Made by a program: the position numbers and the translations under genes. From Stereum hirsutum FP-91666 SS1 (taxonomy: Eukaryota > Basidiomycota > Agaricomycetes > Russulales > Stereaceae), in NCBI RefSeq assembly GCF_000264905.1, contig NW_006763137.1:514557-578556 (forward strand): a stretch of DNA of 64,000 nt, read 5' to 3'. Under the pieces are notes generated by a model. It searched no databases and was not told the origin of the DNA. It saw only the letters and a program-made list of their open reading frames with translations. Below, in pieces: positions 1 through 64,000 of the stretch (positions are counted from its first letter, which is position 1; every line of letters begins with the position of its first letter).

Positions 1-1070
1 TCGTCAAGAATTTGCCTTAGAAGTTCGATGCTCGGGAGGATGGCCCATGAGCCACTTTCGAAAGCTGAAACCATGTCTAAGCGCACTGTGTGGAATACTG
101 TTATGATTAAATATTATCATAAAATGGAAGCATCCACGCACGGTGGAACACATTTGATGGTCTATCGAGACACAGGTCCAATCCTCTTTGCCCCCATACA
201 TGAGCGAGTCGGTATTGCTGTGAGGAAGTATCATATATCAGTATTTCGTGATAACAGAGGGCCATGGACTCACCAGATTCTTGTCAGACGAGAACGGATC
301 AATCAGTGCTGTTTGGAAGAGGCCTGCGGCAGGTTGAGTTTCCGATGTCAACAAGCACCATGGTTCAATCCCCTTTGGTATCGTCGAGGCGCGAGAAGCA
401 GAGCGTGGACGCGATGGGTAGGACATTTTGAGAAGAAAAAGTGTTTCGTGAGCAATTGTAGGCAGGAGAGCAGAATAAACCTAACGAGACGAAGGTCGTG
501 GTCGTGGTTCAATTGATGCGAGTTCAAAGTCAAGCCAAGCCGGTGTCAAAGCTTTCGAACCGCGAAACCGGCAAATTCCGGTCCAGCCCAGTGCCAGTGA
601 CAGGGCTCGGGGACCTCCTGTCCTCGACGGTGCCGCATCATCCAGCTGAAAGTTTGTCGCTGCCAATAATCACGTCTAGTACCCTTGAATGTCTCCTGAA
701 ATGGATATAAAACCTAAGCCGGCCACTCTCTCACCGCAGGCATGCCGCCAATCATCACACGCTATTGCGTCGAGGGTCTACCTAAGAGTCGGTGGCAACT
801 TGAAAGCACATCGCTCAGGAAGTTTACGACGGCCAACCCTGACAGAACTCGTACAATCAGAACCACCTCTCTTTGGTCCGCACTTTGGCAATTTGCCATC
901 TTGAAGTGCCATCAATTGACCTCACGTTACACTGGCTTACGCTAGGCTGGCTTTTCTTTGAACTCGCCTCACTTGGAACAACTGTCTTTACTTTGACCTG
1001 TCTTTACTTTGACCTGACATGGCACCGCAGAATCCATGTCGCTTCTCGGTGATGCCATTGTTCTCCGGTT
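1..1070. other. Window start, no recognisable gene
   Basis: Open frames exist here, the longest being 162 codons on the plus strand at 28-516. None shows a recognisable domain or joins to a neighbouring exon by plausible splice sites. A 16-nt unit is tandemly duplicated at 982-1013, just upstream of the next gene. The stretch may hold the promoter of the HNH-like gene and the end of an unseen neighbour. Confidence 0.4.
982..1013. repeat. Two exact 16-nt tandem units
   Basis: The unit CTGTCTTTACTTTGAC occurs twice back to back, followed by the first five bases of a third copy. It lies about 70 bp upstream of the TATA-like box of the HNH-like gene, so it could be a duplicated regulatory site or simple slippage. 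Confidence 0.7.
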
Positions 1071-1074
1071 AGCT

Positions 1075-1085
1075 CAATATATAAA
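1075..1085 (+). promoter_or_regulatory. TATA-like box of the HNH-like gene
   Basis: The sequence AATATATAAAGG lies about 100 bp upstream of the chosen ATG at 1176, a usual distance for a fungal TATA element. A transcription start about 30 bp downstream would give a short leader. Confidence 0.5.
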
Positions 1086-1175
1086 GGGCATAGCCCTCAA
1101 AGTTATCTATCACACTTCTCATTCTCCAACGTATATTCTCGTTTCTTGACTGCCACGACTTTGTTTATCCTCACC

Positions 1176-2791
1176 ATGGTCGTTGTGAATCCCAACTCCA
1201 CACCTGACTCTCTGGAGATCGATTTTCACGATACCACGTCGGAAGATGCCCAGAAGACACCTACCCGTGGACGAACTCCCACTAGAGACTCCTCCCTCCA
1301 AAGGTCGAATACTGTCTCTGGACACATAACTGTAGAGAGTGAGCTGACTAGTCCCAACTTTCTGTCTTCTAATATTGTCTAACTCACTCTCCATGCGACG
1401 TCTGCCACAGACTCGACCAACCATGCTCAGGCCACGTTAACAACATCCATTTCTTCCGAGCCTTCAGCTTCTGTGAAGAGCACAACATCAGTGGCGACCA
1501 CCATCGAGGACGTCGAAACACATGATGATCCAAACTATCGCCCTACTCTTGATACCATCTCCGCAGCTTTGTCTCTTGCAGCTGAACTCAACATAGACCC
1601 ATTACCGTCCTATATTGGCCAACGGACCCGGGGGGAGCGCTCACCAGTCCCGTTCAAGAATGTCAAACCGGGATCACTGGCACCGCCAAAGACACGGCGC
1701 AAGATTCGTATGCTTCAGAGGGACCTGAACATTCCTGAAGGGCAATGTGCTGTGACGCTAGAGCACACGCCGAAATCTTCCTTTGAGTATGCGCATGTCA
1801 TACCTCGCTCCATCGCGTTGACCGAGGCATGTAGTTTTTCCTTTTCTTTAACTGTGCCGCTCACTAACGGACATTACCACCAAAACTCAGATTCGTCACC
1901 TCGAGAGGGCATTTGGCATGGATCCTGCGACTCTCAATATTCACACACACCCGAACGTATTTCCCTGTATGTCTTATTTCTCCACACGTTCAATGCGAAC
2001 CAGTATTGCTCATAAATAATCTCCAGTACGCGTGGATGTCCACAAGCCTTTTGACGATGGTGTCTGGAGCTGTGCCCCTGTAGCTGGCTCCGATCTCGAG
2101 GAAGAGATGAAAGTCTACCTCCATGCACTCAAACAAGTCAAAGCAGTCGAGGGACACCCTCCGTATTGGAGACAGGTTAGCGGTCTTTCTATCGAACTTT
2201 CCTCAGCAATACTAAGCCCCCTCCCAGGTAATCAATCGCAAACAATACGAGTATAGTTTCGTTGTGCTTGATACTGAGCCGTGGGCGATCGCCCGACGTC
2301 TCCAGCCAACCAACAATCCAGATTATCATGTCCACGAGACAATCAACTACCCATTCGAAAAAATGACCATTAAAACTCACATTCACCCCTTCCCTTTCGT
2401 GTATGACCTGGTCACAAAAATCAGGCGAACCGCGGACCCTCCTCATACCCAACGGGTGATTGAAGATCGTCATGGCTGCTCAGTCCAGACGTACTTGGAC
2501 ATCGTTGACGAATGGATGGGCTTGGATCTACCACCCGATTATACCACCGCTGGGCCACGTCCGAAGCCTGTGTCGACCATAATGCCACCGGTCACACCGA
2601 GGTACCAACTTCGTCATCGTGTTAATGGCAAGGTACCGCCGAAGCCAAAGAATGCCAACGCTCATCGTGCGCAGACCGACCCACTTCCTGTAGACGAGGG
2701 TGATACATCCTCAGAGACAAGTTCCGACCATCCGCCAGCGGGTGTCATCCAATCCGATACTGCATTGCTTAACAAGAAGGTCGAATGGTAA
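1176..2791 (+). CDS. HNH-nuclease-like fungal protein
   Basis: I read five exons (1176-1338, 1411-1826, 1891-1966, 2027-2175, 2228-2791) giving 455 residues, with all phases consistent. Residues about 165-270 resemble the fungal HNH family: a Cys-containing start (CAVTLEHTP), a first His in EYAHVIPRS, an Asn in LNIHTHPNVFP, and a last His in RVDVHKPFDDGVW. This His-Asn-His order is the metal-binding core of HNH endonucleases. The N-terminal 100 residues are Ser/Thr-rich and look disordered, as does the C-terminal tail. The second intron appears to use a GC donor (GAG|GCATGT). Such genes are multi-copy in Agaricomycetes and their role is unknown; nuclease activity is inferred only from the motif. 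The start is the first ATG after the TATA box that leads into the spliced frame. Confidence 0.7.
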
Positions 2792-3283
2792 TGTATGCTT
2801 TATCTGGTGTCAGTAGTTCGATAATATCTTGTGCCCTCTAAATTCCCTCCCTAGTACTATAATCTTTCTTTACGAGACTCGATTCTTACATCGCATCCAA
2901 ATTACCGCACACCCTCCTCTCTTAATTCCGCTTATGTCAGCCTCGTTCTACATATATGTCTCATAACTTTTCTCCGTCTCTATGTAATACCATGACAATT
3001 ATGATGACTATTTCTAGCCCAATTGATGCTCTGTTCCGTGTGACGAAGGGAGTAGTAAGTATCCAAACGATAAGCGAAGCTGAAGGACCCATTGGACTAC
3101 TTAGAAACTCCAGCAAGGTCACGCATGACTCTCAGCGATTGTCAATACCACGTTCCATAATTCAGCATACACGGAGAGCGTACCATCAGATACACGACCG
3201 CGCTACATAAGTAATAAAACATACTAAAAGGCACGACCGAAACTACATGTACATGACCTAATTGACTACATCCCATTCTCGCC
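2792..3283. other. Intergenic between HNH-like gene and PCP gene
   Basis: Convergent 3' regions of two genes. An 84-codon plus-strand frame at 2956 has no recognisable feature. I see nothing else. Confidence 0.5.
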
Positions 3284-4183
3284 TTAGCACCTCCCACTCA
3301 TCACCATTGCCCTAATCAACGCCAATGCCACCTTCCTCCCCTTGTCCAACACGTCCTCGTCGCTCTCCGGTGGCACATGTAGAAACACGACCGGTCTCTC
3401 TCCCTCATCCCCATTCTTCCTCCATAAATGCGATAACGATGAATAATAGATGAAGTCACAGAGATAGAACCCCGCGTTGTCTGATGCTCTAACACTTATC
3501 CCCTCCGGCAGCCCCTTCTCACCTTGCCGTGCGCTAGAACGATGCATCCTCTCGATAATATCATCCACGTCCAAGGTCGACTGGACGATCTCCGGGCATC
3601 CCCTCCAATATTCTCCCTCCGCCAATCCCATCTCTTCCTCGCATTCTCTAAGCGTTCTCCCATCCACATCTAACGTCGGAGTGCCCTTCTTTGCGTTGAC
3701 ATCGTACCCGTCTCTATGACCTTGTCTCTCCACTCTATACTCGTTCGCATTGTTGGACATTCCGATATGTAGAATGTACGAGCATTGAGCGTACGAGGGG
3801 TCGTAAGATGGGGAGGAGGGAGAAGAATAGATGGCTGGGATGAGTTTGCGGACGGTAAGAAAGGAGACGTGGATCGGTTCGGGATAGGGTATGAGTCGAA
3901 TGGTCAACATTCTTGGTGACGATTCATGGTCTTTGGATAAGGTGTTAGATGTGCCAGTGATGGGAATAGTGATGGTCGAAGGCAGGGAATGTGCGATGAG
4001 AGAGGATGGGTTACGCGGGTATTCTTCGCGGAAAGGGCCAAAGCCGGTGACTAGGACTTTGATCTCGTCAGGGGACTCGTCTGAGTCCATGCTGGAGGTG
4101 GAGATGCTAGATTCGGAGTATCTGTCTGATTCAGAGCTTGGGGTTGGGGAACGAGGTGGTGGTGGTGGTGGGGACGGTGGCAT
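3284..4183 (-). CDS. Pyroglutamyl-peptidase I (peptidase C15)
   Basis: An intronless 299-residue frame. Residues about 42-56 (KVLVTGFGPFREEYPRNPS) match the N-terminal signature of pyroglutamyl peptidases, which remove an N-terminal 5-oxoproline from peptides in the cytosol. The segment HIGMSNNANEYRVERQGHR carries the family's conserved glutamate region. ASDNAGFYLCDFIYY holds the catalytic Cys in its usual context, and VVFLHVPPE holds the catalytic His. The protein is longer than bacterial members (about 215) because of a proline- and serine-rich N-terminal extension of about 40 residues and an insertion before the Cys. The ATG at 4183 is the only upstream start; a later start inside the Ser-rich leader (MDSDESPDE) is possible. 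Fungal PCP proteins often have such extensions. Confidence 0.88.
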   Translation of the reverse strand: MPPSPPPPPPRSPTPSSESDRYSESSISTSSMDSDESPDEIKVLVTGFGPFREEYPRNPSSLIAHSLPSTITIPITGTSNTLSKDHESSPRMLTIRLIPYPEPIHVSFLTVRKLIPAIYSSPSSPSYDPSYAQCSYILHIGMSNNANEYRVERQGHRDGYDVNAKKGTPTLDVDGRTLRECEEEMGLAEGEYWRGCPEIVQSTLDVDDIIERMHRSSARQGEKGLPEGISVRASDNAGFYLCDFIYYSSLSHLWRKNGDEGERPVVFLHVPPESDEDVLDKGRKVALALIRAMVMSGRC

Positions 4184-4685
4184 GATGATATCGCGTCACA
4201 AGCTTGCAGTGAAGTAGATATGAATAGATCGAGGAGCTCTGAATCCAAACTGCCAACAGGACAGCTGATTAATGGATAACGGTAGATTGACCACCACTGC
4301 TATTTTCCTCAGTGTATCAGGATATCATGTTCGGCCCAAGTGTCGTAGAACAAGAGGAGGCAAAGAGGATGTCCATGTGCTGATTGTGGCGGTGGCGATA
4401 AGCTGCGAACGCGGAAGGCCGGACGGATTTCAGTTCGAAGTTCCGAAGGCTTCTGATCCTAACAGAACCAAACAACCGCGTCGCGTTCAAGTCGCGTTAA
4501 GTCGCGATCGCGTTCCGCTTGATTAGTTCGATCATACTTTTTCTGTTCTCCTAATGATTGCCTAATAAGTACGGCACAAGGTAAATGGGCCCATACGAAC
4601 ACGCGTCACTCTCTGTATTTGCGCAATTGTCATGGTGTACTGATTGCTGCTCATACTTGTCTTGCACTCTACCAGTCGGACGTGC
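4184..4685. other. Intergenic with MYND-type upstream block
   Basis: Divergent upstream region between the peptidase gene and the MYND relic. It contains one copy of the 44-nt block listed separately and no complete gene. Confidence 0.5.
4442..4485 (+). promoter_or_regulatory. 44-nt upstream block, copy 1 (relic side)
   Basis: The block begins TCCGAAGGCTTCTGATCCTA, continues with an ACCAAACA core and ends in CGCGTCGCG. Nearly the same 44 nt lies at 8852-8895, upstream of the intact MYND gene, and a diverged copy lies at 13338-13381. Here it sits about 200 bp before the start of the MYND relic, the same relative place as in the intact gene. That supports a shared promoter element, though a small dispersed repeat is also possible. 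Confidence 0.6.
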
Positions 4686-4686
4686 C

Positions 4687-4880
4687 ATGGGTCCAAAACT
4701 CAGACTTCAATCACCTATGCAAACTAAGTAGTACTGAGATACTCCGCGTCCTCGCGGGCCAGACGAACCTGAGGCCAAATCTCGAGCTAAAGTGTTTGAG
4801 ATGGTTGTTCAAGGCAAAAAGCTGGCGGCGAAGATCGCGATACATATGCAGGACCTGGAGAAGGAGCTCGACAAATGATA
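4687..4880 (+). pseudogene. Internally deleted relic of the MYND gene
   Basis: The ATG context and first codons (ATGGGTCCAAAACTCAGAC) align with the start of the intact gene at 9077 (ATGGCTCCAAAACGTAGAC). About 40 bp later the sequence matches the last part of the same gene: a stretch coding for ILRVLAGQTNLRP and, in a shifted frame, KKLAAKIAIHMQDLEKEL, compared with LRVLAEQTNL and KELAAKIGLHMQDLRKEL in the intact protein. About 450 internal codons, including the MYND finger, are absent and the reading frame is broken. The upstream 44-nt block is also shared, so this is a duplicated gene that later lost its body. Transcription cannot be judged from sequence. Confidence 0.72.
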
Positions 4881-5190
4881 TTTCTTTCGATTCGTACAGG
4901 ACGCCGTTGAATGAATTCGAGGGTTGAGACCAGACAGAGCTTTGTACGCAGAAGGAGTCGAGTGCTACGATGGAGCACGATATGTAGAAGCGCGATAAAG
5001 AGTACTGCACAAAGTGATATACAGACTCAGTGCAACAGACAGGGTGGGTAGAGCAACGGTGCGGCAGCGTGAGATAGCGATAGTGATACGAAAGCATACG
5101 TGAATGAGTAGCGATGAGAGCGATTGGAAGAAATAGCAAGGCCATTGCATAGTAGGATACTGGGGGGTCGGAAAGGGTGGACTATACAGT
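4881..5190. other. Intergenic, relic to FunK1 3' end
   Basis: No gene recognised. The minus-strand frames here are shadows without domain features. Confidence 0.5.
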
Positions 5191-8167
5191 CTATCTTCTT
5201 GCGCGTTTCTTTGAAGGCGGCTTCGTCCCCCTCGCAGATCGAGATCCACTTGCTGTAGTACGAGTGTCTTGGTCTACCTTAGTTTTCGAACGAGTAGAGC
5301 GTCGAGGTCCCGTCGAAGAAGATTCGCCGGTTACGGAAGTCGACGGGGATGCGTGGACGCCATCGTCTTCGACGGTATCGTCATCCGCTCCTCTCCTCCG
5401 TTTCGAGGCTTTGCGGGACGTGCTGTTATCTGGTGGAGCTACTGTGTCCTCTGTTGCAGTAGCATCGAACCTGACGGCGCGTGTCTGACCAGAGCCAGAT
5501 GACGGCCCAGCGTGCTTGACGGGGGTGACGTTTCCGCGTTTGCGACTCGCGGAGGCACGACTGCGGTCTATATCCGCCTGTATCTCCTCCTTCGACTTCC
5601 AAACCTCGATGGAGCTGTCCTCGTCGGTGTACGGCCCATTCAGTTCGCGTTGTCGCATTTCCACTTCCGCCTCCTCCTGGATACGATAATTCTCATCCGT
5701 GTCATGCCAAGTCGGAAGTACACGCATGGCTTCCGCAAATGCGAATTGCTTCAAGAAGCGCTCGTGAACGCCGGTAAACTTCCTCTTCGAGTACGCATCC
5801 TTGAGGATCTCATGAAGGGCAGCGACGAGGCGTAAAGCAGGGCGGAAATACGGAGGGAACCAGGAGGACATCTCGGATGAGGCGGGATTCTCATGGACGA
5901 GGAGGTGACCTTTCTGTCTCGCGAGAGTAGCACCATCAAGTGACTCGAAAGTGGCCTTGATGGAATCCTTCAAATCCTGTCGGACGACCTCGTCTTCTGG
6001 CCATGCGTGCGTACGACGGGTTGCGGGACCTTCGTAGCTGACGCCTAGCCAGCAGAGCACCCAAAAAAAGGACTCTAAGTCGTGGACGGCGTCGTGCTTC
6101 ACTGTACGTCCGGTTGTAGGCATGGGCTCCATCATGTCGTCGTCTTCCTCTGTGAATTGGACGCTTTTCGATTGCGGCGGAGGAAAACTATAGGGTCTAC
6201 CTGTCAAGATCTCACCGCTCATGAACGCTCTCGTACCCTGGGAGTCATGTCGATGTTAACTTAAACCAGAAGGATAGTGAAGCAAGCCAAAAAAAAAAAA
6301 AAGAAGAACACTCACGCTACGTTCGTCGCCAATTGTAGCCCGAGTATGCTCTTTGAGGTTGATCGCGAAGTCAAGGTCGATAAGAACGCCATGATAGCCA
6401 CGTTCGGTCGAATCGGGAATGATGAGAATGTTCCCTTGACTGATATCCCTGTGTAGAATACTTTCTTTTGCCAGAAACTGATGGCCTGGGTGTAGCAAAA
6501 GTAAGATACGTCAGGACATGATTGATGTGCTCGCACTCGATGGCGCCTCACCTTGGATAGCATCCCGCAACACGCCAATCATCTCACCCAAGGAGCGGAA
6601 TCGAGTAAGAGGCAGGCCGTAGGTCTCCATGATCAAACGCGTGTGAATTCGATTGTGTGGCCCACCAGTCGACTTCGCCTTCTTCAAAATATCACCCTCG
6701 TACGGGATGTCGCCATGTGAGATGCTAGGGAGAAGATACTGGTCTCTCTTCAATGGATGGTCCGCCAGGATCTTCTTGGCTTCTCTCTGGTCGGTCGTGA
6801 GTAACAGCGCATCGTTCTCGGACGGCTTGAGGCCTCTGCGGATGAAATTGAGAGTATCGTCTCGTCGTCCTTTGATCCGAACAACGTTGTAGGAGTAGAC
6901 CTTTGCGACGCCCGGCCCTTCACGGTAAAGATCGCCTTCGAGACCTCGCCGCTCGTCTCGCCAGGCGTCCTTGAAGACATAGACCTGGCAAATACCAGTC
7001 AGATAAGAGAGAGGAAGTAGGAGATGACACGACATGCCTTGCGGTCCTTTTGTTCTTTCTCTATATCTTCGACTCTCCAAGCTAGCCAGATCCTTGTTGC
7101 TCGTCCTCGAAGAACCTCGGCTCGGGCCAAACTCAGTGCTTTGTACAAGATAAACCGCTCCTGTGGTGGATCGCTACGACCGCGCGTCTCCTCGTCATCG
7201 TCGGACGTACCCGTTTGAGGATCAGGAGAGGTGGATGGAGCATCTACAGTGACCAGCCACATACGAGTATAGGGACTGGATGGGATATGAGCATCGTGGA
7301 CCTGATAGGATGGGAGAGAATGTCCGTGGGGGTGATCGTCGTCGATGATGAAACGGAGCATCGTTGGATCCCAGCCTAATGACTCAGGCGCTTTCACGAG
7401 CAGGCCGACAATGACGCGGATGAACTGTTTCGCATTCTATATACCAATAGCTCGTAAACACTCATATGGACTGCGACATGGAAGAACACGAGAATGAAGC
7501 CTACCTTGTGGATATCGAACGGTGGTGCCGCCAAGCTTCCGCTTCGATCAACTTGCCATAGAGTCAATGCACGTCGAGCGAACACAAGGCCGTACATGAA
7601 CCGACGATCAGGCTGCTCTCTCAACGTTGACCGGATATACCGCAACAGCTGCAAGGCGGCGGAATCGTCTACGTCCTTCTTGACTTCGATCAGGCTATGA
7701 ATAGCGCGCCACCATAGGAGCGCAGCTATGGTAGTACTAATCAAGTCAGGCCTACTCTGGTCCTGGAAGTCGGACTTCGGTGGCGACGCATGCTCGTCGC
7801 GCCAATGAACTTCGTACAAGGCCTCTTTGCATAACTCGAGTATCTGGTTTAGAAGCTTTGTTAACGGGCTGTAGAGGACAGTCTCGTTCCTGGGAGATGT
7901 TGGGAGGTGCTTCCAGATTTGTTTATTGGGATCATAGGCTTTGCTTTTGACGAGGGCTCTATAGATGCGATCTGTAATCTTGTTGATCAAGGGAGCGGAG
8001 TCGCCGAGGAAGGTATCGATGAGCCCCTCCGTATTACCGTAGGCATGGCCATCCATCTCGTTCGCGACGACGCGCTCAGCATCGTAGATAGAGCTGCGAA
8101 GATGGCTATCCAGGGACGAGGTGTCAGTGCCTTTGTGAGGAGTATTCAGAGGGGTGTGAGTAGCCAT
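5191..8167 (-). CDS. FunK1-type fungal protein kinase
   Basis: I read five exons (8167-7505, 7436-7038, 6984-6552, 6485-6316, 6237-5191) giving 903 residues, all in phase. The N-terminal half has the features of the fungal-specific FunK1 kinases (for example SLIEVKKDV). The catalytic half carries HRDISQGNILI (catalytic loop, about residue 511) and GVLIDLDFAINL, where DLD replaces the usual DFG. This is followed by GTRAFMSGEIL and HDLESFFWVLCWL, both typical of the family. The C-terminal 130 residues are disordered, basic and nuclear-signal-like, ending KKRARR. The second intron seems to use a GC donor (AAG|GCATGT). FunK1 kinases are greatly expanded in multicellular basidiomycetes and have been linked to development; substrates are unknown. 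The start at 8167 gives the best N-terminus, but a frame open to 8284 allows an earlier one. Confidence 0.88.
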
Positions 8168-9076
8168 ACGAGTGATGGGGGAACACGAGCTGGTCCTCCT
8201 CTTCTGATGACCACAAGTTATAGTCTTCTTCGGTGGCGCTGTCGAACAACACTTTGACGAATTGGGAAGCGCGTGAGACAACATTTAAAAACCAGGGCAC
8301 CTGCAAAGAAACACATACACGAGTCATGCCGTTCTAGATCCGCACAAGATAACGCTATATTAGGATTGCGTGCTTTGATTGAGACAGATGTGAGTCAGCG
8401 ATACTCAACTAGAGCAGAAGCGCTCGACTCACGATGCAGTGGTTGCCCTGATGAGCGTCGACCACCATTTCGAACTGACTGGTCTGAAGAGATGACGTTC
8501 AGAGGTATCTCCGCAAGTGGAAGAAGCATCTTATGATAAATGAGCTGAGTGGGAGGTGAAAGAGCTAAAAGTCTATCGATAGTCGACGGGGTATATATAA
8601 GGCCAGTAGCTGCGCAGGTCGAAGTTCAGAAGAAAGGCCATAAAGGGAAACGTGTTCAGGGACAGGAGTCTCGGCTCCAGCCGCACGGCTGACACGCTGT
8701 CCAACAACTCGTCAACCCTTGCCTCCATGATCCTGACCATCTGGATCATCGACTTCAAATATTGAACAGATGCTATGCTCACAATATATTTAGTACGCTG
8801 GGGTCGGGATGTATGGCTCAGTCCGCGCCTGAGGCCGCGCCAAGTTGAAATTCCGAAGGCTTCTGATCCTAACAATACCAAACAAACGCGTCGCGATCGG
8901 CGGAATCTGTTTCCTCCCGCCTCATCTTGCGACCCCCATCCCTGACACACAAGGTAGGCGATTATTATTCGAATACACCGAGATCTTCTGTCTCGCGCGA
9001 CATTCTCTCTACGATCGTGTTGTTGCTTATTTCTTGGTGCACTTCAGAGCTCAGACTCACCTCAACCGAACGCGTC
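8168..9076. other. Divergent intergenic region, FunK1 and MYND
   Basis: Shared upstream region of two divergent genes. It holds a TATA-like sequence (GTATATATAAGG, 8590-8601, plus strand) and the second copy of the 44-nt block at 8852. Plus-strand frames from 8927 run into the MYND gene without a stop, so a longer N-terminus is formally possible. Confidence 0.5.
8852..8895 (+). promoter_or_regulatory. 44-nt upstream block, copy 2 (MYND gene)
   Basis: This copy matches copy 1 at 4442 almost throughout: the same 5' half, then ACCAAACA, then CGCGTCGCG. It starts 225 bp upstream of the MYND ATG. Its repetition with the relic suggests it is part of the gene's promoter. Confidence 0.6.
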
Positions 9077-10942
9077 ATGGCTCCAAAACGTAGACACCAA
9101 ACTCGTACCAACCCTGGAACTTTTACTCCTGACACTGCATCCATCGTTAAAGTATTCAATGCAGCACTTGCGGATCCTCTGCATCCTACAGGCTGCATCC
9201 ATCTGCTGAACGAACCCCTCATGGTCTTCGGCGAGGACCAGTACATTGGTAACGTCCTCTTCGATCTCCGCCAAAACCATCACGACTTCTACACCACCTG
9301 CATGCGCTTCCTCGTCACACCTCCCCCAGGCGAACACAAAGATAGCCAGGAATCTGAATCGACGAAAGAACTCATCTCGATCATGTCAACTTGCACTTGC
9401 GACCTGTCGAACCCAACGATCAAATATCTCCATGAACGTTCCCGCAAACGTCATGGCAAACCTAACCTCCAGACTATATTCTCTAACATCGCAGGGGCGG
9501 TTCAAATGGCTCTACAACCCGCCAAAGCCGAAGGAAAAGTCCACAAAGTCGAGTCGAACCTCAAGAAAGCCTCCGAGAAAGGTCTCGAAGCGCCTTTGTG
9601 GCCCACCTGCCCTCAGGATCTGTTCCCTATCGGTGCTGAAGAGACCATGAACGCGCTTGCTCAATGGCTCGAGATTCATGCTGCGCCTGGCTTACTCGGA
9701 TTCTTAGGCTCGTACCTCGAGATCTGTAAACGTGCTGCTATTCCTTACTTCATCGCCTCTCCGACGCTTCCTGGAAAATTCGTCGGTATCGCGGAGATCA
9801 TATACATGGTGTGGGCATTCCAGGAGCAATCCGACAGAGCCAGTTGTGCCACCAGTCTTACGCTCCTGAAGGGCGCGGCCCTTGTGGCCCTCTTGCTCAC
9901 CAGTCACTGCACGAAACAAGAGCTGGTCGAGTTCGAGAAGAGGGCCGAAGTCCAGCATCGATCCGTCCTCGGCCTCTGCAAGACCATCCTCGAGTGGCTC
10001 CCCAAACTCGACGCATCGATATGGCCCCGCGATACTTACCAGTCCTACGACGCCGGCAAGGGCGTTTCGGAGGATATCGCTTACGTCCGGGAATGTTTCA
10101 CGGGTCTGGGACAATGCATTCATTATTTTATGGATCTGCCGTTCGACGTGGAGGAATACCATCCGACGATCGTGTGGCGCTCAAGGATGCATCGCGAGAT
10201 GGAGAAGGATCCGAAGACGCTGGCGTTCAGTGTGTATTTCGAGCTGTATACCGCGCAGCGGTGTTTTGCGCCTGGATGTCAGGAGACGTACGCGGGCGCG
10301 GGGAGGAAGTTCGCCTACTGCAGCGGGTGTAAACGCGTCCCTTACTGCTCCAAGGAGTGTCAGGTCAGTACTTTTTTCGAGTCATTCTCATTCTATTTGC
10401 CCAGTTGTCCCCGTACTTTCGCTCACAAGGTGAACACGTTCGCAGACTGCAGCTTGGAAACACCCCAGAGTACCCCATAAAGATGTCTGCAAATACCTTC
10501 GAGTCCTCGCCGAACAGACGAACCTCACACCGCACCCCGAACCGTCCGATGGACCAGCATTCGTCCAAGCCATTCAGGACAAAGAACTCGCCGCGAAGAT
10601 CGGGCTGCACATGCAAGATCTGAGGAAGGAACTCTCTACAAATGGTACCGTCCTTCTTTCCCTTTTCTTTCGGCGCGGTCTCTGGCGTTCCTCCCGTGTT
10701 CGATCCGGCGTTGTGCTAATTTAATTTGTGCTTGCCCTTCACCTCAGTACCCTTGAAAGAGTCTAGACCGCCCACTCAAAACGATGATGAACTCGAAACC
10801 GAGGCTACAGAACCTAAGGTCGACGATATGGAGGTCGCTGAAAGGTGATTTTGTTACTGCCATGCTTCTGCGTCTATTGTTCTCTGATAGCCTGTGATGT
10901 CTTCCTAGAGTTGAAAACGAAGAACTACCTGTAGTAGGGTAA
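9077..10942 (+). CDS. MYND zinc-finger protein
   Basis: Four exons (9077-10363, 10446-10644, 10748-10844, 10909-10942) give 538 residues in phase. The MYND finger spans the first splice junction at about residues 396-450: C-x4-C in CFAPGCQE, then CSGCKRVPYCSKECQ, then AWKHPRVPHKDVC, which supplies the last His and Cys. The 390 residues before it are mostly helical, without a recognised domain, as in the many MYND proteins of unknown function in Agaricomycetes. MYND fingers usually bind proline-rich peptides and mediate protein contacts. I chose the start MAPKRRHQT because the relic at 4687 preserves the same start context; a frame open from 8927 gives an alternative 50 residues longer. Function beyond protein binding cannot be stated. 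Confidence 0.82.
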
Positions 10943-11329
10943 TGGTGATCGATGACCGCCTGAGCCTGAGGGTTCATCCGTGAAAAAATGAGCTTGAGCG
11001 TTGTATGTATTATGTATCCATGTTGTTGCAAAACTTCTTGTTGCTCCTCACTCCTCGAAGCACTCGGTGAATGACCGAACATACTTGGAGGTGCAGCATG
11101 CCAGTGCGGGCGACAACAGAGCAAGATGGTCGCTTCGTCACGAATAAACCAGCGGCCTACATGATATCAAGAAGGAAAGCTACTCCTCTATTCGATATAG
11201 CTTGGCCTCCGCGCACCCTCCGACATTCTCCACGGTAATCGATGCAGAAGGGACTAAAGTTTTTGATCAGGTCCTTGTTTCCCCTGGAGATTACTTACAC
11301 GTTGAGGACTGGTACAGCAAATGTGACAA

Positions 11330-11445
11330 GCTGTTTTGGCCAGTTTTGGCCAGTTTGTTCGGTTTTTCTCAGTTCCAAGGAACGGACAGTTCGGGCAAGT
11401 TTGGGTTTTGAGGCGATATTTGCCCAAACTCAGTGAAACTCACAG
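11330..11445. repeat. GGCCAGTTTT tandem repeat remnant
   Basis: GTTTTGGCCA repeats two to three times at 11331-11352, followed by a T/G-rich stretch with TTTGGGTTTTGAGG and GCCCAAACTC. Similar words occur at 13066-13125, where GGGCCAAACT is tandem. The two stretches look like decayed members of one low-complexity repeat family. Confidence 0.45.
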
Positions 11446-13059
11446 GAACCGCGAAACTGAACGAAACAAAAATATCACAAATGCCAAAAACAATCATACT
11501 CGACATAAACTACTACACTGAAAAAAGAGGCGAAACTCAGATTTCTCTACAATAGCACTCCTGCTACTCTGATGATCTCGTTGAAGGCCAAGACGCGACT
11601 CTACGCGTATGGACCAATGCCACTCAACGGCGCTTGCTACCTCACTAGTAACCGTCCCTCATTGCATGCACCATTCCAACTGTGCCCCCGGTTAGTATGA
11701 ACATGGCGGCTCGCTATCGCAGTCCCCGTGCCCGCCAACGGTGAAAGACCGTGCAATGGCGACGATCTCGTTAGTCCGAGCAAAAGAACACCGCCGCCGT
11801 GAAACTCGAGTTTGGTGTTAGTAGGCAGTGTCATGGGCCGACCCTCCTGTTCAAATCGTCGCTTTGAGGTGTGAACCTCATGGTGGGAGAGCACAAAAGT
11901 AGGGAGCGAGTGAACTCTTCAAGATCGGAGGACGTCCAACTTTATAAGTCAGAAGATGACGAAGGCGGGATAGGCCGAGCGGAGTTGTAAGCCGTTCACA
12001 GTACGATCGTCGACGCGTCAACGCGTCGTCCATGCTCTTCCTCCCACCGACGACCATGGTGCACGCTGCCGCCCGCCCGCTATTCTATGAGGTCTGCATC
12101 GTCAGGCTCTCTAGCTATTATAATGTACGTGATCCTCTGCCTTCTAGGTCCCGGTACCCCTTAGGGCTTAAAATACACATCGCGGTCAAGCGTCGCGCGA
12201 CGCGCCGCTTCTCACTTCTTTCTTAACCGCTGACTTGTTGTCGTTGACACCCCGACACGCCCGCCATGGCTTTTGGCCATCATATCAGAGGGCTTTTAAT
12301 CCATTCGTGCCGAGTTTACATTTGATATCCCTTGTTCCTGTTGCTAACTAGCTGACCTTCCTTAACTTGGAGGTGGAGGCGACGCGAGAACGTTGAGGCG
12401 GGCAGCGGCGGTAGAGCAGCGGCAACAGCGACGGCCGGGTGGTCTTGGTGGCTAGTCCGGTACGCCCTTTTTGCATCATCCTCCAATTACCCTGATCCTC
12501 GACAACCTCTCCCACTGGCTCATTGATAATCTTCGAACACGGCGTCCTCTCTCACCACAATGCTCACTGAACGCCGTCCCTTCAGGAGTAGTAGCTTCCG
12601 CGATGCGGCCCTCAAATAATCTTAAACTGTATGTCTCTGATTTCGAGCTGTTAGGTCGCGGTCCGGTCGGGGTGTGCTCTAGGTGGTTGTGGGTGTGTGA
12701 TTCGGCTGATGAGAAGACTATAACAGGTGTAGTGGGCATCAGAATGGGCGGCGGTAAGTCTGTACTTCTATGCTTCCGTTGACGCCCTGTCCGTCGTGGT
12801 GTACGGTTGCTGTATCTAGTATACTATATGTACAGTATTCGGAACCATCCAATGCATGAATATAACATTTTCATTGTGATTCATGTGCTCGTCAACCCCT
12901 GAAAAGCACCTGCAAAACCCCCAAAAAACCCCCAAAATAATTGTTTACTTTTGTGGTTTGAGCAGTAGTTTGACGGTTGTTTGACAGCAGTTTGATTCGA
13001 GTGCACAAACTACAATGGAGTTTCCAAACTCCGAATTTCCTTTCAGGGTTTGCCGGATT

Positions 13060-13130
13060 GAGAGTTTTGAGGAGTGTGAGGCCGCCCAAACTCCATCAAA
13101 CTGGGCCAAACTGGGCCAAACTAGATTGTC
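13060..13130. repeat. GGGCCAAACT tandem repeat remnant
   Basis: GAGTTTTGAGG, then GCCCAAACTCCATC, then CAAACTGGGCCAAACTGGGC. It shares words with 11330-11445, partly in direct and partly in inverted order. No coding potential is seen. Confidence 0.45.
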
Positions 13131-13337
13131 ACATTCGCTGATGCTTCAAGGTTCAGGCCGGAGGCGAAGATGCTGGAGTTTATATTCTCTTTCGGTGCGC
13201 AACTTCGAGGACAATGTCCTATAAAAACCTTTCGACTGATAGGCGCCTATGAGGGATCAAAGATTCAAAAGGTGTCTGACCGGAGCTCGAACGAAACAAG
13301 GAAGGCGCGAAGTGTGCAACGGAACCGAAATTGAGGC

Positions 13338-13381
13338 TCCGACGGCTTGCGATCATAACAAAACCAAACAGTTGCGTCGCG
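13338..13381 (+). promoter_or_regulatory. 44-nt upstream block, copy 3 (orphan)
   Basis: TCCGACGGCTTGCGATCATA, then ACCAAACA and GCGTCGCG: the same length and spacing as copies 1 and 2, but with about eight differences. No MYND sequence follows within the next kilobase. It is either the trace of a further lost gene copy or a member of a small dispersed repeat. Confidence 0.5.
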
Positions 13382-14540
13382 TTGAGCGCAGCAACGGACT
13401 GCTGCCATCATAGACCGATTTTGCATCCGAGTCGTGCTACTCGACTCATCATGTAATGTCTTTCTGCTCGTTCCTTCGCTTGATGTTCTTGGAATTTGGC
13501 TTTTGCTGGAGGTTCAGTTTCTCTCTGCGTCTTCTCGGTAAATTTCGACCACTTGCCGCAAGCACTATCTGTCGAACTCAGGCTGCCAGTGGGAAAGTCC
13601 CAGAGTCGCCTCCCCATGGACGTTCACGGACGCTTCTAAGATGGATGACAGGATGACAAGGAAAAGTTCAAACCTACTGCTTAGCCGCGTGCCCGTTTTG
13701 TTGTCCTCTGTTTTCTGGTTTTTGTTTTGGAGTTTCCATAGGTCTCATACCTAGCTCGTTCTTCTTAGTCTGTCCTAGAAGACGCCAGCTGGAACCTCCA
13801 ACAATGCGACGTGGACTTGTCAATAGTATGAAAGACCTCTGCTTCGCTCGCGAGTTGTTTCGATCTCAGATCTCAGCCTTCCAGCCTCCGGGTTCTCCGT
13901 TCCGCTGTCTAGGCTCCGAGAGCGCCCCTTGCTCGAGCAAGCTCATCTCCCTTTTGAGAACATGATCCTACATATGAGGAAATCGAGTCGCCAAGTCCGG
14001 TAAGAGCGCCAGGCTGATGGGCCACGAGGATCCCCGCCGAATTTGGCTCTGTCTCGACGCGCTGCTCCTTCTCTCTCCTCTTCTTTCTTCTGACCGTGTC
14101 GTGCCTATATTGTCTCTGTATTTTTGCCCATTTTTGCAGCCGTGCCCGCCGTCGTCCTTAACAGTCGTTCCGCGGAGATCTCATTCTTTCCCATTCTCAG
14201 AGGTGATCTTGCAAGGTTAGGGGCTCGCTGTGGGCTTAGCTTGCAATGCATTTAATTGAATTGGACTACTAATCGCGATTCGTCCCATTTTTTTATGTGC
14301 ACAGATACTATAGTGTCGGGCTAAAGACAGGTTCAAATATTGTCTACTGATCACCACACCGTCTTAGCATCGACCAGACGAGCTCTTAGCACGCATATAT
14401 CCATCTATTCTGCCAACGGGTGTACAGTGAGTCTCTACCCGACCCTCTTCGAGAACATCCGTCATGTTTCTTCCTCGCACTGACGTCAACTTTTCGTACC
14501 GTTACAGTTCCTCTCAAAGCATATATCCACAGCATCTATC

Positions 14541-17500
14541 ATGTCGACCGACCTCTCGTCTCCGAGCACTAAATCCACCACGAGTTATCGACCCCTAACG
14601 ACCTACTCCCGCCGGTCCAATCGCCGGTCTCATCCTTCCCAGTCCACGTCCAACTCCTTCAACGATCCCACGGCATTGGCTTCAAACGACTCATCACCCC
14701 CATCCGTCATGAACCCATACGATTCCGAAGACAATACGATCTCAGAGACCGAACGCCGATTGAAAAAGCGGGCAAGGCACTCTCAGTCGCAGTCGCATTC
14801 GCAGTCCGTCTATGTCGACGTCCCCACTCTGAGTCACAGTCGTAGTCGCGAGCTTGTGGACCAACGCCAGAACCAGTCTCATGCACGGAACGCCACGAAC
14901 GGGACTAATGCGACCTCTACCTTCGCTTCGGGTACGCTTGCCGGAGAATCGGCTATGACGAACAACACGACCGTTGACCTAGAGGGATCGGGGCACGCTT
15001 CTAAGCGGTTTAAGATGCCTCCTCAGCCTGTGTCCGCGTCTACCTCTCTCTCTGTTTCTCAATCTCGCACATACAAAACGCATATATCTACCTCTACCGC
15101 CAATTCCCCTACCAACAACACCATCTCCTCAGGACTAGTGTCCTTCCCTCTGATGCATCACTCTTCTTATCCTGCCCAAGACCAACCGCAAGATATCGAT
15201 TTCAGCCAATTCAAAACCCCCGCAAACGCGGAATCGCTCTCTCCCGTTCAACCTCCGCCTATCGATCCGAACCGGGGCAGAGATCGGGACGGCAGAGCTC
15301 ATGCTCGTCCTCGAAACAGCCAACGCGATATCGAAGGCCACGACCCGGTCTCGAGATCGCAGTCCCGACATGGTGGCGGTGGACGGCGAACTGGAGGTGC
15401 GGGGGCAGGAGGGGATATGAACGCATTCTCTCCCGTTCCTGTTCAACGTGTGCGCCAGAAAGACGTGAACGTAAACCGAAATCGTCAACAGGAAGCTCCC
15501 GACGGTCCTGGATCCGGACAGTTCAAAGTTCCTGCCCTCCCACAATCGAAACCGCAATCTCAGCCTCAATCCCGTTCACAATCCAAATCACGTCGTATCT
15601 CGTCTCGTAGGCTCAAGGAGAACGCTACCGCCACCGCCACAAATACCGCTACTTCGACTTCGTTCCGTCGTGGTCAAGGTCAAGGTCAAATTCTGGGTGA
15701 AGGTCTCAGTCGTAGTGGACGCGCCACACCCGCACTCGGATTCCCCCTCGCGTCGCCGTACCAGACTAAACCTTCGTCGCCTACCCAACCTTCCCTTGCT
15801 CCCGCTCCTGTGAGGAAATCTCTCGGAAGTCCAGGTGAGATAGTCGGACTGGGTGGAGGGGGTGGTGGTGGCGGTGATGAAGCGAGTATGGTGAGGAATC
15901 GAGGCTCGGGGAAGAAGAAGCCCGCGTTTTATACGAAGACGAGGACGATGTCGGATGCGAAGGTGTACGACGAGCACTTGAGGGCGGACAGGGACCAGGA
16001 TGGATTCGTGTTGCCGGTGGGACGTGCACTTCCACAGCGGCCTAGGGCTTCGAGGAACGTGACTGGCGTTGGTGATGGTAGCGGTGCCGGTGAGGGAGGA
16101 AGCGGTGGCGGGGGATCATTCGGTGCGGCGGCGTTACGCGAATACGCATATTCCCAGAGCGTCATTCATTCGCCTACGCGTCGGGATGAAGACCTTCCGT
16201 TACAGTATGAAGGACCGGGAATTACCCTCAAGTCTTCCAGGTTCAAGTCCAACGGCAAACCTCCTGCTACGCGCCTGCCGTCCAGTCGCAATGTTCACGA
16301 CCAGCCTTCTCATTCCAATGCGCCTCCTCATCTTCATCCTGGACAGATGCAGGAAGAGGGCTTGCCCGCTTCAGCGCCTGGTCCGGTCCCGGGGATGCTC
16401 GACCTTTCGCAGATATCGAGCGAACAATGGCATAAACCCGCCAAAGTCTTTTCTCTCGCAAAAACACAGTCCCAATCCCATTCCTTGTCACTGTCGAGGC
16501 GGCGAGGCAGCGGCGACGATGAAATCAACCTAGACGAATTGTTGTATCCGCCGAATGAGACGCCGCCGGTATTCGAGGTTGGGTATGGCTATGGTGGTGG
16601 ATTTGGGTACGGGCATGGGTATGGATATGGGCTTCAGGATGATGGTGATGGAGATGGCGAATACGAGGTTCCTCAGGTATCAGAACGGTCGCTCGAGTCG
16701 AGGGAGGCGTCCATGCATCTCGAAGGAGATGAGGAGGCGGAATTCGGGGGGGCGATGAGGTATAAGGCTGGGTGGTTGAATCTTGAGCCTGATGAGGAGG
16801 ATGGAGGGGTAGACGATGAAGATGGAGAGGAGTCGATGGATTTGACCCTCCAGGCTCTCGATTCGATTCGTCATCCTGGCGGTAGTCGTTCTCGAAGCCA
16901 AGACGAAGTCGGACTCGGGCTTGGGTTTGGTCTTGACCCGGGCGCGGATGTCGAGATGGGCGCGGGTGCGGGGTGGTTGATGGGTAGTGCATATGGGACG
17001 GGTAATACCCTGGAGATTGGTGGCGGGGAAGAGCAGTCGATGTCGATGGAGGCAACGAGTTTCAGAGGGCCACCGAGCACGCCACCGAGGTCAACGAGAT
17101 CGAGTTCGTTCTTTGCAGATGTTCCCATGGGGACGAGCACGCCGTTTAGGAGGAAGCAGAGAGAACTGATGGAGAGGAGTAGGGAGGAAGGCGGTTTGAG
17201 AGGGGCAGGAGGAGGAAAGGGAAAGCAGAGAGCGGAAGTCGCTCCTTCTGCGCCGAATACGCCTGATCGCATGGTTGCCGGGAGTGGTGGCGAGAGTATG
17301 GAGATTGAGATGGAGGACGAAGAAAACGAGCCGATGACGCTGGATTCGCTGTTTGATAGTGGCGTGCCCACGACGTGGAAGGGATTCAGGCTTGGAAGGG
17401 AGGATGAGCAAGGGGAGAGGAAGAAGAAGACGAAGAAGGTGATGCATTATACGCCGAACAGTATCTTTTCGTCCAGCTTTGCGGATGCGACGGAAGCTAC

Positions 17501-18797
17501 CGAGTATACGACCGCGCGCCGTGGTCAAGGGGGTGCTGCTTCCGGTTGGCCACCTGGGACGTTGAGGCGTGGGCTTGGATCTGGGTTTGCGCTAGGGAAG
17601 GACTCGTTATTTGACGATTACGAGGACGAAGAGGACGAGGATGAGGATGAGGAGGACGAAGAGGAGGGTTTGAGTGGCAAAATGAGGAAAGTCTCCGTTT
17701 CCAACCGTGCCGGTAAGTTTTTACGCTCTGTTTATTCTCATTCCATACCCTTTTTGCGATGTCTATGTTCTCCTCGTCCTTCGTTAAACTTACCGAATGT
17801 GATTTATCCCAATGCAGACCGCGCACCTCCCAACCGCACCCATTCCCTTCCCATCCCAATCCCCTCCGGCCTCGCCGCTCCTTTCCCAATCGGTGCCACC
17901 GCCACAACGCCCCCGTACCAGATCTCGAAACGTAGCCAAGCTCAAGACAATCTGGGTGGACAATCTAGAAAGACTGTGGGCAGGAACAGGGCAGGAACGA
18001 TCAAGGCGAGCGATTATGACTTCCGGTCCGCGTCAGCGCCGAACCAGCAGAATATGAAGTTCTCGGTCTCTGTGGGCGGGGGTGCCCTGGTAGGTGATGA
18101 CAACACGGAGGACGAGGAAGAGGGAGGAAGGGAGTATGTTAATGCGGCTACCAAGGTCCCTGGCGGGAGAGCAAGGTCCGGGACGATTAGGGCTTCGGCG
18201 GTCAATCCTGGTGCGGGCGGTGGCGCTGGAGCTGGTGGTGGACGAGCGAGGTCGGGGACTATCAGGGCTTCTTCGTTCAGTGCTGAGACTTGGAATCGAC
18301 CGCCTGTTCCTCCGATGCCGACTGTGGCACGGACGAACACAGGTGGCGGTCGTGAGGTCGAGGCGGGGATAGCGCCTGAGGAGCAGGAGATGGTGATGAA
18401 TATGGACATGGACATGGAGCCGGAGGGATTCGCCCAGAATACGACTGCTGGGATCGGGAAAGATAGTGGGACGAGTCTGCAGAGGGAAATGGAGATGGAC
18501 GCCGCGAGAGCAGGTTCTTCCTCCCCAGATCCTATCGACTTCCTACGACTTCGAGGCGGTCATTCGTCCGGTGAGGATGACATGAACATGGACGACGATC
18601 CTGCGTTTGCTGTAGTTCCCGTTGCGGATCTGGATGAGGATGAGAGGAAAGAGTTGAGGAGAAAGAGGACGTGGAGTCGGAAGATACCGTTCAAGGTGAG
18701 GAGGAGGTTGAATGTCGTTGAGAGCATGAATATTGGGGTTGGAAATTTGGAAGGCGATGAGTTGCTTCTGGATGGCAGGGGTGGGATGTTGGATTAG
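14541..18797 (+). CDS. Large disordered Ser/Gly-rich protein
   Basis: Two exons (14541-17712 and 17818-18797) give 1383 residues. The 105-nt intron (CCG|GTAAGT to GCAG) is in frame and open, so the unspliced frame reads through as 1418 residues. No known domain is visible. The chain is almost wholly low-complexity: SQSQSHSQS runs, Gly-rich loops and acidic stretches (about residues 1025-1045). Two segments look conserved-like: RTMSDAKVYDEHLRADRDQD and STPFRRKQRELMERSR. After the intron three related motifs occur: NRAGTIKAS, GRARSGTIRAS and again GRARSGTIRAS, which look like repeated basophilic-kinase sites. The tail ends in a basic helix (KELRRKRTWSRKIPFKVRRR). A nuclear or scaffold role is plausible but not shown. 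Confidence 0.75.
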   Translation: MSTDLSSPSTKSTTSYRPLTTYSRRSNRRSHPSQSTSNSFNDPTALASNDSSPPSVMNPYDSEDNTISETERRLKKRARHSQSQSHSQSVYVDVPTLSHSRSRELVDQRQNQSHARNATNGTNATSTFASGTLAGESAMTNNTTVDLEGSGHASKRFKMPPQPVSASTSLSVSQSRTYKTHISTSTANSPTNNTISSGLVSFPLMHHSSYPAQDQPQDIDFSQFKTPANAESLSPVQPPPIDPNRGRDRDGRAHARPRNSQRDIEGHDPVSRSQSRHGGGGRRTGGAGAGGDMNAFSPVPVQRVRQKDVNVNRNRQQEAPDGPGSGQFKVPALPQSKPQSQPQSRSQSKSRRISSRRLKENATATATNTATSTSFRRGQGQGQILGEGLSRSGRATPALGFPLASPYQTKPSSPTQPSLAPAPVRKSLGSPGEIVGLGGGGGGGGDEASMVRNRGSGKKKPAFYTKTRTMSDAKVYDEHLRADRDQDGFVLPVGRALPQRPRASRNVTGVGDGSGAGEGGSGGGGSFGAAALREYAYSQSVIHSPTRRDEDLPLQYEGPGITLKSSRFKSNGKPPATRLPSSRNVHDQPSHSNAPPHLHPGQMQEEGLPASAPGPVPGMLDLSQISSEQWHKPAKVFSLAKTQSQSHSLSLSRRRGSGDDEINLDELLYPPNETPPVFEVGYGYGGGFGYGHGYGYGLQDDGDGDGEYEVPQVSERSLESREASMHLEGDEEAEFGGAMRYKAGWLNLEPDEEDGGVDDEDGEESMDLTLQALDSIRHPGGSRSRSQDEVGLGLGFGLDPGADVEMGAGAGWLMGSAYGTGNTLEIGGGEEQSMSMEATSFRGPPSTPPRSTRSSSFFADVPMGTSTPFRRKQRELMERSREEGGLRGAGGGKGKQRAEVAPSAPNTPDRMVAGSGGESMEIEMEDEENEPMTLDSLFDSGVPTTWKGFRLGREDEQGERKKKTKKVMHYTPNSIFSSSFADATEATEYTTARRGQGGAASGWPPGTLRRGLGSGFALGKDSLFDDYEDEEDEDEDEEDEEEGLSGKMRKVSVSNRAGKFLRSVYSHSIPFLRCLCSPRPSLNLPNVIYPNADRAPPNRTHSLPIPIPSGLAAPFPIGATATTPPYQISKRSQAQDNLGGQSRKTVGRNRAGTIKASDYDFRSASAPNQQNMKFSVSVGGGALVGDDNTEDEEEGGREYVNAATKVPGGRARSGTIRASAVNPGAGGGAGAGGGRARSGTIRASSFSAETWNRPPVPPMPTVARTNTGGGREVEAGIAPEEQEMVMNMDMDMEPEGFAQNTTAGIGKDSGTSLQREMEMDAARAGSSSPDPIDFLRLRGGHSSGEDDMNMDDDPAFAVVPVADLDEDERKELRRKRTWSRKIPFKVRRRLNVVESMNIGVGNLEGDELLLDGRGGMLD

Positions 18798-20655
18798 AGG
18801 AATAGGTGAAAAGAATGAGTGGTTGCTATTGAGCGGTGAGTGCTGCAATTGAGGGCATCAGGAGTTTCATGCTGACGCTATCTGCAGATTACCCAAAATC
18901 GGTCATTAAAAAACTCTGTGGAACTTATGCTTTGGTCTTCGCTCTTTGGTCTTGGCCTCTTCTCGTATGCGCTCTCGGACGCTGTTGTGGTCTCCTCGCT
19001 CGTCTCCTCTCTGCATCTCTTTGTCTGCTTTGCATTGCTCTGCCTGGTCCTGCTAGGCTTGTGGTTCTCTTTTCTGTCGCACCTTCATCTCGGAACATAG
19101 TCTCGTCAAAAGCATGGAATGTTTCTTCTCTCCCCTGTCCTCTCTGCTTCTTCGTCTCATTCTGCCTCATCATGGATCTCGCTCAGCATTTCCCCCCGCA
19201 TCTTCCAACGCAGTTCCCGGATCGTCATACCCATAGCATCAACATCTTCTGGTCTGCATTCGTCTTACTACGTATATGTGCCAAATCGCTCGGTCATCTG
19301 TATAGCTCTAGTGTTTCCCCTAAATTGTCGGCTGTGTTATTCGCTTCGCCTCAATATTATGCATCCATCCATTACCCTCATCATTGATGAAATCTTTACC
19401 TTCTCCTTTTTGCCCTCTAGGATGTGCTACTGAGATACGACCTGCGTTGTCTCCCTCGTTTGGCCTTCTTGCCGATAATCTCACTTCCGATACGTTTGAA
19501 AGCTGACGCACATAACTCAAGCTGTTCCATGTTCTCAACTTGCGTTCTAACATCCCCGTCTTTCAGGAACGGCCAACTAAGCACAACGGCGTTTATCAGC
19601 GTGCGCCTGTCTGCCTGCATTTCGTCAATCACCTATCGTTCTTCGGCGATAGGTTATATCTCGCACCTATGGCTTGAGACATGTTTCCAGAGGGCTACGT
19701 TCTCTAGGTGACTCTGCGCCTAATGATCCACGAGCAATTTCGCCTTTCGACTGTTTTCGTGCGCACTGCTGGCGAGTCTCCCGAGTCTCCCGAATTTTTT
19801 GTGCCTACCTGGTATGTGATTCGCCGTCGCTATTTCTCCTCCACTAGCATGCGATGTGCAGCTGCTTTGCTTGTACACCGCCACTATGTGCCTTTACTTC
19901 CCTCTCGGATACTTTTTCCCTAGAAGGCTAGAAACATCATCCGTATACGAGTTGACTTCAACCTGTTCATCTACCTGTCATGCTTTTGGCAAATCCGCTT
20001 TTAAGGAGGACCATACGATCTGTGCGAGCGTGAAAGCGTACATACAACTGTCATTATGATAGCTGCATCCGATGCGCAAGGCAACCGTGCGTCGTTCATA
20101 TGCAACTTTTGTCTCGTGTCGTGCTGCATATGCATAGCCTTTGGGTATCCTTATAGATGCGGGTCACTGTGAGCGACTCACGTCAACTCATGTTCTCTTA
20201 TTACGCTTCATGAGATGCGGGTATTGGGAGGCCTCTGAATGGTGGCGTACCGGGCTGGAGTTTGAGCGCCTCCGAGCTGGCCAATCTTTGGCAGGTCCAC
20301 CACCCTTGCTGCGATGTTTATCGCTTACTCTCGAAAGAATGTTGCCACGGATGTTTATACCCTCCATGGCATTGAATAGAGGTCGGAGTCTCCGTACTAG
20401 ATGTTGACTAAGACTACTCGAAATTCCTGTGCTTTTATCGGTAATCCTATCACCTTTCAAACGCCTGTTCAAACTTCAAGGGAAGGCTGCGAGGCACGCA
20501 TCCATTCATTTGGATTCTCCAATATGAGGAGCTTCGGAAAGCCCGTAATCGGACGAAGAGTATGCAGGTGTCATATAATACAGGTGTGTACCGACCGCGA
20601 GCAGCTCCCCCACACCCTGCGATCCTTTTTGCTTCCGTACCCTCCATCTGCGAAC
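18798..20655. other. Intergenic 1.9 kb, no gene seen
   Basis: Several hydrophobic plus-strand frames (for example 18836-19387) are present. They have no domain, no convincing splice partners and pyrimidine-rich codon content, as expected of 3' untranslated and spacer DNA. I see no RNA gene or mobile element. Confidence 0.5.
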
Positions 20656-21799
20656 ATGCTGAGCCGTGCTGCATACCACGCTCACACGCTATTACTGTTC
20701 ACAAAGGATGACTTCCGAACGACTATGATCCCCATCGTACGTACTTAGCTTGCGAGCTTCTATATCTGTCCATACACCTGTCACCTATACTGATAAGCTC
20801 AACCTTCCATACATACAGACTATTTTCGCAGCAGCCTCCGCCCCCCTCTACTCCGCCGTGAAACTCCTGCACGTACTTCTCTGGATATGGCTCCACCTCC
20901 TCCACTTCAACCTGTCCAACCAAACCAGAGATGTCTCCGAAGACCTCCTCAACAAACCCAACCGTCCTCTCCCCTCCGGACGGATATCTCTATCCAACGC
21001 CGTCGCTATACGATGGCTCTTTGTCCCAGTTTGTTGGGCTCTGTCGGCGGCGTATAGTCCAGCGGTGTTGATGGCCAGTCTGACGTTGACTTTCTTCGTC
21101 ATTGTGTATAATGAACTAGGAGCGTCGGGTGGACATTTTCTCGTGAGGAATTTGTTGAATGCGATTGGATTGGGATGTTTCGAGGTTGGGGCGACTTTGA
21201 TTGCTGGTACGCCTCGCTCCGACTGGTGAACTGTACAGCGGTACAGCGTCTGATACTTCGTTTTTGGATCTGTAGCGAAAGACCCCTCCCACCTCGACTC
21301 CACCATGATCCTCTCCGTACTCCTGAGCACAAGCATACTCACTACAACCTATCACGCCCAAGATTTCCGCGACATCCACGGCGATCGTCTCATCGGGCGA
21401 AAGACTCTTCCTATCGTCTATCCCTCCATCGCCCGTCCCAGCGTCGCATTCGGCGTTCTATGGTGGACGGTCGTTCTTTGTTTAGTTTGGGAATTATGTC
21501 GCGTCGAGAATAGTCATAGTGGTGCGATGGATGTGATGAATGTGATTCTGGCGGGGTTGTTGGTCGGGGTGGCGGGTGTTGTTGGAGGGAGATTTTTGTT
21601 GTTGAGGGATGTGAAGGATGATAGGGTTTCTTTTCATTGGTATAATGTACGTGTCAGTCGCTGGCGTGGTGACAGTACGGATCAGAGCTGATTGGTTCTG
21701 GGTCATTGATGGTGGTTTTTATAGGCATGGCTCACTGTTGTTCATATCCTTCCTGGGGTATGGAGGTGGTCAGAGTCGAGAGGACGGGTTGCATCGTGA
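20656..21799 (+). CDS. UbiA-family prenyltransferase/terpene cyclase-like
   Basis: Four exons (20656-20736, 20819-21206, 21276-21646, 21725-21799) give 304 residues, the normal size for UbiA proteins. It is an integral membrane protein with about seven to eight hydrophobic helices. The first Asp-rich motif is NQTRDVSED followed by NKPNRPLPSGRIS (about residues 62-85). The second is YHAQDFRDIHGDRLIGRKTLP (about 182-202). Both bind the diphosphate-metal complex in this superfamily. The arrangement resembles fungal UbiA-type enzymes that act on prenyl diphosphates, including membrane-bound terpene cyclases such as Fma-TC and EriG. No other biosynthetic gene is adjacent, so substrate and product remain open. 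The start just before HTLLLFTKDDFRTTMIPI, the usual first segment of the family, is well supported. Confidence 0.85.
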
Positions 21800-22369
21800 G
21801 GTTATCTAAAGGTGAGTATATTGTTAGTTCTTCTCAGGAATATCCCAAATCCATACTTCTCCCAGTGACTGATAGGCTATTCGCTCGCATATCTGTTGTA
21901 TTATATTGTGCTTGGGACTGGCATTGGGATGACTGAGAAGATAGACACCGTGACTATAGATCGTAGACCATAGAACTGCATATATCATCGAGGACATTCA
22001 CAGCACGAGAAAGTGTCATTTTTCATCCAGACCGAGTGCGCCATCGAAAGCGAGAATGTTGAGCGCTACTGTGGCGGTGGCGGCCTGATACTACAACCGT
22101 AGAAACAATCGTTCCTCTTGCAGCGTTTAGGAGTCGGAGAACGAGCCACACTTTGAGTTGTAATCCATACGAGCAATCTCGATAGGATTGAAGAGAGACC
22201 ATATAGCACAAGAAAGCACAAACAGAACTAAAATTTTGACTTTCGTGATCAGCGAACACGGAGCACCAGTCGCCTTGAACATAATACACACACATTACGA
22301 GCGAGTCAAGCCTCAGAATAACACACAGCCCCCTCCTCCTTACGCCAAACCGCCCGTGCCAACTAGAGC
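21800..22369. other. Intergenic between convergent genes
   Basis: 3' regions of the UbiA-like gene and the Y14 gene. Nothing recognisable. Confidence 0.5.
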
Positions 22370-23288
22370 TCAATTCCTGCGACCAGGACTCGCACTCCTT
22401 CCCCTACCTTCCCTACCTCCTCTGCCCTTCTTCGGACCCGTCGGCGGTGGTCGTACGAACGCGTAATCGCACTGCAGTTGTTGTTCGAGGAGTGTTGTGC
22501 CGGAGGCGCCGTCGATGGCGGCTTGGGCTTCCGCCATGGTCTCGTATTCGACCAATGCATAGCCCTATTTGAGCACGGGAACCAGGATTCCGAGTTGAGG
22601 GATCGACGAAGAAAGTAATGTGTGGGGCAGGGAGAAGAATAACGGGAATAACGGTGTGAGATCCTGAAACAGAGGGAAGAAAGATGGAGGGAAGGTGTAG
22701 GTGGACGCACCTTGACATAACCTGTTCTCCGGTCGAGGTTCAGGTGCAAGTTTTTGATCTCTCCATAATCTGCAAACTTCTCATTCACGTCCTCTTCTGT
22801 CGCCTCTTCATGTACGTTCGTCACGAGGACTATCCATCCTTCTACCGCTAGAGCGCCACGAACAGAGAACGATCGTGAGTCAGACGATCCTGTTACAGAC
22901 AAATAATAATAGAGGCAATGCGTATAATTATTGTAGAGCCGAAGGGCTTCGCGTGTGGTAGGGAAACGTTGCGATGGAGAGAGGACTTACAGCGCGCTGC
23001 TCTGGTGTCTGCGGGTGCTGTGGTGGATTCCACACGGTCGTATGTCTGCTCTGCGCCGAGCCCCTTTTCGTTACCACCTATATCACAGACAATGTATGTC
23101 ATTAGAGATTGAACTTTGACCTCAAAAAGTAACCGTACGCACCTGCGTTTTGGAAACCACGTCCTCTCTTCCTGACCGTTCCTCCAACTATCCGTGAGCG
23201 CCATTTGATTCGACGCGTCAGTAATGAGACATCGTGCAAGAAAAATGCGTGACGCACCATCGTCAATGTTCATTTCTTCGTCAGACAT
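22370..23288 (-). CDS. RNA-binding protein 8A (Y14), exon junction complex
   Basis: Five exons (23288-23258, 23187-23143, 23077-22991, 22847-22711, 22564-22370) give 164 residues with all phases matching. The single RRM starts at [20 protein letters not shown], continues through [20 protein letters not shown] and ends in CDYAFVRPP. It is near-diagnostic of Y14/RBM8A, which pairs with Mago to form the exon-junction core on spliced mRNA in the nucleus. The Arg-rich tail ([15 protein letters not shown]) is also typical. The fourth exon must start at CTCTAG|CG; the nearer upstream AG would give an immediate stop. A Mago partner is not in this window. Use of an exon-junction complex fits the intron-rich genome. 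Confidence 0.95.
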
Positions 23289-23765
23289 GGTGATGGTGTG
23301 GTTTGAGAGGTGCTGGATGAAGATGAAGGATGTAGAAGGGATTAGGGTCAGCGAAGTTGGGCTCTCAGTGCGGGAGACACGGCAGATGCCGATTCAGAGG
23401 CTCTCGCCACGACGCCACACCTAGCGCTCCTCGTCCTGCTCATCCACTCCGCCGACCCAAAATCTCTACGAATAGTCTGTAAGTTTAAGGGCATCTTGGG
23501 ATAGCATTCTCTGTATGGTAAAAGTACTAAATATTGCAGAACATTGGACGGATCGTAGCCGAATTTTCGAGCAGTCGGTAGCAGCATTATGTGGTGTGGC
23601 AAGGTCTTTTATTTCTTCGTAATGGCCGCACTCAATCATTCCCATCTTTTGTCTTATCGTCTGCCAAAGATCTTCCGTAAAAATCACCTTGAACGTCTGA
23701 ACACACTATGTCCCCTGCACGATGCGGTTTGATACACATACCGTCGTACGCGACAGAAGTCACCG
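23289..23765. other. Divergent intergenic region
   Basis: Upstream DNA shared by the Y14 and methyltransferase genes. No separate feature recognised. Confidence 0.45.
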
Positions 23766-24958
23766 ATGCCGACGAAGAGGTGCGAGTATCTCATAACGCA
23801 ACTATCATGTATCCAGTACTTACGACAAATTCGAATCAAGGTCTTCCTCCTTTACACTCGTCTAGCCTCCATTCATCCCGTCGACGGTGAGAGCAAGGAG
23901 CCCTTTCGTGGTCTGGGTTATCTCGACGGCAAATCCGATACGCTCACCGTCCGACTTGAGCTCAAGCCACCTACTGCCGAACCTCCTACTTCAAACACTT
24001 TCACACCTACAGGAAAAAAGAGTGGACGGAATAAGAGTCGGAGTGCCCATGGAAAGGCTAAAAAGGAGAATGATGATGGGACGAAGGTTATTGAGGTGGA
24101 ATTGGCGCAGGATCGGACTGCATTGAGGAGTCGGAGTGGGGATACGGGGAGCGTTTTGTGGAGGGCAAGGTCAGTATCTTCGCTATCAGATTCAGTTCAG
24201 GTGATGGACTCGAGGATCTAATGAGTTTGTTAGTATCGACTTCGCGCGTTTTGTTCTTCAGCAGTATCATTTCCCTGTTTCAGACGGACTTTTCGACCCG
24301 CCAGATTTGGATAACGCGCATATCCTAGAGCTTGGGTGCGTGACAGCTCTTGAGTACATGGCGTACGATCTTACATTTACAGACTCGTTCTATATCATGC
24401 AGTGCCGGAACAGGCCTCTTCAGCCTCCTCATAGGCACACTCGTCCGTCGCTACACCGCAACAGATATCCCCGCCCTCGTTCCCCTCCTACAGAAAAATA
24501 TACCTCATCAACCACCTTCGTCTTCTTCTCTCCATTCACACTCACATGGGCACTCGCAGACTCCAACCCGACCACACTCGATATCTGCCGCTGCCCTCGA
24601 CTGGACCCTCCCCGTACACCGTCAGCTCCCGGACCCAGTCCTCCAGGACACGCCCGATATCCTCCTCGCCGTAGACTGCATCTATCACCCGTCGCTCATT
24701 CCGCCGTTACTGAAGACGATCGAGGAATTGAGTACGAAGGATCGGACGGCGGTGGTGATTGTTTGTGAACTAAGAGCGGAGGATGTGGTTAGAGAGTTCT
24801 TGGAGGGGTGGTTGAATCTGAGCACGGGGAAGGGAGGTGAAGTTGGCTCTAAATGGAGAATCTGGAGCCTGAGTGATGTAGAGGAGAGTCAATGGAATGA
24901 GGATGGTGGTCGCGGATTGGGGCCTAGATATGGGATGTGGGTTGGTTGGAAGGTCTGA
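23766..24958 (+). CDS. RKM5-like lysine methyltransferase
   Basis: Three exons (23766-24169, 24234-24335, 24403-24958) give 353 residues. The segment TALRSRSGDTGSVLWRAS followed by HILELGAGTGLFSLLIGTL is the start of the Rossmann-fold SAM-binding site in the methyltransferase-16 family. PDILLAVDCIYHPSLIPPLL is the post-motif II region (D-C-I-Y). The sequence most resembles fungal Rkm5-type enzymes, which methylate a ribosomal protein lysine in yeast, and human METTL21-class lysine methyltransferases. The target cannot be read from the sequence. His/Ser-rich and Lys-rich inserts lengthen it. The N-terminus (YLRQIRIKVFLLYTRLASIHP) supports the chosen ATG, but one more upstream exon cannot be excluded. 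Confidence 0.82.
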
Positions 24959-25705
24959 GGTGAGCATTTATGATATTTTGAAAGCTTCCGTCTAACTTTG
25001 TGACTAGTGATTCGTTGTTCTCAAGTGAAAAAGCGTATCAAACTTTCTGTATACGTCTTCACTCGCTTCTATCAACGAATTATCTGCTAAAACATTCGGA
25101 AACGATGACCGTATCTCCTCCCCTACGACATTACCACAATCTAGGTTTGTATGAAACGTGAGCCTGTCTCTCCAGGTAGTCCATACCCTGGGCCAGACTG
25201 AGTACTTCGATGATGGCTATGGAAACTCAATGCAGAGGAGTGCGTGGTGGCTTTTGTCATGGAGTATCTGACCTGTCACCTGAGATGGGGAGAGATCTCA
25301 GAGTTTCCCATGAGCTATCTTTGCAGCTACTAACTCCACTGGGCCCCCCGTCATGTTCGCGGACACGACTGTTGTTCTTGTCAGTGAACAACGGTCTCAG
25401 TGGGACTCTTACTATCCGAAACCGGGCGATACCACACATGAAGAAGAACGGATGCTGGAAATATCTCTGTAAGTTGTGTAACCGTGCCCGCCGAATTGGG
25501 ACTGACGTCTTTTGCGTTCTATTTGCAGCGTCATTTATCGCGATAAGTGGCCGAGGAGCATAGGGGCTACGCTGGTATATAATGCCAGTATTGCTCTCCT
25601 TGTCGTCTTCTTTTCGTCTCGCCCGTGCTATCCAGAGCGCTCGCCTGTTTCTCACAAGCCAAACCTCTGAGCGCCTAGTGGAGCATTGGCTTTAAATTCG
25701 AAGAG
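24959..25705. other. Spacer and promoter of first sulfite oxidase
   Basis: No gene recognised. A TATA-like sequence (GGTATATAATGCC) lies at about 25573-25585, followed by a CT-rich leader and the ATG at 25706. Confidence 0.5.
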
Positions 25706-27928
25706 ATGGCCGCTGCACCTGTCACTGAAACTGCGAGTGATATGTTTGCGGAAGAAAGACTAGGATGGTCTGGGTAAGTCAACCGTGCTTCGTGCCATTA
25801 CTCCTTTCGACTGAAATATTCAATCTTGTTAGGTACGTTGAGTGGGAAAAGTACCCTGATCGCAAGGCCAAAGCCTCCGAGATCCTCAAGCAACATAAAT
25901 TTACCGCCATACCAGGTCTATACAACTCTCACTACCGATATATACATATGTGCCCCGTCACTCATCCTCTGCATTTCCATAATCACAGAATTTCAGATGG
26001 GTCCGTTGCCCACTACGAACCCCGTCCTTGTTGGTCATCGCTGGAAAGAATACCATGAAGTCCTCGGCCTGAAGTCTATAGTCGATTTCAGCTGGGAGAC
26101 CGTTCTCAAGGAGAAACCTGACCTTATCCATCTACTTGATTTCCCGTACAATGGAGAGACTAGGCGCCAGCAATTATTGGAAAACAAGGTGACAAGTAAC
26201 AAGCAGCACTTGTAGGTTTTATCCCTCGCATTTCCACTGCTATCCTACGTATCTCTCTGAACTGTGCGTTTCTACATGTTGTCGGTATAGCATTCGTAAC
26301 CACGGTGGAGTCCCTAATATTAATGCGGAGGCATACGAACTCGAGATTGGAGGGCTGGTGAATACGTCCGTAAAACTGTCCCTCGAGGACCTTCAGGACC
26401 AGGATAGATTCCCGTATGTTATACTTCGTATCAGCCATATCTTGGACGTTGACTAGATACGTATCCCCCATTTCTCTAGTCAAGCCGAGATCACTGTCAC
26501 AATTCAGTGCAGCGGAACGCGTCGGATTGAACAAATCGGTCAATATCCTGGGGAGGGTGATGAATTAATCAATGCTCCTTGGGGAGAAGGTGCTATGTGC
26601 GTGAGCCTCAGTATTTAGCTCCTCTTACAATGTTCGAGATCGATGTCACTAACACCATGCGAAGTGGCACCGCAGTCTACCGTGGCGTTCCGCTCAAGAA
26701 AGTGCTAAAAATAGCCTGCGGTGGCGTTCTCCCTGAAGCTCAGCATCTTGAGTTCATCGGTGCAGACACGTACTTCAAGAAAGGCGATGTGTACAACTAC
26801 GCCGTCTCCGTCCCGTGGCGTAAGGTCAAGCAAAACGAAGAGGTGTTGTTGGCGTGGGAGATGAATGGAGAACCGTTACCGAAGATACACGGATATCCTC
26901 TCAGGTTGGTCGTCGCGGGGTATATTGGGGCGAGGAGGTGAGTGATTTGGTTCTTATGTGAGATGTAGGAGGTATTTGGCTGATCGTCCGTAAACGGTGG
27001 TTATCTTGTAGTTGCAAGTGGGTCACAAGAATCAATGCGCTCACCGAACCAAGCCGTGGTCCTGTACAAATGCAGGAATATCTCTACTACTCTTTCCAGA
27101 CCGGAAAACAGAATGCCATGACGTCCAATGGATTCTCCATCCAGGCCATGCCCGTTTCGTGAGTCGTTCTCCTCGATCCTCCTTCTATTCCCTAACAGTA
27201 TCGACCCTTCTCATATTTCAGGAGCGCTATCATTTTCCCAGAGGACAAGAACCTGATCATGCACGACGGTTCTATCGAGGTGAAAGGATGGGCATACAGC
27301 GGTAACGCTTGCTGGGTCGAACGAGTGGAGGTTTCTCCTGACGGGTCAGTATGCCGTCGACTATCATCCACCCCTTCGACTTCACCTTTCGTTCGAGCTC
27401 ACTGATACTTGACCTCTTGTAGAGGCCATGTCTGGTATGAGGTCGCCCTGGAGAATCTTACAGAGAAGCACTATCATGCTTGGCGGCTCTGGAAGATCGA
27501 CCTGCCCGTGGACGCTGAAGGATGGATCGAGCTTTGTGTCCGCGCATGGGATTCGTCGAACAATACACAACCCACATTCGTCAGGTCTGCTTGGAAGTAC
27601 GTTCTCTCTTTCTCCTACTCGGTATTCACTACAGAACGCACCCTCTTGCTCTCTACATTTCCTCGAGGAGTTGATCGTGAACATTTTGTTTCCTCGCCGT
27701 GCTATGCGGCGCCACAGTTGGGACCTCCATGTCACATCTTCTTGCCATCGTATCAAGGTTTACAGCATCAATAAGACGAGACCTGCCACACGCGCTCGGA
27801 TGGCTCTGATGGAGGAGCACGGTATCATGAGCTTCGAGCCGTTGACACGTCCACTGGAATTCGCATTGGAGAGCGAGAACGATTATTTGGAGAAGATGAG
27901 GAAGAATCCGAGGGAACCCAAGAACTGA
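25706..27928 (+). CDS. Sulfite oxidase, tandem copy 1
   Basis: About ten exons give roughly 513 residues. The order is the molybdopterin-binding domain followed by the Mo-cofactor dimerisation domain of the sulfite oxidase family, without a cytochrome b5 domain, as in plant sulfite oxidase. FIRNHGGVP, TIQCSGTRRIEQIG (Cys about 176, the presumed molybdenum ligand), APWGEGAIGTAVYRGVPLKK and GYPLRLVVAGYIGARSCKWV are clear family marks. The usual CAGNRR is CSGTRR here. The C-terminal domain carries GWAYSGNACWVERVEVSPDG and WDLHVTSSCHRI. The enzyme oxidises sulfite to sulfate to detoxify it; no organelle signal is seen (C-terminus REPKN). A second copy follows about 1.8 kb downstream on the same strand with the same intron positions. 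Confidence 0.92.
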
Positions 27929-29708
27929 AACCGAACCGTAGAAGACAGGGGAAGACAAAGTGGGTTTTTTTGTAGATCGCTTGTGAAATATTTGGCATTA
28001 TCTTGTGGTCTGTCGTGTTGCAAGTACTTATACCGGTAGGAAAATTTGAGTCAACAGCTGCGAGTGTCGCTAGGTGTCGCTCGAACCGTGACTGCGTCAT
28101 AGTGACCACGTGGGCACCATAGATTGGCGCCATGGCGCGTCTAATTATAAGAACGCGTCGCGGCAACGACTTTGCTCTTTACCACCACCGACTCATCCAA
28201 TTCTATGCACCTTTGAACATGTCCAAGGGCACTTTGTCTATACAAATGACTACTTTCCTCTTATTATAAGAGGAATAATATCTGAAGCCCGGCTGGGTTT
28301 TACTTCACGAGCACAGTTCTCCTGCAAGTTGTGCGGCGTTTGGACGCTGACATCATGACAATTTTCTTTGAGCCTCAGGCTACGGATTTTACTGGTTTGA
28401 GGCCCTTCTTCGTTCAATGGCTAATTTATGTCATACAACGACACACAATGCGCTTTCTCCAGATCGATATCTTGAAAGCCGCTCTCTAGGATTGACTATG
28501 CCATTTTTCGACATTCGGAGCAAGAATACTTCTGCAGTCGGCACGACGAAGATTATGAGACTCAGAGTACGGAATGGGGGCTATAGCTATAGGATAACAA
28601 TTGCAAGTATATGGCGAGTGCGCTTCATCCTAGATGGAGGTCCTACTTGATTCACATTTGTACATTGCCCGCCAGGTCGATGGGTTAATCGTTCAGTTCA
28701 CATCTCCTCCCATGGTGGGGAATACGTACCACTGTATGAATAGTCGGTAAGCGCGGACCAATCATGTCTCAATCTCGAACTTGAGAAAAGCTGCTAACTA
28801 TAGATCTTTATCAGGCTCTACCTATCGGGTCTGTGGTCCTGCAGAGCGAGGGCCAGCGGGTTTCCCGAAAAAGCAACGAGCAGCCTGGCTGGCAAGTTTC
28901 ATCTCTTCCCAGTCCCCAAGCTCCGCTCGCCACTGGCAACTTCAACTGGTGGTCTTCGCATGAAGATTCCTCATGGGTCACGTCGCACCCCTTGGGAGTG
29001 TCATCCAACTAGGTGCAGACGGGAGTGCTAGTGATGTATCCTTCCTGGTCATATCACCTGAGGCGCGGTGCTTGGACGGACGAGCTTCTCATGGGTCCGT
29101 GATTGCTCAAGCGCTCACGAACTGGAGCTGAAGGGGAGGAAGAGCGGGCCTCATGCAATGCTTTTGCTCCCTAGAGTAGGTCTGGCGACGGCCGCAGATT
29201 TAAGAGGTTCTCTCGCCCATCTATTTCCCTTTGAACCAGTCAATTTGGCTTCCAGTCGGTCCTGCATAACACGTCCACACTCGTGGATTGAGCTCATATT
29301 TCAGTGTCCAGTTGACGAATGCGGGGATATTGGACGTATAATGGGCGGTGTGCGCCGGCGTAGGTGTGATCTTGGGCTTCTGTAAGTGGGAAGAAACACG
29401 TAGTAGGAGTTCTGAAACTTTACGTATGACTTTGCGTTCTATCCCTTGGTAGTATCGAGACTAACATAGGTTCTATTCAGAGCGCGATAACCAGTACGCC
29501 ACAAGACTTCATCTTCGTGCGATAACTCAGGTAGGGAGGATAGGATTTGTACACCGATATACTGTATAAAGGTTCGGTCAGTACTTCGCTGTCGAACATC
29601 TCCGTCATCTCTTCTTTCTTTCAATCTAGATAGCCAGCAATTCTCTTATAGCCTGTGCACTCCAGCGCTCCACAGGTCATACATTATCTTGAACGGTGGG
29701 CAGACAAT
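27929..29708. other. Spacer between sulfite oxidase copies
   Basis: No complete gene is recognisable. It contains a CCACGTGG palindrome near 28107, a GGCGCCATGGCGC palindrome near 28125, and a TATA-like CTGTATAAAGG at 29565-29575 serving copy 2. Frames at 28781-28963 and 29068-29385 have no domain. Confidence 0.5.
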
Positions 29709-31917
29709 ATGTCCGCATATAATGAACTCATGCGATTCCTGTACGCGGAAGAGAGACAGGGATGGACTGGGTGAGTCTAAAATTGCTCACCGTCTTCACG
29801 CGAGATTCCCTTATGCCCGGATGCTCGAATATGAGGTCGAACGCTGATGTTATTGAATTTGAACCCGGTAGATATGTCGAGTGGGAGAAGTATCCTGAGC
29901 GTAAGGCCAAGGCCGCCGAAATACTCAGACGACACAAGTTTAGCCCCATACCTGGTACGTGTAAACATCTATATTTGTCCACACTGTTCCACACTAAGCG
30001 CTGACCGCCACAATCTCAGAATTCCAGATGGGTCCGCTCCCAACGACCAATCCCGTTCTCGTGGGCCACCGCTGGAAGGAATACCATGAAGCCCTCGGTC
30101 TGAAGTATATCGTGGATTTCAGCTGGGAAATAGTGCTCAAGGAAAAGCCTGACCTCATCCATTTGCTCGATTTTCCTTACAATGGGGAGACGAGACGAAA
30201 GGAACTGATGGAGAGCAAGGTGACGAGCAATCGGCAGCACTTGTACGCCGTATTCTTGCTCCCTTCTATGACTGTACGATGCCGATGACTGATCTAGAGA
30301 TCTTGTATCTCTGGGTGGTTTTGCTGCTCAGTATACGCAATCACGGAGGGGTCCCTGACATCAGTGCAGACGCTTATGAGCTCGAGATTGGAGGATTAGT
30401 CAACATGCCTGTCAAGTTGTCTCTCAAGGACCTTCAAAATCCGAACAAGTTCCCGTATGTATTCACATATACATTGTCACTCTCAGCGCTAATTCTTCAT
30501 ACATTTTCGTTCTAAGGCAATCTGAAGTGACCGTTACCATTCAGTGCAGCGGTACACGTCGAATCGAGCAGATCGGACAATACCCTGGCGAGGGCGATGA
30601 GCTCATCAACGCTCCTTGGGGCGAAGGTGCTATGTGGGTTCATCGTACCTTTTTCCTAGCACTGTTTCGTCTCTGACGTCACCCAAAGAGGTACTGCAGT
30701 CTACCGTGGCGTACCCCTCAAAAAGGTCCTCAAGATCGCCTGTGGAGGAGTCCTTCCTGAAGCTCAACATCTCGAATTCATTGGTGCCGACACTTACTTC
30801 AAGAAAGGTGACGTATACAATTACGCTGTATCGGTGCCTTGGTGTAAGGTCAAGCAGAACGAGGAGGTGCTGTTGGCCTGGGAGATGAATGGAGAACCGT
30901 TACCCAAGATTCATGGATACCCGCTGAGGGTAGTTGTAGCGGGGTATATTGGCGCAAGGAGGTCGGTGGTTCGAATACTTTGCAATACGTGGCTCCGTGA
31001 TCGGGTGAAATCAATACTAACTATACACAAACGGCGCAGCTGCAAGTGGGTCACCAGGATTAATGCACTGGCCGAGCCCAGTCGAGGTCCGGTACAGATG
31101 CAGGAATACCTCTACTACTCTTTCCAGATCGGAAAGCAAAACGCCATGACCTCAAACGGATTCTCCATTCAGGCTATGCCCGTCTCGTAAGTCCTCGACG
31201 TACTCATCTTACTGCTCGAGCTCTTTTGAAACCATGACGCCACAGGAGTGCCATCATCTTCCCGGAGGAGAAGAATGTCATTTTACACGAAGGGTCCGTC
31301 AAGGTACAGGGATGGGCGTACAGCGGTAACGCCTGTTGGATCGAACGTGTCGAGGTGTCGCCTGATGGGTAAGTAAACAGCTGTCACATCATATAGCCCT
31401 CTACATTTACTCATCCCTGTCATAGCGGTCACGCGTGGTACGAAGTTCCCCCAGAGAATTTGACTGAAAAACACTACCATGCGTGGCGACTATGGGAAAT
31501 CGACCTCCCCATCGATGCGGAAGGATGGATTGAACTTTGTGTGCGTGCGTGGGACTCTTCAAACAATACCCAGCCAACGTTCATTAGATCTGCTTGGAAG
31601 TATGTTCCCTCGCTTCTCTTCTTTCCTGTGTGCCATAATTGTATCCTATCGTGCGGTTCGTGAATTCACATACTAACTACCCCTTCAATGGCTGGTCACT
31701 TGGCAGCTGGGATTTGCACGTCACATCCTCTTGCCACCGCATCAAAATCTATAGTATCAACAAAACTAGACCTGCCACTCGTGCTCGCATGGCATTGATG
31801 GAGGCGCATGGTGTAACGAGCTTCGAGCCGTTGACGCTACCTTTGGAATTTGGGCTGGAGAGCGAGGAGGAATATCTGGAAAAGATGAGGAGAAATCCCA
31901 GAGAGCCAAAGGACTGA
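29709..31917 (+). CDS. Sulfite oxidase, tandem copy 2
   Basis: The gene has the same architecture and intron positions as the first copy. The proteins are highly similar from RYVEWEKYPERKAKAAEIL to the C-terminus (REPKD), while introns and the first 20 residues (MSAYNELMRFLYAEERQGW) differ. The presumed molybdenum ligand Cys is kept in TIQCSGTRRIEQIG. One change stands out: VSVPWRKVKQNEE in copy 1 is VSVPWCKVKQNEE here. The core exon order is molybdopterin domain, then dimerisation domain (GWAYSGNACWIERVEVSPDG). Both copies look intact, so the pair is a retained tandem duplication. Differing promoters suggest separate control, which the sequence alone cannot show. Confidence 0.92.
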
Positions 31918-33359
31918 GGCACTGAGACAATCAAATTTAGGAATACGCGGTGGAGGTGCGTTCTTAGAGATTGTCACATTGCTCAACACTCAATTGAGCA
32001 GGCTACTTAGTTACTATCAGAAATTAACATCGTATCATATATCGTACTCGTTATTTTCTTTTGCGTGATTGATCTCATTCCTCCTCATACCAAACGATTG
32101 CCTTCATCCCTTCGAATGGCCAGGCGGGGGGGCCACACAGCCCAAGTGCCACCAAGCGCCCGGCACAAAGGGCTTCTGGTTTTGGCAAGGCACGGTGGCG
32201 CTCGCTAGCCGGCTTATCGGCACCTCGCCCATAAAGCCTCTGCTTCCCGGCTCCTCCTCTCCTCCCTCCTTCACGCATACCACCATCTTCTTTCCACCTA
32301 TCACTCGCAAACCATCTTATAACACGCAGTCCTCGTGCCGTCAAAAGCCACTTGCTATCAAATCTAGACCCCCTTCGGCTATCTCGACGCCATCCCCCTC
32401 AAACTCGCGCCACCCAGCTTCAAGGTTCAAGTGAGTGTTTGCATATTCCCGTTATCTTTCTCTATGTCTTTTCGTGCTCGTGTGTGCTATGGCAGATGGT
32501 CTTAGAGCTATCGAACGTTTGGGCAAATACTGCCTCATCTCCATCCTTGCCAGTGCAAGGCTTGAGCTTTGAAGTCGGCTATGACTATCGTCTTTGAACT
32601 TGGGGCGCAGGCTGCCTAGCTTAAGTATTTCATGTCATCTTCATAGCTTAGCCACTTCAGACACAAGGACAATAAAATGATCTATAATAACCAAGACTGT
32701 CGGCGGCCAGACTCGAGGGGCTGTGGTGGTTGATCGATGTCACCAGGGGTCGGTGGCGCACAAGTGCCTTTCCTCGAACTATTTCTTCGGATTTCATAAC
32801 CCTACACTCCTAGTCGAGCATGAAATTTATTACAAACGCTTCGTTTCCCTTTAATACATGCGTATGCCTTTCATGAGATCTTTACTCTTTGTGACGCGCA
32901 CGTTCATTATTCTGACTTCGAGATCGTGCCAGCTCGCTAACAACCTTCCATCTTACCTTAGGATATTATCCCAGCATGCTGGATCGTGTCAAGCCATCTA
33001 GAAACAGCGTCAGGAAGACCAACTCACCCCGCGCAATGCCATACAACCCCCTACAGTCGCATACGAGACTCAGCCGAAACTCATGCCGCGATGATCTGCG
33101 CCACCCTGGGAGATATGACCACTCAGGCCTCCCTACAAAGAGCAAATTATCTGGAACGGCAATACTCGAGAATGTTCCCAGGACGTTGAAAAGATTCCTC
33201 AGCATGGCGCGTCATGGAGGATCAAACCCTCGCCGAGCACATAAAGGGAACAACTCTCCAGTCGTGCGTGCAGCTTCCCCCATCTATCTATATCACAGCA
33301 GTAGTGATGTGTTGTATGTTTGGATGTTTATGGGGTAGATTACCAATGTCGATATCGAA
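31918..33359. other. Intergenic 1.4 kb, unresolved
   Basis: From 32220 to 32430 the plus strand is strongly CT-rich after a CATAAAG box and ends near a possible splice donor (CAAGTGAGTG, 32428). It could be the leader of the next gene with a long first intron. The frame at 32976-33338 (120 codons) has no recognisable feature and may be a missed exon. Confidence 0.4.
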
Positions 33360-34632
33360 ATGACTGATTCCTCGAGCGACTCATGTTCGGATGAAGGAAT
33401 CGTCAGCCAAGATGTCAATATGGTTGTGGTGCGTGTTCGTGTATCCTCGTCTTTCTGGCACTGTTGTGACGATGGTCCTTCTTTATTAGGATGAAGACAT
33501 TGTGGTCTACCCCTCGAGCACGGACGCGGACGAAACTCGTCTCCCATCTACGGAACCTACTGTCAAAACCTTCGGCATCACTCATCATTTCCACCCTTTC
33601 ATTCCGCCGTCGATCTGCGTTGGCAACAGCAACTCCTTACTATCTCCGACCTTGTCCACTACCCAACCCATCGATGTACTGGAGCCCGGTCTGTCTGGTG
33701 TGATTGACAAACCAGTCGCTCCGCAAGCCGCAGAGTCGCATTCCGCTGCCACCACTGATTGCATCAACTCGACAGCGTCAGTCGAAGACCCGCTCGTCTC
33801 GCCATCATCAGTACCTACGGCCACAGTCAATGTACACTGCGACGTTCCCCCTCCGTCACGCGACCACAGTGACGCGTCCACGGCCCACGAGCACGTGGAG
33901 GAGATGAAAGTTGCTGGGACGCCTTCCAAGACTGCCGCAGACGACTCCAATCGAACTTTGCCTTCCGCACCGGCACATGATGTCCCGACGGTTCCAACTG
34001 CACCGAGTAAACGTAAGGCTCCCACCATGGTCATAATTCAGAAACTTCCTTCCTTCCTTCCACCCGAGAATCGTCACCGGTTTCCTTGCAAGTATCGGAC
34101 TGAAGGCGGAGAGAAGGTCGTCGTCCACAATTCAAGATGCTTGGAGGACGGGAAGGGTTTCGTCTTGCGTGGGACCACAAGGGTGAAGTGCGCATCGCTC
34201 CGCGAAGAAGACGAGGAAATCGCGAAGATCATGAACTCGCTATCCCTCTCCTCATCTTCCAAATCAAAGAAAACCCAGGCCTTATCAGAAGAAGGTTTCG
34301 AGGTCGCTCGGAGGGGAATAGAGAAGAGAGCTTCTCGCAGGCAGAGAGATCGGCCAACGCCTTATCAGAGCCACACCCCCAAGAAAACTCTGGATCAGCA
34401 GATAGACGTCATACTCGAGGGGACCCAGCCATTCTCATGGATATCCAGCAACGTGACGATGGGATGCACTTGGTCCGTAGGCCCCGACATGAACAGCCTC
34501 AGAGATGTCTCAGGTCGCTTTAGCGCCTCTCCAAGGACTCGCAAACGGGCAACCCGACGTACTGCCGCAGTCTCTTCCTTACCGGATGAATTGACAAACC
34601 AGTTCTCCGCCCTCAACCTCTCGACCTCATAG
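33360..34632 (+). CDS. Hypothetical basidiomycete protein
   Basis: Two exons (33360-33428 and 33490-34632) give 403 residues. The chain begins acidic and Ser-rich (MTDSSSDSCSDEGIVSQD), then Thr/Ser/Pro-rich. A compact segment at about residues 195-255 (MVIIQKLPSFLPPENRHRFP through RTEGGEKVVVHNSRCLEDG) looks folded. It is followed by a Ser/Lys-rich helix and an Arg-rich stretch (RRGIEKRASRRQRDRP). No domain is recognised. Upstream CT-rich DNA may supply more 5' exons, so the start is tentative. Confidence 0.6.
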
Positions 34633-35098
34633 ATGTCACTGTGAGTTCGTCGTACATTTTGAACATGTATACTTGTATTGATTTCAATCTCCAAGCAGTC
34701 AGCGTCTCCAATTTCTGTTTTCGCATATTCTTCTCATCTCCCTATCGTCGCTTTGAATCATATTGTTTGGCTCTGCTAAGTTCCTTGTTTGTCTGTCTGT
34801 TTGTTTGTTTGTGTGTTTATTTGTTTGTTTTGCTTTCGTATCTTGCTCCTCGTTCGACCCCGCTTGCTCTCGATAAATTGTTGTCTCGTTTGGCGGAATG
34901 CATGTTTGTACGAATCGCGAATTTCTATAGTTCAGCGCAGCCAGAAGTCCAAAGTTTGAATGTAATTATTGTAAAGTAATGTACACAACGTCTATCGTCA
35001 CCAATTATCCTGCCATTCTACTGTACATAGCTTGCCAGCTAAGTGTCAAACTACACAGCAGCCGTAGGTACGCTGGTAACCAGATCAGCAGTCGGCAG
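34633..35098. other. Convergent 3' region with TTTG-rich microsatellite
   Basis: A pyrimidine/TG-rich run with TGTC and TTTG units occupies about 34788-34832. No gene recognised. Confidence 0.5.
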
Positions 35099-36415
35099 CT
35101 ATTTCCAGTCCTTTGAGCCAGCACCCAATGCATCACAATGGTCAGACCTGGGAGTGGCCAGCAGTATGAGGTCGTCACCAAGACAGGGAAGAATATCGGT
35201 GTTGGGAAGGCAAGTAAAACTCGTCTCGTCTCGAGCAGAGACAAAATCACTACCCTTGAGCGACGTGGCCTCCAGGGCCTGAGCGAGTTCGTCTGCCAGC
35301 ATACGAGGCTCTATAGTAGGTGGTGCAGACAATGGCGTGACGAGACCTCCGGAGCTCTCAATTGTACTGTCTGTCTGCGCACTGGCCCCGGAATGCTGTT
35401 CGGTGTGGAAGAAAATTGGACGGTCAACGTCGAGCGTGAAGTATTCTTTGGTGGCTTTGACGTCTTCCGAGGCCCAGGCGATTTCTCTATCTGCCATATA
35501 GAAAGTGGGCATCTTCGTGATCTCTGATCGGATCTTCTCAAGCGACGGACGGCGTGCCGGGTCGAGAGTAAGGATATTCCTCACAAGTCTTTGGGCCGGA
35601 GTGGAGATGGGGATCCAGGTCTGAAGGTAGTATGGGTTGATGAGGAAGTTCCGAAACTCGGGGTCGCTGAGAGAGGCCTGCTCCCAGGGAACGAGACCGC
35701 CGATCATGAAGATTATCATGGCTCCCAGAGCCCAGATGTCGATAAGGTCGGAGGAGACGTGTCGCTCGCCAAATAGTGGGCCTGCACTCTCTATGATCAC
35801 AACAATGACAGTTAGACAAGAGATAGATGAGGGAAATGGGATTTTGAACTTGCCTGGAGCCATGTACATCGAGGTACCCCTAGGGCACGAATAGCACTTG
35901 GCTTTATCCGTAGAGAGCCCGAAGTCGGTCAAGTAAACTTGAGACAGATCCTGCGAGCATATGATATTCTCGGTCTTCAAGTCTCCATGGTATACTCCGG
36001 CTGAATGACACGCTTCAAGCGCGTCGATAACCTGAAGAAGGACATGCTTCGTGCGCTCGTCGTTCTGGAAGAGCATCTTGTCCTGATGTATTGCGTCGTA
36101 CAGATCGCCTCCGCTGGAGTACTGCATGACGAAGAGGAGATACGGCCCTTCTCTGAAGGCGCCGTGAGAGGTGATGATGTTGGGATGGTCGGAAACGATG
36201 GAATGGAGTTTGATCTCGCGGTCCTGAAATTTGCGTTCCTGGTGGTCAGGTGGCGCGCGGCGCACGGCCTTGACGGCAAATTCTTCGCGTTCGGGGGAAG
36301 TGGTGTCGACCGCTCGGTAGACGACGCCGTAGGTACCAGACCCAAGAACCTCTTCGATCATAAGGCTGTCGGCGACGACGGTACCCACGAGATTGAACCT
36401 GTCAATAGAGGGCAT
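35099..36415 (-). CDS. Ser/Thr protein kinase, Ran1-like, HGD variant
   Basis: Two exons (36415-35854 and 35790-35099) give 417 residues. The kinase domain has the glycine loop VLGSGTYGVVYRAVD, the lysine in EFAVKAVRRA, the catalytic loop VYHGDLKTENIIC, VYLTDFGLSTD and, after splicing, SMYMAPESAGPLFG, followed by DLIDIWALGAMIIFMIGGLVPW. The intron uses a GC donor (CCAG|GCAAGT). Because it is open the unspliced frame reads through, but splicing restores the APE motif. The HRD arginine is Gly, which usually removes dependence on activation-loop phosphorylation. Domain style resembles fungal Ran1/Pat1-like kinases. The C-terminal 130 residues are disordered. The start at MPSIDRF is chosen; a frame open to 36523 allows 36 more residues. 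Confidence 0.85.
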   Translation of the reverse strand: MPSIDRFNLVGTVVADSLMIEEVLGSGTYGVVYRAVDTTSPEREEFAVKAVRRAPPDHQERKFQDREIKLHSIVSDHPNIITSHGAFREGPYLLFVMQYSSGGDLYDAIHQDKMLFQNDERTKHVLLQVIDALEACHSAGVYHGDLKTENIICSQDLSQVYLTDFGLSTDKAKCYSCPRGTSMYMAPGKFKIPFPSSISCLTVIVVIIESAGPLFGERHVSSDLIDIWALGAMIIFMIGGLVPWEQASLSDPEFRNFLINPYYLQTWIPISTPAQRLVRNILTLDPARRPSLEKIRSEITKMPTFYMADREIAWASEDVKATKEYFTLDVDRPIFFHTEQHSGASAQTDSTIESSGGLVTPLSAPPTIEPRMLADELAQALEATSLKGSDFVSARDETSFTCLPNTDILPCLGDDLILLATPRSDHCDALGAGSKDWK

Positions 36416-36929
36416 GATGAAAACTGATGGGTAGTAATGTGTAGGTGAAGGCGCAAAAGAAGTAGAAAGGCCAGCCAGATAAATTTGAGTTGATGACGAG
36501 AGTGGTTGAGAGGCAAGTGACAAGAAGACGGAGGCAGGAGATCGTCCGGTTATGTACCTTTCTGAGCTTGAGGTGGATGTTCCAGATGTGCCGCCTGAGC
36601 TGAGTTTTCCGCGTAGAGGCTGAAAGCCGCTCCGAGATGTCTCGGGGCCATTGCGGTCTCAGTTGACGGGGGAGTGTATGAGACAGAGTGGCGTGACGGC
36701 GCCACCCGAGTATCTCACCGTTGGCATGTAGCGTGTCGCTTAACAATACTGTGAGAAGTCTGGCACAAACAGAACAGAATGCGTTATACGTATAAAGCAT
36801 ATAATAAATCAAAAGAGTGGCACAAGACAGCGTGAGTGAAGGACAGAAGCCACGACCTGTGGCATTAGCGATATTAACATCGAGTGTTCACTTAATTTGC
36901 CTTAACGAACGAATAAATACGAGGGCTCC
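36416..36929. other. Intergenic, kinase 5' side and glucanase 3' end
   Basis: Nothing recognisable apart from the kinase upstream region. Confidence 0.45.
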
Positions 36930-39333
36930 TCAAGCCGAGGTGGCGTTGAGGTATGGCTAGGTGAAGAATTATAATAAGCAACGGCAGGGTAAAGATGATG
37001 AAGGGATCACTGACAGCGCAGACGTCGTCATCGAAGTACGTCGCGGGATCTGCGGTGAACAGCCCGGCCGCGAGAGCTTCCTTGTAAGACCTGAAAGGCA
37101 AACATGGTTTAGCAGGAGTACATTTGAGTGTCGTTTTTGTAACGTAACACGAACCACTGCTTGTACTGGCCCACAATTGGATATGACTGTGCATCGGTGT
37201 CGATTTTCCAGTTCCTGCACGCCACGGTGGTCAGCAACTTGGATAAAATATAGTTGTGGGATACACGTACCAAAAGAGCCATCCACCTCCCCGAGCCCAT
37301 GCCATTTTCTGAGCGTCACTCCATTTCTTGAGCCAGTCGTCGGTGGCGTTGAACCCCGTCGCAAGAGACCATTCACCTGGTTGCATCTCGGAGCGTCAGC
37401 GTTTGATTACTTTAGAATGCCATGAATGGAAGACAGCGTACCGGTGACCATAGGAGCGTTATCAACGAGAGCAGCAGCAGCGACACTGGTGTTATCTGTC
37501 TACGTCGTGAGCGTCTTGCGAGTTCGTTTAAGGATGTGGCTGGTACGCACTGCAGATGGTTGTCATATAAGAGTCTTCCGTCGCATTGGGGGCCACACCG
37601 CCAAAGTTGAAGTACAGATGATTGTCATAAATCTTCAAGTTCATCAAACGTCCATGAGCGGAGCTACAATCAGATACGAGAGGGACACCGTACCTGGGGG
37701 CCGATAGCAGAGTTTGCAGGATTCACGCCGCCAGTTCCCTGCCACCCTTGGTTCATGGTCCTTCAACAATAGTAAAAATATGCCCCTCCCATCAATATCC
37801 GTGGAAGATGCTTACTGCGTAGAAAGGCATTTCCCTTGACGGTCTCCACTACCAACGAAGGACGTGAGGACGTCTCCGATGCTCAAAGAAGTGACGTTCG
37901 ACAGAGGGTCCCAATCGAAGGAGTCGAAAGGACCGATACCGTACTGGTCCGAAAGTTTGGCAATAATCGGGAGGGCATCCACGAACGCCGAGAGGGCAAT
38001 AGAGTCGGTCACAGCACCCAAATCCAAAGAATCGTCGCAGATGATGTCCATTGAAGCCTCGATGGCGCGGATACCGTGGACGAACGCGGTGTAGACTGTG
38101 ATAGCGAGCTCAACTCTGAATACCGAGTTCCAGAAAGGACAAGTTAAAACGTACAGTCACCAATGCCGGGAGTCTGGGTAGCATTTTGGGTGGGCTCGTT
38201 GACGGCTTCGATGGAGAATACGGTCTCGAAGGCGGGATGGGTATGAGAAAGGTAGGCCATGACGATGGACCAGGTAACGGCGCGCTTGTAATTATAGTTA
38301 TCCTCAGAGTCGTAAAATTCGACCTGGGTAGTACAGTTCCCTGCGAACATCTGGCCGGCTAGCAGAACATGAGCAGAGATCAGTCGGATCGATGATGGCC
38401 ACCGGAAGAAGTTAATGAACGAACATGAAGAGACACCCGGCAAGGCGTGGTGGTCGAGAATGACATTCAAACTGCAAGTGATACGAGTAAGTACGCGCAG
38501 GCGACAATCCAAATGACGTGACATACCCTGCATCCTTGAACATGTAGAGGCCACGGATCTACATGCGTTTCAGATCATTTATTCTCGAGGGGTCAAAAAA
38601 TTAGACGCACCAACTCATCCAAACCACCCTGAGCGTACGGCTCACGGCTCTGATCTACAATATCCTCGACGATCCAAAAAGGTACGGGTATACGAACGGC
38701 GTTGAGCCCGGCGGCAGCAATCCCATTCACGTCGTCCTGCGTCAGCCATGTCTCCCAATCTACATTTCCCTTCTCAATAACACGAAGTGGGTGGAGACGA
38801 TCAAGGACGTACGTTGCTTGAAGACAGCATTGGTCTGATTTCGGCCAAGGTACATGGCGAGGGACCATTCAGATTGGCGGCAGTCCTCGCAGTTACCACT
38901 CTCGCAGAACTCTCCGCCCATAGCGAGCCATTCCGTGGGGTTCATCCTATGATCAATTCGTTGGTCAGTATTAGACTGTAACATGAATGAGGACGACGTA
39001 CCAGGGCTCAGAGACCAACCAGTTACCGAACTGAGCGAGAAATGCGCGGCGAAGGGTCAGCACGGGCATTAATGGCGAAGATTTGGCACGTACATTGACA
39101 CCATAGAGTTTCGAGGTCGGGAGGGCACTGTCAATCGTACGGTTGGGGCCATCGGAGACAGAGCTGACAATGGATCCTACAGCCGACGAAAGGACGTTCG
39201 AGCTGAACTTTACGCTACCCGCCGCAGAAGGGCTAGCACCAGCGCTGAGTGACAATCTCCCTACCCCGGAGACGAGATTCTGGGCGGATGCGATCGTGGC
39301 GGCCGAGAGAAGGAGCGGAAGAAGAACGACCAT
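36930..39333 (-). CDS. Secreted GH5 exo-1,3-beta-glucanase
   Basis: About fifteen small exons give roughly 530 residues. The protein starts with a signal peptide (MVVLLPLLLSAATIASAQ), then a Ser-rich stretch, then a GH5 fold: FGNWLVSEPW, LNAVRIPVPFWIVEDI, LNVILDHHALPGVSS, VFSIEAVNEP (acid/base Glu in NEP), DNHLYFNFGG and MVTGEWSLATG (nucleophile Glu). This is the pattern of fungal glucan 1,3-beta-glucosidases, which trim cell-wall or storage beta-glucan outside the cell. Several N-glycosylation sites (for example NCT, NAT) are present. The last exon (PYLNATSA) is inferred from a splice inside DDDVCA and is the least certain part. A TATA-like CCTGTATAAAGGG lies at about 39467-39479 on the coding strand. 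Confidence 0.9.
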
Positions 39334-40437
39334 TTCTCGTTCTCGAATAGACAGTACAAAAATAGACGAGGGGCACCGTCAAAACCCAGACAAAGGCTAT
39401 GACCAGCGAGAGAGGGGAGGAGAGAGGGAAGGAGAAAAATATGGGTCCTTGAACCGGACGATAGTCCCTTTATACAGGCCCATCTCTAACTGAATGGGAA
39501 TGTTGTCGTGGACGCCAGACATCTCCCTTCGAAGTCAGTCGATGCCAAGTCGGTGAAGATCGTAGCTTAACAGAGCCAACACGTCGTTTTCGAAGCAATG
39601 CAGCATCAGCTAAGTTGAAATTGCGGCGATCGCGTCCAGGAGGAGAATAGATTTGGTCCGTCTGATAGGGATTTCCGTCGGAAGCGTCGTCAGCCACGTC
39701 TTCATCTGAGAATAATGAAAAAGAAATGTGAGGAAGACTTTACGAACCTGGGCCTGATTAGGGAGAAAGAGAGACAGAGGAAGCTGTGGAGGCGGCAATA
39801 CCGAGAAGGAAAGAGGATGAAATTGGAGAGGGAGAACCAAACTATGCCAGAGCTTTGGGAGAAATGAGGCTTGGCTGTGAAACACGATGTTGAACGTTTG
39901 TTGGAGCCAAACAACGTCGTATGGGGGGCATAAATAAGCGAAGCGCCCATACGGCGCCGGTCTAGAAGGCAGTACACGGGTGCATCATCACAGCAGGTTA
40001 CGCCAGGTTACAGTAAGGAGCCTAGGGGTTCAAAGCTTATAAAAGCGATTATATACACCCTCGCTCGAAGCCGGAAAAAAAAACTTCCGCCGTCCAGGAA
40101 GGAAGGAACTGACGGGGCAAAAGCACAGATAACATAAGTAGTTTGGCGAGACGCGGAGACTTCAAAGCTTCGTATACAAAAATCACCTCACTCCACTCAA
40201 GAGTGGATGAAATCGACCATGATCTTTTGCACTTCCAAGTCGGGGCTGGCGCGAGGTTGAGCTGAGATCGTACAGCAAATCGCGTATCATTTGCGAATTG
40301 GAAAAGCCCTCAGAGCGATCAAAGATGGGCGGAGAAGAACCTCAATCTCACAGGTGATTATTCGACGGTCGTATTAGAGGCCATTTCGCTCCTTCCACGA
40401 CGTCACGCGTCGCGGTAGGTAGAACCCCAACCATACC
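39334..40437. other. Intergenic 1.1 kb
   Basis: The right half carries a plus-strand TATA-like CTTATAAAAGCG at 40036-40047 with no gene following in that direction. Minus-strand frames at 39610-39977 have no feature. Possibly a lost or non-coding transcript; nothing firmer. Confidence 0.45.
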
Positions 40438-41742
40438 CTACGAAACCAACACTGGCGAGTTCCTCCCATCGACCAGCACAAGCTTCACATCCCTAAGAAC
40501 CTGGATGTCCCTCTCTTCCCCCTGAACTTCAGACCACGCAAATTTCCATTCCTCGATCGCTCGTCTTATAGCCATTACCCAGAGCGCATCACAATAGATC
40601 TTGATATGATCCGTGATGCGCAACGACATATGGAAAGGATCGGGTGATGCGACCGTTGAAGACAGAGTCGCGGTCGAGGTTGACGTCGTCGAATTTGAAA
40701 CAGGATTCGATGGAGATTCGGATGTGGTGGAAAGGACTGGGCGACTCGGAGGTTGCAATGTCGCTACGGGCTGGAATGACAGGGAGACTTCTCCGTAAGC
40801 GCCTTGTTGAATGGTCTCCTTCAAAAAGGACCAGAAGTTAGCAACCGAGGGTCGTGTCCATCCTATCTCTGCTGAGGTCCCGTCGGCTGGAAGGCCTTCT
40901 TCCAGCAGTGATGCAGGGGTGAGATCGTGTGGTTGGATAGAACCCCTGATAGGAATTATCCAGGACAGGCGAACGAATTCGTCGGAGAGAGTTTCCTCGA
41001 TGGAAGCGGTCGTGTGTGGGCGTATTGAGACAAAGGCTCTGGCGTGCGGAGGTGGAGTCGGGGGTGCCGGAGGCGTGACCATGGGGAAGGGAACATAATG
41101 AGGCTGAAAATCATGGGCAGAGTTTGAGCGTTCATATGAAACAGAGGAGGAAAAATACCGTACGTAAGAAATCAAGGTGAACAGAGGCGATATGACTGCC
41201 TTTGGGCGTTTCCTGACTGGTTGAGGTGACGAAGACGATTCTCGAGATCGGGCCTTCAAGTTTTTCGACGAAACGCGAGACTGTCTTCTTTCGGTATCGA
41301 GTTTCGTGGTGAGGAACGGTTCAAGACCTTCCGATACGAATATTCCCGCAGAGCCAACGGTCTCTATTGGTGTGCCCCAAGGCAAGATATGGCCTGGATG
41401 CATATGTTCCTCATCGTTGAAAGGGGCCACAGCGGGAGGCAGTGGAAGATAGGCAAAGACACCCTCCCCTGTACCTGTGCATCTTTCTTTCAGACAAAGA
41501 GAGAAATAAAGAGTTTGAGAGTACTCACTGGTGAAGGAATACGATTGGAACTTCGATGAGGACACGGTACGCCAACCAGGACTGGCACACGCCATTTGAG
41601 CATAGTGACGGCCTTTCCTCAAGACTTCCAATTCTTGAAGTCGGCTTGGAGAGGCTGTAGCCGTAGTTTCTGAACTATTGTTCTCTCCGACAAATTCATG
41701 GACTTGAATTCGAGCATACGGAGCATCTTCCAAAGCAGCCAT
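40438..41742 (-). CDS. Hypothetical protein
   Basis: A 434-codon open frame that very likely contains two in-frame introns: one removing SEYSQTLYF... to CTG (41531-41475 region) and one after TLISY (to PHYVPFPM, near 41160-41103). Spliced, it is about 390 residues. The N-terminus (MAALEDAPYARIQVHEFVGEN) and C-terminus (IYCDALWVMAIRRAIEEWKF and VKLVLVDGRNSPVLVS) look folded and hydrophobic-patterned; the middle is Ser/Pro-rich. I do not recognise the family. It is divergent from VPS34 and shares its upstream DNA. Confidence 0.65.
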   Translation of the reverse strand: MAALEDAPYARIQVHEFVGENNSSETTATASPSRLQELEVLRKGRHYAQMACASPGWRTVSSSKFQSYSFTSEYSQTLYFSLCLKERCTGTGEGVFAYLPLPPAVAPFNDEEHMHPGHILPWGTPIETVGSAGIFVSEGLEPFLTTKLDTERRQSRVSSKNLKARSRESSSSPQPVRKRPKAVISPLFTLISYVRYFSSSVSYERSNSAHDFQPHYVPFPMVTPPAPPTPPPHARAFVSIRPHTTASIEETLSDEFVRLSWIIPIRGSIQPHDLTPASLLEEGLPADGTSAEIGWTRPSVANFWSFLKETIQQGAYGEVSLSFQPVATLQPPSRPVLSTTSESPSNPVSNSTTSTSTATLSSTVASPDPFHMSLRITDHIKIYCDALWVMAIRRAIEEWKFAWSEVQGEERDIQVLRDVKLVLVDGRNSPVLVS

Positions 41743-42142
41743 GGCTGATAAGAGCTATGGAGCGTCGTCAGTGAGTTATGCCATTCGCATCTGAGCGTAT
41801 CATCCAGTTAAGCCAGCTTCACGTCTTGCTATGTCTTGAGCGAAATACGCAGAGAGATGGTTAGAATAACACAATTCGGGTTTAGAACAAGTCAAGAAAG
41901 TCAAGGAGGTGCACTGGAGGTGCATCACTCTGAGGTTGCTCTGAGGTTAAGGCGGAGCGGCGGGGATTTAAATGCCTTGGTCCCACATGGGCCACAATCC
42001 CCGCATTTGGCCTCCTGCTATACGCCACTCTTGGCTGCAACTTCCACCACTCGTGCTCGCACTCACAGTTGGATTCGATACCTCCGCGCAATATAGTCTA
42101 TCTGTCTCAAATATATCTAGGACATTCTGGAGCAAATGAGCC
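41743..42142. other. Divergent promoter region of VPS34
   Basis: 400 bp between the start of the hypothetical gene and the chosen VPS34 start. No other gene seen; an additional short 5' exon of VPS34 could lie here. Confidence 0.45.
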
Positions 42143-45100
42143 ATGAACAAAGATAACAAGGACGACTTCACTTTTGCTCGACTCTGCGACCTCAAGCTGC
42201 CAGTAACATTCCGAATGTAGGTCGCCGTAACAACCTTAGAGGCACGAGCAGTAGCTGATACCATCCAGATAGAGCTCAACTTGAGGGTACACGGCATCCA
42301 AGATCTTTCACAGAAATCATAGATGACCCAGAGCTGAGGTTTCATGGGCTACAATCCCAGTAAGTCATCAGAATGGCCTTGAGCAGGCGGTAGTAATTCT
42401 GACGGATCGAATATGTAGAGGACTCTCAGACCTATACGTCACCTGTCAATTAGTTGCGGACAATAAGCCTTTGACCATTCCGTTTCGGACGTCATTCAAG
42501 GCCTTCAAAAGCAACTACACGTGCGTCTCATCCGCCATATACCTCCTAATACCTCGTAGTACTTAACATCCTGTAATCTCGTGCATGTGTAGATGGAACG
42601 AATGGATCAGCTTCCCTATACGATACTGCGACCTTCCTCTTAGCTCTCAGATAATATTCACAGTCTGGGACATTGCTGGCCCTCGCGCCGCCACACCAGT
42701 CGGGGGCACGACGTTCAGGCTCTTCGGGAAGAAATGGTGAGCAAACTCCTCGAATAACATGGGTATGTGAGGATGGTTTAGGATATGTGTATAGGACCCT
42801 ACGAAGAGGGAAACATCGGATGTTGCTCTGGCCTGGGAGGGAGGCGGATGGCTCGGTAGAAAGCACTACACCGAGCAAGATGGGAACGAGAGATGAGATG
42901 GGAAGGTTGGAGAAGGTGCATCCTATATTTACCGTCTTGCAACCAGGATTCAGTTCTGAGCCTTCTCTTCTTCCTTCAGTTGGTGAAGAAGTACGAGAGA
43001 GGAGACTTGCCCAAGTCGGATTGGCTTGACAAGATGGCCTTCAGAAAGATGACTGAAATTCATGCGGTACGTCTTACTATATCCGTTCTCTCTAGAAACA
43101 AAACTAACGCTACTCGTTTTCCTAGGCTGAGACTGAAAAGTCTGACAACCTCTTCCTCTACGTCGACCTGCCCCGCTTCGATTTCCCCGTCATATTCAGC
43201 GAACCTGTAAGCAACGCACCTTTTCCACTTTCAGCAGTAGTCTTATTCGCCCACAATGTATAGGAAGTGGCCGCATCGTCCTCAACAACTACGGTCGTCG
43301 CACCACCATCCCACCAACCGATCACTCCCTCAATATCCACCTCCTTCGCCTCTGACCCTTACCTCTGGGCAATACTAGACCCAGACGCACCGAGAGATAA
43401 CCCCGTGGAAGACAAACATCGTCGACTCGTACGGAGTCATCGAAGCAGTCCTTACGACCGTGAACTCAAACCAAACACAAAGATACGAGACGAGCTGGGC
43501 GTAAGCATTTGCTGCCCATTATTGCGCCACATTCCCCACTAAAGTTGATTCTGTCTATCTTTCAGGTGATTCTCAGCTATGCACCCAGTCAAACATTGAC
43601 CTCCGAAGAGAAAGACTTGATCTGGAAATTCCGGTTCTACCTCGCTCGGGACAAACGCGGTCTCACCAAATTCCTCAAGTCCGTGACGTGGCGAGACCCA
43701 TCAGAGGTGAAGCAGGCCGTGGAAGAATTACTACCTCAATGGACAGAAATCGACACAGACGACGCACTAGAGTTACTTGGTCCCGGTACCGTCGATTCGC
43801 GTGTGAGAGCATTCGCCGTTAAGCAGCTCAGCCGAGCAGACGACGATGTAAGTCTTGGATTACCTCTTTTCGTATGCACGTAGCCCAGCGTGGCGACTGA
43901 CTTGACTTGTACGTTGTTTGGTGCGTATAGGAACTCATGCTCTATCTGCTCCAACTGGTACAAGCTCTCAAATTCGAAAGCACGGCTAGCGATCAACGCT
44001 CTTCGCGGTCCACAGCTAGTGCAATCTCGTACGACGACAGCGGGTTGGCCGATTTCCTCATTTCGCGCGCGGTACAGAATTCGGTGCTCGGAAATCGGCT
44101 GCATTGGTATCTTGCCGTCGAGGTGGCGTTGGAGGACCGTGTTATGGCGAAGATGTACGGAAAGGTCATCTTCAAATTCCAGCAACGTATCCTGGATGTG
44201 AGTGCCTATCTCCTCTTCTATACAAGGTTGTCACGATATTTACGTGCTACTCGATAGTATGATAGTGTCAGAGGCAAAGAGCGGCGAACGCTTATGGGTC
44301 GGCAAGGAGAACTCATCGCCACCCTTGCCAAACGCGCCAAAGAGATACGCATGTCCAAAGATCCCCGTCCCAAGAAGATCGAGAAACTGCGCGCTTTCCT
44401 TTCCGACTCCAAGAACAATCTCAACTCTATGCCACCTCTCCCACTCCCTCTCAACGCCACAATCGAAGTAACAGGCATCATCCCCGAGAAGTCCTCCGTC
44501 TTCAAATCAAACCTCTACCCTCTCCTCCTCTTCTTCTCCTGCTCCGATGGTTCCGAGTTTCCGGTCATATTCAAAGATGGAGATGATATGCGTCAAGATC
44601 AACTCGTGATTCAGCTGTTCACGTTGATGGATAGGTTATTGAGGAAGGAGAACCTCGATTTGAAGTTGACGCCATACCACGTCCTGGCGACGGGTCCTTT
44701 GCAGGGCATGGCGCAGTTCGTGGAGAGCAAGACATTGGCGGCGATTGTGAGTGAGAGTGGGACGTTATTGAATTATTTGCGGAAGTATTGGCCAGATGAG
44801 GGGAGTGTGGGGACGTATGGGGTTGAGCCGAGTGTGATCGATACGTTCATTAGGAGTTGTGGTGAGTGCCCCTCTCCGTGTTGTAGGCTTCATTTCGCCC
44901 TCAATTTCGCTAATGAATTATCGCAGCTGGCTACTGTGTCGTAACATACCTACTAGGTGTGGGTGATCGCCACTTGGACAACCTGCTGCTCACTCCTGAT
45001 GGTCAGTGCAACATGCTATTCTGTCTATATACCGTCACTCACCCGGCTCGTAATCATGTAGGCCACTTCTTCCACGTCGACTTCGGGTACATCCTCGGTC

Positions 45101-45450
45101 GGGACCCGAAGCCCTTCCCACCCGCTGTCAAAGTCTGCAAAGAAATGATCGACGCCATGGGTGGCGCCCAGTCCATGCACTACGCACGCTTCAAGAACTT
45201 CTGCTTCACTGGCTTCACCATCCTGCGCAAATCGGCGAACCTGATCCTCAACCTCGTCACCCTCATGGTCGACGCGAATATACCTGATATCAAGCACAGA
45301 AACGTGCATGAACAGATCCAGGAGAAGTTCCTGTTGGAGTTGACGGAGGAAGAGGCTATCAAGCAGTTTGAGACACTTTTGAATGAGGGAAGTTATTTCA
45401 CGAAGGTGGTGGATCGGTTCCATGATTTGGCGCAGTATTGGAGGAGTTGA
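42143..45450 (+). CDS. VPS34: Phosphatidylinositol 3-kinase VPS34
   Basis: Thirteen exons, all in phase, give 849 residues (yeast Vps34 has 875). Exons: 42143-42216, 42273-42359, 42419-42520, 42593-42736, 42795-42915, 42980-43066, 43126-43206, 43264-43500, 43566-43847, 43931-44197, 44258-44861, 44927-45001, 45062-45450. The C2 domain (FTFARLCDLKLPVTFRI, DLYVTCQLVADNKPLTIPFR, SNYTWNEWISFPIRYCDLP) is followed by the helical PIK domain and the lipid kinase domain. That domain has FPVIFKDGDDMRQDQL, the catalytic loop GVGDRHLDNLLL (about residue 705), the metal-binding HVDFGYILGRDPKP and the C-terminal helix ending HDLAQYWRS. It makes phosphatidylinositol 3-phosphate for endosome sorting and autophagy. 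The first two exons are short and were placed by domain continuity. Confidence 0.95.
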
Positions 45451-46085
45451 GTTGAACGGTGAGAATCTTGGGGTGTTGTAGCTTTTGGATTGTTCGTATA
45501 ACTTATGTCGTGTACGAGTCTCGGACTACTCCTGTACCCTTATTCATGATGTTTTCATTCCACACCATCGGAACTACCCACGAATTACGGAAAAAATAAT
45601 GAGAATGTAGACAATAAGGAAGTCTAACATACACGGCAGATTATACACAGCAGTACGATACGTGCAGTTGACAACTCGAGCGCCAGAACATACAGTGTCT
45701 GACATTACAATAAAAATAGCAATAAATGCCTTCTCTATAGAACCGCGAATGTGCAGTAATCCTTGCGCCAAACGGGGGAGCGTCCTTCCCCGGTCACGAC
45801 TAATCCGAAGACCCACACAACCAGGCCAAGTTCGAGTCACTCCTGTTCACTGATTTCTTCCCCTTCCCCTTGTTGTCCTGGCTGGCTTTCTCCTTAGGCT
45901 GAGCGACCATGTCAGAGTCCTCTGACAGGTTGTGTGCTTCAGTCATGGTCCGACCCCAGCCATCCTTCGACGTCTTCCCCGGCTGCTCATGTGCACTGTA
46001 GAGCAGTCAGCGTCGAATATTGCAGAGGGGGTGACATCGAACATCATCACTCAGGCACCGGGAATACAAGGGCTCTCAGGCAGTA
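45451..46085. other. Convergent 3' region with possible extra RTC4 exon
   Basis: A minus-strand frame of about 65 codons ends at 45800 and could be joined to the RTC4 gene through a splice at the end of its last exon (GAG TAC|GTGAAA). It reads QPGKTSKDGWGRTMTEAHNL onward with Lys-rich codons. Not conclusive. Confidence 0.35.
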
Positions 46086-49000
46086 TTATTTCACGTACTC
46101 ATTCTTATTAGCGGTCCGAGCCCTTGCAGCCCGCAACGGATGGAACGCCTTCGAGGGTTCACCAACTCTCCTGGGCTCCTCACTTCCCTTTCGCCTCGCA
46201 CTCCCAACCTTAGCTTTCGGAGTCTCTTCCGGACTCAGCCTGACTCCGTTGATATCCTTGTCGGTCAGTGTCGCATCCTTCTTGACCATCCGTGGACGGG
46301 GAGGGCCCTTGCGTTTCGGCGTCTGATCAGCAATAGCACTTTCGATGACCTCGACTTCGCTGGAATCGGTGACGGCGCGGGTTTTGGATCGTTCTGCGGT
46401 CTTCGAGAGCTCTATGCTGCGGCGAGAAGACGGGACCAAGGTAGACGAATCGTCCTCGCTCTCGTCTGTCGAAGATTCGTCGCGATAGGCAGATTGAGCT
46501 CGTAGGGACCTCTGGGGCGGTTGCGTGGATGGGGGTGGCGGTGGAGAGGAAGCCTCCGACGTAGATGTCGGCTTTCTGCTTCGTTTACTTACAGTGGTAG
46601 CGGCGCTCGCATCACTGTGCCTCGCACTATCCCAGTCGTTTTCACTGGCATCCGTCGTCTCTGTCGGTTTTTGTCGTTTGGCGATAGGTATAGGTCTCGG
46701 CTTCGGAGGACGTGACGCGGAGGTTGGGGCAGAGCTTTTACCTACAGGGCGTGCCATCTCTGCCTCGGTCGCGCTCTCGTTTTCGTTGCCCTTCTTCCGC
46801 TTCTTTCCCCTTGCGCCTGTTGCAGCACCTCCCCTAGTCGTATCCACTGACTTGGGTGGCCTACCCACTTTGGCCTTGGCCTTCCCCTTGCCCTTCTTTC
46901 CGGCAGTTCCATCCATTCCATCCTCATACATCCCCATCTCCTTCAATACCCTTTCCTCCACCCTATCCTCAACCTCTACCTCCGCCCTCCTCGCTCTCGC
47001 CCTCTCCATCACGATATCCTCCCCAACCCCACCCTCATCCACGTCGCCATCCACATCATCTCCATACTTTCCGCCTCGCCTCCCGTCTGGGAACATCGTG
47101 ACTCCGTACGCGGCGCTTTCTCGCATCGTCTTGATGGCTTCCTCGGGCGGTTGACCCGTGTCTTCCATGATGAGCCAAAGCGCGGCTTCCGGGACGAGGA
47201 TGCGTTGGATGAATTCGGATGGAGTGAAGGGCGCGATGGAGGGCGTGTGGAAGGATGTGGGTGGAAAGAGGTTGTACAGCGTCTGATGGATGACCATGGA
47301 GCCCAGTTCACCATAGCTACGAATCGCAATAAAATCAATCAGCTCGCTACCCAAACCCCGAGGCAGAGTGCATCGAGAAATGAAAAAAAAAAGTGGGAGA
47401 TGAGAAAGAGACTCACTATCCAGGCTGTGTCTTCCCAAATGAATCGAACTGCCCCTTCACGCCCACGACGGCCCGACTCCCCAACTTCTCCACCTCGCCC
47501 TTCACCTCACCCCAGAACAAACTCTTCTCCCTCGCCTCCTTCATAGCTTCCTCCATCCCCTCTCCACCCCCGTCCACCAACCTCCTCAACTCGTCCTTCC
47601 GGCTCTCCACCCTCTTCCTCACCTTTCTGAAATCGATATCCGTGGGCCAGCCTTTGGCTCGAGCCTTCGGGGATTCGTTGTATTCGAATCGATGCCTTTG
47701 ACAGGCGGAGATGAAGGCTGTCATGGGCGCTTTGAGCCCGCGGGGGTTTGAGGGACGGGGGTCCGGGTAGCCACGACGTTTGGCGGATGTGAGGAGGGAT
47801 TGAAGTTTTGGAGTGGGTGTTGGAGGGAGGGGCTCGTCGCAGAAGGGACAGAGGGTGGAGGGGTCGATATCCGGGTTGAGGAAGTCGTCGAGTACTTATG
47901 TAGAGTAGAGAAAGAGCGTCAGTGAGCTGAAAAAGAGTAGATAGCGAGGATAAAAGATGGAACTCACGAGAATCGTCGCCGATGCCTTCGAGATCGTCAA
48001 GGCTGCTGCTAGGCATCGACGCAAGCACCGAATCGATATCCATCCCACCCAAGCCCAAATCTGCGGCCGTACTGGCTCTGACCACGCCTCTGCCCCCTGC
48101 CTCACCGTCTTCTTCCATCCTCCTCCTCTTCCTCCTCGGCGTCTCATCCGCTCCCAGAGTCTTGTACCTCTTGCTCGGGCTCCCAGCGTGCAACCGCAAA
48201 TCCAATTCTCCCATCGGAAACGGTGCCAGACCATCTTCCCCGTCCGCATCCTCCTCTTCCTCGACGTCATTCAGATACTGACTCCGGCTCGGCTTCAACC
48301 TATCCTTCGCGTTCAGGTTCGCCGAGGATGACGATCTTGAGGGTATAGGAGACGAAAGTGGGGAGATCATGGTGATGGGGTTGGTCGCCGTCGGTTTCGG
48401 GAAGGTAGGCTTGCCGGTGCTCTTGGTTTTAGCCTTGACCTTCGTGGGTGTTGCCACTGGAGAGGGAAGAGCTACGGGGAATGCTGCAAGTGTGTCACTC
48501 CCCTTTAGTGACGCCTTGCCCTTACCCTTCCCGACCTGTGAGCTCGGCAACGACGCATCCTTGACGGGTGAAAGGTGAGCGAACGGAGGAGGTTTTGCTT
48601 CCGCTGAAACCTTGGCTTTCGTCTTCGCCGCCTTCGTCCGCGATGACGACGAAGATAGCTCGACGACTTCCACTTCATCAGCATGGACATCGCCGTGGAC
48701 CTGCGATAAATCGGGGACGAAAGGAAAGTCGGCCGGCATCGGATGCGAATCTCGTTCTTCCTCATCGGTATCTGCATCAGCTTCAGACGCAGAGGACTCG
48801 ATGACTCCCTTTCGCGTCGTCTTCTTCTTCGTCTTGCCAGTGGCTCGGTTTGACTTCTCGGAGGGTTTGGCCGTAGAACGTTGTGACCTGCGTGGAACAA
48901 CAGGCGTCCTTTCCCTCGCGTCTTCCTCTTCACCTTCCTCGCCCTCTTCCTCCGCGCCTTCTGACTCAGAATCCTGATACCCCACCGTCTCTCGTATATT

Positions 49001-50920
49001 ACGAGTCTTGGCCTTCGGCTTCGGCTTTGTCCTGGACTTGGATTCACGTTCGGGGGAAGGAGAAACCTGACGAACATCCTTCTTTGTAGGGCGAGAGACG
49101 GGCTTGGGCTTGGGTTTCGCTTTCTGCGTTGATTTCGATTTGTCGTCATCTGAGGCGGAAGGAGGGACGTCGTTATCGGAGGGTATGTCTAGCGCGTCGA
49201 CCTTGCCCTTGCCTTTGCTCTTGTTCCCGGTGGAGGAGGCAGGTGGCTTCGTGAGTGGAACGGGTTTCGGTTTCGATTTGGACTTGGACTTGGACTCGGG
49301 CGCGTCGGAGACGACTTGGACGTCACTGTCGTCGTCGCCGCTGTCTTCGGTGTTTTCCTTCTCCTTATGTCGGTTCGACGAGGACGCGGCCGATCGAGTA
49401 CGAGGTTGCGAAAGTGGCGGTGGTGGTGGCGGTGGCGGTACTGCGTCTGGAGAAGTCGAGCGACGATTTGTGGTGACGGTGCGGGAGGGTTTCGATCCAA
49501 TCTGAATCTTGCGTGGCGTCTCTTCTTCCTCCTCCTCCTCCTCATCGCTAGAATGGGGTGGCGAGATCCCAGCTCTCGCCAGAGAATCCGGCCAGGCCGA
49601 TTTCGAGCTCGTCCGACTGAGCGTCCTCTTATCCTTCCCCTTCTCCTTGCTCCTCGCGTCTTCCTGAGCTTTATTCTCCTCGAAATCGGTAAGCTCCACG
49701 ACCGTCTCTCCTTCCCCATCCATATATTTTCCTGCATCGTCCCCGTCCCGACGATCCCTTTCCCTTCCGCCTCGAACATGAATGTCAGACTGCGTCCTCT
49801 GTATGGGCGACGGACCGGGCCATGCCTCTGGTACCTCCTTCCCCTTTCCTCTATCCTTCCCTCTCGGATCAGACTGGAACCTCTCCTTCGAGAACGGATT
49901 GAAGTTTTTCTTCTTGGTCTGTTGGCGGGTAGATGGTGGGGAAGGCGAGCGGGCTTTGTGGTTGTGCGCTAGGGATGAAGATGAGGGAACGGGGGGGACG
50001 TAGCCGTTGTCGTGTTTCGACATGGAGGAGAGGAGGCTGCGCGTGTTCGTGCTAATTGTCGTTGAATTGTAGGGATTTGTGGACGGGGATCGTGACGAGG
50101 GTACGGAGATAGGTGTGGTTTCTGGAGGTTTGGTGGACGCGTCGGCGGCGGGCTTAGGCTTGTTCTTCTTGAAATTTGGGAGCGGGGGACGGACGTAGTC
50201 CGGATGTTGTTCTATCCATTGACCGTTGATGAATTCGAGTGACGGAGCGGGCTTGAGCGGCTGCTTCTCCTTCTCCTTCCCCTTCCCCTTCCCAATCCCC
50301 ACCTTCGTACCACCACCAGTACCAACACCACCACCACCGCCAACACCAGCCTGTCTTCGATTCTTCTCCCTCACTCTCTCCCTCTCCTCTCTGTCTGACC
50401 CAAAATCGTTCCACTCCCCCTGTCCCCCGTCTTCCACCGGTCTGCTCTTACTCTCCTGCGACAACAACAGCTCGTCGTCCGACGAATCGAACTCGTTCGC
50501 TTTCGTATCGAAGGGATTGCTCTTATGCTTCTCCAATCCCCTTCCAGGCTTTCCCTTCCCCGTCCCTTCCCCTCCCCCCAGCCCCTTCCTATGAGCACGC
50601 GAATTCACATCCTCCACGACCTCCATCCCGTCCGACTCTGACTCGAACTCATATTCATAATCCAACCGAGTCTTCGTTCTCGTCCTGGTAACATGCGGCG
50701 GCGCGACCCCCGCCCCGAACGCGTTTCGTTTTCCGGTGGTGTATCGCGTGGGCGCGGTGAGCTCGTCTTCGAGGCGTCGGTCTGCTTGGGAGCGGGGCGG
50801 GCGTTGGGAGGGTCTGGGTTGGGAGGGCGGGGAGGAGGAACGGGGTTGCGAGATGCGCATGGTGTGGTCTGTGGTGAGGGATGTGCCGTTGCGTTTCCAG
50901 TGTTGTTCGAGGCGTTCCAT
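46086..50920 (-). CDS. RTC4-domain protein, long disordered N-terminus
   Basis: Three exons (50920-47968, 47894-47417, 47316-46086) give 1553 residues. The first 980 are disordered, charged Ser/Lys/Pro-rich sequence with an acidic patch (DEEEEEEEETPRK) and many Lys-Ser repeats. The folded part is LDDFLNPDIDPSTLCPFCDE, then FISACQRHRFEY, then YYGELGSMVIHQTLYNLFPP, then IQRILVPEAALWLIMEDTGQ. It matches the RTC4 domain (restriction of telomere capping 4), including the CPFC pair. The yeast protein was named from a cdc13 suppression phenotype; the biochemical role is unknown. A nuclear location is plausible from the basic tails. The C-terminus may be extended by a further exon down to 45800. Confidence 0.82.
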
Positions 50921-51854
50921 GGTCGCCTACCCTACAAAGATATATTTGATGACGCAAGAATGTGGGCGGTGAAAAGCTGTCAGGACGTGCGTTGGCGCAT
51001 ATAAGGGCGGACGTACGGATAATTTGTTACGATGCTACGATGGCTCGATATATGCGGTGTTCCGAAAATAGACTTTGCCTACGATTAGCTACAAAGAAAA
51101 AACAAAGAGACAATGAGTACCATGTTGATAGGTTGTGTAAGGACATAGGCAACAGAATATGTATGAGCCCGTCAATTTGCGAGCAGTGAGCCGCCCCATG
51201 CTCTGCACTACTGTGGCGACATCACCGTCCAGATGTCCGACGACGCGTATAGACACCAAAATAACTCGAACAGTGCCAAGATATGGCGAGACACTGACCA
51301 CAAGCGAGCTAGAGTGAACAACTTGTCGACCTATACGCGACGCAAAGCGGCGAGCGCAGACAAGACCGTGACTGACCGCCCGTCTCTAGACTCTAATAGG
51401 CGGCTGTGAACAGACGCCGACCGTCAACAAACATTCAATAATCTGCGCACAGGAACGTACCGTTCAAGAGTGCGAACCGAGGCCGTCGTAGCCGGCGATG
51501 TCGCGAATGTTCTGCTCGTCGTGTCCGACGATGATGACCGTCGCGTCGCGAAAGTCAAGGACGAACCCGTGACCGTGCCGGACTCGGGACCGGAGCTCTG
51601 TTGACTCCCGGAATTGTGGCTCACGACGTTCATCTCGATTTGCGCCTTCACATATTCCACGGAAGGCGATAAATTTATTTCTTGGGCTTCAAGGCTTTGT
51701 ACTCTATTGATAACAGGTCCTTTGTATCACCAGAGGTAAGCAATGATGGAAGATTATTTTTGGCCTGCTACAGACAGTGTGGCACCGTCCATGCCACTAA
51801 TTTTGTGGCCCACCCCTCCATGTAGGCTTTCAGATAACAAGCCATATTAAAATA
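50921..51854. other. Divergent intergenic region, RTC4 and F-box genes
   Basis: A 78-codon Ser/Thr-rich minus-strand frame at 51424-51660 is the only notable frame; it has no recognisable domain. No RNA gene or mobile element seen. Confidence 0.45.
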
Positions 51855-54517
51855 ATGGACAACATGGTACATGCATCTATTCTGTCCATACCTTCAGAAA
51901 TTATATTCCAGATATGTGCCTTTCTCGACGTGCGAGACGTGATCAGCCTTCGTAAGGTGCTCTCCTCGCCTCCGGATGTTTATCTTTTCACTATCCAAGC
52001 ATTCCCTGACCACCTGTATATCGTGACAACCCACAGACATGCCGTCACATTTTCTCTCTCTCGCATGACAAAGGCCTCTGGCTCGACTTCCTCCGACACC
52101 AACAGTCCTACCTCCCCCTCCCCTCCTCCGCTCGCCACACTTCCACATCCGCCGCCCTATCCTCTTCCTCTATAGAACATATAGTCATCTCCGCACGTAA
52201 ATCCCAAACACGATGGTCCCTCCCGCGTTCAAACTCGGGTGTCAGACCGTTGCAGGGAAGTCCGGATGGGTATCAGGATATATTGCATCTGGCGTTGGTG
52301 CTCGATAGATGGGTGCTTTGTGTTTACAGTTCGGGAAATGTGGTGCTCTGGGATGGGGATGAGGTTGGGAAAGAGGAATATGATGAGGGGAAGAGTGGAA
52401 GTGATCCGATGCCTGCGGTTTGGGAGCTTTGGGGGAGCGAGCCTTGGACTTCAGCTATAGCGGTTGCAGATCCTGACGGCGATGCGATATACGTCGCCGT
52501 AACGCGAGCACAGAACAGGTCACAGGAAGGGTATGTACTTATATTCATCTATTCAATATGTCACTCTTATGGTTGCTAATCCACCGATAGTTCAACCACG
52601 GTCCTCATGCGCATCCCACTCCCCACCTCCTCCAGCTCTTCCGAGTCCCCAACACCCCCTTCCAATCCAATGCCAACGTCAACACCTCATCCTACCACAA
52701 ACGAACCACCACCACCACCACCACCGCCCCAAACCCGCTCTTCACCTCACTCTGAGTCTCATATCCATACCCATACCCTTCCCGACCCGTCCTCCCAATT
52801 CCACGACATCGACACCTTCTTCGGCCCCGACGCCCAATCCCTCCGCGTCCTCGACCCAACACACCACCTCCTCGCCTTCTCGCGCTCGACGCTCATCGAT
52901 ATCGTGCATTGGCCGAGTAACACGGGAATGAGTATTGATACGCATTCGGAGGATTTGGATCAATTGGTACGTGGGGTTGTCCATCTATATGTCGTGCGAG
53001 GAGGACTTATAATAAATGGCGTATTGTTTGTGATATGTGTGCGATAGTGGAACGGCATCATTGGCCTCCAATTCGTTTACTCTCCCCCGAGCCCTCAAAC
53101 GACACTACCCCCTCCAAGCCCAGGTGCAGGTCAATCACAGCCTGAATCGCTGTACCTCCTCTGCATCAAAGCCCGAACACTCGAGCTCTACCCTCTAACC
53201 CTTCCTTTCGCGCCCCATTTTTCTTACTTCGTCAACTCCGCACTCGGACCGCTGCCTAGTCCGTCACCCACAACAACCACCAGCACGTCGATCCCGTCCA
53301 CTTTCCTGCCGATTCAGAATGATCATACAGAGCTTCGTTCCTCATTCACTTCAACCTCAACCTCAACCTCAACCTCAACCTCATCCTCAGTCTCTACCCC
53401 CACTTCCACGTCCACCTCAACTCCAACCACGACTCCGCACGAATCTGCCTTTTACCACGAAGAAGAAGAACACAAACATGAGCATCTCAAACCCAGCCAC
53501 TCGCGCACAACACCCGGACACGGAAGACTCGGAGGAAGCGCACGAAAACCCGTCCGAGTCGCTCCCGGAGCGAAATATGCGTTCCCGACCACGACCTTCC
53601 GCGGCGTCTCCATCTCCTCCGTCTCCTCCATCTCCGTCTCCACAAGCTCAACCACTTCATATTCAGATTCGGATAAGTTGGAGGAGATAGAGCTGTCGTT
53701 CCTCGCGCATGATGTCCTGCGGGGAATATTTCATTATCGAGTCGTGGTGTCGTCTCCGGAGGCTTTTTCGTCGCACGGCAGGTTGTTGGGAGAGGGTGGG
53801 CCAGTGCCGTATGTCGATATGTGTGTCTCGCTCATCGGGATGTATAACATGGCTCGATCGCATCCACTGCACGTCCCTCGTTCTCCGACAACCTCATCCA
53901 CTGCCACCACGTCAACCCCTTCCTCATCCACCACCTCAACGCCCACCCGCCCACACTCACATCGACAACTAGGAAAAGCAAAAGCGCGCGCCCGCGCACC
54001 GGGGTTCATAGGTGCCGCGGCTCTAGGTCCACAGGGAATGAGAGGAGTATGGGTAGAAAGGACGAAGAGTGTGCCTTGGAGACGGGTCGTTGTGTTTTCG
54101 GCTTATAGATCGAGGGCTCTTGAAGCTGAGTCGGAGGATGAAGAACGGACAGAATCGGCGGGCGAGGGCGATGGTGGGGGTGAGGGCGAAGAGACCGAGA
54201 GTGACAATGACAGTGACGGAGAAGATGATGATGAACTGTCATGGACCGCCGCAGCCGGAGGCAGACCGGCCCAGATCGATGCGAGAACGGTGTATGAAGT
54301 GCATTCGTATGATTTGAGAGGTGCGTTTCGCCTACCGCCTTCTCCTGGCTCCTCTCCATCACCCCTTCCACGGAAAAAAAGACATGACTTGGGAGAAGCG
54401 GCACTGATGCGTTTCTGTTTCGGGTGTGGCGTAGAGGATCTTCTACACGTCGCGTTCTCAGAAGTGACGGGGCGGATCGTGGTTGGGACGCGGGCGGGCG
54501 GGGTTAAGGTCGTCTAG
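51855..54517 (+). CDS. F-box protein
   Basis: Five exons (51855-51956, 52037-52530, 52591-52966, 53048-54320, 54435-54517) give 775 residues in phase. The F-box is residues 8-55: ILSIPSEIIFQICAFLDVRD, then VISLRK spliced to TCRHIFSLSHDKGLWLDFLR. F-boxes dock on Skp1 in SCF ubiquitin ligases. The rest contains beta-propeller-like blades (HLALVLDRWVLCVYSSGNVV, AIAVADPDGDAIYVAVTR, LLHVAFSEVTGRIVVGTR) separated by long Pro/Ser/Thr-rich and acidic loops. Such F-box-plus-propeller-like proteins are common and highly variable in Agaricomycetes. A hexanucleotide repeat lies in exon 4. The last intron is open in frame on paper, but splicing joins DLR to EDLLHVAF, which reads better. Confidence 0.8.
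53340..53400 (+). repeat. CAACCT hexanucleotide repeat in coding exon
   Basis: The CAACCT/TCAACC unit repeats about five times in a row, then decays. In the F-box frame it codes for alternating Ser and Thr. Length variation would stay in frame. Confidence 0.75.
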
Positions 54518-55333
54518 TGACTGGGCTTACTTATGGGCTTTCCGAAGTCAGGCCTTAGATCTCGTTAGGTCGCATTTTGCGCTCTGTAGATGCATTCATT
54601 TGCAGACGTCGCTATCAATTTTCAAACGTGCCCATGCGATTTTACAGCCCGAACTTGTGCAGGGGATTAGGGCTGCGCCACGACGTCCGGATACCCAGCT
54701 TGTTCGCTGGATCTTCGCAATGCTGAAGTAAAACTGGCGATTTGATTCGTTCCCCTGGCTCGGGGAGATCAGCGTCCTATCAGTGTGGCGTCGGATGGGG
54801 TACGCGGTGCGTGGTACATAATTGAATTCAAGTTAAACTCGTACATGGCTCACGAGTCCCACAGACGCGGGAGTGGCTATAGTCAGCGGGCGCAAAGCGC
54901 TCATATAGAGTCCCAAGAAGTGGACATCCACATTTCCTGGTAGCCAGTCTCGTCCAAGACATCAGGCCGCCGATCCTTGTTATATCCATACGGATTGGGT
55001 AAGCTCAGCGGTGAGTCACTCAAGACTGTCGACTTCGAAAGTCTACCGTCTCTCTCGTATCTTTGTCCTTGTCCCTACCAGCCTCCTCCACCCGTCTTGC
55101 TCTCTCAAATTCGTTGCGACCTGCGTATGTCATGACTTAATCTTTTTTCGTCTTGTTTTGAACGTACTTGGCCTGCTTTCTGACTCTCAAATCAGCCGGT
55201 ACACTTGTAGACAATTTTGCGAATCGCACGACCATCAGCTCTCGAGCCCTCAGGGTATATTCCGGTACGCCTCCCGTTTTTGTCTGGAATCCTGTTCACG
55301 GGCCTGAATATCCGAACATCTTCAGGACCACTT
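54518..55333. other. Upstream region of the ATPase-methyltransferase gene
   Basis: A 98-codon frame at 55011-55307 and pyrimidine-rich runs suggest a leader for the next gene, perhaps with a 5' exon. Nothing firm. Confidence 0.4.
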
Positions 55334-58300
55334 ATGGCGTCTAAAACTTGGGAGCCATCGACATGGACTAGTATAGTGATCGCTTACCCTCAACCGTGGC
55401 TCAGCTTCGATGGGAGGAAGATATACGGCAGCCATAAAATGAGCTCCAGGACGAAGGCAAACAGTTTCCATCCATGCCTGTACCCAATAAGCACTCGCTG
55501 CAGGCAATGGACCACCACTATAGCATTTAGCGCGCTCGTCGAGAACGTCGTCGAGGGCATCCTGCAATGGGAGAGTCTGAAACATCACGAGCTTTGCGTC
55601 GAGGAGTACCGCGACGGAGCACTGGTAGAGGCGCCCGGCGAGTCCACTTCGGCAGGAGAGTCCGGCGCTATCGAAGGCCAGACAGTCGAGTTTTTTTTTT
55701 TAGAGTTGATTGTCCTTCCCTAGCAAGCGATGATACAAAGCGCCATCGTCTCGGATACATCGCGTGGAGACCGCGTGAAGATGCTCCTGATTATGGTGAT
55801 GTCGAGCTGTATAATGTTGGGGAGATAACTGGCGATGCGGTATGGAACATGGGGTTCACCACGAAGTCAAGGGACACCGATCTCGCTGGTCAATACGGAG
55901 AAGGAGCCAAACTCGGTAAGCATCTCTGTTTTGCTAACTTATATACATTTGTTCCAGTGACTGACCGCTTTTTAGCTGGAGCCGCCCTGTTGAGGGGACC
56001 TTCGGAAAGTTTGTTCTACCACAGTGGGAATGAGACCTGGGATTTTACCATCCTGGACTCTGATAGATATGGATATTACACTAGGGAGGTTGATCAATAC
56101 TTGGACGGCGTGCTGACACAAATCTTGCTTCTTCCATGGGCCGACACGGATTTCGACCGGTTCTTACTCCTTCGACCGCCCATATCGACGCTTCCCGACA
56201 CATCGGCTGGTCGTGTCAAGGCCAAGCTAGGATGGGTCTTATTGGACGAGCGTCATCATCACAAGATTTATGTATGTTCTTGACGTTGATCTGTTCGTAT
56301 GCAGCTTTGGAGCTGACTGAGGGATCCCACGTACACAGGTCAAGGGTATCTTCATTCGTGCGGAAGATGATCCTTCTGTTGGTCTCTGCTGGGGGTACAA
56401 CTTTGTCCACGGTGTCGATGTGAACTGTGACCGTAACGCGCTGGTCAATAGCAGCTCGCTATCTACAGTGATCTACAAAACATGGAAGCCTCTGCTCCTG
56501 ACTTCATCCCAAGCTCGACAACACTACATCGACATGCTATTCGACCACGAGAAATGTCTGGACGTTTCGGGGTTGCGAACCTGCATCACTCGCCCGGTGG
56601 CGGTCGTTTTATTCAAGGCCTTGAAACAGAAGTACGGCCCGAGGGCCTTCTTCTACTATTCCGCTGAGACAACAGAAGCCAGGCGCATCATCGAGACGTC
56701 CTTGAAGAGGAGGCCTGTGTTGCTGAAAGAATTATTTTGGGACTCCCTTCGGCAGTGGCCCGGTCTGGTCATGACGCCGTCGGAGGCGAGGCAAAAGTGG
56801 TTCCGCGATCTTCCTGAATATCCGATAGACGTCTCCACTAGAGCTGAGACAGACATTCTGCATACCGTCCGCTCGTTTTTGCTTTTGGACGAAAGGACGG
56901 AGCGTTTTCTCGACCGTTGGGTTTTCAAATCCTGCCCCGCCGATTCTGGAGACGTCGAATGTTCGATTATGCCTGGCGGCGAGCTTCACCTTTCCGATCG
57001 ACTCCTCAGACCGGAGTAAGTTCTTTTGTCATTTTATCTTTCGTCTCCCACCATTGATTAGAGGCAAAAAGATACGTCCACAGCAAGCCGGGCTGGTCCA
57101 CTTGTCTTATGCACAACGCACGCAGTCGAGGAACAGATTCAGCCGTTGTCCAATGTCACTGTGCCACCCTCTACATCGGCGGTCTAGTCGTAGATGAAGT
57201 GCAGGAGTGCAACGCTCACGAAAAGGATGCACTCAAAGTCACACAGCGCAATTTGGTGTCTCAGATGCCACGCCACGTCTCGTTTGTTTTCGACGAATCC
57301 GAAGAGAACTCTGACAGTGTGGTGACTTTTCGATGGGAGGCCGCGATGGAAATGTCCGACTTCATTCTCTGGATCCGACCAGCTGAGGATCATAGTGAAT
57401 CCCAGTCGCCTTACATATTCCGAGCTTCCGACGACGCAAACCCTGTGGATAACACAGACGACGCAGACATGGATATAGACGACCAGCCACACGATGAGCG
57501 CGGCGGTTATCGTGCGACTTGTCAGTTCCATCCCAGTTCTATAGTATCATATGGTCACGACGGTTTACTGATCCTCTTCATACCTAGCACGAGGGTCTGA
57601 AGAGTTCACTTCAGTTCACGGCAACTCGATAGACGTGCAGGGATTCCAGCCCGCCGAGGTCTACACAATCCAAGTCAGAAGAGACTGTAACCTTGCTATC
57701 TGGAGCCCCCCGATCCATCTCACTATTCCCAGTAACATCACTCGGTCTGCGTCGTCCTCTACATCAACTCCTCCTATCGAGAACACGACTCCTTCCCGAG
57801 GTTCATCCCCCGACGTCACGGACACGCATGAATATCGGACACCAAGTCCTGACGTCCACGGGGGCGCCATGGTTGCGAATGCGGAGAGCCTTCCCGGTGC
57901 GCGCGTGGGCCCACGACAGCCTACACCACCGGGGCCAAAGAAAGCCCAACCCGAGTCTCCGAGTAAGAAAGCTGGCACAATCCAACATTCGGAGGGCGAT
58001 CCTGCACTCAAATCTCAGGACGCCATCACCTTCTTCAACGATCTCGTAGCGTCTCCGCGTCAGTCCGCCCTTTTTCGCGCCGACTTATCCAGAACCCGCA
58101 TGCGTATAGCGAGCCGACCGAAGCGTACGAAACGTACCCGGAAAATCAGTCACTACGCAGAACCTGTGGCTGTCGGAGGGGAACAGGGTGACGGAGGTGA
58201 CGCTTTTGAACCGGACCCAGACGAGATCGCTGATGATGGTGAGGCCGCTGATGATTACGAATATGAGCCGTCGGAGGACGATCAGGACGATCTTTCAATC

Positions 58301-60687
58301 TGGAAATTGGGCATGGACGAGGTAAGTTAATGCTTTTCTGCAAACCGGATTCTCGATGGGCTGCTCTGACAGGCTTTCCATTTCCCCAATATAGACTATC
58401 GAAGGCGATGAAGATAACTCAATGATGGTCGAAGATGAACCTCCTGCTCTGGCCCATGCTCGTCCTTGCCCGATTGATGCCCGGAAGCTTTGTGCCGGCC
58501 ACTCCTATGAGATATCGTTCCTCCACGGTCGCAGGAATGCACGGAGGTCAGCGATTATACAAGTTCTTGAGAACGCTACGTACGAGGGTACATCGAGAAG
58601 CAAGGCCACCCTACGTGTGATACGTTACATTCATGCCTCGGACTATTTCAAGTCGACCCCCCTCCCTAACCCCCAAGGTCAGGTCATTCTGCTTCATCAA
58701 GAAATCCCTGAGGATGGGATCATATGGCGAGCATTGGCTGAAGATTTCCCATCTCACTCCATCATCGAGGCCAAAGAGGTGACCATCGTCTATCCAGAGT
58801 CATCTCACATCTCGCACGAACCGCCAGCACCAGAGGGAGAGCTTATGTGGTACATCTGCCATTGGACCATGGCGGCAGACGGGATAGAGGACCAATCGGC
58901 TGCTATATATCGCCTCCCTCCTGGACCCGACTGGGCCGATATTCTCGTAGTGTACGTTCATCCCGAGGTCGCGGGTTTACCAATACTTCCACCCTACGAT
59001 AATCCATCACTATACGAGAATCCATCGACGTTGGATATATTCGCAGGTACTGGCGGCAGTTCTAGAGGATTCGAGGATGCTGGGTTCAAAATTATAGGAG
59101 CCGTCGAGAACAATCGTGATGCCGCAAACAGCTGGAAGGTAAGCTCGCCCACGTTTCATTACATTCGATGTGTAAGCTTACTCAAGGGCTGAAATCTGTT
59201 GTGAACGTGTCTGTTTTATGCCTTAGTCTAATTTTCCCCATGCTGATATCCATTATGAAGACGTCGAAATATTTCTAAACAACCTCAGCTCTGATACGAT
59301 CAGGCTCTCAAATCAAGTGACCGTCCTTTTGGCTAGCCCCCCTTGTCAGCCGTTCAGCAAGGCGAATGTCGGTCCCATAAATACGGACATAAAGAACATA
59401 GAGCAGCTTCAGATGGTCGCAAGGGCTGTGTCGATACTGAAACCCGCCTACCTCGTAAGTTTCGTGATCACTACAAGAATTTAGTAGTGTGTTCTAACTG
59501 CCACTCTGCCCTCCGCACCGGCTCATGCCTTCACAGTTTCTAGAGGAAGTTGACGTACGTGACTTCAAATATCCATTCAGTGCTGCATTAACGAAGCTCC
59601 CTCTAGTCGCTTTTGCATCCGGCCCATCGAAAATATTTTGAAGCTCTATTGGTCGCGCTTCTGCAGATGGGGTATTCCATCAGGTACATGGTTCTGAACG
59701 CAGCAGATTATGGTGTTGCAACTACGCGCAAAAGGTTGATCACCCTTGCCGCTGCTCGAGGTTTATATCTGCCAGCCAGGCCCAAGCCAACTCATCGAGA
59801 CCCGGAGTACGACTATGAAGAACCAGCGCCTTCGCTTCTTTATGTGACTGTCGAAGATGCCATACGGGACCTAGAATGGCGGAATCCCCGAATCGACGCA
59901 CGGGCTATCGAGACGAAGAAATACAAGACGTTGTGCAACATACCGCAAAGCACCAATTGCCGGGAGCCAAGCGATTATGCACTTTCGCTTGGGCGCCAAG
60001 CGACCGGGCTTATAAGCCATCACATAACTGGGAGGAAAGCAAATGAGAGTTGGGACCGTCAGCGAACCCTAGGCGAATACAACAGACCGCTCACTAGTAC
60101 GATCATCATATCGATAAATTGTCCGGGTCCGATACTCACTGACGTCTTCTCGTTTTAGCCATCTTGACTACTCCGACCAATCGTTGGAAGTGCCGCCATC
60201 CTCGTATGGTTTCTATGAACTCTGCTTTATGTTCGCTGAGAAGCTGACCATCATGGTGATCGCCCACCTTAAGGTTTCCAAGACCAGATTATGTCTCCTC
60301 GGGAGCTGGGTAGAATTATGTCATTCCCTGTGAGTTACAACGGGCCATAGATTTATTACGACAGTATATTCGTTGACAAGAGCTCTGCTATAATAGGACC
60401 AGCATCGTTTCAGTGGGCTCCTTGGCGCACAGTACCGTCAGATTGGAAATGCCGTCCCTCCACTGCTAGCGAAAGCAGTGGCGCTGGAGATTCGCGCGGT
60501 ACTTAAGAAGCTGAAGTACAGGTTAGAATATACATGGTCATCTCAAGCTAGTACTGCAAGCATGGCCGAAGACGAGCATGCGGAATCCCAGGGTCGAGCG
60601 CAGGAGAAACGACGAAAGGTGACGCGTGATGGACTTGAAGAAGCTGGAAGGGCGAAGAAAAGGTTTCGAGCAGCGTCGGATCCTTGA
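55334..60687 (+). CDS. GHKL ATPase-C5 DNA methyltransferase fusion
   Basis: Thirteen exons (55334-55641, 55704-55915, 55976-56271, 56339-57015, 57084-57520, 57588-58321, 58395-59138, 59227-59454, 59537-59554, 59607-60096, 60159-60208, 60288-60329, 60397-60687) give 1508 residues with every junction in phase. Residues about 65-200 look like a GHKL ATPase: an N-box helix (FSALVENVVEGILQ), LGYIAW, VELYNVGE, then GFTTKSRDTDLAGQYGEGAK, resembling the G-K-S and GEGxK lid of MORC-like ATPases. After long linkers and a BAH-like region (about 910-1010) comes a complete cytosine-C5 methyltransferase. It has motif I LDIFAGTGGSSRGFEDAG (about 1101), motif IV ASPPCQPFS with the catalytic Cys, motif VI FLEEVD (ENV replaced by EEV), motif VIII YGVATTRKRL, and motifs IX-X ending QYRQIGNAVPPLLA. 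The tail is basic (EKRRKVTRDG, KKRFR). Probably nuclear. The intron at 55642-55703 is the weakest junction. Confidence 0.85.
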
Positions 60688-60740
60688 AGTGTTTAACTTA
60701 CGTGACTAGAATACTAGTAGACGAACAATCGTCTAGGATA

Positions 60741-61156
60741 CTGTAGTTTTTCGCGCACAAGTTCGTGTCCCGTGTCCCATGGGAGCCGCGAACGAACTTG
60801 TGCCGCGGGACAGTCCCACCCCATTGACGTGCACTGAACTTATAAATGGGACAAACCAAAATTTGACGAAAATTTAACGAAAATGCGAATATACTCTAGG
60901 CTCCTAAATTGACCTCAGGAAGGCCCCCACGGCACACTTTGGGCTAGATTTTACTACTGGGTGAGCTCTTCCACCCCAATGCAGAGGATGAATGGCTGTT
61001 GAGCAGTTATGAAAGGTCGTATTCCTGAAAAAGCGTTGATGTTCACGAACATTGTCCCTTGTCCCGGTCTGCTTGCGAACCGGGACGCGAACGGATTATG
61101 TCATCTCGGCAACGGCCGAGGGGCGGTGGCGTGAACTTGTGCGCGAAAAAGTACAG
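60741..61156 (+). mobile_element. 416-bp MITE-like element, copy A
   Basis: The element begins CTGTAGTTTTTCGCGCACAA and ends in the inverse complement of the same sequence with one change (CTGTACTTTTTCGCGCACAA), giving terminal inverted repeats of about 24 bp. TA flanks it on both sides, as expected of Tc1/mariner-type insertion. It has no coding capacity, but internal GGGAC-rich subterminal inverted repeats. Copy B at 63347 is the same sequence in opposite orientation. Confidence 0.82.
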
Positions 61157-61493
61157 TAGCCTCAGCGAGCCTAGTACCGATCCCCAAGAACATCAGACCA
61201 CACTGGACCGACAATGGTCAACGTTGGCTGGATTGATTCTAGACGAGACTGGCGTGAACTAGCTATTTCGTCAATATTTCGTGTGGCGAAGACACAGTCG
61301 TGGGTAGAAACGCGGTAGGTAAGACAAACAGAGAAAAACAACGCGCTCGCGTCATGTTGAGAAGCCACGCGACCCGGCCGAAAAAGTTTATAAAGGTCTC
61401 CGGGCTCGCCTTCCGTCTCTTCACCCTTCTCCTTCCTCCCCTCCGTTACATTGTCGTTACGTGTATAATCGAACGATTATCTTTGCCTGAAAC
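61157..61493. promoter_or_regulatory. Promoter of RNR2
   Basis: A TATA-like TTTATAAAGG lies at 61388-61397, about 100 bp before the ATG. Two ACGCG cores (about 61341 and 61367) resemble the heart of fungal MluI cell-cycle boxes, which drive S-phase genes such as ribonucleotide reductase. The MITE-like copy A ends 337 bp upstream of the ATG, close enough to affect this promoter. Confidence 0.5.
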
Positions 61494-63083
61494 ATGTCTA
61501 ATATTGTACCGTCCACGCCTCCTCGCATGGCTTCACCACAGCCTACGCCTAGTAAAAAGGCTCGTCGCGTCGTTTTGGTTGATCACCGCGTTTCCAACAT
61601 ACCTCTTATATTCTCTTTCCTTTATCTCATTTAGGTCGCCGCCGCTCTCGAATCCTTCTCTCTCAATACTCCTAAGGCCTCCTCGAGCAACCTGATCGAC
61701 GACGCGCGTGTTCCGAATTCTCCAGATACCGTCAAGGACGCCGACGAGCTGCAAACCGTAGCAGCTCCTGCGGAGGAGGACGGAGATGTCGAAGATTGGA
61801 GAAAGCGGTGGGTCGGGGAGGTTGATGTAGAGGAACGTGAGTAGATCCTTGCTGTCCTTGTTGCTCCGAGCGGCGTCTCATTTGGCGCTCAGACATGGAG
61901 CCTCTCCTCATCGAATCCAAACGCCGCTTCGTTCTCTTCCCCATTCAATATCATGAGGTACGTCTATCCCTTTGCGTATCTCCTTTCGATGCTTTTTTGA
62001 CACGCCATGATGTGTGTCCAGATCTGGCAAATGTACAAAAAGGCCGAGGCCTCCTTCTGGACCGCCGAGGAGATGGACCTCTCAAAAGACCTTCACGATT
62101 GGAACAACCGCCTGAACGACAACGAGCGCCACTTCATCTCTCACGTCCTCGCTTTCTTTGCTGCCTCCGATGGTATCGTCAACGAGAACCTCGTCGAGCG
62201 TTTCTCCAACGAGGTCCAAGCCGCCGAGGCTCGCTGCTTCTACGGCTTCCAAATCATGATGGAGAACATTCATTCTGAGACCTATTCTCTTCTCATTGAC
62301 ACATATATCAAAGACCCTAAGGAGAGGGACTATTTGTTTGATGCCGTGGAGACGATTCCTTGTGTAAAGAGGAAGGCCGACTGGGCTTTGAAGTGGATCT
62401 CGGATAGGAGGTCGTGTTTCGCGGAGAGATTGGTTGCGTTCGCGGCTGTGGAGGGAATTTTCTTCTCTGGGTCGTTTGCTTCTATCTTCTGGTTGAAGAA
62501 GAGGGGTTTGATGCCTGGTCTTACGTTCTCGAACGAGTTGATCACGAGGGACGAGGGGATGCATACCGACTTTGCTTGCTTGCTGTTCAGCCATATGAAG
62601 AGGAGGCCCCATCCCGATACCGTCCGCCGGATCATCTCCGAGGCCGTCGAGATCGAGCAGGAGTTCTTGACCGGTACGTGCCTCACTTCCATATCTCGTA
62701 CGACTTTTGTCGCTGACTGCGTTCATGTACAGACGCCCTCCCATGCGCCCTCATCGGGATGAACTCCAAACTCATGCGTCAATACATCGAGTTCGTCGCC
62801 GACCGTCTCCTGCTCGCTCTCGGCGGAGACAAGTACTACAACTCGACGAACCCTTTCGACTTCATGGACATGATCTCCCTCCAGGGCAAGACCAACTTCT
62901 TCGAAAAGAGGGTGTCGGACTACGCTAAGGCTGGTGTAGCGAGCTCGGCCGCGAATGCCGGCGGAGCGGCGGAGACCTCCAAGGGATTGTGAGTTTCTCT
63001 CTCCTTTTTATGCATCGCTTGTTGGTGTGGATGCTGACTGGGCCATATCTTCAAATTTCAGCTCTGTCGACGAGGACTTCTAG
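61494..63083 (+). CDS. Ribonucleotide reductase small subunit
   Basis: Six exons (61494-61568, 61635-61836, 61893-61957, 62022-62673, 62733-62988, 63062-63083) give 423 residues in phase. Family marks in order: [40 protein letters not shown] (first metal-ligand region), [40 protein letters not shown] (iron ligands and radical Tyr region), [35 protein letters not shown], and the C-terminal FSVDEDF heptad-type tail that docks on the large subunit. The enzyme carries the diiron-tyrosyl radical for making deoxyribonucleotides. The last exon has only 22 nt and supplies the docking tail, so correct splicing there matters. The N-terminal 60 residues are a Ser/Pro-rich extension usual in fungi. Confidence 0.96.
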
Positions 63084-63346
63084 ATTCCCGAGATCGTTGG
63101 CCTTTTGTCCTTACGTCGTTGCCTGCTCTCGCTCGCTCTTGTCCACTTGTCCCTCAATGTCGTTTTGTCTAGATCTACCACTCATCTATCGTATTCTGTA
63201 ATTATGTATCACCACCACTTACTATCTTGATCATCCCAATGGCGCTTTGAAGTCGTTTCTTCGATCCAACTCTTACTGCCTATATGGCCACGTATACGTA
63301 GAACGAACATCTCAGAAAAGCAAAAAGCGCTTTCGCGAGCAGGGTA
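63084..63346. other. RNR2 3' region
   Basis: 264 bp between the RNR2 stop and copy B of the MITE-like element, presumably the 3' untranslated region. Confidence 0.5.
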
Positions 63347-63762
63347 CTGTACTTTTTCGCGCACAAGTTCACGCCACCGCCCCTCGGCCGTTGCCGAGAT
63401 GACATAATCCGTTCGCGTCCCGGTTCGCAAGCAGACCGGGACAAGGGACAATGTTCGTGAACATCAACGCTTTTTCAGGAATACGACCTTTCATAACTGC
63501 TCAACAGCCATTCATCCTCTGCATTGGGGTGGAAGAGCTCACCCAGTAGTAAAATCTAGCCCAAAGTGTGCCGTGGGGGCCTTCCTGAGGTCAATTTAGG
63601 AGCCTAGAGTATATTCGCATTTTCGTTAAATTTTCGTCAAATTTTGGTTTGTCCCATTTATAAGTTCAGTGCACGTCAATGGGGTGGGACTGTCCCGCGG
63701 CACAAGTTCGTTCGCGGCTCCCATGGGACACGGGACACGAACTTGTGCGCGAAAAACTACAG
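63347..63762 (-). mobile_element. 416-bp MITE-like element, copy B (inverted)
   Basis: The reverse complement of copy A at 60741, the same length; I found no difference between them on comparison by eye. It is flanked by TA on both sides with unrelated outside sequence (left GCAGGG, right CATACC). That argues for a separate insertion rather than a segmental duplication. Confidence 0.82.
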
Positions 63763-64000
63763 TACATACCATTGGCGCATATCGGAAAATGCCGAAAAGC
63801 TCGTTCCACATGGCGCCTATGGTGCGGTTCACTTAGTCACCACCAAAAATATACAACTGCCAAATTGGTCGGTCCAAAATCGAAAATCTAATTTATTGAA
63901 AGAAAATTCCTGGGCCGGTCAAAAAAAACCCTGCCGTTTTCGAAAATTAATATTTAAATGAATAAAATATTATTCTTTGGCGGGGACTGCCAAATCCATG
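63763..64000. other. AT-rich window end
   Basis: The sequence becomes AT-rich with AAAATATA runs. No gene recognised; it may be the start of a repeat or intergenic block that continues outside the window. Confidence 0.35.

Follow-up and report, generated by a model that had tools for sequence, protein, structure and literature searches.

Among the closest described systems, DNMT5 carries a C5 methyltransferase together with an SNF2 ATPase in one chain. A different kind of ATP-driven device is offered by the GHKL+S5 machines, which form dimers on binding nucleotide and shut around DNA or a partner. According to the available parts of the respective papers, fungi also have an orphan class of methyltransferases named DnmtX (PMC10538959), built of a BAH and a methyltransferase domain (PMC11185503), and the bacterial MORC/paraMORC GHKL+S5 ATPases adjoin cytosine methylases in restriction-modification operons, MORC itself being reported absent from fungi (PMC2292703, available part). 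The accessible text of two reviews of fungal methylation (PMC7862722, PMC13297926) and of a survey (PMC5073141) does not mention a GHKL module fused to a methyltransferase, and a literature search outside subscription journals found no description of one, in line with the original prediction, which knew of no example. How, then, does a gene of Stereum hirsutum FP-91666 SS1 that seems to combine the two compare with these systems? It lies in a stretch of 64,000 nucleotides (contig NW_006763137.1, positions 514,557 to 578,556), the whole of which is called the window here. We slightly favour reading this locus as a divergent copy of an agaricomycete family of single-chain proteins (GHKL+S5 module, middle region, acidic linker, DNMT1-like methyltransferase) that would work by the clamp mechanism proposed below.

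Gene structure

The stretch 55334-60687 reads as one gene on the plus strand with its stop at 60687. Between 55916 and 60396 lie 11 GT-AG introns, whose removal leaves 12 exons in phase and free of internal stops. L030 and L029 in the feature list are two paralogs in the same genome.

55334..55690, plus strand: exon 1, GHKL N-box region, with SALVENVVEG at 55529-55558; 3' end approximate; continuous here in L030
55704..55915, plus strand: exon 2; 55704 is one of several possible 5' ends; donor GTAAGC
55807-55827, 55852-55866 and 55888-55911, plus strand: exon 2 motifs LYNVGEI, GFTTK and the lid GQYGEGAK, in that order
55976..56271, plus strand: exon 3, end of the GHKL domain and start of the S5-like (transducer) part; both flanking introns common to L030
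56339..57015, plus strand: exon 4, last part of YVKGIFI, CDRN (RDR in relatives), and a helical part following S5
57072..57520, plus strand: exon 5, middle region, family-specific
57588..58321, plus strand: exon 6, possibly an Fn3-like stretch, then the acidic low-complexity linker
58322..58394, plus strand: intron, phase 0, at the same column in L030 and one column off in L029
58395..59138, plus strand: exon 7, region ahead of the methyltransferase, followed by motif I (DIFAGTGG) from 59034
59227..59454, plus strand: exon 8, methyltransferase motif IV (PPCQPFS) at 59338-59358
59537..59554, plus strand: exon 9, 18 nt, motif VI as LEEVD instead of ENV
59607..60096, plus strand: exon 10, motif VIII (TTRKR) at 59721-59735, target-recognition region
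60159..60203, plus strand: exon 11
60274..60329, plus strand: exon 12, motif IX (RELGRIMSFPD), continuing into exon 13
60397..60687, plus strand: exon 13, motif X (IGNAVPPLLAK) at 60442-60474, basic tail, stop

The introns had been predicted to be canonical and in phase, which is true of these 11 junctions; the passage from exon 1 to exon 2 is ambiguous. There, the two frames matching the paralog L030 switch at a stretch of eleven T (55691-55701), the upstream one being open as far as 55723 and the downstream one from 55531; at least five GT-AG choices could bridge them, none with a consensus donor. As L030 has a single continuous exon at this position, the frame change in the window copy may reflect a small intron, a slip in sequencing or a true frame break.

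The C-terminal half is a C5 methyltransferase (PF00145, residues 1110-1457, E 8.4e-50) with the catalytic Cys of PCQ present in motif IV (SPPCQPF). The original prediction of a complete enzyme holds for motifs I, IV, VIII, IX and X but not for motif VI, which is EEV here and ENV in L030 and L029. Among solved structures, those of DNMT1 are nearest, whether the query is L030 or the family profile. In Pfam searches the window protein had no match to SNF2, and neither it nor L030 nor the relatives P0004-P0006 matched RFD or BAH (E up to 10). A BAH domain ahead of the methyltransferase, suggested by eye, was rejected, having neither a Pfam match nor a meaningful alignment to BAH-carrying DNMT1-type proteins. 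The Fn3-like stretch gave weak matches only (E 0.008 and 0.07), through L030 and the family profile and not through the window protein.

The N-terminal half had been taken for a GHKL ATPase with N-box and lid. Its lid (GxxGxGxK) is intact, as in all five fungal copies scanned, and a phage profile described below matches the window protein; the N-box, however, has lost its catalytic Glu, and a Pfam search of the window protein finds no ATPase domain. In the four relatives with this region (L030, P0004-P0006) the N-box follows REL.QN..D, with the catalytic Glu and the Mg-binding Asn both present. The window sequence, SALVENVVEG, keeps the Asn and also has an altered Arg. After YVxGxF, the same four relatives have RDR and the window copy CDR. 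Judged by these residues, which are lost in both halves, it is the weakest of the family members having the N-box region, and it is probably weakened or decaying.

Paralogs and the state of the window copy

A search of the genome with the gene model returned 29 matches, 12 of them at the window locus, 7 and 9 at two loci on contig C15 (L029 and L030) and one short match on C3. The parts follow the same order at both C15 loci as in the window gene. Of the 11 window introns, 10 sit at the identical alignment column and phase in L030; the other, within a poorly aligned stretch, has no counterpart there. By its residues, L030 is the cleanest copy: N-box RELVQNVFD, lid, RDR, PCQ, ENV and motif X are intact, and methyltransferase motifs I, IV, VI, IX and X are retained. 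L029 has either lost its N-terminal exons or has them in decayed form (a possible remnant lies at L029:1400-1497), and it contains one in-frame stop, with PCE at motif IV and ENV at motif VI. The two C15 copies (C15:1112000-1131800), one looking intact and the other decayed, are arranged tail to tail with about 6 kb between them, a space that contains a long frame of coiled-coil-like appearance by eye. The C3 match (L007, C3:2331071-2331235) is an isolated methyltransferase-like piece of 49 residues with 43% identity, perhaps a relic copy.

Is the window gene still at work? The chances are about even that it is a decaying paralog with no ascribed function, L030 being the working member. The Arg and Glu of the N-box, RDR and ENV are all altered, the frame change at the 11-T run has no clear intron, and the third copy, L029, is damaged too. 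Yet the 12 exons past exon 1 are open and in phase, and the assembly may be wrong at the 11-T run. From exon 2 onward, moreover, amino-acid identity is 40% to L030 and 41% to L029 (24% to 51% by region, with the minimum in the middle region at 0.33 for L030 and 0.24 for L029), although synonymous sites are saturated (56 of 179 four-fold sites identical with L030, 38 of 163 with L029), which argues that the protein was constrained by selection over a long time.

Relatives in other fungi

Single annotated chains of 1456-1573 residues with the same architecture occur in Artomyces pyxidatus, Armillaria novae-zelandiae and Hymenopellis radicata. Two alignment searches of the protein database returned the same four matches, the fourth being P0007, a tandem methyltransferase without the GHKL N-terminus that was excluded from alignment A3; a single-sequence search gave three DNMT1-type proteins at 12% coverage, two of them from plants. 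Since the protein search sees only proteins of 0.55-1.75 times the query length that share short words, members outside this genome number at least three. All three have an intact N-box (RE..QN..D), lid and RDR, and all three have lost PCQ and ENV. At the level of residues, this pattern suggests a split between a form able to write, represented by L030, and a form with a dead writer domain, seen in the three other species. It also makes the words 'complete methyltransferase' and 'self-contained silencing machine', used in the original prediction, doubtful both for the window copy, with its altered GHKL and motif VI residues, and for the three other species.

Such losses raise the possibility, which we rate a little short of even, that the family function is that of an ATP-driven chromatin clamp, with the methyltransferase domain mainly a binding module and methylation beside the point. 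The retention of the ATPase motifs in relatives that lost PCQ and ENV is what this would lead one to expect; the sample is small, however, with only three outside members known, and L030 has kept motifs I, IV, VI, IX and X.

Surroundings and integrity of the gene

Downstream of the gene, an inverted repeat (61003-61162 / 63341-63500, 160 nt, 99% complementary, the search having ended at 63500) encloses 2.2 kb with a frame that by eye resembles a ribonucleotide reductase small subunit (62001-62762), and a 30-nt copy of the repeat lies at 60735-60764, directly 3' of the methyltransferase gene. That the gene is part of a mobile element carrying a methyltransferase would suit the several copies within one genome and these nearby repeats, but it is very unlikely: neither the window protein nor L030 has a transposase or polymerase match, what lies between the C15 copies is the coiled-coil-like frame, and the repeats found in 52500-63500 do not enclose the gene.

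A wrong model joining two neighbouring genes, with the low-complexity acidic linker marking the seam between the halves, can be given hardly any weight, since the order of parts is identical at three loci of this genome and in three other species and the once doubted intron 58322-58394 is common to the three paralogs (in L030 with position and phase conserved, in L029 shifted by one column). Support for the proposal of a GHKL module and a C5 methyltransferase in one chain comes from the two paralogs, from the three other species and from the common introns.

The GHKL module and its phage relatives

What kind of ATPase is the N-terminal module? Its identification in the window protein comes from a phage profile and from the predicted fold of a relative. 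All four members of alignment A5 match the profile phrog_6077 (best 3.3e-13, L030 4e-5), and the window protein matches it at 5.9e-7. The structure prediction once proposed for the window residues was made with the Artomyces relative, an earlier three-sequence prediction (pLDDT 45.5) having been discarded, and it has a GHKL+S5 fold. The Foldseek TM-scores are low, the best being 0.34 over the query among the PDB matches listed. HATPase_c_3 (PF13589) has two matches in this genome, on C5 and C16, and none at the window locus; looking upstream of the window N-box for codons that would spell GLRE gave no match either.

The G1 box DxGxG was not found in the GHKL domain of any of the five fungal copies scanned, which have N in that strand; the sole such string, in P0006, lies far outside the domain. 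In yeast Hsp90 the equivalent Asp is required for ATP binding. With this adenine-contacting residue missing in all five, the domain may bind ATP differently or not at all. Among viral members, L066 and L072 have a DxGxG-type box and most others N or another residue, so the phage family spans both states.

The phage proteins resemble the fungal domain in the N-box (Y...W....RE..QN..D), the lid (GxxG[ED]GxK) and YVxGxF followed by RDR, but they are standalone proteins (327-498 residues in the frames examined), whereas the fungal domain is fused to a methyltransferase. PHROGs lists phrog_6077 with function unknown; one listed phage record calls its member an RIIA lysis inhibitor, and T4 rIIA itself matches weakly (74 columns, probability 65). 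In PADLOC, one of four members has a weak match to SduA (E 0.06). Of 35 virus records with the GHKL gene, some of which may be fragments, 2 also show a C5 methyltransferase. Some phage members (L031:4749-6128, L034 and L037) have a C-terminal HExxH-like stretch as in metallopeptidases, with a weak SprT-like match in L031 (E 0.1).

Reach differed with the query. Among virus contigs, the fungal profile found one locus, the virus protein of that locus only itself, and the phage alignment 39 loci; among named phages, the Armillaria domain matched nothing and the virus protein 113 records. The six-frame search of the Stereum genome with phrog_6077 (E up to 1) gave no match, perhaps owing to short exons. 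Two scans of genome contigs found no prokaryotic relatives, although the control genomes, Thermus composti and Deinobacterium chartae, match phrog_6077. Alignment A7 holds 34 of the 39 virus-contig loci, cut to about 340 residues, with L039 standing as L031; L044 was left out, as were L059, L061, L062 and L064, which are alike to others in the table. In the tree a long branch (100/100) sets all fungal GHKL domains apart, so no phage subgroup can be singled out as the closest.

The module had been called MORC-like, a label that the data do not support: the MORC S5 motif GhXhhpXXRhl (as worded in the available part of PMC2292703, with the h and p residue classes chosen by us) is absent from all five copies scanned, that paper reports no MORC in fungi, and by sequence the module is related to GHKL proteins of phages. 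Fusion of a genuine MORC-family ATPase with a methyltransferase is accordingly most improbable, even with the MORC4 ATPase among the structural matches (rank 6, E 1.3e-3), given also the strong phage family match and the absence of any solved structure among the sequence matches of the fungal profile (E up to 10).

Proposed mechanism

On the favoured reading, that of a single-chain clamp family, the GHKL module would dimerise upon nucleotide binding, like the modules of Hsp90, GyrB and MORC, and close around DNA or a chromatin partner, keeping the methyltransferase domain on that DNA. L030, with both sets of residues, could then write 5mC, and it is the most plausible candidate for active methylation. 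The methyltransferase domain of the three other species, lacking its catalytic residues, would serve only as a DNA- or SAM-binding reader; an ATP clamp coupled to a methyltransferase-derived reader may be the common family function.

More tentatively, and with the odds somewhat against it, a fungal DNMT1-like methyltransferase may have captured a phage-type GHKL clamp, giving a second ATP-driven machine for methylation or methylation-derived silencing beside the SNF2-driven DNMT5; several lineages would later have lost the chemistry, leaving a clamp and a reader. If so, a second ATPase fold, one with phage relatives, in one chain with a methyltransferase would offer a way to study how clamp and methyltransferase are coupled, the catalytically dead sister group could tell how a writer becomes a reader, and a GHKL chromatin-type module would be present in a kingdom that the available part of PMC2292703 reports to be without MORC.

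Comparison with known systems

Like DNMT5, the window protein has an ATPase-type module and a C5 methyltransferase on a single polypeptide; unlike it, the module is an N-terminal GHKL one and the SNF2 ATPase of DNMT5 has no match. The genome has a separate DNMT5-like place, with methyltransferase (C7:1598969) and SNF2 (C7:1602007) matches about 2.5 kb apart, and by eye one DNMT2-like and one DNMT1-like gene. DNMT1 and Masc2 are approached through the methyltransferase domain, nearest DNMT1 among solved structures, but the window family has a GHKL module and no RFD or BAH match. From DnmtX it is set apart, by description only, by the GHKL module and the missing BAH match. With MORC/paraMORC it shares a GHKL+S5 module associated with cytosine methylases; in bacteria, according to the available part of PMC2292703, these are separate genes, whereas the window family has them in one chain and without the MORC-specific motif. 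The parts are of known kinds, while their combination and the phage link appear to be new.
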